64,000 bases of DNA, taken from assembly GCF_003967535.1 (NCBI RefSeq), contig NZ_BIFR01000001.1, positions 2,851,001 to 2,915,000 of the forward strand, written 5' to 3'. A model generated the notes under the pieces. The model worked only from the letters and a program-made list of their open reading frames with translations, did no database searches and had not been told where the DNA came from. The position numbers and the translations under genes are program-made. The stretch comes from Tengunoibacter tsumagoiensis (lineage in GTDB: Bacteria > Chloroflexota > Ktedonobacteria > Ktedonobacterales > Ktedonobacteraceae). Below are positions 1 through 64,000 of this stretch, piece after piece (position 1 is the first letter of the stretch; every line of letters begins with the position of its first letter).

Positions 1-1
1 C

Positions 2-424
2 CGGCGCGATTCGTGGGCGGCAGCCGAAAACATCATTCCCTCCTCCTCCGGTGCGGCGAAAGCCCTCAAGTTTATCTGGCCGGACCTGAAAATCACAGGC
101 AAGGCCTATCGTGTCCCAGTCAAGACTGGCAGCATCGTCGAACTCAATCTCATCACCGAACGTCCGGTCACCGTCCAGGAAGTGAACGCTGCCTTTATCC
201 AGGCTGCCAGCGAGGGACCACTGAAAGGGATTATGGACGTACTGAAAGAAGAATGGGCATCGGCGCGCATCGTTGGCGACCAGCATTCTTCGATTATTGA
301 TCTCCCTCTGACTCAGGTACAGGAGGGGCATTTTGTCTCGGTTGCAGCCTGGTACGATAATGAATGGGGATATGCTTCGCGTCTCGCCGAAACTGCGGCC
401 AGACTTGGGAGCAGGGAGAAGTAG
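2..424 (+). CDS. gap: Glyceraldehyde-3-phosphate dehydrogenase, C-terminal part (5' end outside window)
   Basis: The open frame entering the window encodes the last ~140 residues of the catalytic domain of glycolytic GAPDH, which oxidises glyceraldehyde 3-phosphate with NAD(P) and phosphate. Visible family motifs in order are NIIPSSSGAAKAL, GKAYRVPVKTGSIVEL and YDNEWGYASRL near the C-terminus. The NAD-binding Rossmann half and the catalytic SCTTN cysteine lie upstream of position 1, so activity cannot be judged here. The stop TAG is at 422-424 and no terminator hairpin is obvious before the next gene. The segment kept looks intact and of normal length for the family. Confidence 0.95.
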   Translation, partial: RRDSWAAAENIIPSSSGAAKALKFIWPDLKITGKAYRVPVKTGSIVELNLITERPVTVQEVNAAFIQAASEGPLKGIMDVLKEEWASARIVGDQHSSIIDLPLTQVQEGHFVSVAAWYDNEWGYASRLAETAARLGSREK

Positions 425-468
425 CAGGAAAAAAAGTGTTTTGTGATGGATAGAAAAAAGAGAGTATT

Positions 469-894
469 ATGAATCAGCCAACGTTATCTGGAATACCACC
501 CTCAGCAGAAGGTGTCATCACCAGACGGAGTCCTTTTGCGGTGCTGGAGACGATTGATCGCTTGCAAAAGGCGATGGAGAGCCATCATCTGACCATTTTT
601 GCCCATATTGATCATAGCGAAGGGGCCAGACGTGTCGGGCTTGAGATGCAGGAGGCTCATGTTCTTCTCTTTGGTAATCCCCGGTCTGGTACACCACTTA
701 TGGTCGCATCACCGTTGCTGGCTCTGGATTTGCCGCTCAAAGTGCTTATCTGGCAGCAGGACAAGCATGTCTGGGTCAGCTCGATTGACCCAACTTACTT
801 GCAAAAGCGGTATGCCCTCTCTCCTGAATTGATTGGCAATATTGCTGGCTCGGAGACCCTTATTGAACAGACGCTTGCAGCTCATGAGCCATGA
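469..894 (+). CDS. DUF302 domain protein
   Basis: A 141-residue protein whose residues ~40-125 match the DUF302 family: FAHIDHSEGARRVGLEM, then LLFGNPRSGTPLM, then LDLPLKVLIWQ, VWVSSIDPTYL. DUF302 proteins are small, widespread and of unknown biochemical role; some accompany metal or redox genes. No signal peptide or membrane segment is seen. An AGAGAG element lies just upstream of the ATG. It follows gap by 44 bp on the same strand and could be co-transcribed. Family assignment is firm; function is unknown. Confidence 0.85.
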   Translation: MNQPTLSGIPPSAEGVITRRSPFAVLETIDRLQKAMESHHLTIFAHIDHSEGARRVGLEMQEAHVLLFGNPRSGTPLMVASPLLALDLPLKVLIWQQDKHVWVSSIDPTYLQKRYALSPELIGNIAGSETLIEQTLAAHEP

Positions 895-1248
895 ATGCAG
901 GAGTATACCAGTCCAGATAATTGTTGAGGACAACAAGATCTGTTTATAGCGCAGGCGTTTGTGCAGTCGGGGACTTCCCGTACTGCCTCCAGGGTTTAAA
1001 AAGAGGTTCATTCATTGAATCGTGAGACGTAGCTGGAATTTTTAGCTTTGGCGTCTTCCGTCTCTGCAATCATTTTTAGGCCCTGGCTAATGTGTAGCGA
1101 TGGATATTTCAATCAAAGAAACGTTAGAATATCAGGAAGAGATTGAACGATCTGACCTTTCCAGGCATCGACATCTTTGCGTTGTGTATCGTATTGGGAA
1201 GAGCAAAAGAAGTGACGCAGAAAGCACGACACGAGTAGGAGGAGGCCT
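895..1248. other. Gene-less stretch
   Basis: No convincing gene. A short plus-strand frame from 1100 runs antisense into the next gene and has no family-like motif. No clear terminator, repeat or promoter pair was recognised. Confidence 0.5.
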
Positions 1249-2034
1249 CTATGATCGTTGGGACTCATACGCTACGGCTATCCGTTCGAAGTGTTCAGCC
1301 GCCTCATCCAATGTCGGGATCGTAAGCACGTTGTTTTCTGCGAAATCGTGTGCCTGTGGATACCCACTTGCCAGGATCTCTTGCGCTGCTGCCTGCCCAT
1401 TGTACGCGGTGTATCGGAACTCGTATCCCTCAGAACTTAGTAGAAGCCAGTATGCGCCTGGCTGAGCAGCATAGGGCATGCCCACACTTCCAGCATTGAT
1501 GATCCGTGTCTTGCCGACTGATCGCTCAAACTGGATATGAGTATGTCCACAAACAACGATCTGCGGCTCATCAGAAGAGAAGATGATACGAAGCCGTTCT
1601 TCAGGTGTGATGGGGGTAAAGAGTTCCTCGTCATTGCGCACTGTGGCATGGCAGAACACAACGCGTCCCAATCCCTCAACCTGAACTACAAATTGCTCTG
1701 AGAGTGTGGCCAGAAAGTCTCTCTGGGAGCGCGTGAGCTGTCCAGCAATCCAACTCATCACCTCATAATCTGTCTCTGAGAGAGCAGGTGGGTAGAGCCG
1801 ATTGATCGGCTGGCCGTCAAACATCATGACCACTTCGCGATCAGCATTTCCTCGAATGGCACGCATCTTCTCGCCCAACTGAGAGAGACGTTGTAGGGTT
1901 TGTCCGGGCATGGGACCAGAGACAATATCTCCACCCACCACGATGAGATCGGGTTGAACCTGTTCGAGCTCCTTCAGTAGCGCATCGAGTGCCGGGAGGT
2001 TGCCATGGATATCATAGAGTGCCGCAATTTTCAT
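1249..2034 (-). CDS. Calcineurin-like metallophosphoesterase
   Basis: A 261-residue single-domain phosphoesterase. The dinuclear-metal motifs are present in order: LYDIHGN (N-terminal D-x-H), VVGGDIVSG (GD), AIRGNADREV (GNxD/E), a lone FCHATV histidine, and CGHTHIQF (GHTH) near residue 165, followed by INAGSVGMP. This arrangement is typical of the YfcE-like family that hydrolyses phosphodiesters or phosphomonoesters; the substrate is not predictable. It is cytosolic, with no signal peptide. A paralogue with the same layout lies at 41584-42324. It stands alone, convergent with the DUF302 gene. Confidence 0.88.
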   Translation of the reverse strand: MKIAALYDIHGNLPALDALLKELEQVQPDLIVVGGDIVSGPMPGQTLQRLSQLGEKMRAIRGNADREVVMMFDGQPINRLYPPALSETDYEVMSWIAGQLTRSQRDFLATLSEQFVVQVEGLGRVVFCHATVRNDEELFTPITPEERLRIIFSSDEPQIVVCGHTHIQFERSVGKTRIINAGSVGMPYAAQPGAYWLLLSSEGYEFRYTAYNGQAAAQEILASGYPQAHDFAENNVLTIPTLDEAAEHFERIAVAYESQRS

Positions 2035-2293
2035 CGATCAGACTCCTTTTTTGCCGGTTCTTTTTTCAAAAGTCTTTTCCGAGTGTAGCAGAAAGCAAGC
2101 TGCATCTGAAGAGATTTTCTATGCTTGTAGCATAGATATTCCTGATACATGGGTGAAGCGTGTACGACGTCTGCTTTGCTATTCAGTTCTCTTCCGTATT
2201 TGATTGAGAGCGTATCCGAAAACCTTTTGTAAAAAGAGTTGAGTCCAGGCGAAAGAAAGAATGAGGCTGAGACGTATTTGAGTGCACTGGCAC

Positions 2294-2328
2294 AAAAAAA
2301 TCAGGCCCCGCGTTATTGCGGGGCCTGA
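2294..2328 (-). terminator. Rho-independent terminator of the CAP lipoprotein gene
   Basis: Perfect 11-bp stem (2301-2311 with 2318-2328, GC-rich arms around GGCCCCGC) and a 6-nt loop. Read on the minus strand it is followed by a run of seven T. It sits 19 bp after the stop codon of the gene at 2347-3078. Confidence 0.92.
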
Positions 2329-2346
2329 GCGCACCTATTCAGCTGT

Positions 2347-3078
2347 TTACACTGCTGCAAAGTCTTCTGTCAGCCAGACCTTGTTGTGCTGACTATCCAC
2401 AACGACATCGATCCCAACCATTGTGCAACTGGTGGAGAGGATGTTGCGGCGGTGGCCATCATTGGGAGGCTGCTCTCCAAACATCGATTGATTTAATCCG
2501 ACTGCAGCTTTGGTGGGATCACCAGAGCCATAGCCAATGTTTTCGGCTGCCGAGAACCAGTTTACCCCCGCCTGCCGCTCACGGTCACCGAAGCTGGCCT
2601 CGCCGGGCAACTGGTGGGAGAGCTGATTGGCCGCTACCATGTTGATATTATGCTGGTGCGCGCTCTGTACCAACTGGTTACTCCATGTATAGGCTGGCAG
2701 TCCAGCACTGGCCCGCTCTTGATTGATTAAGGTAAATACAGCCTGAGCAGCAGGAATGGTATTTCCACCGCCAGCGGGAGGCTGTGGCGTGGGGGTAGGC
2801 ACTATCACTGGTAGTGTCGGCTGGGGAATTATAGGAGCGTTCGGCGTTGGTGTCGGGACAGTATCTGGCCGTAGTGTGGCAGTAGCTTCTGGCTGGTTGG
2901 TTGTTGTACTCCCGGGCTGCGCGGATGTCGTGACGTTTCCGGCTCTCCGCGGGTTTGCTAAAGCGATTCCAGTTCCCTGCTGAGCTGTTGAAGAGGTTGA
3001 GCTCTCACATGCTGCTAATAGGGCCAGCAAAAACGTGGCACAAATCATCCATTGTACAGACTGCACTATCTTTGTCAC
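2347..3078 (-). CDS. CAP (SCP/PR1) domain lipoprotein
   Basis: A 243-residue secreted protein. The N-terminus has a lipoprotein signal with lipobox LLAAC at residues ~20-24, then a Ser/Thr/Pro-rich linker (~25-105) and a C-terminal CAP domain (~110-243) with VFTLINQERASAGLP, SHQLPG, AENIGYG, and GHRRNILS. Bacterial CAP proteins of this YkwD-like type are extracellular and often appear in spores or biofilms; their activity is unsettled. The start is a GTG preceded by GAAGGAA; a strong terminator follows. The proline-rich linker suggests the domain is held away from the membrane. Confidence 0.88.
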   Translation of the reverse strand: MTKIVQSVQWMICATFLLALLAACESSTSSTAQQGTGIALANPRRAGNVTTSAQPGSTTTNQPEATATLRPDTVPTPTPNAPIIPQPTLPVIVPTPTPQPPAGGGNTIPAAQAVFTLINQERASAGLPAYTWSNQLVQSAHQHNINMVAANQLSHQLPGEASFGDRERQAGVNWFSAAENIGYGSGDPTKAAVGLNQSMFGEQPPNDGHRRNILSTSCTMVGIDVVVDSQHNKVWLTEDFAAV

Positions 3079-3452
3079 GCCATCTATTCCTTCTTAAAAA
3101 TGACAACCCCGTTCCAATTGGTGTCGTTGTACTGCTATTTGGTGCTATCTTTTCATATAAGAATACAGCAATAGCTGTCAATATATACTATATTGCGTCA
3201 AAATTGGTACTTTCTCATAAGAAAAATGGCGCTGAGCCACTTGCTAGGCGATTTACGATCCTTTCAATCTGTGCAACCTTGTTTATGAAGCAATGATATG
3301 TGCACTATCTCTTTGCATCTCAATCTAGCGATGCCCTGGAATGCTTTAAAAGGTTACCGAAGAGGTGATATCATGAAGACGACCTTGCAGATCTCAGTTT
3401 GTCTCTATCTATTGCAAAAGGTCTTCTTAAGAGAAAGGGAATATCCTTCTTT
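3079..3452. other. AT-rich divergent promoter region
   Basis: About 370 bp between the CAP lipoprotein (minus) and the oxidoreductase (plus). It is AT-rich and presumably holds both promoters, but I could not single out a convincing -35/-10 pair. Confidence 0.4.
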
Positions 3453-4325
3453 ATGGCAACCAGCAAACGACTCCGTTTTGGCATCAAGACAGCTCCTCAG
3501 ATGACAACCTATGACGACATGCTTCGCGTCTGGCGTGAGGCAGATGAGATATCTTCGATTGAACATGCCTGGCTCTTTGATCACTTCATGCCGATTGGCA
3601 ATTATGATCCAACTGGCCCCTGTCTGGAGGGTTGGACACTGCTGTCGGCCTTTGCGGCCTTGACCAAACGTTTGCGCGTTGGGCTAATGGTGACTGGCAA
3701 TACCTATCGTCACCCGGCAGTCCTGGCAAATATGGCGGCGACTATCGATGTCATCTCCAACGGTCGCCTCGACTTCGGCATTGGCGCGGGCTGGAATGAG
3801 CAGGAACATAACGCTTATGGCATTCCACTCTACGCGGCGGGCGAGCGCATCCGGCGTCTGGGCGAGGCCTGCGAGGTGTATCGTCTGATGATGACGGAGA
3901 GGGCTCCCAGCTTCGACGGCAAATACTACCAGTTGAAGGATGCCTACTGCGAACCCAAGCCGATCCAGAAGCCCTATCCACCCATCACGATTGGCGGTAG
4001 TGGCGAACAGCTTACCCTGCGTGTTGTTGCTCGCTATGCCGATATCTGGAATTTCGTCGGTGGCTCTCCCGACGAGCTGCGCCGCAAACGCGCCATCCTG
4101 GATGAGCATTGTGCCGTCGTTGGGCGCGATCCCGCCGCGATCGAGACCTCCGTGCAGCCTGTGGTCAACTACGACGATCTCGGCAGTACGCTTGAGGCTG
4201 CACGCGGCTATATCGAAGCCGGGGCTACCCATATCGTTCTCAACCTGCGCCCTCCTTATCCAGAAGGCATTGTGGCCAGGATAGATAAAGAGATTGTCCA
4301 GCCGCTCCTGGCAGCGTATCACTAG
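3453..4325 (+). CDS. LLM-class (F420-type) flavin-dependent oxidoreductase
   Basis: A ~290-residue luciferase-like monooxygenase fold protein. Typical signatures are LFDHFMPIG, VGLMVTGNTYRHPAVLA, LDFGIGAGWNEQEHNAYGI and PITIGGSGEQLTLRVVARYA. This subfamily usually binds coenzyme F420 (sometimes FMN) and transfers hydride to varied substrates; the substrate is unknown. I place the start at ATG 3453 because the family N-terminus begins there and an AGAGAAAGGGA element lies ~13 bp upstream; an in-frame ATG at 3399 would add 18 atypical residues. A second, more GC-rich member lies at 44504-45421. Presence of two such enzymes supports an F420-using organism. Confidence 0.88.
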   Translation: MATSKRLRFGIKTAPQMTTYDDMLRVWREADEISSIEHAWLFDHFMPIGNYDPTGPCLEGWTLLSAFAALTKRLRVGLMVTGNTYRHPAVLANMAATIDVISNGRLDFGIGAGWNEQEHNAYGIPLYAAGERIRRLGEACEVYRLMMTERAPSFDGKYYQLKDAYCEPKPIQKPYPPITIGGSGEQLTLRVVARYADIWNFVGGSPDELRRKRAILDEHCAVVGRDPAAIETSVQPVVNYDDLGSTLEAARGYIEAGATHIVLNLRPPYPEGIVARIDKEIVQPLLAAYH

Positions 4326-4369
4326 ATATACATTTCTACGCTCCTAAAGGGCAGCGTATGAGCCTATCG

Positions 4370-4418
4370 GGCACCATGGTAGAGCATCTATCTATGCCGT
4401 GGTGCCACTATTGTTTTG
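4370..4418 (+). terminator. Probable terminator after the F420-type oxidoreductase
   Basis: Inverted repeat GGCACCA (4370-4376) with TGGTGCC (4400-4406), with a smaller internal hairpin, followed by a weak ATTGTTTT tract on the plus strand. Confidence 0.5.
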
Positions 4419-4704
4419 CAGGTTACTACAAAAGTATCCATGATGGCACCATCCACTCAGGTCTCGGGTGAACCTTTGAGCATCCGTATGGATGTGATAT
4501 AGTGTTATGAAACACAGAGGAGGAACTGCCCGTGATTCGCGGTCCCAATTAACCTCATGCCGTCTTACAATCAAAGCCTTCTGAGATCGATCAACTCAGA
4601 AAGCCAGTCCATGCTGGCAGGTCGTACACTGCCCGTGGCCCTCCAGGTCCGCTGAACTTTTTTGTTGTCGTTTTTTCTCAAAGTTCAGAGAGGACTCTTT
4701 TTTC
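4419..4704. other. Upstream region of MFS gene
   Basis: No gene supported. A small CATCC/GGATG hairpin near 4479-4492 and a TGATATAG stretch that could be a -10 are the only visible features before the MFS ribosome binding site. Confidence 0.4.
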
Positions 4705-5904
4705 ATGTTTGTACGTTCTATCTTTGCGCGTCTGAGCCGTAGAAAGGTGTCAGCATATCCCCTCCTCTTATGCATGGGGCTGATTGACGAAGTGAGCGCT
4801 GGCATCCCTGTGGTTGCCCTTCCATTGTTGCGCGATCACCTCGGCTTGAGCTATGCCCAGATTGGCCTGCTCTTCACGGTTGCTGCACTCTCCAGCATGC
4901 TCCTGGAACCTTTAATGAATCTCTACAGCGATCGAGGTTCTAAAAAGCGCTGGATTCTTTGTGGCTTGCTGGTTCTGGCTACAACAGACATCATCATTGG
5001 CAATGCAACCATCTATCTCGTGCTACTTCTGGCTTTTATTCTCTCTGCCCCCGCAGGGAAAGCTGCGATCGGTCTTTCTCAAGCCACAGTGATTGATGCT
5101 GCTTTCGGCGAGGAGACGCGTACGATGACGCGCTGGACATTGCTCAGTGGAATTGGTGATAGTCTCTCGCCACTCCTGGTTGCTACCTTTGTCACGTTGC
5201 GTCTCGGCTGGACAGAGCTCTACTGGCTGATGGCGATAAGCTGGTTGAGTGTCGCCCTTCTCCTCGCGCCACTGCGTTTCCCAACACATGCAGGTCCAGC
5301 AGTCTTGCCTGAAAAGCAGGACAAAGCAAGCCCCTGGTCGAATTTGCGCGACGCATTACGTGACCCATTGTTAGTGCGCTGGGCTGCGCTTTCCCTGATT
5401 CCAACCATGCTAGACGAGGTTTTTCTAGGTTTTGTCGCGCTCTACTTGCGCGATATCGTGCATATCAGCGAGGCTGGGATTGCGTTGATTATGCTTCTGC
5501 AAATGCTCTCCTCGTTCGTCGGGCTTTTGCTGCTAGATCGTGTGTTGAAGCGCCGCAATCTGCGTCCGGTGCATCTCCTCACCTTGTTAGCCTTGACTAC
5601 CTTGCTTGGGATGGTAGTGCTCCTGTTCGCACATACACTCTGGCTGACTATTCTTGCGTTGCTCGTGATTAGTGGGAGCTGTGCAGGCTGGTATCCCATC
5701 GCGAAGGCCGAAGCATACGCCTGCAGACCTGGCAGTTCCGGTCTTGTACGCACTGTCATCAGTCTGGGCGCTCCATTTGAAATGGCTCTTCCCGGCGCAA
5801 TCGGCCTGATTTCTCTCAACTTTGGCGTGCTGGCTGGCCTGGGGGTTCTTGGACTGGCACCGCTTTTGATGCTTGCTCTCTTGCCCTATCGTCAGGAACG
5901 ATAA
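4705..5904 (+). CDS. MFS transporter
   Basis: A 399-residue hydrophobic protein with about 12 predicted membrane segments in two halves of six, and an MFS-like loop-2/3 motif (MNLYSDRGSKKRW near residue 70). The short N-terminal basic stretch (RSIFARLSRRK) puts the N-terminus inside the cell. The ATG at 4705 is preceded by AGAGAGGA at good spacing. It stands alone, so the substrate is not predictable; length and layout suit a drug or metabolite exporter. No truncation is visible. Confidence 0.82.
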   Translation: MFVRSIFARLSRRKVSAYPLLLCMGLIDEVSAGIPVVALPLLRDHLGLSYAQIGLLFTVAALSSMLLEPLMNLYSDRGSKKRWILCGLLVLATTDIIIGNATIYLVLLLAFILSAPAGKAAIGLSQATVIDAAFGEETRTMTRWTLLSGIGDSLSPLLVATFVTLRLGWTELYWLMAISWLSVALLLAPLRFPTHAGPAVLPEKQDKASPWSNLRDALRDPLLVRWAALSLIPTMLDEVFLGFVALYLRDIVHISEAGIALIMLLQMLSSFVGLLLLDRVLKRRNLRPVHLLTLLALTTLLGMVVLLFAHTLWLTILALLVISGSCAGWYPIAKAEAYACRPGSSGLVRTVISLGAPFEMALPGAIGLISLNFGVLAGLGVLGLAPLLMLALLPYRQER

Positions 5905-6114
5905 AGCAAGGTCAAGTCGCTCAAACATTAATGGGAGTGGCACTCTCTGCGAACAGCGTGAGTCGCCTTAACCAGACACATGACTAAGCAATAGAAGCCT
6001 GGCGTGAGTGTCGCCTTGCTAGCCATTGCCGGGAAATCTATCTCGACAGTGTCTAGTGAACAAACGTCGAGCTTCCTCAGGCTAAGCAGGAGGGACATGT
6101 GTGCCTTCCTGCTG

Positions 6115-6660
6115 CTAGACCATTGCAGGATTCTCGAGAATGCCCAACGCATTGTGACTCTCTGTGGGATGGTCGAGAATGCGCATGCCGTTGCGTTTGG
6201 CAACATTGAGCGAGCGGATATTTTCGTGGTGGACAACGCTAGTGATACGGGTGAGCTTGAGCGTCTGAAATCCATGCTCGATGATGCGCTGACATGCCTC
6301 GTGGATAATGCCCTGGCCCCAGTAGGCTGGCGAAAGCCCATAAAAAAGTTCAATTTCGGGAAGGCTGTGAGTGGGATATTCCAGGAGATAAAATTGAAGA
6401 CCTGCCCATCCGACAAGTATGTTGGTTTCTCTGAGCACGACTGCCCACATTCCAAAGCCTTGGAGTCCAAACTCACCTATCCGTTGCTCCAGTTTCTCCT
6501 GAGTCTCGGAGAGCGTGCGAGCGCGTTTCTCCCCGTTAGGTAAGCGGATAAATCCCTGGAAACGGTAGACATCTGGATGGCGGTCAATCTCCCACTTTAT
6601 CTGCAGATCAGCAATGCTCATGGGACGTAGCAGCAAGCGGGATGTCTCAAAAACAGTCAT
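6115..6660 (-). CDS. GNAT N-acetyltransferase, RimJ/RimL type
   Basis: A 181-residue acetyltransferase starting MTVFETSRLLLRPM, the hallmark N-terminus of RimJ/RimL-like GNATs. Later it shows EIELFYGLSPAYWGQGI (acetyl-CoA pyrophosphate loop region) and VHHENIRSLNVAKRNGM near the C-terminus. These enzymes acetylate N-termini or small amines, including some antibiotics. I chose ATG 6660 over an upstream ATG (6786) because the family homology starts there and a GGAAGG repeat ribosome site precedes it. An AGCAGGA/TCCTGCT hairpin (6085-6113) overlaps the 3' end. Confidence 0.85.
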   Translation of the reverse strand: MTVFETSRLLLRPMSIADLQIKWEIDRHPDVYRFQGFIRLPNGEKRARTLSETQEKLEQRIGEFGLQGFGMWAVVLRETNILVGWAGLQFYLLEYPTHSLPEIELFYGLSPAYWGQGIIHEACQRIIEHGFQTLKLTRITSVVHHENIRSLNVAKRNGMRILDHPTESHNALGILENPAMV

Positions 6661-6671
6661 GCGTGGTATTG

Positions 6672-6690
6672 CCTTCCTTCCTTCCTTCCT
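6672..6690 (-). repeat. Tandem GGAA/AGG Shine-Dalgarno-like repeat upstream of the GNAT start
   Basis: Four and three-quarter copies of CCTT on the plus strand (AAGG on the coding strand). The repeat forms the ribosome binding region of the GNAT gene; the nearest copy lies 11 nt from its ATG. Confidence 0.75.
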
Positions 6691-6891
6691 CATCATTTTT
6701 CCAGAGAGAAAGGTAAGAGAGGGTATGCCCTCTCTATACAAGTATCCGGCCTCTAGAATAGCATATACTGATCTGCATGTATACAAGATACTTCAACACT
6801 TTGAGAGAAGGTCAGGTGCAAGGAGGCTTCTCCTCTCCCATTCCAGCGTAACCAGCCAGTATATCCAGCAGAAAAATAAGAATGAGGCCAG

Positions 6892-7716
6892 CTATAAAAG
6901 AAGAGACCGAGAACAAAGGACATCAATCAAATGAGTGTGAGCATGCACTTGTTCTAAGAGCCGTGTGTTCCCCGACTGTTTGTACAACCCATCAAGCTCT
7001 AAGATGCGGCGCATTTCAGCTCTCAGAAGAAGTTGATGCATCATCGGAGTATACTCAACAAGGTTAAGGACAGTGTCCGGAGCACCCTCCCAGACAATTG
7101 CGTCAACCAGAATAATCGCCGTCGCGAACGCTGCTGGCCGCCAATAGAACGAAAAATCAATGATGGCAGGAGCCTGCCCATCTTGAAAAAGAATATTACC
7201 AGGCATATCTCCATGAATCAATTGATATGGTAGATCTATCGGCGTGAGATCTGCTCGTAGTTTGTTCAAAGCAGGGAGAAGGTGTTGATGAGCGTCGAAA
7301 GGGAGTTCTCCAAAGGCGACTTTATCTGCTAGCGCCCACGGATTCATTCTTGTCCCAATGAAGGAAGGGCAAGGAATGGGAGCCAATGCTTGATGAAAGG
7401 CCTGCGAAACGCTGACTTTTTCCTTCCATTTTCCTTTGACTTCATGCCCTTCAAGAAAGGTCGAGGCGCTCCATCCCTTGTAGACCCAGTCGCCGTTGTG
7501 TGCTTGAAGCTGGCGGGCGAGACGAAATCCAGTTTGTGGAAGAGTATTGATGACCTGTGCAATCCAGGCATGTTCGTCACTATTTTCGACGGGCTTTAAA
7601 ATAAGAGAACCTGCTTTGAATGTGGTCCCACTTCCTCCGGGCAATAAAACAGGGGTGTCTTTCACACCAAAAGCTTCTAGAGCATCCTTATCAGGATGAT
7701 TAGGTATTTGACTCAT
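6892..7716 (-). CDS. APH-like phosphotransferase family protein
   Basis: A 274-residue protein of the aminoglycoside-phosphotransferase/choline-kinase fold. Visible motifs are the glycine-rich LLPGGSGTTFKAG near residue 25, LILKPV (ATP lysine), the catalytic loop LIHGDMPGNILF near residue 160 (Brenner motif HGDxxxxN) and the metal-binding IIDFSFYWRP. The N-terminus resembles uncharacterised kinases that replace the usual start of APH enzymes. It could phosphorylate an aminoglycoside or another small alcohol; the substrate is not predictable. The gene appears intact. Confidence 0.82.
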   Translation of the reverse strand: MSQIPNHPDKDALEAFGVKDTPVLLPGGSGTTFKAGSLILKPVENSDEHAWIAQVINTLPQTGFRLARQLQAHNGDWVYKGWSASTFLEGHEVKGKWKEKVSVSQAFHQALAPIPCPSFIGTRMNPWALADKVAFGELPFDAHQHLLPALNKLRADLTPIDLPYQLIHGDMPGNILFQDGQAPAIIDFSFYWRPAAFATAIILVDAIVWEGAPDTVLNLVEYTPMMHQLLLRAEMRRILELDGLYKQSGNTRLLEQVHAHTHLIDVLCSRSLLL

Positions 7717-8117
7717 AATAAAATTATAATAGCAAGAGCCATTTCATGTCAAGTTTTCTACTGCACGGGGGCTCTTTCAAATAGCCTATCATTGTGATCC
7801 TCCTCATCCTGGTCATAAGATGTTGATAGTCTCTGGATGTGCAGTTTTGTTGATAATACGTTGCGGTTTTTTGGCATGGGAGATGGAGTGAGAGATAAAA
7901 GATGCTTCCAGAAAAGTATCACCTGCACCGCACGCAACAGCTTTCTGCGAAGGTGGATCTGCTCCTATTCACTCACTACCAATTGAGAGGAGCTATGATG
8001 ATGGAATGCAGATTGTCACCAAACCAGCCTTCAAAGTGGCTAGCTATAGTATGAATCTGATACGTCCTTCCATGAGGAAAGAGTGTTGTAACCGATTTTA
8101 GAAACCACAAGCAAATG
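7717..8117. other. Gene-less stretch, left flank of the IS607-type element
   Basis: No gene supported. The left end of the transposon should lie in this stretch, but IS607-family ends lack long inverted repeats and I could not fix it by eye. Confidence 0.4.
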
Positions 8118-8146
8118 TTGCCAAACGAATGCAAATATGGTACACT
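8118..8146 (+). promoter_or_regulatory. tnpA promoter giving a near-leaderless mRNA
   Basis: A -35 TTGCCA (8118-8123), a 17-bp spacer and TACACT (8141-8146) preceded by an extended TGG. Transcription would start about 7 nt downstream, at or next to the tnpA ATG at 8153. Confidence 0.6.
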
Positions 8147-8152
8147 TTGCGC

Positions 8153-8743
8153 ATGAGATTGAGTCAGTATGCCAAACAACAAGGAATCAGTTACTCGACG
8201 GCATTGCGCTGGTGGCGACAAGGAGCCATTCGCGGCTATCAGGCTCCCACAGGTACCATCATTGTGGAAGTGGAAGAAAAGCCCCAGCATCAGGAGAAGC
8301 ATGTGATTATTTATGCTCGTGTTTCCTCACCTGAGCATCGGGAGAATCTGGAGCGGCAGGCTGAGCGATTGGTCCAATACTGTACTGTGCGTGGCTATCA
8401 GGTGCATCAGGTGGTCAAGGAAATTGGCTCAGGAGTCAACGATAGTCGCCCCAAATTACTGGCCGTGCTCAAAGATCCGCAAGCCAGCCGGATTGTCGTC
8501 GAGCACAAAGATCGATTGACCCGTTTTGGCTTTCGCTATCTGGAAACGCTGCTGGCCGTTCAGGATCGAACCATTGAAGTTGTGAATCTGGCGGAGAATA
8601 GTACAGAAGATCTGCTCTCTGACCTCACAAGTATCATCTATAGCTTTTGCGCCAGACTCTATGGACAACGTCGTGCCAAACGGAAGACAGAAGCCCTGGT
8701 TGCTCAGATCAAAGAGGAGGCCCTCCCCGATGCAGCTGGTTGA
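8153..8743 (+). CDS. tnpA: IS607-family serine recombinase (TnpA)
   Basis: A 196-residue transposase. The N-terminus is a MerR-like winged HTH (YAKQQGISYSTALRWW) and the rest a resolvase/invertase catalytic domain: VIIYARVSSPEHRENLERQ carries the nucleophilic serine, followed by EIGSGVNDSRPKL and VVEHKDRLTRFGF. The protein should catalyse excision and insertion through a circular intermediate. The ATG at 8153 is used because the HTH begins there; upstream residues from 8129 are not family-like and no leader seems to be transcribed. It overlaps tnpB by 14 bp. Confidence 0.93.
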   Translation: MRLSQYAKQQGISYSTALRWWRQGAIRGYQAPTGTIIVEVEEKPQHQEKHVIIYARVSSPEHRENLERQAERLVQYCTVRGYQVHQVVKEIGSGVNDSRPKLLAVLKDPQASRIVVEHKDRLTRFGFRYLETLLAVQDRTIEVVNLAENSTEDLLSDLTSIIYSFCARLYGQRRAKRKTEALVAQIKEEALPDAAG

Positions 8744-10010
8744 ACAGCACTTCATCCACAAAAGCGATGCGCGCTTTGCGCCTATTGATGCCGCCGCCTT
8801 TGCCTCCAAAAACCTGTATAATCAGGCGATGTATCAGATACGGCAAGCATACATCCATGAGAGGAAATACCTGCCGTATGCTGCGGTCTTTCATCTGGTC
8901 AAGCAGATGGACTGCTACAAAGCCCTTCCGGCCAAGGTGGCCAACTCCCTTCTCATTCTGATTCATAAAAACTGGGTATCCTTTTTCAAAGCCATGGAGA
9001 CGTACCTGGAAGACCCTTCGACGTTTGTGGGGCGTCCACGTATCCCTGGGTACAAAGATAAAGAGCGGGGCCGGATGATCCTGATCTACGATACCCAGGC
9101 GCTGGGGAAACGTCACTTCAAGAAAACGGGCAAGCTCGTGCCTTCAGGATTGCCCATCGAAATTGACACCTGTCTGACGGAATGGTGGCACCTTGATCAG
9201 GTCCGTATTGTCCCTGCGTCTGGTGGGTACATGATTGAAGTCGTCTATGAACAGCCGGAAGAGCAAGCCGCTGTGACCCAGGAGTGGATAGCAGCTCTTG
9301 ATCCAGGAGTAGACATCCTTGCCGCGCTCACCTCGAACAAGCCAGGGTTTCAGCCGCTTCTGGTCAACGGTCGTCCATTGAAAAGCGAAAACCAGGGCTA
9401 CAATAAACACCGCGCCCACCTTCAGGGCCTTCTCCCCAAGAACCAGCATACCTCTCATCAGCTGACGGCCATGACGACGAAGCGAACGCGCCGCGTGAAC
9501 GCCTATCTGCACACGGCAAGCCGTCGAATCATTGATGTTCTGGTCGAAGAGGGAATCAGTACACTGGTGCTGGGGAAAAATCGGCTCTGGAAACAAGAAG
9601 TCATGCTGGGGAGGAAGAACAATCAGCAGTTTGTCCAGATCCCTCATGCTCGTTTTCTTGACCTGCTGACATACAAAGCAAAGCAAGTAGGCATTCAAGT
9701 GGTTATCCAGGAGGAGAGTTATACGAGTAAAGCTTCGTTTCTCGATTGTGATCCCATTCCGGTATATGACCCCAAGCGAACCGAGAACCCCCAGTTTCGT
9801 GGAAAGCGTGAATACCGTGGCCTCTATCGAGCACAGGATGGCAGGCGCATCCAGGCCGATGTCAATGGGTCGTATAACATTTTACGAAAAGCATTCCCCA
9901 ACTCCTTTGGGCAGGGGATAGTGGCACCCGCAGTTGTTGCCAGGACGGTTGAAATTGTCTGTAAGGTAGGGAACGGCTCTACCGTCAACGGAAACCGTCC
10001 AAATGGATGA
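8730..10010 (+). CDS. tnpB: TnpB RNA-guided nuclease, rearranged RuvC site
   Basis: A 426-residue TnpB. The RuvC-I aspartate is in LDPGVDILAALTS, and RuvC-III in QADVNGSYNIL. The canonical RuvC-II glutamate is absent: the expected strand reads LVLGKNRLWKQE. An acidic QEESYTSKASF lies ~60 residues later and may supply it. The zinc-ribbon CxxC pairs are also missing (TSKASFLDCD replaces the usual CSxCG). TnpB proteins use an omegaRNA to cut donor sites and help keep the IS. ATG 8730 follows AGAGGAGG at ideal spacing, inside the tnpA end. Confidence 0.9.
   Translation: MQLVEQHFIHKSDARFAPIDAAAFASKNLYNQAMYQIRQAYIHERKYLPYAAVFHLVKQMDCYKALPAKVANSLLILIHKNWVSFFKAMETYLEDPSTFVGRPRIPGYKDKERGRMILIYDTQALGKRHFKKTGKLVPSGLPIEIDTCLTEWWHLDQVRIVPASGGYMIEVVYEQPEEQAAVTQEWIAALDPGVDILAALTSNKPGFQPLLVNGRPLKSENQGYNKHRAHLQGLLPKNQHTSHQLTAMTTKRTRRVNAYLHTASRRIIDVLVEEGISTLVLGKNRLWKQEVMLGRKNNQQFVQIPHARFLDLLTYKAKQVGIQVVIQEESYTSKASFLDCDPIPVYDPKRTENPQFRGKREYRGLYRAQDGRRIQADVNGSYNILRKAFPNSFGQGIVAPAVVARTVEIVCKVGNGSTVNGNRPNG
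9943..10000 (+). ncRNA. Candidate omegaRNA scaffold overlapping the tnpB 3' end
   Basis: Nested inverted repeats: outer GGACGGTT (9943-9950) with AACCGTCC (9993-10000) and inner GGTAG (9965-9969) with CTACC (9979-9983). omegaRNAs of IS605/IS607 elements are known to overlap the tnpB 3' end and run into the right end. Assignment from position and structure only. Confidence 0.5.
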
Positions 10011-10198
10011 GTTGAGAGCATTTGCTATCACTTTCCAATACTGTATCGCAATATGCTTTATATTTTCGCCAGGAGCGTGTAAGAACCGAGAATGAGGATA
10101 AAACTTGCCTATTTAGAAAATACTTGATACACTTGCTCATGCAGGCTGAAAACCTTGACAAGGGAGAATGTTTTCTCTTGAACAGATAGGAGCAACCG

Positions 10199-11179
10199 AT
10201 GACTCTTCAATTCCCTGAGGGGTTTTTTGTGCGGTCCGCAACCCTCGATGACGTCAGGAGCGTCACAGATTTTATGAGATTCTGCCAACAATCTGAATAT
10301 GGCTTTGCGCTTGTGAGTGAGGCAGATACGCTCACCCTCTGGACGTCTCCCGAAGTTGATTTGACCCATGATACCTGGCTGGTCTTTTCTCTTCACGATC
10401 AGATCGTTGCCTACCTTCATCTTGGACATAAAAACCCTTTGCGTCTGTCAGTTGTTTTGAAGGTCCATCCTGATTCTGCTCATCTAGGATTGCAAGCATC
10501 GCTGTTGAAGTGTGTTGAGGAGCGTGCCCGTCAGTTCATTCCCCAGGTACGTGCAGATGCCCGTATTTCGCTCAGCATTTCGTGTAGTGACCCAACGACT
10601 ATCTATAGGCAAGCCATTGAGCGGGCAGGTTTTATCTATGTGCGGAGCAACTTGCGTATGGAGATTGAAATGAATGAACCACCACCTCCAGTAATTTGGC
10701 CAGAGGGAATAACGCTGCGTCCTTTTACCTTGGAGATGGCACGTGCAGTTCATGCCGCAGACGACGAGGGCTTTCAAGACCACTGGGGCTACATGCCCGT
10801 CCCGTTTGAGACATTTCAACACGAGTATATTACAGCCTCTAAGTTTGATCCAACCCTCTGGTTTCTTGCCTTTGAAGATGAGAAGATTGTGGGCTGTGCC
10901 CTCTGCGAGTGTCGAGAAGACAGAGCCTGGGTCAACAGTCTGAGCGTTGTGCGACCCTGGCGGCAGAGGGGGCTTGGCCTTGCCCTGTTGCATACAGCCT
11001 TTGGTGAACTCTATCATCGTGGGGAACGAAAGGTGGCTTTAGAGGTTGATGCACAGAGCTTAACAGGAGCAACGCGCCTCTATGAGCGTGCAGGTATGCA
11101 CAAAGTGCGTCAGTTCGATCGATATGAGAAAGAGTTGCGGGCCGGTCGTGAACTAAGCACACAAGAGTTGGAGGTGTAA
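10199..11179 (+). CDS. Tandem GNAT acetyltransferase (two GNAT domains)
   Basis: A 326-residue protein with two GNAT folds, in the style of mycothiol synthase and related enzymes. The N-terminal half (~1-150) is the degenerate domain. The C-terminal half (~165-320) has VNSLSVVRPWRQRGLGLAL, the acetyl-CoA loop R/QxxGxG/A, then LEVDAQSLTGATRLYERAGM. Such pairs usually have one active domain. The ATG follows AGGAG with 8-nt spacing. It lies 190 bp right of the IS607 element and ends in a strong terminator. Substrate unknown; an antibiotic, thiol or amine are possible. Confidence 0.85.
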   Translation: MTLQFPEGFFVRSATLDDVRSVTDFMRFCQQSEYGFALVSEADTLTLWTSPEVDLTHDTWLVFSLHDQIVAYLHLGHKNPLRLSVVLKVHPDSAHLGLQASLLKCVEERARQFIPQVRADARISLSISCSDPTTIYRQAIERAGFIYVRSNLRMEIEMNEPPPPVIWPEGITLRPFTLEMARAVHAADDEGFQDHWGYMPVPFETFQHEYITASKFDPTLWFLAFEDEKIVGCALCECREDRAWVNSLSVVRPWRQRGLGLALLHTAFGELYHRGERKVALEVDAQSLTGATRLYERAGMHKVRQFDRYEKELRAGRELSTQELEV

Positions 11180-11301
11180 AAGAGAGCATCTCTGGTTGTG
11201 CCTGTATCAGTTTTATTGCCTGTAGGAACAGAGCAGCTCAGATTCTGGTAATGGTTATAGCCTTGAAAAAGCAAACGTTTCTCTGCTGTTTCTAGAATGA
11301 T

Positions 11302-11345
11302 GGGCATGCTACCTTATCGAAAGATAATAAGCATGCCCTTTGTCG
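11302..11345 (+). terminator. GGGCATGCT hairpin terminator with GAAA tetraloop
   Basis: Outer stem GGGCATGCT (11302-11310) with AGCATGCCC (11330-11338), inner stem TTATC/GATAA closing a GAAA loop, followed by TTTGTCGTATTTTT. It serves the plus-strand tandem GNAT gene. The right half is part of a 456-bp repeat also present at 29853. Confidence 0.8.
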
Positions 11346-11772
11346 TATTTTTGTTGAAAGGGCAACGTCACTGAAGAGGTCTCTTTTTTCTCCGACGGCA
11401 CATCTGATCTGCAAAACTTGCTCCTTTTTCAGCAAGGAGCCGCACCTTTAGCGATTTTCCTGGGGCAACTGGTAGGTTGCGATCACGACGCCCGCGTTCG
11501 TCGTTCTGGTGCCGACAAGCTGGAATGTGGTTGTTGCCCCACCTTCCGGGAAGAGGCGGCGTCCCGATCCCAGCACCAGTGGGTGGATGAGCAGCACGTA
11601 CGTATCGACAAGGTTTGCCTGCATGAGTGACTGGACCAACGCTCCACTGCCCATGATGACCAGATCCGTGCCTACCTCTTGCTTGAGCCTGGCCACCGTC
11701 TCTGCGGCGTCGCCCTTTAGCAATGTGGAGTTCATCCATGGGAGCGGCGAGACGAGTGTGGTTGATGCGACG
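11317..11772. repeat. 456-bp duplicated segment, copy A
   Basis: Nearly identical (only scattered single-base differences and one T insertion) to 29853-30309, same orientation. It runs from the loop of the terminator hairpin to the middle of the DHFR-like gene. This copy belongs to the intact gene. Confidence 0.9.
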
Positions 11773-12032
11773 TACTTCGGCATATTGTCGAGCATTGCCG
11801 AGAAGGGGCTCTCCTTCTGTTTGGGCCAGACGGCGTAGAAGTCCTCATAGGTTCGCCGGCCCAGTAGCAGGGCGCCGATGGCGGGCATGCTTTCCCCAGC
11901 CTGCGCCATCGCGGCATAGGGGGTTGCCCAGCCACCATACTCAAAGCCGCCCCGGCGATCCTCATCTGGTCGTCCTGGGGCCTGCATGACTCCATCGAGG
12001 CTCAGATTTGTGAAGACAATAAGCTTGCGCAT
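11448..12032 (-). CDS. DHFR-like (RibD C-terminal) reductase family protein
   Basis: A 194-residue protein of the dihydrofolate reductase/RibD_C superfamily that binds NADPH. It starts MRKLIVFTNLSLDGVMQAPG, then has ALLLGRRTYEDFYAVWP, KYVASTTLVSPLPWMNS, DLVIMGSGALVQSLMQ and HPLVLGSGRRLFPEG. These are the usual blocks of the YyaP/YwjB-like members whose substrate is unknown. The start follows AAGGAGGAAATATTC. It lies 97 bp downstream of the AraC regulator on the same strand and may be its target. The 3' half is duplicated at 29985-30309. Confidence 0.88.
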   Translation of the reverse strand: MRKLIVFTNLSLDGVMQAPGRPDEDRRGGFEYGGWATPYAAMAQAGESMPAIGALLLGRRTYEDFYAVWPKQKESPFSAMLDNMPKYVASTTLVSPLPWMNSTLLKGDAAETVARLKQEVGTDLVIMGSGALVQSLMQANLVDTYVLLIHPLVLGSGRRLFPEGGATTTFQLVGTRTTNAGVVIATYQLPQENR

Positions 12033-12129
12033 GAATATTTCCTCCTTCAGTCGGGAAACGATGGGGTTTCTCTCATGGGTTGGAGTATATCCTGCTCATT
12101 CCTCGATGACTTGTAAAAAACCGGCATGT

Positions 12130-12963
12130 TCAAACAAAAGCATAGCCTGTTTGCTCATGATAGAAGTCATCGACCTGCCCGGCAAGGCGTGTGGGCGTCA
12201 GGCCAGAAAAGGCTTTGATGTCGCGAATCAAATGAGACTGATCAGTGAAGTTCAGAGCGGCGGCCACATCGGTCAGTCGGGCAAAGCGCCTGGTTTTGAT
12301 GAGGTGGATCGCTGCATTAAAGCGCTTGACCCGAAGATACGCCTGGGGGGTCAGGCCCACCGCCTGGGTGAAGCGCCTTTCAAACTGGCGTTCAGAGAGA
12401 TGGAACGTGTTCAGCAAGTCCCTGACATGCAGAGAACCCATATGCGCGTGAATCAAATGGAGGCTTTCTTCTATGAGCATATCTCGTGGTTTCTCTTGCT
12501 TGAGCCGAGATAGCAGGAAGGTGGTGAGAAGCGTCATCTGTTCTTGCCTGCTCCGGGCTTCCATCAGTTGACTGGTCAAATCAAGAGCCCCGCACTCCTG
12601 TGGACCCATCCAGCCGGGAGCAAGGTGCGAGGCGTTAATCCCAAAAAGGGTTTTGAGGGCGCAGGGCTTGAAAATCACCTGCACTGTGGTAAAAGCTGTC
12701 TGCTTGTAGGTCATGACGCTGGGCTCAATGACGGGTCCAGAGAGAAAGAGAGGCGGTGGGCAAAAGCTGCGTCCCGAATGGGTGACGATGTGTTCAAGAG
12801 CAGCGTGCCCGTTGTGATGATGAAAGACCATTCCTGGCGCACCTGTGGGAGAGACCTGAATGGTCACGGCTTCCTTGCCACGATGCTCAGCGATCCTGAC
12901 GCACTCTACCTCGTTTTTGAGGATGGCTGGAGGCGGGAGAACAGTAAAGTGGATCGAGTGCAT
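12130..12963 (-). CDS. AraC-family transcriptional regulator
   Basis: A 277-residue regulator. Residues ~1-160 form a variable ligand-sensing domain (FHHHNGHAALEHIVTHSG, FKPCALKTLFGI). Residues ~170-270 hold the double HTH: LNTFHLSERQFERRFTQAVG as the first recognition segment and VAAALNFTDQSHLIRDIKAF as the second, then GLTPTRL. The start follows GAAGGAAGGTAG. It precedes the DHFR-like gene on the same strand, which is its likely partner or target. Looks intact. Confidence 0.9.
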   Translation of the reverse strand: MHSIHFTVLPPPAILKNEVECVRIAEHRGKEAVTIQVSPTGAPGMVFHHHNGHAALEHIVTHSGRSFCPPPLFLSGPVIEPSVMTYKQTAFTTVQVIFKPCALKTLFGINASHLAPGWMGPQECGALDLTSQLMEARSRQEQMTLLTTFLLSRLKQEKPRDMLIEESLHLIHAHMGSLHVRDLLNTFHLSERQFERRFTQAVGLTPQAYLRVKRFNAAIHLIKTRRFARLTDVAAALNFTDQSHLIRDIKAFSGLTPTRLAGQVDDFYHEQTGYAFV

Positions 12964-13241
12964 CTACCTTCCTTCATTTCATGAAACGACGTGTTATCCG
13001 ATGGCTCTTTCTCTACTCTTCTTTTACTGGCCTGTAAAGCTGGTAACGGCAAGAGAGGGGGGCAATCTTACGAGTATCTGAACCCAAGAAGGAAAAGATC
13101 TTCGATATCGCCCCTTCTCTGTTAAGGAGCGAATCACAGTGGAGGAAGATCATCCTGTGCTAAATGCAAAGGAGAGGCATTTTAAGCACCTTTGCTCAAT
13201 AAATAACCTCCTTTAAATGCAGGAGACCACGATTGGGGCCA

Positions 13242-13472
13242 TTAATTGCGTTTAACCAGGCGAAGTATTTCATCGACCACTTCTTGAATTGGTGCAGTAG
13301 CATCTATCCTTATCCCTCTTGCAGGTACGTCTTCTTGTGTGGCATGCAGCTTGAAGATGAGTTCGCGTTCGGCCTGACTCGCACCCCAGTCGTTATTCGA
13401 ACGGGTGGCGAGCCGTCGTTCGAGTGTGTCTCTATCAACATTCAATACGAACACTCTCAGGAGATCATGCCC
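13242..13472 (-). pseudogene. C-terminal remnant of a P-loop nucleotide kinase
   Basis: About 76 codons: FVLNVDRDTLERRLATR, SQAERELIFKLHATQEDVP, IRIDATAPIQEVVDEIL. This is the C-terminal half of a small ATP-binding kinase; the Walker A half is absent. The frame continues left of the GTG at 13454 as GHDLLR, which overlaps the end of the nucleotidyltransferase in another frame. So the fragment has been joined to that gene rather than having its own start. A matching N-terminal Walker A shard occurs alone at 21207. Confidence 0.7.
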
Positions 13473-14131
13473 TGTGTGATCATTCTCACCCGTTCATCCA
13501 ATCCCCGTCGTCTATTTACCTCCAATTGGATGTCAAGAGGAGGAACCAGGATATCATATCCCTGCCAGTTGATGGTTTCCAAGCGACTAGCAGCTGTAGG
13601 TCCATATTCGGTTATCCCATGCTCATCAACGTCTTCACGGACTCCTCCAATCCATTCGATTCGCGTATGGAAGAAGGCTCTCCCAAACCAGTTACTGATC
13701 CAACCGTGCGAGTCTTCGACCGGCTGAATGAGCGTATCGAACAAAAGGTTTCCCAGAGCATGAGCGCCTCCATCATCAGTAATCAGATCCAGATCGCGCG
13801 GAGCCACGTCGAGTCCTCGCACAGCTAATGCGGCACTTCCTGCGAGATACCATTGAATATCCTGTTGCTCAACTTTCTGTATAAATGCCAGAAGTGCTTG
13901 TTCCCAAGGAACAGGATGGATGCGAGCTGTTTGCAAGATGAGTTCTTCGAGCACCTGCGTGAAATGTTGGTAGAAGATATCCAGATGGGGAGTATTGGCC
14001 GGGAATGTCTTGGCGAAGCCATCTTCATGAGGCATAAAGAAGAGTTCTTGCACAGCGTCGTTGTAGATTGGGTCCAGGTCAGAGATGATGAAAGAAGTTT
14101 GCATGCCTTGTGTCTTACACAATGTTTTCAT
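13457..14131 (-). CDS. Nucleotidyltransferase family protein
   Basis: A ~224-residue protein with a nucleotidyltransferase core: WYLAGSAALAVRG then PRDLDLITDDGG give the GS motif and the DxD metal ligands near residues 110-125. The fold is shared by aminoglycoside nucleotidyltransferases and by uncharacterised NTases. Start chosen at ATG 14131 because AGAGGAG lies 11 nt upstream; an upstream in-frame ATG (14194) lacks a site. The natural C-terminus may have been replaced, because its stop lies exactly where a kinase fragment begins in another frame. Confidence 0.72.
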   Translation of the reverse strand: MKTLCKTQGMQTSFIISDLDPIYNDAVQELFFMPHEDGFAKTFPANTPHLDIFYQHFTQVLEELILQTARIHPVPWEQALLAFIQKVEQQDIQWYLAGSAALAVRGLDVAPRDLDLITDDGGAHALGNLLFDTLIQPVEDSHGWISNWFGRAFFHTRIEWIGGVREDVDEHGITEYGPTAASRLETINWQGYDILVPPLDIQLEVNRRRGLDERVRMITQGMIS

Positions 14132-14401
14132 GATGTTACCATTCTCCTCTTTTCCTTTGGCCAGGAGTTGTTTCAATACTCTTTCCCTTGTCAAGATATA
14201 TTATTCTATTCTTGACACCTTCTGCCATAGTTGTGAATTTTATTTTAAAAAAAGAGATTCATTCAAAAAAGACGGCGTATATCTGATCAAAAATCTCTTT
14301 TTCTCACCATTTCAGCAAACGAGCAGCATCGTTTGCGCGAAAGAGCCTGATTTTCGCTTTTTCAGTCTCTGAGTTTTGCTCAATCACTTCGTTAGAGATT
14401 A

Positions 14402-15115
14402 TCATTCGACGGCTGGCACGCAAATTGCCTGGAAGCGGCGTTGGAGGGAGGCATTCTTCTCAATATACTGGCGATATTGTTCGAGTGTACAGGCCCCGAT
14501 TAACTGGATCTGGCCGCGTGCCAGGACCGGTTTCAAAAGAGTACTCGCATCAATTGGATAGGTGTCCGGTTCGCCGCCGACGAGGCGGTGAAGATGATCG
14601 ACGTAGAGCATGAAAGAGCCTGATGCCTGATGCATCGTGATGAACATCGTCTGAAGCCGCTCAAGGGCCATCGTTGGTGCAATCCACTCTTCCAGGGGAG
14701 GCCAGAGAAATAACGCGTCCAATAATGTTCTTTCTTCATCAGAGTCCGGTTTTGAACGGGCGAGCTTTTCTCTCAGAGGGGCATATACCTGTTCTATCCG
14801 TTCTTGTCGGATCGCTGTATCATCAGATAGATCTGTGAAGAGTGCCTCGTAATTCAACCCGATTACCTGCTGAGAACAGAAAGGCAAAGGCGCGTCTCCC
14901 TTTACCATGCGACGAATGACTTCTGCTACGATTGCCCAACGCCCCGTTTCATCGGAAGTCAGGAGCACTGGGGAATTTTTCGTTCTTCGCTGGAGAACCT
15001 CAAAGACATGGTGTATCACGGCCCCGTGGCTAGTAAGAGGAGCTGATGCTTCGACTTTCACAAGTTGGGTCAAATTGTATCCGTAGCGTTCTAAGGGAGT
15101 AGAGCCGTTGAGCAT
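14402..15115 (-). CDS. Degenerate, truncated ClpB-like AAA domain protein
   Basis: A 237-residue protein aligned by eye to the first AAA+ module of ClpB/ClpC: LERYGYNLTQLV, VLQRRTKNSPVLL, QVIGLNYEALF, YVDHLHRLVGG, LLKPVLARGQIQLIGACTLE and ASLQRRFQAI. The Walker A GxxGxGKT is replaced by SDETGRWA, and the Walker B glutamate by histidine (VDHLH). It ends just after the arginine-finger region, so NBD2 and the middle domain are lacking. ATP hydrolysis is unlikely. It may be a decayed gene or an adapted pseudo-ATPase. ATG 15115 follows AAGGAT. Confidence 0.7.
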   Translation of the reverse strand: MLNGSTPLERYGYNLTQLVKVEASAPLTSHGAVIHHVFEVLQRRTKNSPVLLTSDETGRWAIVAEVIRRMVKGDAPLPFCSQQVIGLNYEALFTDLSDDTAIRQERIEQVYAPLREKLARSKPDSDEERTLLDALFLWPPLEEWIAPTMALERLQTMFITMHQASGSFMLYVDHLHRLVGGEPDTYPIDASTLLKPVLARGQIQLIGACTLEQYRQYIEKNASLQRRFQAICVPAVE

Positions 15116-15261
15116 GCTTTTATCCTTAAAAAAAGTGCTTTTCGTGGTGCAATTATTGCATCCGTTCGAATTGGCTGTCAAGCTGCTCCAGATCTTGATT
15201 TTTAGTAGGGACTATATATGCCTTCTAAACGTTAATAATAAGAAAGAAAGATTCTATTAGC

Positions 15262-15492
15262 ATGAGTGGGACGGACGTGTACTTAACTCCTTTATACTTT
15301 ATTGCCAGGGCGTTCTGGTCATTTGATCAGTATAGAGCTGATGAAGCGTGCGAGGATTTTGCCAGTCGTTGGAGCGGGTTGGATATCAGCGCTTTTGAAG
15401 AGGTAGCTCAGGAAGGAGAGCGTACCAATCGACTGGTTGTATTCCTGGCACTTGATGAGCTGAAGAGTACTGAGACGAGTGAATTGCTTTGA
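15262..15492 (+). CDS. Small hypothetical protein, possibly an N-terminal fragment
   Basis: A 76-residue frame beginning MSGTDVYLTPLYFIARAFW, with acidic helical character and no motif I recognise. The ribosome site is weak. It lies divergent to the ClpB-like gene and 80 bp before the methyltransferase. It may be the start of a longer helical-repeat protein that has been truncated. Confidence 0.4.
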   Translation: MSGTDVYLTPLYFIARAFWSFDQYRADEACEDFASRWSGLDISAFEEVAQEGERTNRLVVFLALDELKSTETSELL

Positions 15493-15571
15493 AGGTATAG
15501 TCGACGATGTAACAAATAGTAAGATTCTTGCAAAATAAAGATTGTTCCTTTGAATGAAAGGTGAAAAAAAG

Positions 15572-16174
15572 ATGAGAGAAACGTGGGATCAGTTTTATGA
15601 ACTTACCAGGGAGAGGCCCCCCTCTGAAGGGATCATCAGGGCCGTCTCACTCCTTGGACAGACAGGTGATGCTTTAGATTTAGGATGTGGAGCAGGTCGT
15701 GATACACGATATCTGCTTTCCCAGGGATTTGAGGTCACGGCCGTTGATCGCGAGACAACTGCTCTTGCTGAACTGTCTTCGTTCTCCAATGAACATCTCC
15801 ATCTCGTGCAATCAGCATTTGAAGATTTCACGTTCGCAACGTATAATCTGATCAATGCCCATTTTGCTCTCCCTTTTATGGCAAGAGAGCAGTTCTCCGC
15901 AGTTTTTACCAGACTCAAGGCGTCACTGAAGCCTGGTGGCATCTTTGTTGGCCAGTTCTTTGGCATTCATGATGAGTGGAATACTCATGAGAATAATTTT
16001 ACCTTTTTCACTCGTGAGCAGGCCCTTTCTGAGCTAGATGGCTTGCAGATTATCGAATTTGAAGAGATTGATGCCGATGGAAGAATAGCTAGCGGGACTC
16101 CAAAGCATTGGCATGTCTACCACATCATAGCCGCTAAAGAGAGGCGCCTCATTGATTCGAAATCGACAAATTGA
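15572..16174 (+). CDS. Class I SAM-dependent methyltransferase
   Basis: A 200-residue methyltransferase. Motif I is ALDLGCGAGRDTRYLLSQGF (residues ~35-55), motif II EVTAVDRETTA, then ALPFMAREQF and LKPGGIFVGQFFGIHDEW (motif III/IV region). The small size and TehB-like order suggest a detoxifying or small-molecule methyltransferase. ATG 15572 was chosen as GAAAGGTG lies ~10 nt upstream. Intact. Confidence 0.85.
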   Translation: MRETWDQFYELTRERPPSEGIIRAVSLLGQTGDALDLGCGAGRDTRYLLSQGFEVTAVDRETTALAELSSFSNEHLHLVQSAFEDFTFATYNLINAHFALPFMAREQFSAVFTRLKASLKPGGIFVGQFFGIHDEWNTHENNFTFFTREQALSELDGLQIIEFEEIDADGRIASGTPKHWHVYHIIAAKERRLIDSKSTN

Positions 16175-16517
16175 ACTGCTTCTCGCAATACTCACGTTCA
16201 AACCCTCTCCTCTGTTGTGGCAATTTCGAAGCAACTTGATTCATCAGGAACAGGGGGTGATCCACACAACGATTCTGAAAAATGTGGAAGCCGATGCTTC
16301 CTGCAAAAAGCATTGGACAGTCAGCTTGAAAATGCTGAAACACTGAAAGCAACGATTTCTGACGCAATGAATGAGTGTGCAGTTATCTCCAGATGATCCG
16401 AATCACTGATCTGTAACAGAGAAGAAAGGAATATGATTGACAAATATTTAATGATCTGGCAAAATGTTATTTGATAGTGATGAGACTTATGAGCTGCTGA
16501 TAAAAGATATAGGGTAG
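16175..16517. other. Gene-less stretch upstream of the LuxR giant
   Basis: About 340 bp with no supported gene. A GGAAGC/GCTTCC hairpin with a CGAT loop lies at 16287-16302. The final 100 bp is AT-rich and probably carries the promoter of the MalT-like regulator. Confidence 0.4.
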
Positions 16518-19091
16518 ATGACAGAAATTATTCATAATAATACTTCGCAAACTACTTTGCTTTTAACGAAATACAGCATTCCATTTGTTCAGGATCGTCT
16601 TGTCAAGCGTGAGCGGCTTTTTGCTCTTTTGGATGAAGGGCTTTCTCGTCGGCTTACACTTATTTCTGGCCTGGCTGGCGCTGGCAAGACTACTTTGTTG
16701 AGTTCCTGGCTAGCAAGTCGTTCTATTTCTTCTGTGGCATGGATTACATTAGATACTGGCGATAATGATCCTGTTCGCTTCTGGAATTATCTTCTTGCTG
16801 CTTTAAAAAAAACCTTTCCAGATTTACATATCGACATACCATCTTTTTCATCATCTCCTACGCTGGCTGAGTTGGAGTTGGTTATTGCCGTTCTTATCAA
16901 TTCTCTTGCCGCAAGAGCAGCGACCATTGTTATCATCATGGATGACTACCAGGTGATTGATAATCCGGTTATTCAAGCAAATATGTCTTTATTGATAGAT
17001 CATCTGCCTGCACATGTCCATATCTACCTCGCCGGAAGAATATCCTTCTCATTACCTTTAGCCCGTCTACGTGCGCGTGCACAGCTATTAGAGATCCATT
17101 CTCCCGACTTACGCTTCAGAAATGATGAGATAAATGCCTTCTTTCATCTCACTCCTGAATGTAAACTTGATAATACAGAAATTGCGCTGTTAGAGGAAAA
17201 GACTGAAGGGTGGGCTGCTGGGCTGCGGCTCGTCTCAATCTTCTTGCGCTCTCTTTCTCATAAGTCTCATTTTTTTGCTGCTTTCAAAGGTACCCATTAC
17301 TCTGTAGCTGACTACTTGCTTACAGAAGTTTTTTATCAGCAACCAGAAGAGACCCAGTTCTTCTTGCTCTACACATCTGTACCGCAGCATATGACTAGCT
17401 CACTCTGTGATGCGATAACCGAGCGACATGATAGCGAAACAATGTTAGTAAGACTTGAACGAGCTAATCTTTTTCTGTTCTCTCTTGATACAACCCATTG
17501 CTGGTATCGTTATCACCACTTATTTAGCGACTTCTTACGTTGGTATCTCAAACAAAAAAAACCGGATTTCATACCTATCCTTCTTACGCGTGCTATTGCC
17601 TGGTATGTTCAACATGATATGCGTCTGGACGCGATCGAATTAGCTTTAATCTGGCGCGATTTTGATCAGGCAACCGATCTGCTCGTGAGTATTGCTGATA
17701 GTTTGCTTGAACGCCATGAATTAACAACATTGTTGCGTTTGGTAGAACAGCTACCGCCGAGCCATGCAAAAAAATATCCACAGCTGCTCGTTTGTCAGTG
17801 CTGGGCTTTATTGACTATTGGTCAAGTCGAGGCTGCTGAGCGCTGTCTCGATCTGGTGAGTGATATGGCAGTCCAGCCAGAGGTATCGTATGATATCATA
17901 ACAATTCGTATGATGATCACAACGTTGCGTGGGGACACCGCTCAGAAGTTCGAACAGGCTGCTCATACAGATCAAAGTCCTTCCTGGCTCCATGGCGTTC
18001 CATCGCTTCAGCAGGGCCTTCTGAACGTTTTTCATGGCGATCACATTGCTGGAAAAAAAGCTTTTACAGAAGCTAGTCAGATCGGCCTAAAGGCGAATAA
18101 TTACTATGGCGCTCTTGTTGCTACCTGCCAGTTAGCCACATTGGAACAGGCTCAAGGTAAACTGCATCAATCTGCTAATACGTACACAAAAGCCCTGCAA
18201 ACCGCTCAAGTAGATACAGCTTTCTTGGATGCCAGCCCTGCACATATAGGACTTGCTGGTATCTTGTTAGAATGGAATGATCTGGTAGAAGCAGATGAAC
18301 ATATCCAATGTGGGATCAGACAGAGCCAACAGTCGGGCAACCAGGCAACGCTGCTATCCAGCTATCTCGCTTTGGCTCAGCTCTATCAAGCGCGCGGAGA
18401 AACTACAGCAACCGAGAAAACGGTGCAAGAGATTGAAGGCTTGTTGCAAGCTCAAAAACATTCCTCTTTTTTACTCTATTTACTCGCTGATACAATTATT
18501 CGTATGTATTTGTTGCAGAATAATATATCTGCTGCGAGAAAATGGGAACGTTTTTGTCTGCCAGCAACGTCGCCTCCTCTCGACCCCTTTTCGCTCTTTG
18601 CTCTTTGCTCTGCAGCGCGCTTACGACTGGCTGAGCATAATTTCCATGCTGCTCTGAGGATGCTTGACCCTTTACGCCAGTATGCAGAGGCAAACCAATT
18701 TTATGGTCCCCTGTTGACTGTGCTGCTGTTGCAAGCAAGAGCTCTACATGCCCTTGCAAAACAGAGTCAGGCTCTGACTATCCTCGCACGTGCTTTTGCT
18801 CTAGCAGAGCCAGAACGTTATTGCCGTACTTTTCTGGAGACAGGTACGCCTATGGTCCATCTTGTAAGTCAGTTGCTCCTGGCTCAGAACCAGGGGTATT
18901 TGAAAGCTGCGAAGTGTTCTCGTCACTATGTGCAGTCTATATTCTCGCTACTAGTAGGTGAGAAGCAAAAAACTGCACAGCTTATTCCAGTTGTAGCACC
19001 ATCCTCTCATCATCTTCTTAGCACTCGTGAACTTGAAATACTACAACTGATTGCTTACGGTTTCTCCAACCAGGAGATTGCTTTGTTTTAA
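16518..19091 (+). pseudogene. MalT-like ATP-dependent LuxR regulator, truncated inside its HTH
   Basis: An 857-residue STAND ATPase regulator. The P-loop is GLAGAGKTTLLSSWLA (~51-66), Walker B region VIIMDDYQVID, then helical winged domains and a TPR-like superhelix (~400-790). The C-terminus begins the LuxR DNA-binding domain (LLSTRELEILQLIAYGFSNQ) but stops at EIALF, before the recognition helix. Immediately after the stop an ABC permease fragment begins. So the DNA-binding half-domain is lost and the protein should not bind DNA normally. The sensor and ATPase parts look intact. Confidence 0.85.
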
Positions 19092-19450
19092 TTGGGATGA
19101 TGATCCTTTCAGCTTTGTCTGGGGCGAGCTTTGGTCTGACTCTTGGGACAGCGGTTAAGCCAGAGCAGATAGGGGTGATGAATGCAACCATTCTCCTCCC
19201 GTTAATTTTCCTGGGGAGTGCCTTCTTTTCTTGGGGAGGTCTTGCCTCAATCCGCTGGTTCCAAATTGTTACTCTCTTTAATCCTCTTACCTATGCTGCG
19301 GAGGGGATGCGTGGAATCATGATACCAACAGGGTTGCCAGGATCAGTGCCAGTACTCGATTTTCAATGGGTGATCCTGGGCCTTCTGGTCACTATTGCAC
19401 TGTTTCTTGTCCTGGGTGTGAGAGGTTTTGTCAGTCGTGCTGTCAGATAA
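19082..19450 (+). pseudogene. ABC-2 type permease, C-terminal fragment
   Basis: About 120 residues of an ABC-2 membrane protein: SALSGASFGLTLGTAVKPEQ, NATILLPLIFLGSAFFSW, FNPLTYAAEGMRGIM and a last hydrophobic segment. These are the final three membrane spans of a DrrB-like exporter permease. The first half and the ATPase partner are missing. It is joined head-on to the interrupted LuxR gene; the junction lies between 19080 and 19097. Confidence 0.8.
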
Positions 19451-19493
19451 TGTGTTATTTCTATACTGTGTGGCACTCTTCAATCTCTCTCGC

Positions 19494-20753
19494 CTATGAG
19501 ATTTTTTGCAAGCCTGTTCTCCATAGCATAATTAGACAGCCGAAAAAGCCAAGCGTAATAAGCCAGAAGACGTCTCGTGGGCCGAGTATTCCTACCAGCA
19601 GTCCCCCAAGAGCCGCTCCTAATGGTTCGCTGCCATAGCTCAAACTGCGAAAAGCACTGTTCACGCGGCCCTGTCTATTGACAGGTGTTAACAGTAGACG
19701 ATGGGAAACAATGGCGACGGCATAGAGAGGGTAGGTGAAACTGATCAAAAATCTCCCAATGAGGAGAAGGGAAAACCAGGGGCTCAACGCGACAAGGAGG
19801 AAAGCGCCAATCCAGATGATTGTTGAGTACAGGAGGATCTGCCCACAACGCAGGTGTGTGTGCAGCCAGGGAGCGAGAATACTGCCAAAGATACCTCCAA
19901 GGCCTCCGACACTGAGCAGCACGCCAATCCATTGAAGTGTGAGATGCAACTGGTTTTGTGCCAGAACGATGAAGACCAGACTGACCGCACTCGTCAAAAA
20001 ATTGATGACAGTGGTCAGGAGTGCCATTGCCCTCAATTCTCTTTGTTCCCAGAGGAAGCGGAAACCAGTCAGTATCTCTGACATGAGTCGACGCGGCTCA
20101 TCATTGGTGGGACGTGCCACTTGAAGTGGGATCTGGATAGCTGCGAGTGAACAGGCTGAAATCAGGTAGGTGATACTATCAATGAGATACGCTAGAATGG
20201 CCCCTGCCTGTATCGTTGAAGCCAGACCCATCAAAAAAGCACTCAAAGTGGGGCCTAGCAGAGTTGCCGTGTATTCAGTGGTGGTCTCAAGAGCATAGGC
20301 TTGCGCTAATTGTGCTGGTTTTACCACTTGTGGTAATGCAGAGATCTGTGCAAGGCTGAAGAGGACATAGGCAGTGCCCTCAACGAACGCGACCAGGTAG
20401 AGTTGAACAAGCGTCATATGGTGTATCGCAAAGGTGAGAGGGATTGAGCCTAAGGCAAACCAGCGAAAAAGATCACAGCATACCATTGTCTTTTTACGAT
20501 CCCATTGATCCACCAGCACGCCAGCAGGCAGACTGAAAAGGAGATAGGGTAGTTGGCGAACTGCAAAGAGAAGCCCTGCCAGTGCGGGCGACCCCGTCAG
20601 CAATAAGATGAGAATGGGGAGTGCCAGTTCCGAGAGACCGGTTCCCAGTGTGGAGATCATTTGTCCGCTCCACAACAGAAGGAAAGGGACATTCTGCCAG
20701 AGCGCAGGAAATTTGAACCCTCGTTTTTTTCGAGAATATGGTTGGTGATCCAT
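19494..20753 (-). CDS. MFS transporter (EntS-like MFS_3 group)
   Basis: A 419-residue transporter with ~12 membrane spans. The N-terminal loop has GVLVDQWDRKKTM, the MFS motif A (GxxxDxxxRK), and the second half repeats similar spacing. The MFS_3 group includes enterobactin and macrolide exporters. ATG 20753 was chosen over upstream starts because GGAAGGAG lies 9 nt upstream. The gene converges with the truncated ABC permease. A 19-bp palindrome lies ~200 bp upstream. Confidence 0.85.
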   Translation of the reverse strand: MDHQPYSRKKRGFKFPALWQNVPFLLLWSGQMISTLGTGLSELALPILILLLTGSPALAGLLFAVRQLPYLLFSLPAGVLVDQWDRKKTMVCCDLFRWFALGSIPLTFAIHHMTLVQLYLVAFVEGTAYVLFSLAQISALPQVVKPAQLAQAYALETTTEYTATLLGPTLSAFLMGLASTIQAGAILAYLIDSITYLISACSLAAIQIPLQVARPTNDEPRRLMSEILTGFRFLWEQRELRAMALLTTVINFLTSAVSLVFIVLAQNQLHLTLQWIGVLLSVGGLGGIFGSILAPWLHTHLRCGQILLYSTIIWIGAFLLVALSPWFSLLLIGRFLISFTYPLYAVAIVSHRLLLTPVNRQGRVNSAFRSLSYGSEPLGAALGGLLVGILGPRDVFWLITLGFFGCLIMLWRTGLQKIS

Positions 20754-21206
20754 AATGAAAGACTCCTTCCAAACAAAGTGCTTCAGCAACAGAGAATGTT
20801 TGATGGGATGCAGTCTGGAGGAGCGCGGGCACACAAAAGAACGCAACCCGGAGAGGATGCGTGAGCGAGCCTATGCTGACACTTTTTCCTGGCCAGCAAA
20901 AACCAGAAGATGCTATCTTAGTGATCTATTCACATATGCTCCTTGAAAAGATTATATCTGATATAATCTACTATATGAGAAGAACATGCGGGCTGTCAAG
21001 TATCAGCTCTACTAGCTGATAGGTTCGAACCAGCGCTAAATCATGCTAGTGTACATGATTGAGGCAGTATACTATCCCCATGATGCGACAGAAACATATA
21101 GTACTTTTCACGGCATTATAGAAGTGATTTAGCATTTCTGCATCCATTCCAAAAGCACTTGTGTGGCATGGTCTAGGGAAGGACAGAACCAAAGAAGGGA
21201 TACTCT
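20754..21206. other. Upstream region of MFS gene
   Basis: No gene supported in this ~450 bp. It holds the 20950 palindrome and then a stretch with no motif before the kinase shard. Confidence 0.4.
20950..20968. promoter_or_regulatory. 19-bp perfect palindrome, operator-like
   Basis: GATTATATC-T-GATATAATC. Two-fold symmetry and AT-richness suit a dimeric repressor site (PadR or TetR style) upstream of the MFS exporter, but no matching regulator gene is adjacent. Confidence 0.5.
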
Positions 21207-21296
21207 ATGCTCAAAATCAAAATTCTGGGAGGCCCTGGTAGCGGGAAGACGACGCTAGGAGCAGAAATAGCGGCTACATTCGATCTCCCTTTTTAG
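21207..21296 (+). pseudogene. N-terminal Walker A shard of a P-loop kinase (29 codons)
   Basis: Translation starts MLKIKILGGPGSGKTTLG and stops after 29 residues. GGPGSGKTT is a complete Walker A; the rest of the kinase is absent. The following ~120 bp is pyrimidine-rich and non-coding. A remnant of a gene decapitated at its 3' side. Confidence 0.65.
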
Positions 21297-21500
21297 TCAT
21301 ATTTCAAGTAGCCTGGGAAGAATCTTATTCCCTTCTCCTTCTCCTTCCTCCATCGGCCTCTGTCCTCTCTTCACGCGCTTTCCGTCCCGTTTCCCTGCTC
21401 CTTACTTCTCCCCATGTCACCACGAAAAAAACGTGCTCCTTTCATTTTCGCATGTATATGGGCGACCAGGCATAGCCACAGAAAAACTGACGCGCGGATA

Positions 21501-22265
21501 CTATGCTGGCAGGTGAACGAGCAGCAGCCCGGCTTCGTTAACCGGACCATGCAGCATCTTTTCTCCGTCTGGACCAAAGACCTGGCTCTCACCGTGCAAG
21601 ATACGCCCCTGCCATACGCCTTCCGTTACCGCGCCAATACTATTGGCGGAGACAATATACAGCGCTTTAGCGGTCGTCCGCGCCTGATATTGCTGACTGA
21701 TCCAGGCCGCGTTCTTCGCTTCTTGTCCGGGCTCACATGCCCAGGCACAGGGCGAGAAGATAATCTGCGCGCCCATCAAGTACAAGCTTTCGGTCAGGTG
21801 TGGCGTCCAGCTGTCGGCGCAAATATCGAGCGCTACTTTGCGGCCCTCGAAATCAACCACCTTCAATGCTTCACCCCTGGTATAGAGTTGAAGCGCGATA
21901 TCCAGTTCGTTGATCTTACGATGCTTGCTCACGATGTTTCCCTGCCGGTCAATGAGCAAAGCGGTGTTGTAGATGTTCTGACCCTCGCGCTCCTCCAGTC
22001 CCACAACGATCGCCATATGATATTGCCTGGCAAACTGTCCCAGTGTGTCGCTAAAGGGACCTGGCACGGGTTCGGCATCGCGCCGGGCGGCCTCAGAGAG
22101 CCAGCCGGTCAGGGAACATTCGGGCAAAATGATCAGGTCACAGTGTTGTTGACCGGCGGAGATGATGATGTTGGTAATGGTCTGTATATTCTCCCGTTTA
22201 TTGCCCATGACGATAGGTATCTGACCAATGCCGATCTTCAATGGCTCTACACTCGGTTTCTGCAT
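21501..22265 (-). CDS. Carbon-nitrogen hydrolase (nitrilase superfamily)
   Basis: A 254-residue nitrilase-fold amidohydrolase. The Glu-Lys-Cys triad is present: ILPECSLTGW (Glu ~48), KHRKINELD (Lys ~114) and LDICADSWTP (Cys ~149), followed by SPCAWACEPG. The family cleaves amides, nitriles or carbamoyl groups; omega-amidase-like or carbamoyl-putrescine-type roles are possible but not decided by sequence. The ATG follows GAAAGGCAG. Intact. Upstream on the same strand lie a nucleotidyltransferase remnant and a glycosyltransferase. Confidence 0.88.
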   Translation of the reverse strand: MQKPSVEPLKIGIGQIPIVMGNKRENIQTITNIIISAGQQHCDLIILPECSLTGWLSEAARRDAEPVPGPFSDTLGQFARQYHMAIVVGLEEREGQNIYNTALLIDRQGNIVSKHRKINELDIALQLYTRGEALKVVDFEGRKVALDICADSWTPHLTESLYLMGAQIIFSPCAWACEPGQEAKNAAWISQQYQARTTAKALYIVSANSIGAVTEGVWQGRILHGESQVFGPDGEKMLHGPVNEAGLLLVHLPA

Positions 22266-22373
22266 AAGTACTGCCTTTCACAACGTAGGAAAACGTGTTG
22301 ATTTCTGCTTTTCACTCCAAGATAGATCTCAGTGACCTTACGACCGAGGAAATTCAAGCAGCACAGATTGACG

Positions 22374-22697
22374 TTAGGATAACTTTTCCCCGGGAAGGCA
22401 CAGACGCCAGTATACGGCATAGCTCTGGATGAAGCGCGTACCAATCAATTTCTCTCCTCTACGCACCCGGCCAAGACCGACATACAGATTTGTCAGCGCT
22501 TAGCCCAGGTGCCATTCAGTGGTCCCTTCAATAGGATGAGCACGCGGCTGTAGAGGCTGCGGAACAGCAAGCCTCTCATCAAATATATCATCATTCCAGA
22601 TCAGACGTCCACGGGTAAACGAGATGCTACGGATCTCACGCGGCTCAAACACAAAGAACAAGCTACAATGTTTGACTTTTGTCATTCTCAAGAGCAT
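22374..22697 (-). pseudogene. Nucleotidyltransferase-family remnant with internal stop
   Basis: In one frame: LFFVFEPREIRSISFTRGRL, IWNDDIFDERLAVPQP, TEWHLG, then a TAA stop (22500-22502), then ALTNLYVGLGRVRRGEKL and RFIQSYAV. The second part continues the first in the same frame, so a single substitution (GAA to TAA would fit) interrupts a formerly continuous C-terminal domain. The N-terminal catalytic part is missing, and the 5' edge overlaps the glycosyltransferase end by 35 bp. Confidence 0.65.
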
Positions 22698-23955
22698 TTA
22701 TTGCTTTGACCGCTTGATCAACGCCATCTTCGTTTTGTAATCGATTCCCAATCTCCCTGGCTTTTTGCCTCATTTTCTGATTATGAAGCACACTATGAAG
22801 GTGTTCTGCTAATTTTTGGGATGTGAGGTGCTTACGACTTATTGGTTGTGGGCCAGCACCAAGCTGAACAACTCGCTCTCCCCAGAACCACTGATCGGAG
22901 ATGTGGGGAATGACAATCGTTGGCACGCCCGCAGAGAGACTGGCCGCAGTTGTTCCAGCACCTCCATGATGCACAATAGCTTGCATACGTGGAAAAAGCC
23001 AGTCATGGGCAACGTCATTGATCAGGTAAAGACGATCCGACCGCTTTTGTGTCTTATAGATATATTTGTCTACCAGGAGAATCCCTCTCTGTCCGATCTG
23101 CGTCAGTGTCTCTTCGACCATCTCAATAGTCTGCAGCGGATGATAGGGACTCATACTCCCGAAGCCGATGTAGATAGGAGCCGGACCTGTGCTCAGAAAA
23201 TCAATGAGCTCGTTGTCCGGTTGCCATGATTCTGGATGCTTTGTCATCCAGAATCCCGTAATGTGAATAGTCTCGCTCCAGTCAGTTGGTTTGGGGACAA
23301 GCAGAGGGCTATATGCGCAGAGCAGAAGAGGAGTAAGGTTCGGTAATGTCGCATAGAAAGAACGAGGCAAAGGAGGAAGACTGTAGAGTTTTTTGCGAGC
23401 TGCATTGGCTGCAGGCAAGAACAACCATCCTGTGTAGTATTGCGCCATCATATGCGAGAAGAGGTTCATGGTCTTTCCAAGGAGTGGGGGCTTTTGAGGG
23501 AGCCAGGGAGAGGTAGGTTCTGGAAGTGCTGCCGTTGAGAGTAACATAGGCTGAAGTATGGTAATAATCAAACGTTTCTGATATTTCTCGGCGATAGTAG
23601 AACCTATCAGCAGGCTTGCTAAGGCCACAATGACAGTATCGGATTCGCGGCACGCTTCTTGGGCGCGTTGCATGTACTGTGGCGTAAAATGTGCAATTCG
23701 GTGTGCGACGTGTTGAGCAAAGCGATAGGGATTGATGCCTTTGGCAAGCAACTGTTCTCCGCCCTCTTCCTGAAAAAGATCTTTGGCGTCATCATCAAGA
23801 GGGAAAAAGGGAATGTGATAGCTGCGTACCAGTTCGGCGTAGGCTTGATGGGTCGCCAGGCAGATCGTATGTCCTGCATTGATCAGTCCCTGGCTCAAAG
23901 CAATATAGGGTGCAATGTCACCACGCGAACCAATCGCAATGATCGTTATGTTCAT
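22663..23955 (-). CDS. UGT/MGT-type glycosyltransferase (GT1/GT28-like)
   Basis: A 430-residue GT-B enzyme. The N-terminus ITIIAIGSRGDIAPYIALSQ is typical of sterol/macrolide-type glucosyltransferases, and the donor site reads HHGGAGTTAASLSAGVP near residue 330 followed by IPHISDQWFWGERV. Such enzymes transfer sugar from UDP or dTDP sugars to lipids, polyketides or antibiotics; macrolide glycosylation is one possibility. No signal peptide. The gene is intact and 3' overlaps a decayed gene. Confidence 0.9.
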   Translation of the reverse strand: MNITIIAIGSRGDIAPYIALSQGLINAGHTICLATHQAYAELVRSYHIPFFPLDDDAKDLFQEEGGEQLLAKGINPYRFAQHVAHRIAHFTPQYMQRAQEACRESDTVIVALASLLIGSTIAEKYQKRLIITILQPMLLSTAALPEPTSPWLPQKPPLLGKTMNLFSHMMAQYYTGWLFLPAANAARKKLYSLPPLPRSFYATLPNLTPLLLCAYSPLLVPKPTDWSETIHITGFWMTKHPESWQPDNELIDFLSTGPAPIYIGFGSMSPYHPLQTIEMVEETLTQIGQRGILLVDKYIYKTQKRSDRLYLINDVAHDWLFPRMQAIVHHGGAGTTAASLSAGVPTIVIPHISDQWFWGERVVQLGAGPQPISRKHLTSQKLAEHLHSVLHNQKMRQKAREIGNRLQNEDGVDQAVKAINALENDKSQTL

Positions 23956-24105
23956 AGAAAGATCCTCACAGTTGTATCAATGCTGCTTTTTCTTTATATG
24001 CCAAAACGCATAGGCACAAATCGTTGGTGGCGAAGTGTTTGAGAAGGCAGAAAGCATGAAAATTGCCAGCAACAACACTCCGTTACTGGCAAAACAAGAG
24101 AGCAA

Positions 24106-24450
24106 TTATTGGCGTTGAGCACGTCGTCGTAATAATTCATAGCGTCGTCTGGCCAACTCAGAAAGTGTATGACAGCGATCAAGAATATCTGAGACTGATG
24201 TATGAGGTGAGAAGGTCAATGACCAGCCTTGCTCGTCTTCTACCAGTAAGGCCTGATGAACAAAACGTTCACGCGCGAGTGTCCATACGCCCCCAAAGGT
24301 CAGATCTGGTTGGATCACCGCCACAATGAGTTCGTTATCATTGGCCGCAGCAGTCGCATGTGAAATTGTTTGAGCCTGAGCCTGTATTAATTTGGCTGCC
24401 TGCATGGTGCGTAAAGGACGCTCTAGAGCTTCCTGTGAGAAGGTATACAT
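24106..24450 (-). CDS. Hypothetical protein, 114 residues
   Basis: Starts MYTFSQEALERPLRTMQAA. I do not recognise a family. The N-terminal ~40 residues are Ala/Gln-rich helix, the middle (VAVIQPDLTFGGVWTLARE) looks beta-strand-like, and the C-terminus is very basic (ARRRYELLRRRAQRQ). The ATG follows AAAGGAA with 7-nt spacing, which supports a real gene. It lies upstream of the glycosyltransferase on the same strand. Confidence 0.55.
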   Translation of the reverse strand: MYTFSQEALERPLRTMQAAKLIQAQAQTISHATAAANDNELIVAVIQPDLTFGGVWTLARERFVHQALLVEDEQGWSLTFSPHTSVSDILDRCHTLSELARRRYELLRRRAQRQ

Positions 24451-24540
24451 ACGAACATTCCTTTCTTTTTAAGGGAACTGACGTCATATATTTCAATAAA
24501 CGCAATCAAGATGGTTCAATAGTATTTAAATCCCTTCTCC

Positions 24541-24681
24541 CTATAGTGCTGAAAAGTCAGAAAGCGGAATTTGTAAAATATCGGCCATTGTACTGACCAC
24601 TGCATCATGTGCATTCATTGAGAATATATCAACTAATGTTCCAAATAAACCAAAAATGATTGCTTCATAGCGCCCATTCAT
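24541..24681 (-). pseudogene. N-terminal shard of a HAD phosphatase
   Basis: A 46-codon frame starting MNGRYEAIIFGLFGTLVDIF. It matches the start of HAD-superfamily hydrolases (usual FDLFGTLVD), but the nucleophile Asp is replaced by Gly and the frame ends after MADILQIPLSDFSAL. Both the truncation and the lost nucleophile mark it as dead. Confidence 0.7.
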
Positions 24682-24777
24682 CTCTCAAAATCCATTTCCC
24701 TTCGTTCTGATATAGTATTACCGTAATATATCATTTTACCTGATTGATAATCAGGAAAGCAAGCATTTTATCATCAT

Positions 24778-24963
24778 TCATGAAAGGATGACCTGACACT
24801 CTATCTGTCTGTTTCCATCTGGGTTGATACGGTAGGCGCTGATCTCGCAGGCTTGCGTCCTGGACGCGATGGTCATAGTCTGTACTTGTCTCAGAGCCTC
24901 TATAAAAGCAGTTGCGTTGCTCAGCCTGCCGACGGTCAAATGAGGAAAATAGGTTTCCTGGCT
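24778..24963 (-). pseudogene. C-terminal shard of a 2'-5' RNA ligase/phosphodiesterase family protein
   Basis: A 61-codon open frame without a start: YFPHLTVGRLSNATAFIEAL, then CEISAYRINPDGNRQIECQV. The second H-x-T motif of the 2H phosphoesterase family (HLTVGR) is kept; the first half of the protein is missing. It lies between a HAD shard and an NTase-like gene. Confidence 0.65.
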
Positions 24964-25012
24964 TCACTTTACCTTCTCGTTTACTATCATACTCCGATGA
25001 AGAATCTGGCTA

Positions 25013-25636
25013 CTAGACACTACTTACATTGTTCAAGCCAGGTTTCCAAAACGTAAGAAAAGGACGAGGGTGTAATTCAAGCCAGGTCTCCAACTCAGCG
25101 CTGGTGCGAACTCCACCATCAATAACTGCACGATAAATGTCAATAGAGGGATGGTGTGGAATGGAGCCATTTTGCATCAATGCTTTTAGTTCCAGGATTG
25201 CTCTCCGTGTCTCGGGAGTAAGTGCCTGTCGAAGTGGTTCTACTAACTGTGCTGCACAAGGGCCCGGGTGATCGCGACGTAACGACCACATATCAATCTT
25301 CCAGTCAATTTCATCAGCAGTGCGATAGACGAGCCTCCAATATAACCCCTCATCCTGCTGATCGAGATAATTGCCAAACCGAGCCTTCCTTACGTTTGGA
25401 TGCATTGCGCAATCACGTAGTATGGCAAATCCATCTTCAATACGTGGTACATCACAATAAATTTCCATATCAATATCAGCGGCCATTGCTAATCCATATG
25501 CGACGGCTCCAACAAGGATTGGAGTACCAAAAGCTCGCCAACGTTCAAAAAGCTGAAGTTCGCTGAGAATAGTGTGTGCTATTTTTAGTCTCTGTTCAGT
25601 TTGGTCAAGTATATCATCGATCATGTTTTTTGCCAT
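25013..25636 (-). CDS. Nucleotidyltransferase-fold protein
   Basis: A 207-residue protein. VGAVAYGLAMAADIDMEIY near residues 42-60 fits the G(S/A)xxxGLxxxxDIDxxI signature of Pol-beta-type nucleotidyltransferases, and DWKIDMW may supply the third carboxylate. The C-terminal ~80 residues are helical. No recognised substrate. The ATG at 25636 lacks a good ribosome site. It follows the P-loop kinase gene (25742-26311) on the same strand with ~100 bp between. Confidence 0.65.
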   Translation of the reverse strand: MAKNMIDDILDQTEQRLKIAHTILSELQLFERWRAFGTPILVGAVAYGLAMAADIDMEIYCDVPRIEDGFAILRDCAMHPNVRKARFGNYLDQQDEGLYWRLVYRTADEIDWKIDMWSLRRDHPGPCAAQLVEPLRQALTPETRRAILELKALMQNGSIPHHPSIDIYRAVIDGGVRTSAELETWLELHPRPFLTFWKPGLNNVSSV

Positions 25637-25741
25637 CTACTTTTTTATTTGGATAAGGCTTGAAGATCCCGAATTGGCATCTCTTCCCAACTACAAGGGC
25701 GCAAGATAATAGGGAAATAACTCTCGTTGCACCCGCTTTGA

Positions 25742-26311
25742 TCACAGCAGATTGAGGTGTGCTCGTACACGGGAGAGCAATGCCTCATAATCTAATGCTG
25801 CTGGATCGGTCATATCCAGTGGTATCACGTCGCCACCAATGTCCATAGTTGGGTGATAGCCACGAAGGATGGCCTCTGGCTTTGTGGTGACCAATCTGCT
25901 ATCACGATGGCAGGGATGCCGATCAGAGGCTTTGATGCGGGCCAGAAAGCGTTGCATGATCACGTCGCCGTCGCCACCACAGGCGATCTGCAATGGCACA
26001 AAGTCGTGTTGGGCCTTCAGTGCAAGGAACTCGGGTGTTGAGCGTTCCGGTCGTGAAAGTGTGGCCTCAAGGATCAGCGATTGACCAGCGTCAAGGAGGA
26101 TCCCTGTCATATAGTAGGTGAGCTGAAAGCTGGCCGAATTGAGCAGTGGATGTCTGGTCTCCGGTTGCATCTCCAGAGCATCATAGAGTTTTTCCATCAT
26201 GCCATCGCGATGGAGAACAGGGAGATGCAGATCCTTGCCCAGGCGTTGGGCGAGCGTCGTTTTGCCCACGCCTGAAGGGCCGGAGACAATGATGAGGTGA
26301 GGAAGAGACAT
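25742..26311 (-). CDS. P-loop kinase (AAA_33-like)
   Basis: A 189-residue ATP-binding kinase. Walker A is IIVSGPSGVGKTTLAQRL at the N-terminus; HRDGMMEKLYDAL and LILEATLSRPER follow, the latter typical of zeta-toxin/chloramphenicol-phosphotransferase-like kinases. LIDless regions and HRDSRLVTTKPEAILRGY lie near the C-terminus. It could phosphorylate a small molecule such as an antibiotic or sugar. ATG 26311 was chosen because GGAGC lies ~11 nt upstream and homology starts at MSLPHLII. It is divergent from the nucleotidyltransferase at 26431. Confidence 0.8.
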   Translation of the reverse strand: MSLPHLIIVSGPSGVGKTTLAQRLGKDLHLPVLHRDGMMEKLYDALEMQPETRHPLLNSASFQLTYYMTGILLDAGQSLILEATLSRPERSTPEFLALKAQHDFVPLQIACGGDGDVIMQRFLARIKASDRHPCHRDSRLVTTKPEAILRGYHPTMDIGGDVIPLDMTDPAALDYEALLSRVRAHLNLL

Positions 26312-26430
26312 AAAGAAGATTGCTCCTGACATATCATTTTTCAAGGTTCTCTATCCGTTATGATAGCATATAGAAGAGAAATGAAGCAAATATTTATTTT
26401 GATACTTCTTCCTTTATTTTGAAAGGAAAC

Positions 26431-27207
26431 ATGATGCGCGAACTTGATCTCTCCTGCGTCGTGCCAGCGGCCAGGCCAATTGTCGAGGCTGCTGCCAATG
26501 TGTATTTGCGCCATACTGAACAGTGGCTCATTGGTCTGCTCATTCATGGGTCAGCGTTTAAAGGTGGCTTTATTCCTGGATGTAGTGATATTGATCTCCA
26601 GATCTATCTCCAATCTGAAGCCTTTACGAGGTATGGCCAGCTGCCGCTGGAAATCTGTAGTGCTATTCAACGTGACTTGTCACACATTGATCCATCCCCG
26701 TTCCAGTATATTCAGGGATATGCCCTTTCGTCGCAACCACGTTCCCAATATGTTGGACCCATTCCAGGAGCCTACCATATGCTCACTGGCCACCTTCCTG
26801 TACCAGAAGCGAGCGAGGCAGATGTACAGCGGTCAGCTCGCAAAAAGCTGGCAAGCATCGATGAACATATTGCCCATTATTGCAGAGGTCTTCTCGAACA
26901 TGGCTCAGGTAAGCTCGAACGGCAGGTGCGCTTTCTTTGTACCGATCTCTGGCCAACGCTGTATCAACTCCTGGCCATTCAAGAGCAGGACGGCCTGCGT
27001 ATCTGGGGACTTCCCAAGCCTGCAGCTATTGCTCTTTTGAGACAGGAGAGCCAGCTCTCACAAACAGCTTCCACTTTTTATCAGGCATTGCATCGCTATT
27101 ATCCGCAGGCAACCTCCATTGAAGATGCCATCCATGTTATTGAAGCAGGGATCGCTTTTTTTGAGCAGGCACGCCTCTGGTGGCTGGAGTACAACTTATG
27201 TGTTTGA
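26431..27207 (+). CDS. AadA-like nucleotidyltransferase
   Basis: A ~258-residue protein with the nucleotidyltransferase signature GSAFKGGFIPGCSDIDL near residue 42 and a helical C-terminal domain of the size seen in streptomycin/spectinomycin adenylyltransferases. It could modify an aminoglycoside or another substrate by adenylylation; the acceptor is not predictable. A double ATG (26431, 26434) follows AAAGGAAAC. It is convergent with the hydrolase at 27262. Confidence 0.75.
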   Translation: MMRELDLSCVVPAARPIVEAAANVYLRHTEQWLIGLLIHGSAFKGGFIPGCSDIDLQIYLQSEAFTRYGQLPLEICSAIQRDLSHIDPSPFQYIQGYALSSQPRSQYVGPIPGAYHMLTGHLPVPEASEADVQRSARKKLASIDEHIAHYCRGLLEHGSGKLERQVRFLCTDLWPTLYQLLAIQEQDGLRIWGLPKPAAIALLRQESQLSQTASTFYQALHRYYPQATSIEDAIHVIEAGIAFFEQARLWWLEYNLCV

Positions 27208-27261
27208 GGACATTGTTATGTTCTTATGATTTTAATAGTGCTTGAACATCACTGTAGTGCA

Positions 27262-28146
27262 CTATGTTCCTATTTTACGTTGCATAAAATCGGCAATGAG
27301 TGCTATGACTTCGTCTTCTTTGCCACTGAACACGTGATTGCTGTTCTCAATTTGGTACACTTCTGCCAGGTTGTTCTCCTTTTTGAGGAGTGCAACAGCA
27401 TCTGTGATGGGTATCACTGTGTACTCACTCTCTTCTTGATCGCCGATCACACCCAATAGAGGAACACGAATCTGTTGAAAAAGGGTGAGATTTTTTCCGT
27501 GCCTCAGTGGCAAAGCGAGAGCATTCGCTGAGTCGTTAGTAAAGCAATGAAGGTAGGTCTGGGCGCTGATTGGGAGCTCTCCACACAGTCCGTAGGGGTC
27601 ACTGAGAAGCTGTTCATTTTTCCCCTGGCTTACGAGATTGTGCGCTTCTTGCAGATAGGTTTTCCCAATAGACTGCTCATACTTCATTTGCGCTCCCACG
27701 TTATCAGAGAAGCCAAGCAGAATCACCCCTTTCACATGATCTTTGTACTGGCCTTTATTCATGTAGTAGACAATTTTTTCCGTACCATAGCTGTGACCCT
27801 CAAGAACAATGTTTTTGTATCCTCTCTTAAAGGCAAACTCGATCCATGCATCAATATCTAACACGCAATCAGCGAACTTTTCGAGCGCCACACCATGACC
27901 AATGGTGCCTTTTTCGAGTTCGTAAACACCAGCTCCCCGATTGTTCGTGGAAAGAAAGGCGATGCCTGCATTGACAAGGCGATGTGTTAATCCTGGGAAA
28001 TAGCTATTGCCGTAGAAATTGCCTCCAGCTCCATGAATGTGAATATCAATCGTGTCAGTAGGCTTTGTTGGTTCAGTAAGGAGGCCATGCAGGCGTAAAC
28101 CATCACGTGTTTGGACACTGACAATAGGGTAAGGGATATTTGTCAT
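27262..28146 (-). CDS. Alpha/beta hydrolase (DUF1749-like)
   Basis: A 294-residue hydrolase. IHIHGAGGNFYGN supplies the oxyanion region, LEGHSYGTEKIVYYM the nucleophile elbow (Ser ~115), and NSNHVFSGKEDEV the catalytic histidine near the C-terminus; an Asp in GDQEESEY is the likely acid. The family resembles fungal/bacterial DUF1749 proteins and esterases; substrate unknown. Intact. Its N-terminus overlaps a weak 49-codon frame at 28103-28252. Confidence 0.82.
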   Translation of the reverse strand: MTNIPYPIVSVQTRDGLRLHGLLTEPTKPTDTIDIHIHGAGGNFYGNSYFPGLTHRLVNAGIAFLSTNNRGAGVYELEKGTIGHGVALEKFADCVLDIDAWIEFAFKRGYKNIVLEGHSYGTEKIVYYMNKGQYKDHVKGVILLGFSDNVGAQMKYEQSIGKTYLQEAHNLVSQGKNEQLLSDPYGLCGELPISAQTYLHCFTNDSANALALPLRHGKNLTLFQQIRVPLLGVIGDQEESEYTVIPITDAVALLKKENNLAEVYQIENSNHVFSGKEDEVIALIADFMQRKIGT

Positions 28147-28677
28147 TTTGCTTTTTCCCTCGCATCTCTCTCAAATGAGCACCTTCATTAAACCAATACA
28201 CTGCCTGCTCTGCAATCAGTGGAGCAACATCTTCAAAGTGATGAGTGTTCATTTTTTGTTCCTATTTATGTAGAAATTCTTGTGGAGTCATTTCTTCTCA
28301 CTATGCTTTTTTTAAAGATACGCTCAAAGAAAGCATACACTCATCCATTCTTGTTTGACAAGTCTAGCTCATAAGTTTTCTCTATATAAGATGAATCCGC
28401 CCCGGATTTGATAGAGTCCCAGAAGCTGACATATACCTGGAAATTACTGCTTCAGAAACAGATACGAAATGGGTGACGGATATTACCTCTATCCTAACAA
28501 GAGAAGGGTGGTGGGGTAGTCAATGGCGAGCAATTGTGGTGAGAAACTGATAGAACGCGTCCTTCATCAAGCACTTGTTCGCCGTCATCCAAAGCAGGAC
28601 GTGATCCCACGATCACTCATGCGAAAGACGCGTCTTTTGCATGAGTAATCCTGGCAAGTGTCATATCGTTGCTTCTC
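28147..28677. other. Gene-poor stretch with possible shards
   Basis: Two weak frames only. Minus 28103-28252 (49 codons, MNTHHFEDVAPLIAEQAVYW) follows AGGAACAAAAA and may be an acetyltransferase-like start. Plus 28395-28550 is an open frame without a start (VPEADIYLEITASETDTKW) ending IVVRN. Neither can be assigned. Two hairpins close the region (28601-28616 and 28615-28646). Confidence 0.35.
28601..28646 (-). terminator. Twin inverted repeats after the quinone reductase gene
   Basis: GTGATC/GATCAC (28601-28616, loop CCAC), directly followed by a 32-bp near-perfect palindrome (28615-28646, arms ACTCATGC..AAAGACG, one mismatch). It lies 32 bp past the stop of the gene at 28678. There is no T-run, so termination is only one possibility. 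Confidence 0.45.
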
Positions 28678-29616
28678 TTACTCTACAATGAGGGCCAGCT
28701 TGCCTCCAGGATGCTGACTGGCGAGGAGTTCGAGCGCGTTTTTGGCCTGGGTGAAGGGAAATGTTTGTGCGATAGGAACGACGAGTTTTCCTTGACCTGC
28801 AAGTTCAATCAGGTGAGAGCGGATCTTGTCGCGGAACTGTATACCTTCAGGCTTCATGCCACCAAGGATCTGGTAGCCATCCTTCTGGGCACGTCCAAAG
28901 GCAGCGATACTCACGATGCGTGCGCGATCCTCGACGAGCGCCAGTGATGTGTCGATGGCCTCATCGGTCCCAACGGCATCTAGCGCTGCAACCACGCCGT
29001 CTGGAGCTGCCTGACGGATACGATCGAGCAGGCCAGGACCATATGCTACTGGTATGCCGCCAAAGCGGGCGATGGTCTCAAAATTTTTCTCGCTTGCCGT
29101 CCCGACGACACGTACGCCGTTGATGTGGGCCTGTTGTAGGACGCTGACCCCCACCGCTCCAGAGGCTCCATGCAGGACGATGGTGTCACCCTTGGTTACA
29201 CCTGCTACCGCGAGCATATGAGCAGCCGTCGCACCAGCGAGCAGCAGGTTGGCCGCCTGGGCGAAATCCACGTTTTTCGGTTTGGCGAACACATCCCTGG
29301 CTGGTACCGTAATGGCAGAGGCATAACCCCCTTGTATGCGGAAGGCCAGTACCTCATCTCCGATTGCACCGCCGCCCGAAGCGATCTCGGTGTCAGGCCC
29401 GAGTGCGCTGATGACGCCAGCCACCTCGAAGCCGACTGATAAAGGGAGGATGCTGCGATCGGTACCAGATGCGAAGCGCTTATAGTCGACAGGGTTCATC
29501 CCTGCGGCCCGCACCGCAATAGTGACCTCACCCTGTTTGGGTGCCGGTACCTCTACTTCAACCAGGCGCAGGACATCTGGTCCGCCGAAATCGGGTGCAA
29601 TCCATTTTTGTGCCAT
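28678..29616 (-). CDS. NADP-dependent quinone oxidoreductase (zinc-type ADH superfamily)
   Basis: A 312-residue medium-chain reductase. The GroES-like half has VRAAGMNPVDYKRF and VGFEVAGVISALG. The Rossmann half has IVLHGASGAVGVSVLQQA, the AxxGxxG nucleotide-binding loop, and ends PGGKLALIVE. No structural or catalytic zinc cysteines are seen, as usual for quinone reductase (QOR-like) members. It likely reduces quinones or enones with NADPH. Intact and single. Confidence 0.88.
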   Translation of the reverse strand: MAQKWIAPDFGGPDVLRLVEVEVPAPKQGEVTIAVRAAGMNPVDYKRFASGTDRSILPLSVGFEVAGVISALGPDTEIASGGGAIGDEVLAFRIQGGYASAITVPARDVFAKPKNVDFAQAANLLLAGATAAHMLAVAGVTKGDTIVLHGASGAVGVSVLQQAHINGVRVVGTASEKNFETIARFGGIPVAYGPGLLDRIRQAAPDGVVAALDAVGTDEAIDTSLALVEDRARIVSIAAFGRAQKDGYQILGGMKPEGIQFRDKIRSHLIELAGQGKLVVPIAQTFPFTQAKNALELLASQHPGGKLALIVE

Positions 29617-29852
29617 CGTCTTTGTCTCCTATTCTCTCTTCAGCCTTTACTGTGCAGGATTATCTGCAATGGTCTACTATCAGGAACAGAAGTCCACAGC
29701 ATACTATTCCAGGTTTTTCATTATCCTTCACTCCCCTCCCTTTATTCACAAACGAACTGGTTGGATTTTAGATGAAGGGAATTATTCCATCTCTGAATAT
29801 TTTTTATTAATCTCTTGTTGCTGCATCGAGATAGAAATGACTGACTAACTCG

Positions 29853-30309
29853 TCGAAAGATGATAAGCATGCCCTTTGTCGTATTTTTGTTGAAAGGGCA
29901 ACATCACTGAAGAGGTTTCTTTTTTTCTCCGACGGCACATCTGATCTGCAAAACTTGCTCCTTTTTCTGCAAGGAGCCGCACCTTTAGCGGTTTTCCTGG
30001 GCCAACTGGTAGGTTGCGATTACGACGCCCGCGCTCGTCGTTCTGGTGCCGACAAGCTGGAATGTGGTTGTTGCCTCGCCTTCCGGGAAGAGGTGGCGTC
30101 CCGATCCCAGCACCAGCGGGTGGATGAGCAGCACGTACGTATCGACAAGGTTTGCCTGCATGAGTGACTGGACCAACGCTCCACTGCCCATGATGACCAG
30201 ATCCGTGCCTGCCTCTTGCTTGAGCCTGGCCACCGTCTCTGCGGCGTCGCCCTTTAGCAATGTAGAGTTCATCCATGGGAGCGGCGAGACGAGTGTGGTT
30301 GATGCGACG
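29853..30309. repeat. 456-bp duplicated segment, copy B
   Basis: Direct copy of 11317-11772 with scattered substitutions and one extra T in the T-run. Its left edge falls in the loop of what is a terminator hairpin in copy A; the left stem arm is missing here. The right edge falls at the codon for the Val of VASTT. Confidence 0.9.
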
Positions 30310-30515
30310 AGCCAGCACTGTCCACTTGGTCCAGCCAGCAAGACAAACCTGTTCCCATAGAGATCGAGGATGGAAATCTGTTTTCCATTGTGGTTTAACC
30401 AGACATGTGGCGCACGCGTTCCAGTGCGTCCAGATGGCTCGTTTTCAAAAAGGATATCATCATTTAACACTGATAGCTTCCCAGTCATAAACGGCCAGAT
30501 CACCAGGGTGATCAT
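29985..30515 (-). pseudogene. Chimera: FAD-monooxygenase C-terminal piece joined to DHFR-like C-terminal half
   Basis: An open 176-codon frame. Residues ~20-70 read SGRTGTRAPHVWL, ISILDLYGNRFVLLAGPSGQ, which is the C-terminal domain of class A FAD aromatic hydroxylases. From residue ~71 it is the second half of the DHFR-like protein (VASTTLVSPLPWMNS to the end), nearly identical to the gene at 11448. The junction at 30309/30310 keeps the frame. Neither catalytic domain is complete. It may be expressed as an odd fusion but is most likely dead. Confidence 0.8.
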
Positions 30516-30551
30516 GGCCTTGCAAGTGGGCAGGGTGAGAGAAGAGATTAA

Positions 30552-31793
30552 CTAGACTGTTGTCCAACCTGCAATTGATATGTCTCCTGCGCTGCTCGCT
30601 ACACTGGCGATTTCAATAGATGCGTCAAGGGTTGAGTGATCGGAACTAAGCAGTTGTACAAAGATTTTTGTTGTCACTCCATCGGCATCAAGTACTGTTC
30701 CGGCAAAATGCGTGCCATCGCGAGAGACAATTGACCACTGCGCAATCCCGTCAAAATCCGGTTGTTGTGCCGCACCAGTGTCAAGCAACAATGTTGGATT
30801 GCGCCCATCAGTATCAATCTTCCAGAAGCCAGCATTTGTCTCATTGTGGCGTCCGAAAAGAGCCTTTCCGTACAATAAGAGTGTTTTATCTGCTATAGCA
30901 TGAATTTTTCCGATTGACCCGTCTGCAACAGTATAAATGGTATGAAAACTTCCGCCGTTGACCGGTTTTACGCTGATGGTACTGGGTCCTGTGATCTCGT
31001 TGGCATCATTTAATGTACAGGTTACGCGGAACAACTGCTTTTTATCAAGGCTAAATGCGTATTGAATGCACGCTGTGTCTGGCTTGTCCATATCCGTCGT
31101 TTTGTTGGCCTGAGTGATATCAACCAGCATGAGCGTTGGCGGCTTCACTGATTGATGTGGAATGGATGCCGCATAGACATGAGTGTTGTCCGCCCAATCG
31201 ACGATATGCAGGTATCCAAAGGTGGTAACGATTGGGCCGCCGGTTGCAATATTAAGGCTATAGATGCCTGCCCCTGCCCCCTCTCCGGTGAAGGCGATCA
31301 TCTTTTGATCGGGCGAGAACTGCAGCTGCCCAGGGATAAACTGTATGCAGGAGAGGGTCTGCCGATAGAGTCCATCTATACGCACCAGTTGTATCTGTGA
31401 TCCCGATTGGCCATCCATCTGGATCGAGAAGAGCACCCATGCTCCATCGGGTGAGACAATTGCATCATAGATGCTACCATTGGGAACCGAGAGGATGTCG
31501 GTCTTGCTTTTCGTCGCTGGCTCATAGCGCCGCAAGGTACTGGCAGTAAACCCATGGTTATAGACATAAACGAGATTTTGTTTTTTTCCAGCCGCGAGCT
31601 CCGGCATAATTGCTGCTCGCGCAACATGTTCCGCCGGACAGTTTGTCTGTGGAGTGGCGACGCTGGTTGGCAAACCAGAGATGCCTGACCCACCTTCGCT
31701 TGGTTGTTGAGCACAAGCTGTGAAGAAGAAAAACAGACAGGTAATCATACTAAAAGCCATAATATTGAGATTTCGGTTCGGCGGAAATTTCAT
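30552..31793 (-). CDS. TolB-like beta-propeller lipoprotein
   Basis: A 413-residue exported protein. The signal peptide ends in lipobox FTAC near residue 27, followed by a short Gly/Ser linker. The body has repeated WD40-like/PD40 blades: SPDGAWVLFSIQMDGQSGS, FSPDQKMIAFTGEGAG, YAFSLDKKQLFRVTCT, VSRDGTHFAGTVLDADG. Such propellers bind partners or ligands outside the membrane. The start follows AAGGGTGG. Role unknown; no partner gene is next to it. Confidence 0.82.
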   Translation of the reverse strand: MKFPPNRNLNIMAFSMITCLFFFFTACAQQPSEGGSGISGLPTSVATPQTNCPAEHVARAAIMPELAAGKKQNLVYVYNHGFTASTLRRYEPATKSKTDILSVPNGSIYDAIVSPDGAWVLFSIQMDGQSGSQIQLVRIDGLYRQTLSCIQFIPGQLQFSPDQKMIAFTGEGAGAGIYSLNIATGGPIVTTFGYLHIVDWADNTHVYAASIPHQSVKPPTLMLVDITQANKTTDMDKPDTACIQYAFSLDKKQLFRVTCTLNDANEITGPSTISVKPVNGGSFHTIYTVADGSIGKIHAIADKTLLLYGKALFGRHNETNAGFWKIDTDGRNPTLLLDTGAAQQPDFDGIAQWSIVSRDGTHFAGTVLDADGVTTKIFVQLLSSDHSTLDASIEIASVASSAGDISIAGWTTV

Positions 31794-32177
31794 AGGAATA
31801 TACCACCCTTTTTAAGAGAATTTGCTATAAACAATCACTTGCTGTAAGTATAGAAGAGATAATGATGATGTGGTAGGGCATGGATCACTGTAGAAATATG
31901 GGTTATGTCACAGTGGCAAAGGAGGGGTGAACGTCTTTGTACCCAGGAAATGCAAGAAGATGCAGGCAGTCCCCTTGCGGCAGCGATGCCAATAATTGGA
32001 GGGGCATGAGGGTGTCTTTGGGGCGAAATGAGGATTTCTGCACATTGGTGAGTTGCAATTTATCTGTGAATGTTTCAGCAGGGCGGCTGATTGCGTTCCT
32101 GCGACACCACAACTATGCCAGTTTGCCAGCCAGTTTCACAGCGACAGCATCTACACAGTTGGTCTACAGCACAAGAG
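31794..32177. other. Gene-less stretch ahead of an orphan plus-strand terminator
   Basis: No convincing gene on either strand. It precedes the plus-strand terminator at 32178, so a plus-strand non-coding or decayed transcript is possible. I see no conserved RNA family. Confidence 0.4.
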
Positions 32178-32211
32178 AGGTGCTCTTTCCAATAGAAAAA
32201 GCACCTTTTTT
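32178..32211 (+). terminator. Orphan plus-strand intrinsic terminator
   Basis: AGGTGCT (32178-32184) pairs with AGCACCT (32200-32206) and is followed by TTTTTT on the plus strand only. No plus-strand gene is recognisable upstream. Confidence 0.7.
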
Positions 32212-32251
32212 ATCACATCTGCAGTTTCTTATTTGTCAATGCAGGCTCTGG

Positions 32252-32875
32252 TCAGGAGTGGGCCAGCAAGCATGCCTGGATATCAGCTATGGTTTGCTCG
32301 GTCTCGCGGCAGAGGATGGCGTGGATGCCCAGGGCATGGGCCGCGTCGATGTTCTTCTGGCTATCGTCCACAAACAACATGTGTGTAGGTTGGACGTTGA
32401 GGCGCTTGCAGGCCAATTCAAAGATGCGAGGATCGGGCTTGGCGATGCCTTCCTCATGGGTATAAATGATCAGGTCGCACATTTCGTCAAAATGGTAGCG
32501 TTGCTGTTCTTCGCGCCTGGCTCCGACAAAACTATTGCTGAGGATAGCCGTCTTGTAGCGAGGGCGCAAACTGCGAAAAAGATCAGCCATGGGCTCATTT
32601 AAACGTCCACAGTACCAGTCCCACATCTCGTGCATATACTCTGAGACCTGTTCCTGTGTCATGCCCAGGCGTTTCTCCATCTCCTGGTGCACATCCTCTT
32701 CGGTGCATTCTCCAAGGGAGCCAGCGTGCCATATCGGTTCCATGCGTGTATCTAACTCTCCAGCCTGTAGACCCAGGCGCTGCTCCCACCGTTTATTGAG
32801 ATCTATTTCCATAGTTTCAATGACGTCTATTTCCAACACGCCCCCAATATCAAAAACCACAGCTTGAATTGACAT
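32252..32875 (-). CDS. HAD-superfamily hydrolase (subfamily IA)
   Basis: A 207-residue phosphatase-like protein. Motif I is VVFDIGGVLE, motif II TAILSNSF, motif III KPDPRIFELA with the preceding glycine, motif IV MLFVDDSQKN. The second Asp of the usual DxD in motif I is Gly, as in epoxide-hydrolase-type N-terminal HADs and several DIGGVL phosphatases, so phosphatase activity is not certain. The start follows AAGGAGATG. Intact. Confidence 0.85.
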   Translation of the reverse strand: MSIQAVVFDIGGVLEIDVIETMEIDLNKRWEQRLGLQAGELDTRMEPIWHAGSLGECTEEDVHQEMEKRLGMTQEQVSEYMHEMWDWYCGRLNEPMADLFRSLRPRYKTAILSNSFVGARREEQQRYHFDEMCDLIIYTHEEGIAKPDPRIFELACKRLNVQPTHMLFVDDSQKNIDAAHALGIHAILCRETEQTIADIQACLLAHS

Positions 32876-32978
32876 TGTCTATCTCATCTCCTTATCTTAT
32901 GAAAGCATAATTATATCCGTATTTGATATATCTGTTGTGGATATAGTAATATCTCTTTTACTATTTTTTCAAGGATGA

Positions 32979-33701
32979 GGCGTGAGACCGATTTCGCTCT
33001 CGTGCTTTTGTCATCCAAACAGATACCGATGAGTATGATGCACTTGCAGTGATCATTGCCACAGGAGCCAGGAGCCAGGAGCCAGTGCCCGCCCCAACGA
33101 GCAGCGCCTCCTTGGGCGCGGTGTATCGGTCTGCGCTACCTGTGACGGCTTCTTCTTTCGCGAGAAAAACGTTGTGGTGGTAGGTGGAGGAGATACCGCC
33201 ATGGAAGAGGCACTGTTTTTGACGCGTTATGCCAGGCAGGTAACTATCGTTCACCGCCGCTCAACGTTTCGTGCTAGCCCGATCCTGGTGGAAAAAGTGC
33301 AGCAACATCCCAGTATTCGTTTCGTCTTGGAAAACGACGTGGTGGATGTTCTTGGGGACGATGCTGTAGAGGGCATTTGCATACGCAACACGCGAACGGG
33401 TGCCCTCTCTCAGTTACCCGTTCAGGGTGTGTTTCTCGCTATTGGACATCATCCAAATACGGACCTGTTTCGGGGTGAAGTGCAACTCGACGACGAAGGC
33501 TATATTCTGCCCGTGGAGCGGACGATGACCTCAATTGCGGGCGTCTTTGCCGCTGGAGATGTCGCTGATCCGTACTACCGCCAGGCGATTACTGCAGCGG
33601 CAGATGGTGCTCGCGCCGCGATGGATGCGAGACGATGGTTAGAGCAACACCAGATTGAGAAGCGTGAGCCGGAACAAGAGACCGCAGGGAGTGTCCGCTA
33701 G
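32979..33701 (+). pseudogene. Thioredoxin-reductase-like flavoprotein, 5'-truncated and frameshifted
   Basis: The first frame carries TDEYDALAVIIATGA. After a (CAGGAGC)x3 repeat the frame shifts to NEQRLLGRGVSVCATCDGFF (redox CxxC), VVVVGGGDTAMEEALFLTRY and GVFAAGDVADPYYRQAITAA to the stop. The N-terminal FAD-binding part is missing. Removing two repeat copies restores ATGASARPNEQR, but about four codons of the family are still lacking. It may once have acted as the thioredoxin reductase (ArsT-like) of the following operon; that is inference. Confidence 0.8.
33062..33085 (+). repeat. 7-bp tandem repeat (CAGGAGC)x3.4
   Basis: Three full units at 33062-33068, 33069-33075 and 33076-33082 plus CAG. 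It lies exactly at the frameshift in the thioredoxin-reductase-like gene. Confidence 0.9.
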
Positions 33702-33749
33702 GGTATCTGAGAGCCATAGAACGAGCCCTCGCAGAAGTCATCATTCATT

Positions 33750-33766
33750 CGTTGTATTACACAACG
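33750..33766. promoter_or_regulatory. MarR operator site 1 (candidate)
   Basis: Inverted repeat CGTTGT-ATTAC-ACAACG preceded by ATT, just upstream of the -35 element of the MarR promoter. A second copy of the same layout lies downstream of the -10. Confidence 0.75.
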
Positions 33767-33772
33767 TTGCTA

Positions 33773-33801
33773 TTGACAACGGAATGGCGAGGATGTATAC
33801 T
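33773..33801 (+). promoter_or_regulatory. Consensus sigma-70-type promoter of the MarR operon
   Basis: TTGACA (33773-33778), 17-bp spacer, TATACT (33796-33801). It is bracketed by two matching inverted repeats. Confidence 0.85.
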
Positions 33802-33813
33802 GCTCGTATCATT

Positions 33814-33830
33814 CGTTGCGGTCAGCAACG
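33814..33830. promoter_or_regulatory. MarR operator site 2 (candidate)
   Basis: Inverted repeat CGTTGC-GGTCA-GCAACG preceded by ATT, between the -10 and the ribosome binding site. It has the same half-site and spacing as site 1. Confidence 0.75.
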
Positions 33831-33850
33831 AAAAAGATAGGAGGAATACG

Positions 33851-34339
33851 ATGGGATCTCATGTCTCGACAGGTGCTTTGTTGCGCGAGGTGGCGCGTCT
33901 GCATGTGCAGTTGCAGCGTCATTGTGTGGCTTATTGTAGAGGAACGACCTCTACGCAGTGTACCGTGCTTACGGAACTCGGGCGCAGCGGGCCAGTGACA
34001 CTGGCAGAGCTCAGTCGCCGGGTTGGCCTGGATAAAGGCTGGACCAGTCGCGCCGTTGAGCAACTGGTTCAGGAAGGACTGGTGGAGAAAGTTCCCAGTA
34101 CACGGGATCGACGAACGGTTCAATTGTCCTTATCTCCCGCCGGACAGGAGCGTCTGGCTGAATTGAGCGGCACGCTGAACGATCTGGCAGAACAAACATT
34201 TGAGCATATTCCCGCAGCGCAACATGAGATGGTCCGTTCCTCCCTCGAATTGCTCCAGCAGGCCTTGCAGACACTGACCACTGAAGTGGAGACAACGGAG
34301 AATGCGGATCAGGGAGGGGCAGCATGCGGGTGCGAGTAG
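33851..34339 (+). CDS. MarR-family transcriptional regulator
   Basis: A 162-residue winged-HTH regulator. VTLAELSRRVGLDKGWTSRA is the HTH and KVPSTRDRRTVQLSLSPAG the wing (DxRxxxLxLT-type). The C-terminus ends GGAACGCE with a CxC that could sense thiol-reactive agents or metalloids. ATG 33851 follows GGAGGAA; upstream frame belongs to the promoter region. It overlaps the next gene by 16 bp. The twin inverted repeats around its promoter suggest autoregulation of the whole operon. Confidence 0.9.
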   Translation: MGSHVSTGALLREVARLHVQLQRHCVAYCRGTTSTQCTVLTELGRSGPVTLAELSRRVGLDKGWTSRAVEQLVQEGLVEKVPSTRDRRTVQLSLSPAGQERLAELSGTLNDLAEQTFEHIPAAQHEMVRSSLELLQQALQTLTTEVETTENADQGGAACGCE

Positions 34340-34851
34340 CTACGGTTGCTGATGCCGCAGGCATTGCAATCATTTACAATCAGGGGATCGAGGACCGGGT
34401 AGGAACATTTGAGACACAGTTGCGCACCGAGGCCATGGTGGCATCCTGGTTTGATGACATACATCCTATTGTGGTGGTAGAGCAGGAGCAGGAGGTTATC
34501 GCCTATGCCTCCACCTCCTCGTATCGTGCGCGTCCCTGCTATGCCGGGATCGCGGAGTTCTCAGTGTATGTTCGCCGGGATTGGCGTGGTAAAGGTGCAG
34601 GACGCCTGGCGATGACACAGCTCCTTCAGGAGAGCGCCGCTGCGGGATTCTGGAAACTGCTCTCGCGCGTGTTTGTGGAGAACGAGGCCAGTCGCGGCCT
34701 GTTGCGTTCATTGGGATTTCGCGAAGTGGGCATCTATGAAAAACATGGACAACTTGATGGGATCTGGCGCGATGTGGTGATCGTCGAATATCTTCTTCCC
34801 AGCAATCTTGCCACTGCATCCTTTGACCAGTCATCTCGTCATACTCTATAG
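34324..34851 (+). CDS. GNAT acetyltransferase, ArsN/PAT-like
   Basis: A 175-residue GNAT of the phosphinothricin acetyltransferase/ArsN group: IYNQGIEDRVGTFET near the start, FSVYVRRDWRGKGAGRLAMT as acetyl-CoA site and FVENEASRGLLRSLGFREVG, then YEKHGQLDGIWRDVVIVE. These enzymes acetylate phosphinothricin or its arsenic analogue arsinothricin. It starts inside the MarR gene (16-bp overlap), so translation is probably coupled. The ArsN label rests on recognised family pattern and context; ordinary PAT activity is the alternative. Confidence 0.82.
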   Translation: MRVRVATVADAAGIAIIYNQGIEDRVGTFETQLRTEAMVASWFDDIHPIVVVEQEQEVIAYASTSSYRARPCYAGIAEFSVYVRRDWRGKGAGRLAMTQLLQESAAAGFWKLLSRVFVENEASRGLLRSLGFREVGIYEKHGQLDGIWRDVVIVEYLLPSNLATASFDQSSRHTL

Positions 34852-34890
34852 CAAACAAAACGTATAGACTTCTTTAGAAGGAGACATACT

Positions 34891-36270
34891 ATGAGTCATT
34901 CGATGACATCTGAACTATCCGCATCGCTGCCGGTTGCTATTATCGGTGCGGGACCTGTTGGACTGGCTGCTGCGGCACATCTTCTGCGTCGCGGGGAAAC
35001 TCCTCTTCTTTTTGAGACAGGTGAGACGGTCGGGGCTTCAGTGTTGCGTTGGGGACACGTTCGCTTGTTCTCGCCCTGGCGTTATATGCTCGATACGCAG
35101 GCGGTCTCACTGTTAGAGGAGACTGGCTGGCAGGCACCTGATGCGGAGGGCTACCCCACCGGGCGCGAACTGGTCGAGGGATACCTCGAACCCCTCTCTC
35201 AGGTTCCTGCACTCGCATCCCACCTTCACCTCAAGACGCGTGTCCTGGCCGTCGCGCGTCTGGGATACGACAAGATGAAAACCCCAGGTCGTGAGCAGGC
35301 CCCTTTTGTGCTACGTGTGCAGCATGCTCATGGTGAAGAGGAAGATGTGCTGGCCAAAGCTGTCATTGATGCCTCGGGCACCTATGAGCTGCCGAATACA
35401 TTGGGGGCACATGGGATGCCAGCGTTGGGCGAACGGGCTCTGCAACACTCTATCTTCTATGGGATTCCTGATGTTCTGGGCAAGGATCGCGCACGCTATG
35501 CCGGGCGCCGGGTGCTGGTGGTCGGTAGTGGACACTCGGCTTTCAACGCCTTGCTTGAACTCGAAACCCTTGCTAAGGAGGAACCGACCACCCAGGTGTT
35601 CTGGGCGATTCGGCGCAAGGAGGCGGGTCAGCTCTACGGGGGCGGAGAGACTGATGCCCTCGCCGAACGGGGGCAGCTTGGCGCACGCATCCGCCGCCTG
35701 GTAGAGAGCGGCCAGCTCGGCCTGGTGACGAACGTTCAGATTCAGAAACTATATAAGACCGAGCAAGGGATTGCCCTCGCGGGTTACGAAGAAGAGCTGC
35801 CCCCAGTTGATGAGATCATTGCGACAACCGGCTTCCGTCCCGATCTCTCACTTGTTAATGAGTTGCGTCTCGCCCTTGATCCGGCGGTGGAGAGTCCGGC
35901 GGTCCTGGCTCCCTTGATTGACCCTAATGTGCATAGCTGCGGGACGGTCCCGCCCCATGGCGTGGATGAACTGACCCATCCAGAAGCCAACTTCTATATT
36001 GTGGGTATGAAGAGCTATGGTCGTGCGCCAACCTTCTTGATGCTTACAGGGTATGAACAAGTGCGCTCGATTGTCGCGGCTCTCACTGGTGATTGGGAAA
36101 GCGCGCGCCAGGTTGAACTGGAACTGCCTGAGACAGGTGTCTGCTCAGTGGATGGCGGTGGGTCCTGCTGCGCGACCCCATCGACTGAATTTCCTTTGAC
36201 GGTAGGAGTGAGACAATTCTCTGGCAAAAGTCTCCAGGTGATTGCACAAGGAAACTGTGGTGATGAGTAA
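34891..36270 (+). CDS. FAD/NAD(P)-binding flavoprotein monooxygenase (ArsO-like)
   Basis: A 459-residue flavoprotein. The FAD dinucleotide motif is VAIIGAGPVGLAAAAHLL near residue 15 and a second NAD(P) motif VLVVGSGHSAFNALLEL near residue 205, with IIATTGFRPDL between C-terminal strands. A Cys-rich GVCSVDGGGSCCATP lies near residue 420. This family of putative monooxygenases recurs in bacterial arsenic gene clusters (ArsO-like). ATG follows AAGGAGACATACT. It lies 39 bp after the acetyltransferase and overlaps the MFS start by 8 bp. Confidence 0.82.
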   Translation: MSHSMTSELSASLPVAIIGAGPVGLAAAAHLLRRGETPLLFETGETVGASVLRWGHVRLFSPWRYMLDTQAVSLLEETGWQAPDAEGYPTGRELVEGYLEPLSQVPALASHLHLKTRVLAVARLGYDKMKTPGREQAPFVLRVQHAHGEEEDVLAKAVIDASGTYELPNTLGAHGMPALGERALQHSIFYGIPDVLGKDRARYAGRRVLVVGSGHSAFNALLELETLAKEEPTTQVFWAIRRKEAGQLYGGGETDALAERGQLGARIRRLVESGQLGLVTNVQIQKLYKTEQGIALAGYEEELPPVDEIIATTGFRPDLSLVNELRLALDPAVESPAVLAPLIDPNVHSCGTVPPHGVDELTHPEANFYIVGMKSYGRAPTFLMLTGYEQVRSIVAALTGDWESARQVELELPETGVCSVDGGGSCCATPSTEFPLTVGVRQFSGKSLQVIAQGNCGDE

Positions 36271-37003
36271 CACTGCAGGGAAGAGAAAAGCCTCTTCCCT
36301 GCAGCCTTTCTCAGACAACTCCAGACGAGAGAAGAGGCTTTTCTCTCCCAGGCATGCTTCCTATGGCTGGGTTCTTGTGAGTGTGCTTGGTCTGACTACG
36401 ATTCTTTCATATGGGACGACGCAATACCTTTTTGGCACACTTGTGATTCCTGTAAGTGACACCTTCCACTGGAACCGTGCCAGTGTCTCCATTGTCTACT
36501 CAGTGAGCTTGCTTCTCGCAGGGTTACTTGGCGTCCCTGTTGGCTACCTAGTGGATCGCTATGGAGCGCGCTTGCTCATGACACTAGGGTCTTTGCTCGG
36601 TGGGCTGACCCTCTTTGGATTGGCATCTGCACATGCCGCCTGGCAATTCGCGCTGCTGTGGGTGGGCGGGATGGGCGTTGCCATGGCGCTGTTTCTCTAT
36701 CCAGTGACCTTTACAGTGATTACCATCTGGTTTGGGCAGGGACGAGGGAAGGCTTTTGCGGTTCTCACCTTTCTGGGTGGTCTGGCGTCACCCATCTTCT
36801 TTCCCCTGGCAGGAGCCTTGCTGCCGATCATGGGCTGGCGAAGCATGCTATTCCTCTTTGGGGGACTTCATCTTGTTATTTCCGTGCCTCTGCATGGATT
36901 GCTCTTGCGCCGAGCGCCTCCCAGAAAAGAGCCACAAAGGGAACATGAGCAGCAAACGCACTCCTTGCTTTATGGAGAAGGAGTACCAGCTCGCCAGGCC
37001 TTT
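36263..37003 (+). pseudogene. MFS transporter, truncated by a transposon fragment
   Basis: The N-terminal ~245 residues of an MFS permease: LVSVLGLTTILSYGTTQYLF, PVGYLVDRYGARLLM (motif A) and six membrane spans up to GLLLRRAPPRKEP. Homology ends near 37000 (EGVPARQA); beyond this the open frame runs to 37159 only as the antisense of a TnpB fragment. The start is ATG 36263, 8 bp inside the flavoprotein gene, so it was the fourth gene of the operon. Export activity is surely lost. Confidence 0.8.
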
Positions 37004-37344
37004 TTCGCCTTTTTAGCTTTCCATCTGGCGAGATGCGAAAAGAAAGAGCGAGCGGAACCCAGCGCGGTGTTAATGGCAGCGCGTCGAAACATGGCGGGAA
37101 TGTTGGGCTCAATCTCGGAGAGTGGCATGATGGGATCAGGATTATCAGCGGTGCGATGAGTACATTTCTCCAGAGCGGTGAGTGCTTCTTTTGTCGGCAG
37201 ATCAAGAAGTTTCACATGGGAGTTGATCACATCAAAGTAGAAGGCGGCCACCCGGTTGAATAGGGCATGGTGAGCTTTAAACCAGAGCGCATGCTGCGGT
37301 TGATAGCACAATGCCTGTTTGATCGTTTTGGTCGCCTTCCCCAT
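36985..37344 (-). pseudogene. TnpB-family transposase, N-terminal fragment
   Basis: About 115 codons: MGKATKTIKQALCYQPQHAL, WFKAHHALFNRVAAFYFDV, PAMFRRAAINTALGSARSFF. This is the N-terminal part of an IS1341-like TnpB/OrfB transposase. It is cut off where the MFS gene begins on the other strand. ATG 37344-37342 overlaps the stop of an upstream 54-codon gene (TGATG), so translation was coupled. Confidence 0.75.
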
Positions 37345-37508
37345 CACTTCTCCTCTTCCTTTTGTTTCGCAAGAACTCTTGTTAATTCCTGTTGAACAAG
37401 TCGATCAAGCACTTTCACAATGCTTTCATTGGTATATGCTCCGATGAGCTTTGCAGCTCTTACGGTTCGTATCCAAATGCGGGTACTGGTGTACTCTGGT
37501 TTTTCCAT
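37344..37508 (-). CDS. Small RHH-like protein coupled to TnpB
   Basis: A 54-residue protein: MEKPEYTSTRIWIRTVRAAK, LIGAYTNESIVKVLDRLVQQ, then a charged ELTRVLAKQKEEEK tail. A beta-strand (STRIWIRTVRAA) followed by two helices suggests a ribbon-helix-helix or antitoxin-like DNA-binding protein; that reading is inference. Its TGA overlaps the ATG of the TnpB fragment. It is shorter than usual annotation cut-offs and easily missed. Confidence 0.6.
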   Translation of the reverse strand: MEKPEYTSTRIWIRTVRAAKLIGAYTNESIVKVLDRLVQQELTRVLAKQKEEEK

Positions 37509-37552
37509 GCGGTATTTATATCACATTTTATACAAAAAAGCAAGGGCTAAAG

Positions 37553-37610
37553 CCAAGAGAAAACCCGCCGCAAGCCGCCGTCCTTTCAAGGCGTGCGGTA
37601 AGGCGGGTTT
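37553..37610 (-). terminator. Strong GC hairpin after the M28 peptidase, possibly also transposon end
   Basis: AAACCCGCC (37561-37569) pairs with GGCGGGTTT (37602-37610) with further internal pairing (CGCC/GGCG). On the minus strand it follows the peptidase stop directly and is followed by TTTTC, then GGCTTTAGCCC and a T-run. It may equally be the left end of the TnpB element. Confidence 0.65.
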
Positions 37611-37614
37611 CGGT

Positions 37615-38862
37615 TCATGTCACTAATTGCCAGAGAGTAGCGAGCAGAAGTGTTGCAGCCCGATGCAGGGCCTCTGGTTGAACACGCTCCATTGAGTCTC
37701 CAGGGGTATGCAGTTGTGCTGCTCCAACGCTTAATCCCACCGCTGGAAACCCTGCCTGTACAAATTGCCGCTGATCCGAAGCGATGTTACCTACAATTAG
37801 GGGGATATCGAGCCAGCGACCTGCCTGATCGAGCGCCTGGAGCACGGGTTCGGTTTGTGGTCCTGGCTCGACCCAGACCGCTTCATTGAGACAGGCTGCC
37901 CCATCCAGATTAAGCATGAACGGTATTTGACCCTGGGCTTTGAGCTGAGCGGCCAGGACATGTGACCCTTGTGCCCCAACCTCCTCCGCATCAAAAGCTG
38001 CAAAGAGCAGAGGCCGCTGGAACTGGATCTGTGCTTCTGCGATGACTCGCGCCAGTTCGAGAAGGACCGCGACGGCAGCCGCGTTATCTGTCGCCCCTGG
38101 AAGACGCTGGCCTCCCACATCATCACCAACGCCATCATAATGTGCTCCCAGGATGAGGGGCGCAGTGGCGAAGCGCTCCTCAGTCCCAGGCAAGTGGGCC
38201 AGGACGTTGTATCCTTCACTTATCTTGGCAAAGATCGGAACGCGTACACGCACTCGTGTTCCCACGAGCTGTGCATGTAGGTCTGCTCGAACCGAGAGCA
38301 CGGGTAGAGCTACAGGAGCCTGAGCGATAAGACGTTTTACGAGAAAACCATTGGCGTTCGCATAAAGCGGTGTGAAAAGACCAAGCGCACCTTGTTGTGC
38401 AAGCTCGCTGGCCAGTGTTGTGAATGCGGTTCCCAGTGGGACGGCATGAAGCGCTACCCATGTCCCCTGGTAGCTCTCAAGCGCTTTCTCGTCCGAAAAG
38501 AGAACCACACTGCCTGCCGTTATTTCAGGTTGAAAGGCGGATCGTGGGTGCTCACAGTACTCTGTGCGTTGCACAAACGTGCGGAGGACCTCATCCTCAT
38601 CTGTTATCTGCTCAAGTAGCAGTGGGGTAGCCTGTTCGACCACGGGAGCCGAAAGGGGAAATATCTGGGTCTGTGCCTTCCATCCGAGATACTGCCATTG
38701 CTTGAGCAGAAAATCTGTTGCTCCTGCGTGTCCCTGCGTGCCCACGCGCCGACCCGTAAAAGCTGGAGCGCACAACTGTCGTGTGTGCTCCATCATGCGA
38801 CCTGGATCGAGAAGCGTAAGGGCCGCGAGGAGGTCAGGCGGGGCAGCTTGCTCAGTCACCAT
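37615..38862 (-). CDS. M28-family metallopeptidase
   Basis: A 415-residue peptidase. The di-zinc ligands are all present: LGAHYDGVGD (His, ~235), PGATDNAAA (bridging Asp), FAAFDAEEVG (catalytic Glu and ligand Glu), MLNLDGAA (Asp) and LHTPGDSM (His). A PA-like insert (GSVVLFSDEKALESY) precedes the catalytic domain. No signal peptide is seen, so a cytosolic aminopeptidase-like role is likely. ATG follows AAGGAGACAAGC. It lies 30 bp after the Cys-pair repeat gene and is probably in one operon with it. Confidence 0.88.
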   Translation of the reverse strand: MVTEQAAPPDLLAALTLLDPGRMMEHTRQLCAPAFTGRRVGTQGHAGATDFLLKQWQYLGWKAQTQIFPLSAPVVEQATPLLLEQITDEDEVLRTFVQRTEYCEHPRSAFQPEITAGSVVLFSDEKALESYQGTWVALHAVPLGTAFTTLASELAQQGALGLFTPLYANANGFLVKRLIAQAPVALPVLSVRADLHAQLVGTRVRVRVPIFAKISEGYNVLAHLPGTEERFATAPLILGAHYDGVGDDVGGQRLPGATDNAAAVAVLLELARVIAEAQIQFQRPLLFAAFDAEEVGAQGSHVLAAQLKAQGQIPFMLNLDGAACLNEAVWVEPGPQTEPVLQALDQAGRWLDIPLIVGNIASDQRQFVQAGFPAVGLSVGAAQLHTPGDSMERVQPEALHRAATLLLATLWQLVT

Positions 38863-38891
38863 GCTTGTCTCCTTCTACTTACCCAGCGTTG

Positions 38892-39242
38892 TTAGCAGCA
38901 TCGCTGTTGCGCTGGAGAGGAAGATACCTGTACCGGTTCCCCACAACATCCGCTTGTTGCCTGTGTATCGACAGCGAAAGACTGGTTGGAGCGGGGTTCC
39001 CCACAACACCCTGTGTTTGCTGATTGGCTAGTGGAGCCACAGCAGCCACTCGTTACCTGGATATTTGAGGCAATGATGGCTGCCTGTCTGGATACAGGTT
39101 CCCCGCAACATCCTGTGTCTGCCGCTTGACTGGTTGAACCACAACAGCCACCCTGTTGGATAGGGGCGGTTGAAACGGTGGGCAGACCGTGCTGAAAACC
39201 ACCTTTGTTTGCCGGATTTAACGGATGGGAAATCTGAGTCAT
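38892..39242 (-). CDS. Cys-pair (GCCG) repeat protein, putative metal/metalloid binder
   Basis: A 116-residue protein with six vicinal cysteine pairs. GCCGSTSQAADTGCCGEP near residue 32 is repeated as GCCGSTSQSANTGCCGEP near residue 70, followed by TSGCCGEPV and a terminal QRCC. The N-terminal 30 residues have no cysteine; the linkers are polar. No membrane segment. Repeated CC pairs suit soft-metal or arsenite binding, or a peptide substrate for the adjacent peptidase; both are inference. Strong ribosome site AAAGGAGT. I know no named family with this layout. Confidence 0.75.
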   Translation of the reverse strand: MTQISHPLNPANKGGFQHGLPTVSTAPIQQGGCCGSTSQAADTGCCGEPVSRQAAIIASNIQVTSGCCGSTSQSANTGCCGEPRSNQSFAVDTQATSGCCGEPVQVSSSPAQQRCC

Positions 39243-39466
39243 GATGCATACTCCTTTATGTTTCGTTTATGTTTCGTTTTCTTTTGAGGCGTGCTCATTT
39301 AGGGAGACGGACCACCTTGCCAAAAGACGCAACAAGCACACAGGCAATGTTTGTGTACCTACTTTGAAGCCAACAGGCAAAGATGAGAGGAGAATCAGAA
39401 CCAGACCAGGGTCGCTTTGTGACCGGGTGCGTCCTCTTTTGCCCTGCTCCGTCTCCCTGAGTAGAA

Positions 39467-39739
39467 ATGATTGTCACAAGAGAAAGGGCATTGAAGATGT
39501 TTCGAGAAGAGATAATGGCGCACTGGCGCCAGCAGGAGTATGATCAGGCTCATCTTTCCCTGCATCAGCTGCGGGCTGCACAATTGGCCAGGGAAGCAGA
39601 TAGAAAACAAAGCGCATGGCTGAAAGCTCTCTTTATCAGGCTCAAGCACGGCGTGTTGTTGCTCCTTGGTATACATGGCACCAGGCACGTGAAGTGCGGC
39701 TCTGTTTGCGCTTCCCAGCCCTTGACGTGTTGTGCATAA
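39467..39739 (+). CDS. Small hypothetical protein upstream of the sigma factor
   Basis: A 90-residue frame (or 80 from ATG 39497): basic helix MFREEIMAHWRQQEYDQAH, then a short hydrophobic stretch HGVLLLLGIHG and a Cys-containing tail (KCGSVCASQPLTCCA). The ribosome site is weak. It ends 33 bp before the sigma factor gene and could be an accessory or anti-sigma-like peptide. A long antisense frame overlaps, so coding status is uncertain. Confidence 0.45.
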   Translation: MIVTRERALKMFREEIMAHWRQQEYDQAHLSLHQLRAAQLAREADRKQSAWLKALFIRLKHGVLLLLGIHGTRHVKCGSVCASQPLTCCA

Positions 39740-39772
39740 TACAGGCAGAGATGCTCTCCTAGAAGAAAAGGT

Positions 39773-40402
39773 ATGAAGGAATTGGTTCACACAGTTGAGT
39801 TTGCCTGGCAAACACTCCATGATCCTCTCTATCGCTTTATTCGTCGACGCGTGGCAACCGAGGAGCAGGCGGAAGACTTGCTCCAGGAAGCCTTCCTGAA
39901 GATGCACACGCAAGTCGACGCGTTGCGCGAACAGGACAAGCTGGAAAGTTGGATGTACCAGATCGCGCGCAATTTGATCATTGATCACTATCGCAAAAAG
40001 AGACAGGATGTTCCGTTAGAGGATGCCGAGGAGATGCTGCCTCTCGATGAAATCCCCGAAGAAGATATGCAAGCGCAACTGGCTGCGTCAGTCGTTGCCA
40101 TGATTGACTGCTTGCCTCCGACCTACCAGGAGGCGCTTTTGCTCACCGATATGCAGGGTCTCTCACAGAAAGAACTGGCAACACGCCTGGGTCTCTCCTT
40201 TTCAGGAGCCAAGTCACGGGTGCAACGGGCGCGCGAGAAGCTGAAGCAAGTTGTGCTAGATTGTTGTCACGTTGAGTTTGATCGCCTCGGGCGTGTAATT
40301 GACTACTACTCCCATTGTGCATGTTGCCAGACGCAAGGCCAGGTGAAAAAAGGGTGTTCTACTGGGCAGTGTGAATGTGCATCTCAAGTGGCGTCTCCTT
40401 GA
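39773..40402 (+). CDS. ECF sigma factor, SigZ-like, with Cys-rich tail
   Basis: A 209-residue sigma factor. Region 2 has DPLYRFIRRRVATEEQAEDL, LLQEAFLKMH and ESWMYQIARNLIIDHYRKKR; region 4 has CLPPTYQEALLLTDMQGLSQ and LGLSFSGAKSRVQRAREKLK. The C-terminus LDCCHVEFDRLGRVIDYYSH and CACCQ, GCSTGQCEC carries eight cysteines, a pattern of the SigZ group. It probably responds to metal, thiol or metalloid stress. ATG follows AGAAAAGGT. It is divergent from the Cys-pair repeat gene with ~220 bp between. Confidence 0.9.
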   Translation: MKELVHTVEFAWQTLHDPLYRFIRRRVATEEQAEDLLQEAFLKMHTQVDALREQDKLESWMYQIARNLIIDHYRKKRQDVPLEDAEEMLPLDEIPEEDMQAQLAASVVAMIDCLPPTYQEALLLTDMQGLSQKELATRLGLSFSGAKSRVQRAREKLKQVVLDCCHVEFDRLGRVIDYYSHCACCQTQGQVKKGCSTGQCECASQVASP

Positions 40403-40610
40403 CATTATTGGGGTCGGCTGGTGTGGGTGGGCTTCTCTCGCCAACGATGCGTAGTCTGCGCCATGCTTCACTCTAAACTGATGGACTTGCTGGAAACCAG
40501 AAGATCTTCTGGTGCTAGCTGAAGAAAAATGATGGAGAAACTAAAGGTAAAGTAGACTGGCGTATAAACTATCAAGCACGCTCAACCATTGTTTGGGACA
40601 TGTGTGTTGA
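40403..40610. other. Region between sigma factor and repeats
   Basis: No gene or terminator supported in these ~210 bp. Confidence 0.4.
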
Positions 40611-40769
40611 TAATTCCGCCATTTTTTTATGCAAATCCGCCATTTATGCCAATAATTCCGCTATGAATCCGCCATTTATGCCAATAATTCCGCCATGAAG
40701 TGGTATAGTAGAGAGGTAGAGGAAAAATGTCAAATTTTTATGAAAAGGTGAGGATACATGGCGGAATTA
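40611..40769. repeat. Iterated TAATTCCGCCAT sites, inverted copy on the start codon
   Basis: TAATTCCGCCAT at 40611-40622 and 40685-40696 and TAATTCCGCTAT at 40653-40664. The latter two belong to two 32-bp tandem units (40634-40665, 40666-40697; one mismatch). The exact inverse ATGGCGGAATTA is the first four codons of the AlbA_2 gene (40758-40769). A TATAGT at 40703-40708 may be the -10. Confidence 0.88.
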
Positions 40770-41089
40770 CAGGAGGCAGAATTACGACAACGTATCCAAT
40801 TTGGTGAGACCTCAACCGTTGAATTAAAGGTGGCTGTGCCTCGTCACCTCGATCTGGCTGAACGTTTCTGTGGGATGGCTAATGCTCAAGGTGGAATCGT
40901 GATCATTGGTGTCAAAGACGTCGAGCATACCATTGTTGGTGTCCCAGATGAGCGCCAGGCTTCAACCATGGATACCATTTTGCGAGCCGCACGTGTGAAT
41001 ATCAAACCCTCCCTTCCTCTCGATCCCGCAGAGCCAGAAGTCTATGTGCTTGATGGGAAAATCGTAGCCGTCCACCCAATGCGAACCGC
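40758..41089 (+). pseudogene. AlbA_2 (Schlafen-type) domain protein, truncated
   Basis: Residues 1-110 form an AlbA_2 domain: QFGETSTVELKVAVP, MANAQGGIVIIGVKD, VPDERQASTMDTIL, LDGKIVAVHP. AlbA_2/Schlafen domains bind nucleic acid and are usually followed by a helicase or regulatory module, absent here. After about 41089 the reading frame runs 15 more codons out of frame through a Nudix gene. So the 3' portion was lost by fusion with the Nudix remnant. ATG 40758 follows AGGTGAGG and is the last member of the iterated motif. Confidence 0.7.
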
Positions 41090-41548
41090 TGGAATGGTCT
41101 TGGCGGCAAGATTGAGGCAAACGAGACTCCTTTGAGCAATATTCATCGTGAAATGATGGAGGAGGCCGACATGGATGTGAGCCAGGCTCAGGAGCTACGT
41201 TTTGCTGGCCTGGTCACCTGGACGATTCTCGATGCAAACGCTCCTCCGGTCAGTGGGGGGATGTATACTTTCCTTGCCCATCTTGATCCAGATGCTCAGA
41301 TCTGGCCCGATCGTATCACGCCTGAGGGACTGCTTTCCTGGAAGAAACTGAGCTGGGTCTGTGATCGGTCCAATCCAGCAGTGGTAGACAATATTCCGCA
41401 TTTTTTGCCACTGATGCTGACACAATTCACTCCACAGGAGTACTGTTGCTCATACCAGGATGGGGTTTTACGAGCCTTTGACGCGAGGGCATTGCCAGAT
41501 CTCTCTCAGATAATAGGCTTTCCTTTGACAATTGGTCGGAAGCTCTGA
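41087..41548 (+). pseudogene. Nudix hydrolase, 5'-truncated
   Basis: The frame reads RWNGLGGKIEANETPL, SNIHREMMEEADMDVSQ: a complete Nudix box (GX5EX7REUXEE), then PEGLLSWKKLSWVC and a long C-terminus. The first ~30 residues with the start codon are missing; upstream DNA belongs to the AlbA_2 gene. Only weak internal starts (TTG 41132) remain, which would omit the start of the Nudix box. Confidence 0.8.
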
Positions 41549-41583
41549 TGCTACATGGATATATATTAACGTAAAAGGAAAGC

Positions 41584-42324
41584 ATGATGCGTCTGGCTCT
41601 TCTCTCCGATATTCATGGCAACTGTGTGGCTCTCGATGCTGTTTTAGGCCAGCTTGCCACTCAAAACGTGACGCAACTGATCTGTCTTGGGGATGTGGCC
41701 TCGACCGGCCCTCAACCTCGAGAGGTGATCAGGCGGCTGCAGGAGATTGACTGTCCGTCCGTAATGGGTAACATGGACACCTGGCTATTACAGCCTGAAC
41801 TTAAGGAGCAACCTGATCAACGGAGACAGTATTGGCAGGACATTGATCACTGGTGTGCCGAGCAACTCACATCTGCTGATCAAGCCTACTTGCGCTCCTT
41901 TCGACCTACCATCGACTATAGATTCCCTGATGGAAAGAACCTTCTATGTTATCATGGCTCCCCTCGTTCCTACAGTGAGCGTCTGTTGTCAACGACTTCT
42001 GAGGAAGAGTTAGAGCGAGTCTTTGCAGGAACGCAAGGGGATCTCATGGCGGGAGGACACACTCATATTCAGCTTTTTCGCCGCTTCAAAGAGCGAATTG
42101 TTCTCAACCTGGGGAGCGTCGGTTTAGCGATGGATCGTGTCTCGCCGGTGAATGAGATTCGTCAGTCAGCTTTCGCTGAATATGCCATTATCGATTCTAA
42201 TGGCGCGTCCTTACAGGTGGAGTTGCATCGCGTTGCCTTTGATCTGCAAGCCTTCATTCACGTGATGCACGACTCTGGAATGCCACATGCTGCCTGGTGG
42301 GCCAGTTGCTGGAAGGAGATGTAA
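41584..42324 (+). CDS. Calcineurin-like metallophosphoesterase
   Basis: A 246-residue YfcE-like phosphoesterase: LLSDIHGNCVALD, ICLGDVASTG, VMGNMDTWL, CYHGSPRSYSE and MAGGHTHIQLF, followed by LNLGSVGLAMD. All metal ligands are present. A double ATG (41584, 41587) follows AAAGGAAAGC. It is 2 bp from the HD-domain gene, so the two form an operon and may act on related phosphorylated substrates. Paralogue of the gene at 1249. Confidence 0.88.
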   Translation: MMRLALLSDIHGNCVALDAVLGQLATQNVTQLICLGDVASTGPQPREVIRRLQEIDCPSVMGNMDTWLLQPELKEQPDQRRQYWQDIDHWCAEQLTSADQAYLRSFRPTIDYRFPDGKNLLCYHGSPRSYSERLLSTTSEEELERVFAGTQGDLMAGGHTHIQLFRRFKERIVLNLGSVGLAMDRVSPVNEIRQSAFAEYAIIDSNGASLQVELHRVAFDLQAFIHVMHDSGMPHAAWWASCWKEM

Positions 42325-42326
42325 GA

Positions 42327-42896
42327 ATGGCGATTACTCCTGGCAATCTGCCTCTGGCGAAACGAGTGGAAGAAGCCTGCCAGGCAGAGAGCAATATCTT
42401 TGGGTATGGGATCTGGACCCATCACATTCTCTCTGTTATTGCGTATGGGGAGCAGTTGGCTGACCTCATGGGAGCCGATAAAAATAGTGTCGAACTCGCA
42501 GCCCTTCTTCACGATTATGCCAGTGTGAAAGATCAGACGTTGTACCAGGATCATCATCTCCATGGCCCGCGTGAGGCAGAACTACTTTTACGGGAGTATG
42601 GCTATCCTGGTTCAACGATCCTGGCAGTGAAAGAATGTATTGCTTCACATCGAGCAAGCATTCCGGTAGAGCAACGCACGAAAGAAGCGATCTGCCTGGC
42701 GAGCGCCGATGCGATGGCCCATATTGCTCAGATGCCTTCACTGCTGTATTTAGCATATGTTCAGCACAAGCTGTCTATTGATGAAGGCAAGATCTGGGTA
42801 CGGGAAAAGCTAAAGCGCAGCTGGAACAAGCTGTGTCCAGAGGCACGAGTGTTGATCCAATCGCGCTATCAAGCAGCTTTGCAGGTGTTAGAGTAA
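42327..42896 (+). CDS. HD-domain phosphohydrolase
   Basis: A 189-residue protein with H...HD...D: YGIWTHHILSVIAYG, ELAALLHDYASVKD and ASADAMAHIAQ. This is the small HD family related to YqeK/HDIG hydrolases acting on nucleotides. ATG 42327 starts immediately after the phosphoesterase stop, with AAGGAGAT inside the upstream gene's end. Substrate unknown. Confidence 0.85.
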   Translation: MAITPGNLPLAKRVEEACQAESNIFGYGIWTHHILSVIAYGEQLADLMGADKNSVELAALLHDYASVKDQTLYQDHHLHGPREAELLLREYGYPGSTILAVKECIASHRASIPVEQRTKEAICLASADAMAHIAQMPSLLYLAYVQHKLSIDEGKIWVREKLKRSWNKLCPEARVLIQSRYQAALQVLE

Positions 42897-42924
42897 GAGC
42901 TCCGCGAAAGAGGTTCCAGCTTTT

Positions 42925-43416
42925 TTATGAGAGATGGTGGTATTGAGGCTCGAGCAGAGAGAAACGAAGAGAGACGCTTTTTTGATCCATCTGGACAGAG
43001 CAGTTGATCCCTTTTGGCTCGCAGACCAGTTGGAGTTGAGCTTGTATCCACTCAATATGTGTTTTGTAAGAGACTCCATAGCGCTCAAGTGGCTCCAGGT
43101 CAATGTCGGTGATCGTTATCAGCCAGTTCTCGTTCTGCGACTTAAGGTGAATATGATCTTCTCCATACGTGAGTGACAGCACCTCAGCTGTCTGCCTGGC
43201 TTGCTGTTCAAGTATCTGAGGGTTCGCCTGAGTCCGGATTGAATGAGTGGTGTTCATGAGCCAGGGGTCAACGAAGATGCGTGCCGCCTGTGTGGGACTG
43301 AGGCCAGCCTGCAATGCTAGAGCGAGAGCATAACCCTGCCAGACCTGCGTATGATGTTGGTACCAGGCAATAATCTGTTCATCAGTCAGTGCGATCGAAA
43401 CGTGCTGTTCAGTCAT
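42925..43416 (-). CDS. Hypothetical protein, 163 residues
   Basis: Starts MTEQHVSIALTDEQIIAWYQ. No family recognised. The N-terminal ~75 residues are helical and the C-terminal half is strand-rich (NWLITITDIDLEPLERYGVS, INCSVQMDQKSVSLRFSLL). ATG 43416 chosen because AAAAGGACC lies upstream; an upstream ATG at 43533 would read through a terminator. It lies downstream of another uncharacterised gene on the same strand. Confidence 0.6.
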   Translation of the reverse strand: MTEQHVSIALTDEQIIAWYQHHTQVWQGYALALALQAGLSPTQAARIFVDPWLMNTTHSIRTQANPQILEQQARQTAEVLSLTYGEDHIHLKSQNENWLITITDIDLEPLERYGVSYKTHIEWIQAQLQLVCEPKGINCSVQMDQKSVSLRFSLLEPQYHHLS

Positions 43417-43440
43417 GAGTATGGTCCTTTTCTGCATGAA

Positions 43441-43519
43441 GAAGACCAGACGAGAGAGTAGCGTGCTTTCCCATCTGGTCTTCTGAAAACAAAACAGGCC
43501 GCCTGTGGTGGCGACCTGT
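43441..43519 (-). terminator. Terminator plus leader hairpin between two minus-strand genes
   Basis: ACAGGCCGCC (43494-43503) pairs with GGCGACCTGT (43510-43519), and the minus strand continues TTTTGTTTTC: an intrinsic terminator. A second perfect hairpin, GAAGACCAGA (43441-43450) with TCTGGTCTTC (43474-43483), lies between it and the next ATG. Confidence 0.8.
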
Positions 43520-43602
43520 CTTTTGTGAGCCACATTTTATCCGCCAGATGACTTCTTGTCAAGGGATTGATGATACAAAACCTGTTCATCGTGCATATTC
43601 TT

Positions 43603-44142
43603 TTAAGATAACATCTCCGTTTCTTGCGAAGTGTCTGATACGGATTGAAGTTCTTGCTTGTATTTTCGTACTGCGTTTTGATAGAGGGCTTGCGCAAAAT
43701 CAGCTCCATGCAGTACAAGGGTGTGAGGTGTGATTTCCAGCGAACGCAAAATGCTCTGTCTGTGCCGTTGCCAGAATGGTCGCCTGTATGAGCTTTGGCG
43801 AGCTGGTTGTGCCTGTCGCTTGAGCTGGTTGATGTTAGATGATTGGTTCATGTATGTATCTCTTTCCTGGTCTAATGGTTCAATTTTCGCTGCATCTTCG
43901 CTTTCCAGCGAGAAAATGGAAATGTTGGGAAATGAGGGATGTGACGTTGCGCCGATCAGTGAAAGCGCAACTTCTTCTGGTTGTCCGACAATGGTGAGTG
44001 ATAATCGATGTGACTCCCCTTCGTTGGTTGGTACTGGTGAGGAGGCGAAGTACTCACTCTGAGGAGTTCCCTCAATGGAGAGCGTTCCTTGGACTTTCAG
44101 CCCCACCATGAAGGGATCTTTGGTTCTGAGGTGAATGATCAT
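43603..44142 (-). CDS. Hypothetical protein, 179 residues
   Basis: Starts MIIHLRTKDPFMVGLKVQGT. No family recognised. The first ~95 residues look like a beta-sandwich (SHRLSLTIVGQPEEVALSLI); a basic middle (LKRQAQPARQSSYRRPFWQR) and a helical C-terminus follow. ATG 44142 has AGGAG 9 nt upstream. The terminator ~85 bp downstream probably belongs to this gene. Confidence 0.6.
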   Translation of the reverse strand: MIIHLRTKDPFMVGLKVQGTLSIEGTPQSEYFASSPVPTNEGESHRLSLTIVGQPEEVALSLIGATSHPSFPNISIFSLESEDAAKIEPLDQERDTYMNQSSNINQLKRQAQPARQSSYRRPFWQRHRQSILRSLEITPHTLVLHGADFAQALYQNAVRKYKQELQSVSDTSQETEMLS

Positions 44143-44503
44143 GGTTTGCAACTCCTGACGGTGTGTGTTGGTTTCTGCCAGGGAGTATAGGGGATTTTTG
44201 TGACATAAAGCAGATAAAATAGCGCTGAATGACCGATAAAAAAGCGTCAATCATGCGTTAATCGACCGATACTCTGACGGTATCGGTTGTGAAGATGGCG
44301 TTTAAAAGATACTTATGTTTTAATAGTGATTTTTGCCCATTCAAGGGAAAGCCGCTTAGAAGCATGCATCCTTTCAAGAAGAAGGATGAGAAATGTTCTC
44401 CGTGCTATGTTCTGAGGAGGTTTCTGGACTTTCACGATAACTGAGCGGCCTGCGCCAGGGCGAGCGCAGGCATGGAGAAGACAAGAAGTGAAGGGAGATA
44501 CGC
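44143..44503. other. Divergent intergenic region
   Basis: About 360 bp between a minus-strand hypothetical and the plus-strand oxidoreductase. No gene, and no clear operator seen. Confidence 0.4.
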
Positions 44504-45421
44504 ATGACCCAAATACAGTTCGGCTTGGTGGTGCCGGGCGACGCGCTGGAGAAGTCGAGGCGTCTCCGCTACATGGAGGATGTGAACCGTCTGCTCAACA
44601 GTGTGAAGGGCTCTTACCACTCGGCCTGGTTCATTGACCACTTGCAGTTCGAAGACAGCGACGTGCTGGAGGGCTGGACGGCTCTCACCTACCTCTGCGC
44701 GCTGCACCCTGAGTTGCAGTGGGGCAACTCGGTCCTCTGCCAATCGTTCCGCAATCCGACTCTGGTCGCCAAGATGGGTGCGACCCTCCAGTTTCTGTCG
44801 GGTGGGCGCTTCATCTTAGGTATCGGTGCGGGTTGGCATGAGCCTGAGTATCTGGCTTACGGTTACAACTTCCCGGCGGCGAGCCGCCGGGTCGAGGAGC
44901 TGGACGAAGCACTGCACATTATCAAGGCGTTGTGGACGAAGGGCCGCGTTACCTTTGAGGGCAAGCACTACCACGTAACTGGTGCCTGGTGTGAGCCGAA
45001 ACCTAACCCGATACCCCCGATTATGGTCGGGGCGTTCAAGCCGAAGATGCTGCGTGTGGCGGCCAGGCACGCCGACTGGTGGAACGTGTCGTCGACTGGC
45101 ATCGAGGACTATCGCATGTACCTCGCGGAGTTCGAGCGGGCCTGCCAAGAGGTAGGGCGCGACCCTGCGACGGTGCGGCGCTCCTGGTGCGGCGGTTGCG
45201 CCTGCGCGCCCACCGAACAGGAAGTGGCCCAGATCGCGCACGAGCGGCTTCAACCTGGCGAGGACTTCGTCGGCACTCCTGAGCAACTCCTCGGACAGAT
45301 GCAGCCATTCGTCGAACTGGGCGTTGATTACTTCATGCTCGACTGCGGAGGTTTCCCCGATCTGACCACCGTCAAGATGCTTGTGAATGAGGTCCTTCCA
45401 GCACTCAGGTGTCGCAGCTAA
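44504..45421 (+). CDS. LLM-class (F420-type) oxidoreductase, GC-rich
   Basis: A 305-residue luciferase-like oxidoreductase: QFGLVVPGDALEKSRRLRYM, WFIDHLQFEDSDVLEG, FILGIGAGWHEPEYLAYGYN, PPIMVGAFKPKMLRVAARHA. It likely uses F420. Codon third positions are strongly GC, unlike the neighbours, which suggests recent arrival. ATG follows GGGAGATACGC. A perfect 11-bp inverted repeat overlaps its stop codon. Confidence 0.88.
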   Translation: MTQIQFGLVVPGDALEKSRRLRYMEDVNRLLNSVKGSYHSAWFIDHLQFEDSDVLEGWTALTYLCALHPELQWGNSVLCQSFRNPTLVAKMGATLQFLSGGRFILGIGAGWHEPEYLAYGYNFPAASRRVEELDEALHIIKALWTKGRVTFEGKHYHVTGAWCEPKPNPIPPIMVGAFKPKMLRVAARHADWWNVSSTGIEDYRMYLAEFERACQEVGRDPATVRRSWCGGCACAPTEQEVAQIAHERLQPGEDFVGTPEQLLGQMQPFVELGVDYFMLDCGGFPDLTTVKMLVNEVLPALRCRS

Positions 45422-45438
45422 TAGCCCATTAGCTGCGA
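45412..45438. terminator. Symmetric hairpin between convergent genes
   Basis: TCGCAGCTAAT (45412-45422) and ATTAGCTGCGA (45428-45438), loop AGCCC, overlapping the stop of the oxidoreductase. No T-run, so a shared convergent terminator is only likely. Confidence 0.5.
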
Positions 45439-45442
45439 TAGC

Positions 45443-46150
45443 CTACACAGCGCGGCGTTCCTGCAGGGTTGACGCGATCTGCTCAGCTTTCCTCTGATCT
45501 TGCTTCTGCCGGATTCGCTGTTCTTTGTAGCGCCTCTTGTGCTCCTTTTCCTCTTCCGACATAGGAGGTAATGTGTGGGTAAAGACGATGATAACCAGGG
45601 CCAGGCTGACCAGGACCATCACCAGGAAGATGACGCCGACCCACCACGCCAGATACCAGAGCGCCGCAACCATGCCAGCAAGAGTCAAAGTGAGCGAGAA
45701 GAGCAGAATGCTTACCGCGTAAGACAGCGTGATCCTGGTTCTTCTGCGGTGCAACGACGCATGTCCCTGAGGTATGTAGATTTCCATGGGGAAACCGACC
45801 TCCTGGAACGTTTGCCGCATATGCTCATCAATGCCAGCTTCCTTCATCTCCGGGATCAACTTCAACACAAAGAGTCCGGCGACATTCAAAGGGAGCGCGC
45901 AAGCCAGCGTGGCGCTCGCCACCAGAATGGCAGGGCGAACAGGGCCAACGGTAATGAGAGAAGCAATAACCAGCAAATTGAAGGCGATCAGCCCACCAAC
46001 GACCCAACTTCCAAAAGCAAATAACCAGGGGGTGATTCTCTCGATCAGGTTCCCAACGGCCTGCATGCTCTGCCTGGATTGGGCTTCCAGATCAAGAGAA
46101 GCGGTTTCCTGAGGAGGAGCAACTGGAGAAGAATCGTTATTCGCTGACAT
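45443..46150 (-). CDS. Hypothetical membrane protein with four TM segments
   Basis: A 235-residue protein. Two hydrophobic pairs lie at ~45-115 (FAFGSWVVGGLIAFNLLVIA, AILVASATLACALPLNVAGL) and ~145-200 (LSYAVSILLFSLTLTLAGMV, VGVIFLVMVLVSLALVIIVF). The C-terminal ~35 residues are highly charged (KEHKRRYKEQRIRQKQDQRK), likely cytosolic. No family recognised. Upstream of the exporter at 46245 in reverse order, it is transcribed separately. Confidence 0.65.
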   Translation of the reverse strand: MSANNDSSPVAPPQETASLDLEAQSRQSMQAVGNLIERITPWLFAFGSWVVGGLIAFNLLVIASLITVGPVRPAILVASATLACALPLNVAGLFVLKLIPEMKEAGIDEHMRQTFQEVGFPMEIYIPQGHASLHRRRTRITLSYAVSILLFSLTLTLAGMVAALWYLAWWVGVIFLVMVLVSLALVIIVFTHTLPPMSEEEKEHKRRYKEQRIRQKQDQRKAEQIASTLQERRAV

Positions 46151-46189
46151 ATCTGTGTTTCCTTCTTTTTTACGCGCATTTTTGGTGTG

Positions 46190-46239
46190 AGCGGAAAAAG
46201 CGGCTCATGCTGTCACCTGAGATTGATGACAGCATGAGC
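46190..46239 (-). terminator. Rho-independent terminator of the 14-TM exporter
   Basis: Perfect 13-bp stem GCTCATGCTGTCA (46203-46215) with TGACAGCATGAGC (46227-46239). The minus strand continues CGCTTTTTCC. It lies 5 bp after the exporter stop. Confidence 0.85.
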
Positions 46240-46244
46240 ATTCC

Positions 46245-47780
46245 CTATTTTGCCTCTACAGTCGGTGTCTGCGCTGCGGGAGCATCCTTCAGGAAAAACG
46301 TGCTCAACAGGAGCAGCAAACTCAGCACCAGTACCATCCAGAAGCCATGCTGAAGGACACTGCTCAGCGCGAGCCGGGCAGCGGTTGAGGTGTGCGTCGT
46401 ACCCGTTTCACTCGCGAGAGCGTCGTTCACGACCATGCCCATCAGGGCCGAGCCCAGCGTCATGCCCAGTTGGCTGAGATAGCGGATGACGCCTGTTCCT
46501 ACCCCCAGCTGTGTCTGCGGAACTGCGTTTTGGGCCGCGACCATCTGAATGGTAAAGAAGGAGCCCGTGCCAAGACCAGCCAGAACCAGGGCGAAGCCGA
46601 TCAAGAAGAGATTGCTCGACGCGGTCATACCAGTGAGGAGAAAGAACCCGATGGTCATAAGCGCCGCGCCTGTGATCGCTGTGAGCTGGTAACGTTTGCT
46701 GCGCGAGATGCTGATGCCCGCGAGCGCCGCGCCCAGGGTCAGGCTGATTGAGAGCGCGGTAATCATCGCGCCGGTACTGGTTGGCGAGAGTGCCAGGATA
46801 TCCTGCAAGGCCAGGGAGAGCGGAAGAAACACCCCGATCAGAATCATGCCCTGGAGAAGCGTCTGGACGCCATCGACCGCAAAGATCGGCCTGCGCAAGA
46901 GATCGAGAGGTAGCACCGGTTCGGCGGCCTTGTGTTCGACCCCCAGGAAGAGCGCATAGAGGGCCGCCGAAGCCGCCAGCAGTGCGATGACGGGCAGCGA
47001 GGTCCAGGCTGCATTCTGTCCGCTTCCCAGGCTCAGGCCGAGTAACAGGCTACAGGTCGCAGCGACCAGTAGCAGTGCTCCGAACCAGTCAATGCGCGCC
47101 AGAGCTGTACGTCTGGTTATCTGCCCTGCCGGTTGTGATGGCAGAAAGATGCTGAGCATAAGTAGCGCGAACAGCCCGACAGGCAGATTGAGATAGAACA
47201 GCCAGCGCCAACGGGTCGCCTCGGTGACAATGCCAGCCAGCAACGGGCCATGGTCGGTGATCCAGCCTCCCAGTGTGGGGCCGCATAATTGCGAGACGCC
47301 AAAGACAATGCCGATCAAGCCTTGCTTGCTGGCGCGTTGCTCTGGGGGAAACTGATCCCCAATGACGGCGGCGACCAGCCCGACGCCAACACCAGTCCCA
47401 AGCCCTTGAATGGCCCGGAAGAGGATCAACTGGCCCATCGTCTGAGAAGCGCCAGCCAGGGTCGAACCCAGGAGAAAAAGGACGATTCCGCTGAGCAGAA
47501 AGCCTTTGCGCCCGAACTGATCCGAGAGCTTGCCCGCCAGAGGCACTACCGCAGTCGTTGCCAGCAAATACGCGGTCACGACCCAGGTATACTGGCCGAA
47601 GCCATGCAGACTGCTGGCAATGCGCGGAAGCGCGGGCGTCACGATCAGGTTATCCAACGCTTCCAGAAAAGCAGTAAGCAGCAAGGCGATCATGATGCTC
47701 ACCACCACTGGACGAGCCATTGGCTTTATTTTGCCTGCCTGTTCTGATGGGAATGCAGATGCTAAAGTTGCCGTATCCAT
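46245..47780 (-). CDS. MFS drug exporter, DHA2 (EmrB/QacA) family
   Basis: A 511-residue transporter with about 14 membrane spans. LSDQFGRKGFLLSGIVLFLL is motif A, FRAIQGLGTGVGVGLVAAVI motif B region, and GVSQLCGPTLGGWITDH the antiporter motif C. DHA2 members export drugs by proton antiport. The gene is intact with a strong terminator. It lies 140 bp downstream of the EamA-hydrolase pair on the same strand, separated by a hairpin. Confidence 0.9.
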   Translation of the reverse strand: MDTATLASAFPSEQAGKIKPMARPVVVSIMIALLLTAFLEALDNLIVTPALPRIASSLHGFGQYTWVVTAYLLATTAVVPLAGKLSDQFGRKGFLLSGIVLFLLGSTLAGASQTMGQLILFRAIQGLGTGVGVGLVAAVIGDQFPPEQRASKQGLIGIVFGVSQLCGPTLGGWITDHGPLLAGIVTEATRWRWLFYLNLPVGLFALLMLSIFLPSQPAGQITRRTALARIDWFGALLLVAATCSLLLGLSLGSGQNAAWTSLPVIALLAASAALYALFLGVEHKAAEPVLPLDLLRRPIFAVDGVQTLLQGMILIGVFLPLSLALQDILALSPTSTGAMITALSISLTLGAALAGISISRSKRYQLTAITGAALMTIGFFLLTGMTASSNLFLIGFALVLAGLGTGSFFTIQMVAAQNAVPQTQLGVGTGVIRYLSQLGMTLGSALMGMVVNDALASETGTTHTSTAARLALSSVLQHGFWMVLVLSLLLLLSTFFLKDAPAAQTPTVEAK

Positions 47781-47857
47781 GGAAATTCCTTATAAAACGC
47801 GAGTATATCTATCGCGCGCTCATTCAATCCGTTTCGACAATGCCTATGCAGTGAAGG

Positions 47858-47888
47858 GAGAGAGCAGCGCGCGAGGGGCTGCTCTCTC
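47858..47888. terminator. Hairpin between hydrolase and exporter genes
   Basis: GAGAGAGCAGC (47858-47868) with GCTGCTCTCTC (47878-47888), 9-nt loop. No T-run on the minus strand; it may attenuate read-through into the exporter. Confidence 0.5.
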
Positions 47889-47922
47889 TTCACTCCAGTA
47901 CAGGAAGCCAGGTTTCCCGAAA

Positions 47923-48822
47923 TTATGGTCTGCTAAAGAACTGGCGCAGTTCTTGCGCGACTAGTTCCGGCTTGCTGCCGCGGTTCGTCTGGCTGGGATT
48001 GTTCGAGCCGCCGTGTTCCAGACCAGGAAATTCGACGCGCCCCGCGACATGTGGCAAGGTCTTTTCCAGAGCGTCAAGGGAAGGCTTCAAGAACGGCAAT
48101 CCCTTGCTCCCGCCCAGGAGCATCACCTCGGCGCTCACCGCGCGGAAACGATCGAGTTGCCCACTCATCTCGGCGAGAAGCAACCCATCATAGTGCAGCG
48201 TCGGAGCGAGTTTGCGCATGGTGACACTTTCTGGACCAGCCTTCTTGTCCTCACCTTTCATGGCTGCATTGGTCAGTGCCTTCAGGAGCCAGTCCGGCAT
48301 GGCATTCATGGCTGGTCCGCCCAGTTCCAATCCTTTCATGCACGTGACCAGTGCGGCTGCGACCTCACCCTGGGCCATTTGCTGATCGAAACGGTTCAGC
48401 CAGGAGGTATGCGCAGTGCCATCCAGAAACAGGGCCGGTTCGTAAAGGGCCATTTTCTGGATACTGGGCAGGTTCAGCGAGGCCTGGAGGCAGATCAGGC
48501 CACCTGCGCTCATGCCGTACAGCAAGCGTGCTCCAGTTTTGTTGACCAGCGCCGTCAGGTCATTTACTTCTTCCTGAAGAGCGTAATGCTTGCTGAAGGG
48601 ACCGCTCAGACCACGCCCACGCCGATCGGGCAGATAGATAGTGAAGAGATCAGCCAACCCCCCGGCGAGTTGCGTAAAATCCAGGCCCGACGTGTTTGCA
48701 CCATGCAACAGAATCAGCGCAGGACAGTGACCCATCTGGCGATAACCGATGGTCGTCCCGTCAGAGGAGATGACCGAGCCAGTCGTCAAAGGAGAAGGTT
48801 GAATATTCGTGAATGTGCTCAT
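47923..48822 (-). CDS. Alpha/beta hydrolase
   Basis: A 299-residue hydrolase: LILLHGANTSGLDF (oxyanion loop), PDRRGRGLSGPF, LYGMSAGGLICLQ (nucleophile Ser ~107) and GLEHGGSNNP with the likely catalytic His ~270. Similar to esterases and haloperoxidase-like proteins; substrate unknown. It follows the EamA transporter by 30 bp on the same strand. Confidence 0.85.
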   Translation of the reverse strand: MSTFTNIQPSPLTTGSVISSDGTTIGYRQMGHCPALILLHGANTSGLDFTQLAGGLADLFTIYLPDRRGRGLSGPFSKHYALQEEVNDLTALVNKTGARLLYGMSAGGLICLQASLNLPSIQKMALYEPALFLDGTAHTSWLNRFDQQMAQGEVAAALVTCMKGLELGGPAMNAMPDWLLKALTNAAMKGEDKKAGPESVTMRKLAPTLHYDGLLLAEMSGQLDRFRAVSAEVMLLGGSKGLPFLKPSLDALEKTLPHVAGRVEFPGLEHGGSNNPSQTNRGSKPELVAQELRQFFSRP

Positions 48823-48852
48823 TGAAGCGTATGTCCTTTCTGTAAGGAAATT

Positions 48853-49815
48853 TTATGATGCTCTTCTTTTCTCTCCCCGCGTTTTTCTAAAGATATTCAC
48901 CACCATCACTCCTGAGATCGCTACCACACCTCCGAAGAGAGCCAGCCAGGTGGGCCACTCCCCTAACCAGAACCACGCGATGCCAAGCGTGACCGCCGGG
49001 ACCAGATACAGGAAACTGGCGGCGCGGGAGGCTGGGATACGGGCCAGAGCATAGGCCCAACTCACATAGCCAATCGCGGCGGGAAAAATCCCAAGATAGA
49101 CCACTGCCGCTGTCTCGGACCAGGATGCTGTTCGCACATTGGTGAGCAGACCAGGAGCAAAGATCAGCAACGCAAGCGTTCCCGTCCAGATCGCGTAGGT
49201 GGTACATTGCAATGCACTGTAGCGTGCCAGATACGGTTTTTGCCAGAGAAAGTAGAGGCTCTGTGCCAGCGCTGCACAGAACACAAACAGCACCCCGACA
49301 GAGAAATGGATTCCTGCCCCTGTACTCAGAGAAATGAGCGAGGCACCAAGAAGACAGATGAGCATGCCTATCCATCCCCAGAGACGCAAACGCTCCCTGA
49401 GGAAGATGATCGAGAGCACCGCCGTGATGATGGGATTGATGTTGACGAGAAAGCTGGAAAGTCCTGCTGAGACGCTGGCTTCTCCCGTATTGAGCGCCAC
49501 ATTATAGAGGGCTATTCCGACAACCCCGGTGAGTGCGAGGCCAGGCACATCTCGCCAGCGCGGCAGCGGCATGCGCTTGACCAGGGCCCAGAGCGCAAGC
49601 ACCAGGGAAGCGGTCAGATACCGCAGCAGGGCAAGATGGGTGGGGCTATATCCATGGAGCCCGGCTCGTATCCCCACAAAAGAGGACGCCCAGCAGCAAA
49701 TGGTGATGCTGAGTGCGAGTACCGTTCCCGCTGTCAAACGAGATGGATGTCGGACTGCGAGAGGGCTTTCAAGAGAACGTGTCTCCCCTGCCTGTTTGCT
49801 TTGGGTCAGTTCCAT
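48853..49815 (-). CDS. EamA-family (DMT superfamily) transporter
   Basis: A 320-residue permease with ~10 spans in two EamA repeats: LSITICCWASSFVGIRAGLH in the first, LFVFCAALAQSLYFLWQKPY and GIFPAAIGYVSWAYALARIP in the second. Family members export amino acids or metabolites. It heads an operon with the hydrolase and is divergent from the LysR regulator, which probably controls it. Confidence 0.88.
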   Translation of the reverse strand: MELTQSKQAGETRSLESPLAVRHPSRLTAGTVLALSITICCWASSFVGIRAGLHGYSPTHLALLRYLTASLVLALWALVKRMPLPRWRDVPGLALTGVVGIALYNVALNTGEASVSAGLSSFLVNINPIITAVLSIIFLRERLRLWGWIGMLICLLGASLISLSTGAGIHFSVGVLFVFCAALAQSLYFLWQKPYLARYSALQCTTYAIWTGTLALLIFAPGLLTNVRTASWSETAAVVYLGIFPAAIGYVSWAYALARIPASRAASFLYLVPAVTLGIAWFWLGEWPTWLALFGGVVAISGVMVVNIFRKTRGEKRRAS

Positions 49816-49838
49816 ATTTTTTTCCTCCTGAGAAGACT

Positions 49839-49876
49839 TGCGCCTATTATAGGGGGTGCGCTATAATCATGTCCAA
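49839..49876. promoter_or_regulatory. Overlapping divergent promoters of EamA and LysR genes
   Basis: Plus: TTGCGC (49839-49844), 17 bp, TATAAT (49862-49867). Minus: TTGGAC (49876-49871), ~19 bp, TATAAT (49851-49846). The two -10 elements are 10 bp apart, so RNA polymerases should compete and a LysR protein bound between them could control both. Confidence 0.7.
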
Positions 49877-49927
49877 CGATTATCTGTGATCACCATGATC
49901 GATTTTTGCGATGGAATGGAGGAAACG

Positions 49928-50827
49928 ATGGATCTTCGTCAACTGACGACCTTTCGCGAACTTGCTAGAACCTTACACTTTCACCAGGCCGCCGAGCGAC
50001 TGGGGTATGTCCAATCCACGGTTTCGGCCCAGATTCAGGGGCTGGAGGAAGACTTAGGGGTCCGTCTCTTTGATCGGCTGGGCAAACAGATCACGTTGAC
50101 CAACGCTGGGGAACGTTTGCTTCCTTACGCGGAACAGATACTCAAAGTCGCGGAAGAGGCGCGAACGGCAGTCTCAGGACACGAGCAGTATGTTGGCACG
50201 CTGACGATCGGGGCGACCGAAACGTTGTGTACCTATCGCCTTCCCGCCGTACTCCGCCAGTTCCATTTCTTGTATCCGCAGGTTCGGCTCCTCTTTTTCC
50301 CCTCTGCCTTCTCCGCCCTGCGCCGCCTGGCCATCGACGGCCAGGTCGATCTGGCCTTTCTCATGGAAGAACCGATTGCCTCCAGCGTGTTCCATGCCCA
50401 ATCCTTTCGGCCTGAACCTATTCATCTGCTGGTTTCATCCGACCATCCCCTGGCTCAACGTTCAACCATCTTGCCCTCGGATCTGGAGGGAGAAACCCTG
50501 TTGGTGACCGAGGCAGGTTGTAGCTATCGCACGCAGTTCCAACACCAACTGAGCAAGGCCGGAGTCCAACCAACCGCCATGCTGGAATTTGAGAGTATCG
50601 AAGCTATTAAACAGTGTGCGCTGATTGGCATGGGGGTGGCGGTTCTTCCAGCAATTACCGTGGCCTCCGAGCTGGAGCAGCAAAAATTGGTGATCCTGCC
50701 CTGGAGTGGAGAGCCGATTTGCTTGATGACCCAGATGATCTGGCATAAACAGAAATGGCTCTCCCCTGCGTTCCAAGCTTTCTTAGCAGTCACCCGACAG
50801 GTGCTAATGAAGCCTCTTGATCAATGA
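49928..50827 (+). CDS. LysR-family transcriptional regulator
   Basis: A 299-residue LTTR. The N-terminal winged HTH reads MDLRQLTTFRELARTLHFHQ, AAERLGYVQSTVSAQIQGLE, DLGVRLFDRLGKQI. The effector domain follows from ~90 (TLTIGATETLCTYRLPAVLR). ATG 49928 follows GGAGGAAACG; an upstream in-frame start would read through the promoter. It is divergent from the EamA gene, its probable target. Confidence 0.92.
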   Translation: MDLRQLTTFRELARTLHFHQAAERLGYVQSTVSAQIQGLEEDLGVRLFDRLGKQITLTNAGERLLPYAEQILKVAEEARTAVSGHEQYVGTLTIGATETLCTYRLPAVLRQFHFLYPQVRLLFFPSAFSALRRLAIDGQVDLAFLMEEPIASSVFHAQSFRPEPIHLLVSSDHPLAQRSTILPSDLEGETLLVTEAGCSYRTQFQHQLSKAGVQPTAMLEFESIEAIKQCALIGMGVAVLPAITVASELEQQKLVILPWSGEPICLMTQMIWHKQKWLSPAFQAFLAVTRQVLMKPLDQ

Positions 50828-50845
50828 GAGCCTGCAAAAGGTGTT

Positions 50846-51277
50846 TCACCAGGGCAGTTGATAGTCACTTCCATTTTTGCAGAGCAGCAAAAGGTCTGTA
50901 GCGTTTTCAAGAAACGTTCTGGTTTTCAATGGTAGGAAGCCAGAACGCCAGAGATACCAGCGCAGGAGTTTTTGTCTCAGATACGCTCCCGGGTGAGATT
51001 GTAGGAGAAAATGAAGGGCAACAAAGAGTCCACAGGCCACGCCGCATGCGAGAGCGAACAGGAGCCACTGAGTGAGACCTTTGTAGCTTCCCCGAAATAA
51101 ACTAAGACTGAGGCTGGTATGTGTGGCAAAAAAGCTCGCATAAAGCCAGAATAAACAGAATGTACTGAAGCCTACTTCTAGTGCTACACTTCCCCGTTGT
51201 ACTGTTCGCTTGTACTTTTGCAATGTGGGTGGGTCTAGAAGCGTATCAGGTTGTAACTGTTCAAGAGAGAATGCCAT
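50846..51277 (-). CDS. Hypothetical protein with two TM segments
   Basis: A 143-residue protein starting MAFSLEQLQPDTLLDPPTLQ, with two hydrophobic segments (VGFSTFCLFWLYASFF; WLLFALACGVACGLFVAL) and a basic loop between (RQKLLRWYLWRSGFLPLKTR follows). No family recognised. Its ATG lies on the CATG shared with the start of the plus-strand mobile-element remnant. Confidence 0.55.
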   Translation of the reverse strand: MAFSLEQLQPDTLLDPPTLQKYKRTVQRGSVALEVGFSTFCLFWLYASFFATHTSLSLSLFRGSYKGLTQWLLFALACGVACGLFVALHFLLQSHPGAYLRQKLLRWYLWRSGFLPLKTRTFLENATDLLLLCKNGSDYQLPW

Positions 51278-52445
51278 GAGCCCCGACCTTGATGGCAAGC
51301 CCCATGTTCAGGTTGCTATTGTTCCCTATTCTCGTGTTAATGAGGGGATCAATCTGCAGAGTGTGGTGGACTCTATTATCTGGCCTATGCTGGAACGGCG
51401 GGTCATCAGAAAATGCGTAAGTTAGGCGGTCAGAGCGGAGCAGCTGCCGCCTTCGCTGGCGAGCCCGCACGGGGCGCTCTGATCGAGGAAGCTGGAGCCG
51501 ACCAGACCACCTTAGCACGCTTCTCTGCAACCGTTGAGGCTGAACTGTTCACTGATGAGGAAGAAGGTGATCCACTGGCGCTTCTCGACGTCAACGATGG
51601 ACAGGAGCTGGCAGAGGCTTTTGCCCGTCGAGCCAAAGAAGAGCAAGAGGTACTGCGTCGTGGTCGCTCCTGGTTTGGCGCTGTCGATACGCTGGCTGAG
51701 GCGTCTACCAGCTTTCTTTACTGGCCCTCAAATCTCTGTTTGGGAAACACTAATGCAGCCACGGCAGGTCTCCAGTGTCGCCGAAAATGAAGAGGCCGCT
51801 ATTCATCTGAAGCCTGCTCTCATTGCAAGCCCAGTCAAGGTTGGGTCTTCATTCCAGAGAGCCGTAGAAGAGGCTGCATTGTATGGCCCAATTGTGGAGG
51901 TCCCAACAGAAGCTCATCCAACTGAGGTACCTGCGATCTCCTTATCTGAGGATCTCACAGAGATGCCACAATTGCATCAATCACCTGTTTTGGCCAATGA
52001 AAAGAGTGCAGAGGTAGGGCATGTAGTAAGTAGAGATGACTCTGAATTTCCGATAGTTATTTCGGATGTTGACGTTCTGGCATCTGAGGTTCGCGTTCCA
52101 GTGGCCAGGAGTGCTTCACCATTTGTCTTTGGCAACATGGAGCACATTCATCTGGCTCGTCAGCGCCGAAAGTCAGGGAAGGTGAGAGCGCTCAAAGCAG
52201 AGAAGAAAAAGCCTGTAGTTGCTGAGGTGCATGATATCCCTGCTGTGACATCAGCTGACAAAGGTGAAGAACCCCTGGCACTGATGAAGCCAAATCCTTC
52301 AAAGAAGAAGGTTGCCAAAGGTGAGTCAGGAATGCGTACATTGTGGGATGAGTGCTTTGAGGATATAAGTAACGTTAAGCCCGCGCAGTTAGTCAGTGAC
52401 TTACTTGCGTTGTCTACAGAACCAGAGCAACTCAGCCTCTGGTAG
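51276..52445 (+). pseudogene. Large mobile-element-type protein remnant with two frame changes
   Basis: Frame 1 (51276-51425): GKPHVQVAIVPYSRVNEGIN, SVVDSIIWPMLERRVIRK. Frame 2 (51413-51790): a coiled, acidic region (LDVNDGQELAEAFARRAKEE). Frame 1 again (from ~51720 to 52445): a long low-complexity acidic/basic region ending ALSTEPEQLSLW. I do not recognise the family. The three parts look like one protein broken twice. It sits directly upstream of a recombinase remnant. Confidence 0.5.
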
Positions 52446-52486
52446 CGCTCGATTTGCTGAGAAATCATCTCCTACACTGGTTTTAA

Positions 52487-52534
52487 AATGAGAGGCATGC
52501 TATCCTTGTTACTAAAAGTAGCATGCCCCTCATT
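52487..52534. terminator. GGCATGCTA hairpin, terminator-like
   Basis: 16-bp arms (52487-52502, 52519-52534) with one mismatch, sharing the GGCATGCT core with the hairpin at 11302. It separates the mobile-element protein remnant from the recombinase remnant. Confidence 0.55.
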
Positions 52535-53070
52535 ATTCGCTTAGAGCAGCGCTGCTCGGAGGTGGCCAAGCTGACGCTCGCGGATATTGGCCTGCGTCAG
52601 GGCCATCATACGCTCCATATTCGTCAGAGCAAAGAGGAGAAAGACTGGCTGCTCAAACTGCCCGTGGATCTGTGGCGTATGCTGTTTGGACTATCTGGCC
52701 GCCATCGGAACCATAGAGCTCCCCATGGGAGAGGATGGACTGACGCTCTATGAGAAAGCGATCTGGCCAGCTGGAGCAGCCGATCACCCACTCTTTGTGG
52801 GCTTTGACAAGGGCGATCATCCTAGGCAGCAGGGGCTGCAAGCCGCTAGTATTTATCGGCTGGTGCGTACCTATGGAATGCAGGCGGCGATCACGAAGCT
52901 GACCGCACATTCGCTACGAGCCAGTGGCATCACTTTGATGCTGGAAAACAAGGCCTCGCTCTGGAAAGTGCAGGAACCTGGCTGGTCACGCTGACCCCAG
53001 GACGACGCGAGGCTATCAAAAACGGAAGCAAGACCTCGATGACAATGCAGCCGATGTCTTATCCTTATAG
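52523..53070 (+). pseudogene. Tyrosine recombinase remnant (two frameshifts, no N-terminus)
   Basis: The catalytic domain is spread over three frames: RCSEVAKLTLADIGL (catalytic Arg) and HIRQSKEEKDWLLKLPVDLW; YLAAIGTIELPMGEDG, then LTAHSLRASGITLMLENKA (HxxR); finally LAGHADPRTTRGYQKRKQDL (His and the nucleophile Tyr), DDNAADVLSL. Frame changes near 52685 and 52975. All catalytic residues are still recognisable, so decay is recent. The N-terminal DNA-binding half is absent. Confidence 0.85.
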
Positions 53071-53089
53071 GAAAGGAAAGGGAGAAAGT

Positions 53090-53179
53090 ATGTCATCTTG
53101 GCAATGGCATGCACAAGCTAATTTGTACTACATCAAGCAACTTAACCTAGCAAGGCAAAGTAATGCGCTTGGTTGGTAG
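53090..53179 (+). CDS. Possible 29-residue small protein
   Basis: MSSWQWHAQANLYYIKQLNL and 9 more residues, preceded by an unusually strong AGGAAAGGGAGAAAGT ribosome site. No family; could be a fragment carried with the recombinase. Confidence 0.35.
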   Translation: MSSWQWHAQANLYYIKQLNLARQSNALGW

Positions 53180-53323
53180 GTTTTACAAATTCTTAATTTA
53201 CAGAGAAGGGAGCGTGTAGTTTCACTGAAAAGTCATAATTGTTAGAGGAAAGATTGTGTTTTCCTCAATTAGCTTTGGCTGCTAACAATTACTTCGTCAA
53301 GCGAGAAAGGGTAAGATGACAAG

Positions 53324-53893
53324 ATGTATTATCTTTTTACAGTGCATTTTAGCTATATAATTTCTATCGGTATACTTTGTTGTGTTTTGCTTTGTATGGA
53401 GAAGCGGGAGCAAATACATAGAGTAGAAACTATTCATTACCGACAAACATTGCCAGCTTTTTATTCGATAATCATTTCTGTTTCTCTTTTTTTCCTACCA
53501 ATATTAGTGGTAATTTACGCGTTTTTCCCTTTGATTTTCATTGTTATCGCTTCCGCCCTCTTATCTCTGTTATATTATACTTTCGCCCTATGGTTAATCA
53601 TCTTTAGAACTTCGATTTGGCGCCAATTGGTTTTGGCAAGTGTAAGTGTACCCGCCTTACTGGAAAAGAAGAGCTATTATAGCTTTCAAAAAATCGCAAT
53701 TAGCGTCTTAGTATATGTTTTAAGTAGTACATTTATTGCAAATGAAGTTGTCTTGAATTTAACAACATACTCTACAGCGGTTAAATCTAACAATTTGTTA
53801 GCTGATGGCATCTTATTGGTTACGTTTTTAGCACTGATGAGTGTATTATTCGCTGTTTCGAAGTTGCTTACGCTTAAATATAAAACATCTTGA
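53324..53893 (+). CDS. AT-rich hypothetical membrane protein
   Basis: A 189-residue protein with five or so hydrophobic segments (ISIGILCCVLLCM, FLPILVVIYAFFPLIFIVIA, LSLLYYTFALWLIIF, ISVLVYVLSSTFIANEVV, ILLVTFLALMSVLFAVSKLL). Codons are strongly A/T in third position, unlike almost all neighbours, which suggests recent transfer from a low-GC source. No family recognised. Confidence 0.6.
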   Translation: MYYLFTVHFSYIISIGILCCVLLCMEKREQIHRVETIHYRQTLPAFYSIIISVSLFFLPILVVIYAFFPLIFIVIASALLSLLYYTFALWLIIFRTSIWRQLVLASVSVPALLEKKSYYSFQKIAISVLVYVLSSTFIANEVVLNLTTYSTAVKSNNLLADGILLVTFLALMSVLFAVSKLLTLKYKTS

Positions 53894-53945
53894 AATCAAA
53901 AAATATTTGTAGCTCATATACTAATTGTTCGGTGTAAATTTTTTT

Positions 53946-54102
53946 GCTTTGCGGGAGAGAATCCGCAAATTAAGTGGGCGGTAAAACGGGCATTGACCAT
54001 TTACTTCTTCATCTCATGATTCTATTCTTTGTCGCCCACCTCTTTTTTTGCCTCATTCCCATCATGCCGCCTACTTAATTCGTGGATTTTCTCCCACAAA
54101 GC
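53946..54102. mobile_element. 157-bp element with 38-bp terminal inverted repeats
   Basis: Left arm 53946-53983 and right arm 54065-54102 are inverted copies with six mismatches (32 of 38 positions identical). Internal ~80 bp is not coding. It directly precedes an acetyltransferase fragment, so it resembles a MITE or collapsed IS that truncated that gene. No target duplication seen. Confidence 0.7.
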
Positions 54103-54333
54103 GCCGCGATCTACACTATGAGTGAAGCCCTGAATCTGAATGCGTTCCTGTTTTTTGCTTTCCATCAGCCGAATCTCAACCGAATAGAAGCTTATTGTTT
54201 GAATGAAAATGATGGTTCAGCACGAGTCCTGGAAAAGGTAGGTATGCAGCTTGAAGGAATTGCTCGACAGCGCCTTTTCTGCAAAGGGAGTTATCATTCA
54301 GTCAAGACCTATGCTCTTCTCAAAGAGGATTAA
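54103..54333 (+). pseudogene. RimJ/RimL-type GNAT, C-terminal fragment
   Basis: About 76 codons: IYTMSEALNLNAFLFFAFHQ, then LNRIEAYCLNENDGSARVLE, KVGMQLEGIARQRLFCKGSY. These are the last two blocks of a RimJ/RimL-like GNAT. The N-terminal half is missing and its place taken by the inverted-repeat element. Confidence 0.78.
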
Positions 54334-54466
54334 TTTGTGTAAAAATGAAATAGTAGGAAAGCCTTATTGAATGTGCAAAATGGGCAATAAAATGATGTTA
54401 CTCATGAGTCAAATAGAATAATTGCACTATACTTCATCAATATTATGGAGAGAAGGAGCTACTTTT

Positions 54467-54655
54467 ATGCAATTTCACATTTTTCCCATGACGGAAGAGA
54501 ATGCTCGTCAGGTTGCTTCCTGGCAATATGAAGCCCCATACGACTTTTATAATATGGATCAGGATCCAGGATATGAGTCAATGAAGATTAAGACGGTTTA
54601 TCGGTCAAAACCTTGTTGTAGTTCATCTGTCAGAAAAGCTTGTGTATACGGCTGA
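54467..54655 (+). pseudogene. GNAT N-terminal fragment
   Basis: MQFHIFPMTEENARQVASWQ, then YEAPYDFYNMDQDP, the start of a GNAT of the family with (W)xYxxPYxFY. Homology ends near 54570 and the rest of the frame is nonsense. Good AGAAGGAG site upstream. A different open frame (54590-54707, VVVHLSEKLVYTAEQRETF) may be another shard. Confidence 0.65.
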
Positions 54656-54719
54656 GCAAAGAGAGACTTTTCCGACAGAAGCTCTTCGTTATGAAGAAAA
54701 CAGATGATATGAGTCGTAG

Positions 54720-55094
54720 TCAAGAGATGATACGTACAGCTCCTGAGATAATTTGCCAGCGCTCATCCTGAAACAGCCATACGCGCAGATAGCGGCAGAA
54801 TGCCTCAAGAGGTTTTCCCTGTAATCGCACCTCTACACGAGCTTTTACTGCAACAATTGCGCTTTCTCCATAGAATTGCATAACTGGTTCTTCGACAAAC
54901 TCCACTGCGGTCTGAACAACAGCACCAGATGCATGACTTTCGAGATCATCGCGTTTTCCCTGTACATTTCCCTCGACATCAATAAACACCAAATCATCAT
55001 GTATTAATCGTTCAAGGGCTGGCACATCATTGTTTATCATTGCCTGTTGAAGCTGCTTCTCAGCATGCACAATTTCCTCAAGGGAGTGGTTCAC
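54720..55094 (-). CDS. NTF2-like (DUF4440) protein
   Basis: A 124-residue SnoaL/NTF2-fold protein: EEIVHAEKQLQQAMINNDVP, ALERLIHDDLVFIDVEGNVQ, GKRDDLESHASG, CRYLRVWLFQDERWQIISGA. Start is GTG 55094 with AAGGAGAGA 6 nt upstream. Typical small-molecule-binding or unknown role. Confidence 0.82.
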   Translation of the reverse strand: MNHSLEEIVHAEKQLQQAMINNDVPALERLIHDDLVFIDVEGNVQGKRDDLESHASGAVVQTAVEFVEEPVMQFYGESAIVAVKARVEVRLQGKPLEAFCRYLRVWLFQDERWQIISGAVRIIS

Positions 55095-55293
55095 TTCTCT
55101 CTCCTTTCATTCGGGCTAACAACACTTGTCTGTCTGCCCCCTTCCTCAAGGATAGATACTCGAAGCAAAGAAGTAAAGAGTAAACCCATGCTTATAGCAT
55201 ACTTTTTACGCATAAGATATTCGATTTGACGCATATCTGAGAGCGCGAGTCCGAAAAACAAGAGCATTTCGTCCTCTCACAAAGGGAAACTAT

Positions 55294-55713
55294 ATATTGC
55301 CTAAAGATGGCCAGGAGGACGAACGAATAAACTTCCAGCACTATGTTCTCTTGAAGCTTTTGGGCAATCTCTATACTGCTCTATTGGTATCAGATATCAC
55401 CTCGGTGCTTGATGTGGGGACTGGAACCGGCAAATGGGCAACTGCTATGGCCACCAAATTTCCAGCTGTGGAGGTTGTTGGACTGGATATCGAAGCGCCT
55501 ACAAAAAAGGTGGTCACACCTCTACCTAATTATCGTTTTGTGAGTGGCAATGTGTTGGAGGGTTTGCCTTTCCCAGATCATACCTTTTCCTATGTGCATC
55601 AACGGCTCTTAGTTGCAGCGACCCCGGCCGTCAGATGGCCATCTGTTATGAAAGAATTGGGTACGTGTGACCACACTGATCAATGTTCAAAAGTGAGCGA
55701 CATCAGCACATAA
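55294..55713 (+). pseudogene. SAM methyltransferase fragment
   Basis: LPKDGQEDERINFQHYVLLK, VLDVGTGTGKWATAMATKFP (motif I), EVVGLDIEA (motif II), PFPDHTFSYVHQRLLVAATP (motif IV). No ATG before the homology and the protein collapses after RWPSVMKEL, so both ends are lost. It matches the family of methyltransferases starting YxLPxDxxExxRLxxQH. Confidence 0.78.
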
Positions 55714-56017
55714 CTGTTCTGCATTTATTGTGCAGGATCAAGAAGATACGATGAGTCACGAATGAGGAACTGGGCCTGAAGGATTGCGCTGATACGGCTT
55801 CAGACATCGTCCAGTGGGTCAACTTACAAAACTGTAGAGCTGTTTTCAACAGGGGCATATGTATCAAGGATTCTAATCATACAATCAGAATAAAAAAATG
55901 TTTCTATAGCTTTTTATCGGTCTGCATATGTAGAAGCATTTTTTTTCTGTGCCTATCAATAGAGCATGCTATATTGCAGAAAAGATAATTCTAGGCTTGG
56001 AAGGATAGCATTTGCGT
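55714..56017. other. Gene-less stretch
   Basis: About 300 bp; no gene, repeat or terminator recognised. Confidence 0.4.
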
Positions 56018-56653
56018 TCAACAATCCGTAGTTGCAGGTGCTTGAAAACCGGCTAAGAGAAATACCTTCATCCGTTGGTACTCTGTTTCTTTGTCTAAAA
56101 CACAACCTCCTCGAGTGCGTATTGTGATGAGCAAACCCGATTGTTGAACGATAAAGGCACCGAACATACTGGTAAATCTCCACCATATCTCATCCTCTGA
56201 CAACAGAGGCAATGCTCGTTTGAAGGCTTCGATATATCTCTTTTCGGTTGACTCAACCCAGCCAATAATCATCTCCTGCACCTCTTTTGTTGAGTCAACC
56301 ATCGCTCTTGCAAAGAGGTGTGCAACGATGACGCCACGCTCGTTAGGATACTGGAGTAAGTCCATAATAGGTACCAGAAAAGCATCTAATAGTTGTTCAA
56401 GCGTGGGAGCCGATGTTCCGCTTTCAAGCACTACTAACCTTTCCATCTGACACTTTTTTACTGGCACAATAATATCCTGGAGGACTGTTCGTAACAACTT
56501 TGCTTTTGAGCCAAAGTGATAATTGACTAAGGCAATATTTACCTTCGCCTCAGTGGTAATATCGCGTAAGGTGGTCTCAAAGCCTTGCTCTGCAAATAGC
56601 CGTTCTGCTGTTCTCAAAATAGTGTCTTTTGTTTTTGCCTGTACCGTCGTCAT
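56018..56653 (-). CDS. TetR-family transcriptional regulator
   Basis: A 211-residue regulator. The HTH reads TLRDITTEAKVNIALVNYHF after KDTILRTAERLFAEQGFETT. The ligand domain is helical with VIVAHLFARAMVDSTKEVQE. ATG 56653 follows GAAGAAGGA; an in-frame GTG at 56674 has its Shine-Dalgarno too close. Divergent from the FAD monooxygenase, with a 42-bp palindrome between them that is its probable operator. Confidence 0.9.
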   Translation of the reverse strand: MTTVQAKTKDTILRTAERLFAEQGFETTLRDITTEAKVNIALVNYHFGSKAKLLRTVLQDIIVPVKKCQMERLVVLESGTSAPTLEQLLDAFLVPIMDLLQYPNERGVIVAHLFARAMVDSTKEVQEMIIGWVESTEKRYIEAFKRALPLLSEDEIWWRFTSMFGAFIVQQSGLLITIRTRGGCVLDKETEYQRMKVFLLAGFQAPATTDC

Positions 56654-56844
56654 CGCTCTTGTATCCTTCTTCACTCTCCTGAAATCTCCTCATAACTCAA
56701 AGAAACTACTCCTGGGGCCAATTGTAGTACGCTTGAGTACCACGTCTCGTCCGGTTTTTGAACAAGGGTGTGATCAATCACATCCGAGTTATGCATGGAT
56801 TTCAGCACTCTACCCTTGACACTATACCACATCAAAGCTATAAT

Positions 56845-56886
56845 TTAAACAGTTGTTTTAAATGATTATTTAAAACAACTGTTTAA
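56845..56886. promoter_or_regulatory. 42-bp perfect palindrome, TetR operator pair
   Basis: Two perfect 19-bp arms (56845-56863, 56868-56886) around GATT. Each arm also contains its own palindrome, AAACAGTTGTTT or its mirror AAACAACTGTTT, so two operators are arranged head to head. Confidence 0.85.
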
Positions 56887-56983
56887 TAATTCTTCGGGAT
56901 GAGGAATGTGTTCTTTCTCGAAAATGGATAGATGAGCAGGGTAAATAGGTACACGTTCTCCTCAAAGAAAGGCGATTCCACGG

Positions 56984-58663
56984 ATGTCTCTTAGTCAAAA
57001 GAATACAGATGTGTTGATTGTTGGAGCGGGTCCGGTAGGACTTTCGCTGGCTTATGAATTGCATCGGCATGGTGTCTCTTGCCGCATTATTGATCAAAAG
57101 ATGGCTCCTAGTGAAACTTCGCGAGCACTTGGGGTCTTCAATAGAACTCTTGAGGTGTTTGAGAGGATGGGCATCGCTCAAGAGATTACAGCGAAAACTC
57201 AACCTGTTCACTTTCTCAATGTCTATGCTCGGGGAGAGCATCTTATGCAGGTCTCTTTTGAGTCCCGAGCCTTTGAAACTCCCTTTACGTATCCTGTCTT
57301 CTGCCCCCAAACTCATGTTGAAGAGGTGCTGCGAAACCGCTTAGCGACGGATATTCACGTCGAGTGGGGAGTCACATTGGAAGCATTTGAGCAAGATGCC
57401 ACTGGCGTCACGGTACAGCTACGTGATACGAGAGGTGACACATCCGAACTTCGCGTCTCCTGGTTGGCTGGCTGTGACGGAGGACATAGTAAGGTACGTA
57501 AAGACCTGCATCTGCCATTTACAGGAAATTCTTCTGAGACCTGGCTGATAGCGGACGTAGAACTGGATTGGTCGCTTGCCAAAGATAGTGTCTATGGCTT
57601 TTTCTCGCCTCTCGGGACCGTGATGGCATATCCTTTTCCAGAAGGCAAACGCTGGCGTTTACTCAATACTGCTGCAAGAGAACAGACAGATCCAGCGAGC
57701 GTTGCACAGCAATTTACGCATGCTATTGCCAGTGTTTATCACGAGGAACCAGTGCATGTGCCTGAGCCGTTATGGACTTCGGTTTTCACGATTCAACAGC
57801 GGCATGTGCCCATGATGCGTGTTGGACACTGTTTTGTCCTTGGGGATGCAGCACATGTCCATAGTCCAGCGAGTGGTCAAGGTATGAATACAGGCATTCA
57901 AGATGCCTTTAACTTAGCTTGGAAGCTCGCACTGGTCGCTCGAAACGTAGCCGAGGAATCTTTACTTGATTCTTATACCGCCGAGCGCACACCGATTGCG
58001 ACGACGGTCCTACGTGGAGCCAAAGGCTTCACGCTCGCTATTGGAAATCCCACATTGACAATGCAGTATGTTCGCAACATCATCATGAAAAGCTTTTTTC
58101 TCCTCAAACCTCTGCGCAGCGTTCTCAACGGTCAGGTTTCCAAAGTACTCTCAGGGCTCAGCCTGAGTTATAAACAGAGTCAGATTGTAACGGAAGATTG
58201 GCGCGTTGAGGGAATCAATACACGAAATATGGGTGGCTTACTCTCTGGAGAGCGTCTGCCAGATATTCACTACGGCTTTGATAACACAGCTCGACTGTAT
58301 AACTTGCTGCATAGCACTGATCATACAGTCCTGCTTTTTGCTGGTCTTCAATCAGATGAGACTGACCTGTTGCGGATACGCGAACTCGCTGAGTATAGTG
58401 CTCAACAGCAGAAATGGCTTCGTCCAGTCCTGATCGCTCCCAATCCAGAAAGTTACGACTCTTTGAAAGAGTGGAGTGGCACAACAACCTGCATACTCGA
58501 TCAATATGGGACCTTGCATCATCGCTTTGGTGCTGAGAAACAGACGCTCTACCTGATACGCCCTGATGGTTATATCGGCTATCGTAACCAACCTGCTACC
58601 CCTGGCAACTTTGAGTCTTATGCCAAGCATGTTTTAGGAATACGTGCAACCGTCCTTGTCTGA
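56984..58663 (+). CDS. Class A FAD-dependent monooxygenase
   Basis: A 559-residue aromatic-hydroxylase-type flavoprotein. DVLIVGAGPVGLSLAYELHR is the FAD motif, GCDGGHSKVRK the DG motif, and GDAAHVHSPASGQGMNTGIQ the GD motif, followed by AFNLAWKLAL. Residues ~400-559 form the C-terminal thioredoxin-like domain. Members hydroxylate phenols or inactivate rifamycin and tetracycline; substrate is not determined. It is under the TetR operator and followed 30 bp later by an MBL hydrolase. Confidence 0.9.
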   Translation: MSLSQKNTDVLIVGAGPVGLSLAYELHRHGVSCRIIDQKMAPSETSRALGVFNRTLEVFERMGIAQEITAKTQPVHFLNVYARGEHLMQVSFESRAFETPFTYPVFCPQTHVEEVLRNRLATDIHVEWGVTLEAFEQDATGVTVQLRDTRGDTSELRVSWLAGCDGGHSKVRKDLHLPFTGNSSETWLIADVELDWSLAKDSVYGFFSPLGTVMAYPFPEGKRWRLLNTAAREQTDPASVAQQFTHAIASVYHEEPVHVPEPLWTSVFTIQQRHVPMMRVGHCFVLGDAAHVHSPASGQGMNTGIQDAFNLAWKLALVARNVAEESLLDSYTAERTPIATTVLRGAKGFTLAIGNPTLTMQYVRNIIMKSFFLLKPLRSVLNGQVSKVLSGLSLSYKQSQIVTEDWRVEGINTRNMGGLLSGERLPDIHYGFDNTARLYNLLHSTDHTVLLFAGLQSDETDLLRIRELAEYSAQQQKWLRPVLIAPNPESYDSLKEWSGTTTCILDQYGTLHHRFGAEKQTLYLIRPDGYIGYRNQPATPGNFESYAKHVLGIRATVLV

Positions 58664-58692
58664 CGTAGCGATTGAGAAGAAAGAAAAAGACG

Positions 58693-59412
58693 ATGAAACT
58701 CTACTGTATGCAGCTAGCGACCATTGGTGAAAATCATATGCCAATCCCTGGTTATCTTATCCAAACGGATGAAGGACAGCATGTGTTGATAGATACAGGT
58801 CTGCCTCACACCATCATTGCAGGAAAAAGCATACAAATGGGACCGCTACAAGTACGTATTCAGACAGTGGAACCTATAATGGCACAGTTGGCAAGGATCA
58901 ATCTGCAACCAGAGAACATTGACTATCTCATCTGTAGTCACTTTGATCCAGATCACGTAGGAAATCATGAACTGTTCTCACATGCCAGATTGATTGCACA
59001 GAGAACCCAGTACGAATATGCCCTTCAGAGTCCGCTTCCACGTTTTTCTCAATTTCGCGGCCATTGGGATCGGCCTACCTTACAGTATCAACTGATTGAA
59101 GGTGATCACACACTACTCCCTGGAGTTGAGCTCATTGAAACAAGTGGTCATGTATCAGGGCACCAGTCAGTACTCGTTCGTCTCCCTGACGCAGGTCCAA
59201 TCCTACTGGCTATTGATGCTATCACTCATAGTGATGGCCTCGATCCAGAAACACGGACAATGAGTCCGCTTGATATGAACGAGAAGATGCTGCGTTTAAG
59301 TACGCGGAAGCTTATTAATATAGCGCAGCGCGAACACGCCAAACACATCATTTGTGGACACGATGCAGAACAATGGATGCGCCTGAAAAAACTCCCTGAG
59401 TATTACACATAA
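58693..59412 (+). CDS. MBL-fold hydrolase, lactonase-like
   Basis: A 239-residue metallo-beta-lactamase fold protein. CSHFDPDHVGNHELF carries the metal motif as HxDxDH rather than HxHxDH; SGHVSGHQS and LLAIDAITHS give the later His and Asp, and ICGHDAEQW the last His. Lactonases of the AHL-degrading type use such sites. ATG 58693 chosen by homology. It is likely co-transcribed with the FAD monooxygenase and may open a ring formed by it; that is inference. Confidence 0.82.
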   Translation: MKLYCMQLATIGENHMPIPGYLIQTDEGQHVLIDTGLPHTIIAGKSIQMGPLQVRIQTVEPIMAQLARINLQPENIDYLICSHFDPDHVGNHELFSHARLIAQRTQYEYALQSPLPRFSQFRGHWDRPTLQYQLIEGDHTLLPGVELIETSGHVSGHQSVLVRLPDAGPILLAIDAITHSDGLDPETRTMSPLDMNEKMLRLSTRKLINIAQREHAKHIICGHDAEQWMRLKKLPEYYT

Positions 59413-59750
59413 GAAACCAGCTCATGAAATGCTGGAAATCTGTCAATTGTCAGAGTTCGCCCTATTATTGAGATTTCCGGCTGGTAGGAACAGAAAGTTG
59501 AAAGAGGGGCATAGCTATTGTCTGCTACAAAAGCGAGAAAAGGAGGAGTTTTTCCCCGGAACTCTCTTCAGAAACAAAGGAAAGCAGAACAAAGGTTCCT
59601 GTAGAGCTTACAAATGAGGAAATGAGGACAAATGCGAGGAGAAACAGAACGTCGAGAGATGGTCCTCCTGCCTCAACCTGGAAAATGAATGGGGTATGCC
59701 AGTGAGAAATGAGTTCAGTCATTTTTATAGTCAATACTCTATGTGTGTAC
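59413..59750. other. Gene-less stretch
   Basis: About 340 bp. Only a CCAGC/GCTGG hairpin near 59416-59434 and a long minus-strand open frame without family motifs were seen; no gene is supported. Confidence 0.4.
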
Positions 59751-60032
59751 TCAAAAACCAGGAAGATACTTGTTGACAACCTGCACAATCTGGTGTGAAT
59801 CAAATGGCTTCATCAAAAAATCCGTCGATCCAGCGAAATGGTTATGCAGACCATAGGAGGTGGAATCCTCTTTTGATCCAAGCATAATCACAGGAATCCT
59901 GGCAAATTGCAGATTCTTGCGTACAATTCGACAAAAATGATATCCATCCAGGCGAGGTAACTGAATGGAGAGGAGAATGAGATGTGGAGGATAATCCGCA
60001 ATGCTTATAAGGAGAGTGGGATCTGTGTTACA
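59751..60032 (-). pseudogene. Response regulator receiver domain remnant
   Basis: 93 codons without a start: PTLLISIADYPPHLILLSIQ, LPRLDGYHFCRIVRKN, IPVIMLGSKED, DFLMKPFDSHQIVQVV. This is a REC domain: the Lys (MKPF) is kept but the phospho-acceptor Asp is Ser (LLSIQ) and the N-terminal Asp pair is absent. A stop at 60033-60035 cuts it off. Inactive. Confidence 0.8.
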
Positions 60033-60086
60033 CTACCTGAGTCGATAGAGATGCGAAATGCTTTTAGATAAGAGGAGCAAGGCATA

Positions 60087-60548
60087 ATGCGTATGGTGCA
60101 ACAACGACCCTCTGATCCTACGACCCTGGTGATTGAAACCCTTTTCTGTCATACAAGTGCCGAAACCGTTTTCAATTACTTGACGCAGCCAGCTCTTCTA
60201 CAACAATGGTGGCCCCAGGAGGCCACCATTGAACCATGTTGTGGCGGTCAATATCACTTGAGCTGGCCACAGATGAACTGGCATCTTCGGGGCCAGTATC
60301 TTTGTTTTGAACCAGGCGCACGACTGACCTTTACCTGGCACTGGGACCACGATGAAGAGGGAACCTCTGAAACGGTCGTGGATGTGATCATTGAGCAGGC
60401 TGTGAACGGTGATATTCGTCTACAGCTGACTCAGGGACCATATGCTGAGACGCCAGAGGATCAGAATCTCCGGCTGGAGCATCACCTTCCTGGCTGGCTT
60501 CATTTTTTGCCACGCCTACAAGCGTGTGTGCAAGCTACTGGTAGATAG
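60087..60548 (+). CDS. SRPBCC (AHSA1-like) domain protein
   Basis: A 153-residue START/AHSA1-fold protein: VIETLFCHTSAETVFNYLTQ, PALLQQWWPQEATIEPCCGG, GARLTFTWHWDHDEEG, EHHLPGWLHFLPRLQAC. Members bind hydrophobic ligands or stabilise partner proteins. ATG follows AGAGGAGCAAGGC. The HIT gene follows 37-82 bp later on the same strand. Confidence 0.85.
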   Translation: MRMVQQRPSDPTTLVIETLFCHTSAETVFNYLTQPALLQQWWPQEATIEPCCGGQYHLSWPQMNWHLRGQYLCFEPGARLTFTWHWDHDEEGTSETVVDVIIEQAVNGDIRLQLTQGPYAETPEDQNLRLEHHLPGWLHFLPRLQACVQATGR

Positions 60549-60585
60549 CTTTGCCCTTTTTTATTGGATCAGTCAGAAAAATCTC

Positions 60586-61107
60586 ATGATACCTGAGAGT
60601 ATTTCTTTTTTGAGAAGGGAGTGGAGCCTTTTGAAGCGTCAAGACTCAGATGCAGAAGCATGTTTTATCTGTTGGAAACATCGTGGTGATATTACTCTTC
60701 CAGGCGGTGTCCTGTATGAAGACGATCTTGTATCTGTCGGGCATATGTGGGGAGGGGAGGGACCTGCGTATCTGGGATATCTCATGGTCGAATTGAAGCG
60801 ACATGTGCCAGGGTTGGCTGATCAGACCGATGAAGAAGCTCAGGCACTGGGAGTACTGGTAGCTCGCCTGAGCCGGGCACTGAAAGCGAGTGAGGGAGCA
60901 GAACACATCTATCTGTTTGTGTTTGGAGACCATGTTCCTCATCTGCATATGCATCTTGTCCCACGTTACCCTGGAACGCCACAGGCCTATTGGGGAACTC
61001 GGGTTGACGAATGGCCTGATGCACCGCGTGGAGATGCATCTGTGGTAGAGGTAGTATGTGAGCGTTTAAGGCAGTGGCTCGCACAGGAGCAGGTCCGTTC
61101 CCAATAG
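60586..61107 (+). CDS. HIT-family hydrolase
   Basis: A ~174-residue histidine-triad protein: EACFICWKHRGDITLPGGVL, EDDLVSVGHMWGG, and the catalytic HVPHLHMHLVPR (HxHxH) near the C-terminus. The family cleaves or transfers nucleoside phosphates. The start is uncertain: ATG 60586 has a poor site, while TTG 60631 follows GGGAGTGGAG and would drop 15 residues. Confidence 0.85.
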   Translation: MIPESISFLRREWSLLKRQDSDAEACFICWKHRGDITLPGGVLYEDDLVSVGHMWGGEGPAYLGYLMVELKRHVPGLADQTDEEAQALGVLVARLSRALKASEGAEHIYLFVFGDHVPHLHMHLVPRYPGTPQAYWGTRVDEWPDAPRGDASVVEVVCERLRQWLAQEQVRSQ

Positions 61108-61203
61108 CATATAGAAGAGATGAAAGTGAAATCTGGCGCTAAGATAGAGCCGATTTGTGAGAACAATAGCAAGTGAGAATGAGTAGCCAGGAAAGTGGAG
61201 AGT

Positions 61204-61604
61204 ATGTTACGAAAGATTGACTGCGTCATGATCCGCGTTGATGATGTGGATTCTGCCGCCCACTATTATGCAACGGTGTTTGGTTTGCACCCCCAGTGGA
61301 GTGGCGATGGCTCGGCGATGGCTCGATTGGACTTGTTTTTCCCGAAAGCGATACCGAGATTGTGCTGCATAGTGATTCTGGTATTCCCTCAGCAGTGGAA
61401 GTTCATTACCTCGTTGAGGACGTTGTAGCAGCCGTTTCTTTGTATGAAGCGCAGGAATGTCAGGTTCTGGTCGCTCCTTTCGATGTAACTATTGGGAAGT
61501 GTGCGGTCATCAAAGACCCATTTGGTATACGACTGTGCATTCTTGATATGACGAAGGGAGCACGGGCCCTCAATCTTGCATCATCATCTGGTGAATCTGA
61601 TTGA
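61204..61604 (+). pseudogene. VOC (glyoxalase-like) protein with 11-bp duplication frameshift
   Basis: Frame 1 reads MLRKIDCVMIRVDDVDSAAH, YYATVFGLHPQWSGDG. After a doubled GGCGATGGCTC the frame shifts, and frame 2 gives IGLVFPESDTEIVLHSDSG, YLVEDVVAAVSLYEAQECQV, IKDPFGIRLCILDM to the stop. Removing one copy restores SGDGSIGLVF and a normal ~129-residue VOC protein of the dioxygenase/fosfomycin-enzyme superfamily. Confidence 0.88.
61303..61324 (+). repeat. 11-bp tandem duplication in the VOC gene
   Basis: GGCGATGGCTC at 61303-61313 and again at 61314-61324. It explains the frameshift. Confidence 0.92.
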
Positions 61605-61856
61605 ATGCGCTCACGAGCCTCTGTTGAGGATGCTTTCATCTCTCTTCAGTACGGTCTTCTTTTCCTAGCGCGGTCAAAAAGTGATGGGTTGAAGATGGTT
61701 TATTCTAAAGATACGTTGTGTGAATGGGTGATAGAAGTCTCTCTACGGCTGCTTTTGGGTTGAATGCCCCACTTTCCTCATGTTGCCGATCTCTTACCGG
61801 AAAAGAAGAGTTAATCAGGAATGAATGAGTAAGATAGAGAAGGAGACATACAAACG

Positions 61857-62744
61857 ATGGGCTATAATACTTCTTTTACTGGTACATTTCGGTTCAATCG
61901 CTTTTTGAGACCTGAGCATAAGGCCTATTTACACCGATTTGCGGAGATCCGTCATGAAGCGCTTCACGAAGAAAAACTGAATGACTATCCAGATCCACTT
62001 CGTGAAGCTGTTGGATTGCCAATTGGGAAATATGGGATGTATTTTACTGGTTTTATCGATCCGAAAGGCGTTGGAGACGATATTTTATTGGGTTATTGCA
62101 ACTCTAGCGAAATCTATAATATCCCAGATTTATTGATACGGTCGCCAGAAGCCTTTTGGATTCCCTCTACTTTCTGTCAATGGGAGCCGACAGTTGATGG
62201 CAGGGGCATTGAAGCAAACGGAGATAAATTTTATAGGTATGTCGACTGGCTCCACTTTCTTCTCAATCATTTTCTGATACCCTGGGGGTATGAGCTTTCA
62301 GGTACTGTTTCCTATGAAGGAGAGCAGGGGGAGCATGGAAGAATTATCGTTAGCAAGAATGAAGTTCAGGTCATAGTTGATGGAGCCTCATTGGTTCCTC
62401 GCTCAAAGGAAGGCCCAGAGTTTGATGAAGTGCCCAAAACTCATTGGATGACACTTGGGTCGGTTTCTGATGCCGCACGGCAAGCTCTTCTTGAAGCAGG
62501 GGCAACTGTTGTAGATTTGTATGAAGAGCCGCCCGTTGTGCTAGTGGGTATTCCGTACGATTGGAATTATTACGAAAGATTTGGGCGCGTGGATCTCTCT
62601 ATCTGGACAACAGAGGGGATCTGGCTCGATTCAAAGCAGCTTCGTTTAGAATGGAGTCACAATAACTTTCCTGGTCGTCTTTGGGGTGGCTTTCCAAGAC
62701 AACGACTTATCCTTCCTGATGAGCCTTATGAATCATTGGAATAA
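61857..62744 (+). CDS. Conserved hypothetical protein (MGYxTxFTG family)
   Basis: A 295-residue protein starting MGYNTSFTGTFRFNRFLRPE, then FWIPSTFCQWEPTVDGRGIE, DKFYRYVDWLHFLLNHFLIP, WGYELSGTVSYEGEQGEHGR. The N-terminal ~175 residues match a family of uncharacterised proteins found in bacteria and phage; the last ~110 residues are an extension I do not recognise (IPYDWNYYERFGRVDLS). Start follows GAAGGAGACATACAAACG. A good terminator follows. Confidence 0.78.
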   Translation: MGYNTSFTGTFRFNRFLRPEHKAYLHRFAEIRHEALHEEKLNDYPDPLREAVGLPIGKYGMYFTGFIDPKGVGDDILLGYCNSSEIYNIPDLLIRSPEAFWIPSTFCQWEPTVDGRGIEANGDKFYRYVDWLHFLLNHFLIPWGYELSGTVSYEGEQGEHGRIIVSKNEVQVIVDGASLVPRSKEGPEFDEVPKTHWMTLGSVSDAARQALLEAGATVVDLYEEPPVVLVGIPYDWNYYERFGRVDLSIWTTEGIWLDSKQLRLEWSHNNFPGRLWGGFPRQRLILPDEPYESLE

Positions 62745-62755
62745 AATTCTCTGTA

Positions 62756-62794
62756 AAAGGTTCAGAGGTTTGTTTGTCTCTGAATCTTTTCCTT
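62756..62794 (+). terminator. Rho-independent terminator
   Basis: 12-bp stem (62756-62767 with 62778-62789, one G-T pair), 10-nt loop, then TTTTCCTTTCC. It lies 12 bp after the stop of the gene at 61857. Confidence 0.82.
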
Positions 62795-62899
62795 TCCTTC
62801 TGTATCACGCGCTCTGCGGGAACGCTAGCTTGAATGGCTTTCTTTCTCCGCAATATTAAATCGTTTTTTACAATGAATGTGATACCTGATCTATCACAC

Positions 62900-63121
62900 T
62901 CAAGCACATCCTAAAAACAACTCATTCTGGTGAGCATACGCCAGAACGCTGTGAGCGATAATGCTGACAGAACAAAGTCCAGCAACTTCGGGCACTGGCA
63001 CTTCAAAAGCCTTGCGTCCTTGTTCATCAAAACACAAGAGACTTCCTTTTTGTTGGAGAAAGATGTAGCCATCATGGTCAACGATCGGTTGCTGTGCCCC
63101 AATTGATAGAGATCCTGTCAT
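62900..63121 (-). CDS. Small protein resembling a beta-propeller blade
   Basis: A 73-residue frame MTGSLSIGAQQPIVDHDGYI, FLQQKGSLLCFDEQGRKAFE, with AAAAGGGATC ahead of the ATG. The W-less blade-like pattern (GYIFLQQKGSLLCFD) suggests a fragment of a PQQ-like propeller. Coding status moderate. Confidence 0.45.
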   Translation of the reverse strand: MTGSLSIGAQQPIVDHDGYIFLQQKGSLLCFDEQGRKAFEVPVPEVAGLCSVSIIAHSVLAYAHQNELFLGCA

Positions 63122-63232
63122 AGTAAGATCCCTTTTCCTGTGAAAAATATCGTTGTGTTAATAAAGGTTTTGGCAATTTTTTCAATTCTATACCTCCTTA
63201 ACATTAGTCGTAAATTGTTGCAATGTGAGTTT

Positions 63233-64000
63233 TTACCTGTTCCAGTATTCTTCAACGAATCCGGCCATGAGTGGAGAGGCGCTTTTGTCTGGAATGGCAA
63301 CTAATAAAGCACGCATAGCACGGGTCATGCCGACGAAGAGAAGACGACGCTCGGTTGCCATAGCCTCCGTAAGCTCTTCACGCGTTGCATACTCTGGCTT
63401 TTGAACGTATTTCGCACTTTTGTGCAGGCCGGCCAGCGCGACGATAGGAAACTCCAGGCCCTTGGCCGAGTTGAGTGTCAAAATTTTAATACCAGGCTGT
63501 GTCAGGCTGAGATACTGCCCCGACATAAAGGTCGCCTCCAGGGCGTAGGATTTGAGGGCGCTGGCAATGGCACGACCAATTTTTTCGCTGGGACAAAGGA
63601 TGGCACAGGCATCTATTGGTAGCTTGTAACTTCTGGCGGCACCTGTCAGGAAGCTGGCCAGGAGCTGGGCTTCGTCTTTGTCGTTGAAGACTTTTCGGAT
63701 CGTTGGAAGTGGACCATGGTAGGTGTAGTGTCGTTCAATTGGTTCGTTGTCCAGCACTTCCTGCGCCAGATACGATTGAGCTGCCTCACCGATCTCTTGC
63801 GTGGAGCGATAGTTGGTGTGAAGAATGGCGGTACGACCCCTGAATTGTAACTCATGATGAATTTGAGACCAGTTGAAGTGGCTCCCATAAATAGATTGAT
63901 TAGCGTCTGCGGTGATAAAAAGTTTGTTGGGATTACGACAAAGTTGAACCAGTAGCCGCAGGGCGCTTGGGTCAAGGTCCTGGGCCTCATCGATAATAAC
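63233..64000 (-). CDS. UvrD/Rep-type DNA helicase, C-terminal half (5' end outside window)
   Basis: The open frame runs to the window edge. Motif II VIIDEAQDLDPS, III ITADANQSIYGSH, IV LHTNYRSTQEIG, V TLNSAKGLEFPIV and VI RRLLFVGMTRAM are all present in order. This is superfamily 1A ATP-dependent helicase; the Walker A half lies beyond 64000. Length and context fit a UvrD-like repair helicase. Confidence 0.92.
   Translation of the reverse strand, partial: VIIDEAQDLDPSALRLLVQLCRNPNKLFITADANQSIYGSHFNWSQIHHELQFRGRTAILHTNYRSTQEIGEAAQSYLAQEVLDNEPIERHYTYHGPLPTIRKVFNDKDEAQLLASFLTGAARSYKLPIDACAILCPSEKIGRAIASALKSYALEATFMSGQYLSLTQPGIKILTLNSAKGLEFPIVALAGLHKSAKYVQKPEYATREELTEAMATERRLLFVGMTRAMRALLVAIPDKSASPLMAGFVEEYWNR

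What the first reader, a model, noticed from the sequence alone, without database searches (positions are those of the whole stretch)
38892..40402. Divergent SigZ-like sigma factor and Cys-pair repeat protein: candidate metalloid or thiol stress system
Seen: a 116-residue protein with six vicinal CC pairs arranged as two GCCGSTSQ/GCCGEP repeats plus GCCGEP and a terminal CC, strong ribosome site, co-directional (30 bp) with an M28 peptidase; on the other strand an ECF sigma factor with eight C-terminal cysteines, preceded by a small frame also ending in Cys pairs. Known: the SigZ group has such tails; vicinal Cys pairs bind arsenite and other soft metals. Inference: the sigma factor controls the divergent operon, and the repeat protein binds metal(loid)s or is a substrate of the peptidase. 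The combination is unknown to me as a named system.
Basis: partly seen in the sequence, partly recalled or inferred. Interest (0 to 1): 0.75.

Follow-up and report, generated by a model that had tools for sequence, protein, structure and literature searches.

The report
SigZ-controlled arsenic-response cassette with Cys-pair protein
A soil bacterium carries a gene cassette, predicted to respond to arsenic compounds, that is switched on by SigZ, a regulator whose job has been unknown since 1997; it includes a new kind of small cysteine-pair protein, probably an arsenic-binding buffer, paired with a peptidase, and a shared promoter sequence now makes SigZ's job testable.

Summary
The 116-aa protein (38892-39242, -) has all 12 Cys in six CC pairs, evolves under purifying selection (dN/dS 0.11-0.27) and keeps every Cys in six loci. 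The divergent sigma factor passes the curated SigZ model. Relatives carry the same cassette: MarR, ArsN1a (arsinothricin acetyltransferase), a flavoprotein, an ArsK-like exporter, the CC protein + M28 peptidase, and a small protein + SigZ. Arsenic-type genes lie within 6 kb of 26/34 SigZ genes versus 0/20 other ECF genes of this genome. The intergenic region holds two divergent copies of one promoter, TGCGTC-N15-CCGTC, facing both operons. The motif recurs before SigZ, arsM and CC genes in other Chloroflexota families and in Actinomycetota. It occurs in 16/20 SigZ-bearing but 17/281 SigZ-lacking genomes, with 29/34 hits within 3 kb of SigZ. So SigZ very probably drives an arsenical-stress regulon. 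The CC protein is probably a thiol buffer for trivalent arsenicals; its M28 partner, present at every CC/M28 locus found, probably processes it. Arsenic binding, sensing and cleavage are inferred. SigZ's function was listed as "not yet determined" (PMC7522486). I found no prior report of this link in the open library.

The parts
33752..34339 (+). MarR-family regulator, first gene of the co-directional cassette
   Evidence: Weak MarR-family hits; conserved position in Ktedonobacter loci
34324..34851 (+). ArsN1 family A arsinothricin-resistance N-acetyltransferase
   Evidence: NF040503 222.6 bits, cut-off 170
34815..34840 (+). Weak copy of the SigZ-type promoter (TGCATC-N15-TCGTC) before the flavoprotein gene
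   Evidence: Read; relatives have TGCGTC-N15-[TG]CGTC at the same place
34891..36270 (+). FAD/NAD(P)H oxidoreductase related to YpdA and ArsO, below both cut-offs
   Evidence: conserved beside SigZ in Chloroflexota, Rhodococcus, Nonomuraea
36242..37159 (+). ArsK-like MFS exporter, truncated: only residues 1-254 of the 449-aa relative remain
   Evidence: NF033733 hit; tblastn
37615..38862 (-). M28 metallopeptidase, no evident signal peptide, metal-ligand motifs H241, D259, E293/E294, D320, H385 present
   Evidence: PF04389; motif alignment
38892..39242 (-). CC-pair repeat protein, six vicinal Cys pairs, conserved N-terminal GGFxxGLP motif
39306..39331 (-). SigZ-type promoter TGCGTC-N15-CCGTC driving CC protein-M28
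39428..39453 (+). SigZ-type promoter TGCGTC-N15-CCGTC driving small ORF-SigZ (autoregulation)
39497..39739 (+). 80-aa small protein, predicted long helix plus disordered tail ending CCA; candidate SigZ partner
   Evidence: conserved in five other loci; model
39773..40402 (+). SigZ ECF sigma factor
   Evidence: TIGR02959 199.7 bits, cut-off 168.65
40262..40399 (+). Cys-rich C-terminal tail of SigZ (CC at residues 164-165, predicted beta-hairpin, then CxCC), candidate sensor
   Evidence: alignments; model

Best explanation
This is an arsenical-stress cassette controlled by SigZ. Step 1 (inferred): trivalent arsenicals, inorganic or organic, bind the Cys cluster in the C-terminal tail of SigZ and perhaps the Cys tail of the small protein encoded with it, and activate the sigma factor. 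Step 2 (strong sequence support): SigZ recognises TGCGTC-N15-CCGTC promoters and switches on its own operon, the divergent CC protein-M28 operon and, in relatives, the flavoprotein-exporter genes or arsM. Step 3 (inferred): the CC protein, a disordered string of vicinal Cys pairs, binds trivalent arsenicals as a buffer; the M28 peptidase processes or recycles it; the flavoprotein, ArsN1a and ArsK-like exporter oxidise, acetylate or export organoarsenicals.
For: Curated SigZ match. All three SigZ genes of this genome sit with arsenic-type genes. Arsenic-type genes near 26/34 SigZ loci against 0/20 control ECF loci (Fisher p=1e-8). Divergent twin promoter with identical spacing. The exact motif, derived from six Ktedonobacteraceae loci, recurs at SigZ loci not used to derive it, including Rhodococcus before its CC gene. 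Genome-level motif-SigZ association 16/20 against 17/281, and 29/34 hits within 3 kb of SigZ. Off-locus motif hits include arsM in trans (L121), a SigZ fragment beside ArsC (L133) and an arsM remnant (L122). All nine CC-type M28 genes found lie beside a CC protein ORF (one frameshifted), one of them beside an ArsR gene instead of SigZ. CC/SigZ co-occurrence is exact in five Rhodococcus plasmid records of 72,556. Invariant CC in the SigZ tail.
Against: No binding, expression or phenotype data exist. Priestia and Vibrio SigZ loci show no arsenic genes, and the exact motif is absent there. Priestia SigZ has only the CC pair in its tail. The loci are related by descent, so the p-values are not from independent samples, and the control ECF loci come from one genome only. 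The looser motif pattern was chosen after seeing SigZ loci. In this genome the exporter is truncated, and the window lacks ArsC, ACR3 and ArsM next to this SigZ, although ArsC and ArsM lie beside its other SigZ genes.
Confidence: 0.65

Rival explanations
1. A general thiophilic-metal or thiol-stress system (Hg, Cd, Zn, Sb, electrophiles), with the arsenic genes only one branch of the SigZ regulon.
For: CC pairs bind many soft metals. CorE and CorE2, ECF factors with Cys-rich tails, sense Cu and Cd/Zn (PMC8999054). The flavoprotein resembles YpdA, a thiol-disulfide reductase. Priestia and Vibrio SigZ lack arsenic neighbours. P-type ATPase and ArsR/SmtB genes lie a few kb away in Rhodococcus.
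Against: The genes repeatedly placed under the motif or beside SigZ are arsenic-type: ArsM, ArsN1a, ArsN2, ArsC, ArsK-like.
Confidence: 0.2
2. The CC protein is a ribosomally made peptide precursor with several GCCG cores; the M28 enzyme removes the leader or spacers, the flavoprotein modifies Cys and the exporter secretes the product.
For: Leader-like conserved N-terminus (GGFxxGLP) followed by repeated cores and variable spacers; obligate peptidase partner; flavoprotein and exporter co-regulated.
Against: No RiPP-modifying enzyme was recognised; the M28 family is an aminopeptidase family; exporter and flavoprotein occur in loci without the M28 pair (L061-L064); CC-like segments occur inside ArsM N-termini.
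Confidence: 0.08
3. SigZ is merely a passenger in ars islands and does not regulate the neighbours; the shared motif is bound by another regulator such as ArsR or MarR.
For: ArsR or MarR genes accompany many of the loci.
Against: The motif has the layout of an ECF promoter (fixed spacing, CGTC at -10), is directional, and tracks SigZ presence across genomes.
Confidence: 0.07

Closest known systems
CorE/CorE2 of Myxococcus xanthus (former ECF44, now ECF238)
   Same: ECF sigma factor with a C-terminal Cys-rich domain that responds to metals (PMC8999054)
   Different: SigZ is a different curated family (TIGR02959); its tail begins with a vicinal CC right after region 4, it lacks the CXC linker motif, and its neighbours are arsenic genes
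SigZ of Bacillus subtilis
   Same: Same curated family; B. subtilis also rings over the SigZ cut-off in the control search
   Different: B. subtilis SigZ has no assigned function (PMC7522486); the Priestia plasmid SigZ has only the CC pair and no arsenic neighbours
ArsR-controlled ars operons (ArsC, ACR3, ArsM, ArsN, ArsK, ArsO)
   Same: Shares enzymes and transporters: ArsN1a, ArsK-like, ArsO-like, ArsM and ArsC in relatives
   Different: Controlled by a sigma factor and its own promoter class, with the added CC protein-M28 pair
Metallothioneins and the arsenic chaperone ArsD (from general knowledge)
   Same: Small proteins whose closely spaced Cys bind soft metals; ArsD uses vicinal Cys pairs
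   Different: No Pfam or NCBIfam hit; beads are CC in Gly/Ser/Thr/Gln-rich spacers with an N-terminal GGF motif and a peptidase partner

Membership tests
SigZ (TIGR02959) | Score above the curated cut-off of 168.65 bits | tested here: met
   199.7 bits; NF007215 reached 202 against 212, slightly under
SigZ (TIGR02959) | Regions 2 and 4 present, tail starting CCxxxxDxxG | tested here: met
CorE-like metal-sensing ECF (ECF44/ECF238) | C-terminal Cys-rich domain | tested here: met
   Eight Cys in the tail
[quoted passage not shown]
   No CXC between residues 78 and 106 of P0002; so it may work like CorE but is not filed as CorE
CorE-like metal-sensing ECF (ECF44/ECF238) | Direct metal activation | not testable with these tools
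   needs biochemistry
M28 peptidase (PF04389) | Curated Pfam score and the metal-ligand motifs | tested here: met
   113.5 bits, cut-off 21.3; motifs H/D/EE/D/H present in the window protein, last His replaced in Nonomuraea
ArsN1 family A | NF040503 cut-off of 170 bits | tested here: met
   222.6 bits
ArsK exporter | NF033733 cut-off of 400 bits | tested here: not met
   113.6 bits in the truncated window copy, 126-164 in intact relatives; ArsK-like only
ArsO flavoprotein | NF040505 cut-off of 425 bits | tested here: not met
   53 bits; related only
Metallothionein / ArsD | Match to a curated family model | tested here: not met
   No Pfam or NCBIfam hit for the CC protein
Metallothionein-like function | Binds thiophilic metal(loid)s in vitro | not testable with these tools
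   needs purified protein

The most novel reading that the evidence does not exclude
SigZ, an orphan ECF family since 1997, is a one-component sensor of trivalent arsenicals with its own promoter class (TGCGTC-N15-CCGTC) in at least two phyla. It commands a new class of arsenic-binding proteins, strings of vicinal Cys pairs, whose turnover by a dedicated M28 peptidase is a new detoxification step.
Probability: 0.35. Interest if true: 0.9.

Novelty: new variant of a known kind. Interest (0 to 1): 0.8.

Why it matters
SigZ has been listed as a sigma factor of undetermined function since its discovery. A concrete promoter, a target list and a candidate inducer make its role testable with one reporter experiment. 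It would also add a sigma-factor route to arsenic control, otherwise described through ArsR-type repressors, and a new family of small Cys-pair proteins with a peptidase partner for arsenic handling in soil bacteria.

Tried and rejected
Pfam and NCBIfam give no family for the CC protein or the small ORF. PDB sequence and fold searches return only general aminopeptidases and ECF factors. The AlphaFold model of the small ORF is a single helix with a disordered CC tail from only six sequences and does not show an anti-sigma fold. No paper on SigZ with arsenic was found in the open library; the main ECF classification paper is not held, so whether SigZ equals group ECF287 or ECF288 could not be checked. 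Chance similarity of a Cys-rich low-complexity protein was rejected by dN/dS, Cys conservation, synteny and promoter evidence.

Full report
WHAT IS THERE. The window is G000:C1:2851001-2915000 of a 7.7 Mb genome. Its close relatives include Ktedonobacter racemifer and Ktedonobacter sp. SOSP1-85, so it is a member of Ktedonobacteraceae, Chloroflexota. The CC protein (116 aa) has 12 Cys, every one in a CC pair. The sigma factor passes the curated SigZ model (199.7 bits, cut-off 168.65). The partner gene is an M28 peptidase whose metal-ligand motifs are intact.

IS THE CC PROTEIN REAL. Orthologues lie in four Ktedonobacter genomes at the same place. dN/dS is 0.11-0.27 and all 12 Cys, plus an N-terminal GGFxxGLP motif, are invariant while the spacers vary in sequence and length. 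More distant proteins of the same design stand beside M28 genes in another Chloroflexota family (G345/L080) and in Nonomuraea (Actinomycetota, L065). Both also have a GGF motif near the N-terminus.

THE PAIR WITH M28. In 400 Chloroflexota genomes this M28 subfamily (E<=1e-40) occurs in six genomes, eight copies. All eight, and the Nonomuraea copy, lie beside a CC ORF; one copy (L022) has a frameshifted CC ORF. More distant M28 genes in G051 and G063 also adjoin CC proteins. In G345 the pair lies next to an ArsR-type regulator gene rather than SigZ.

THE NEIGHBOURHOOD IS ARSENICAL. The window cassette runs MarR, ArsN1a (over its cut-off), a YpdA/ArsO-like flavoprotein and an ArsK-like exporter, then M28-CC and, divergently, small ORF-SigZ. 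In G006 the same cassette directly follows ArsC-ArsR-ACR3. The two other SigZ genes of this genome lie in ArsR/ArsC-MIP-ArsC-SigZ-CC protein and ArsR/ArsC-MIP-ArsC-ArsN2-SigZ-ArsM operons. Over 34 SigZ loci, 26 have arsenic-type genes within 6 kb and 13 have a CC-rich small ORF, against 0 and 0 of 20 non-SigZ ECF loci of this genome (Fisher p=1e-8 and 9e-4). Arenibacter SigZ next to an ArsP-family permease is not counted in that tally.

THE PROMOTER. Aligning the divergent intergenic region of six loci exposed two conserved blocks. Each is TGCGTC-N15-CCGTC, one facing CC-M28 (39331-39306) and one facing small ORF-SigZ (39428-39453). In the whole 7.7 Mb genome the exact pattern occurs seven times: two here, two at the SigZ-ArsM locus (before SigZ and before arsM), and three elsewhere without the T-tract. 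The same untuned pattern hits SigZ loci not used to derive it: G019, G017, G008, G139, G010, G021, G249 and Rhodococcus. A somewhat tuned pattern, TGCGTCYHTT-N12-CGTCW, is found in 16 of 20 SigZ-bearing and 17 of 281 SigZ-lacking Chloroflexota genomes. 29 of 34 hits in SigZ-bearing genomes are within 3 kb of SigZ. Several stray hits are informative: arsM in trans (L121), a SigZ fragment beside ArsC (L133) and an arsM remnant (L122). In Ktedonobacter the intact cassettes have three copies: before SigZ, before CC-M28 and before the flavoprotein. The window keeps a weakened third copy (34815-34840). A 14-bp-spaced variant follows SigZ, before short CC genes, in family f24.

A SECOND CC FAMILY. 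Family f24, Rhodococcus and Nonomuraea have a shorter CC protein, roughly CCxxExxAxCC...KxxCC...CGC, next to SigZ and under the motif. In 72,556 plasmid records it is found in exactly the five Rhodococcus records that carry SigZ.

HOW IT PROBABLY WORKS. Shown by sequence: coupling of SigZ, promoter, CC proteins and arsenic genes. Inferred: sensing and binding. The SigZ tail begins with an invariant CC directly after region 4. The model places a beta-hairpin between this CC and a following CxCC, a layout that could bring the Cys together around a metalloid. This would work like CorE, which responds to Cu or Cd/Zn through its Cys-rich tail (PMC8999054), but the CXC linker motif of CorE is absent. 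The CC protein fits a trivalent-arsenical buffer; similar CC-rich segments occur at the N-termini of neighbouring ArsM enzymes. The role of M28 is the weakest step: constant pairing suggests the CC protein, free or loaded, is its substrate.

LIMITS. Loci are related by descent, so p-values overstate independence. Control loci are from one genome. Priestia and Vibrio SigZ lack both arsenic neighbours and the exact motif, so the claim should not be extended to all SigZ. No experiment has been done.

NOVELTY. SigZ function is given as 'Not yet determined' (PMC7522486). The open library holds no paper linking SigZ to arsenic that I could find; subscription papers and the main ECF classification could not be checked.

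Noticed in passing
36242-37159: The ArsK-like exporter is truncated: only 254 of 449 residues remain, followed by unrelated sequence, so this copy is probably non-functional.
   Followed up: yes
33174-33701: C-terminal half of a thioredoxin reductase (ArsT-like position) with no N-terminal half seen, another sign of erosion at the edge of the cassette.
   Followed up: partly
L022:6677-8459: Second M28-CC copy in genome G016 with a frameshifted CC gene and no SigZ in the fetched 16 kb.
   Followed up: partly
L064:7565-9749: The promoter motif after SigZ is separated by about 2 kb from the short CC ORF that follows it directly in L061, as if an insertion split them.
   Followed up: partly
L121 and L122: Motif before arsM away from SigZ (G005) and before an arsM remnant in a genome where no SigZ was found (G009).
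   Followed up: partly
L059:6962-7477: Carboxymuconolactone-decarboxylase (AhpD-like) gene under the motif next to SigZ; similar genes lie near SigZ in Vibrio and Arenibacter plasmids, possibly another SigZ target.
   Followed up: partly
11448-12032 and 29985-30515: The same RibD-like stretch (ASTTLVSPLPWMNSTLLKGDAA) occurs twice, the second time fused to a piece of another protein, looking like a recombination chimera.
   Followed up: no
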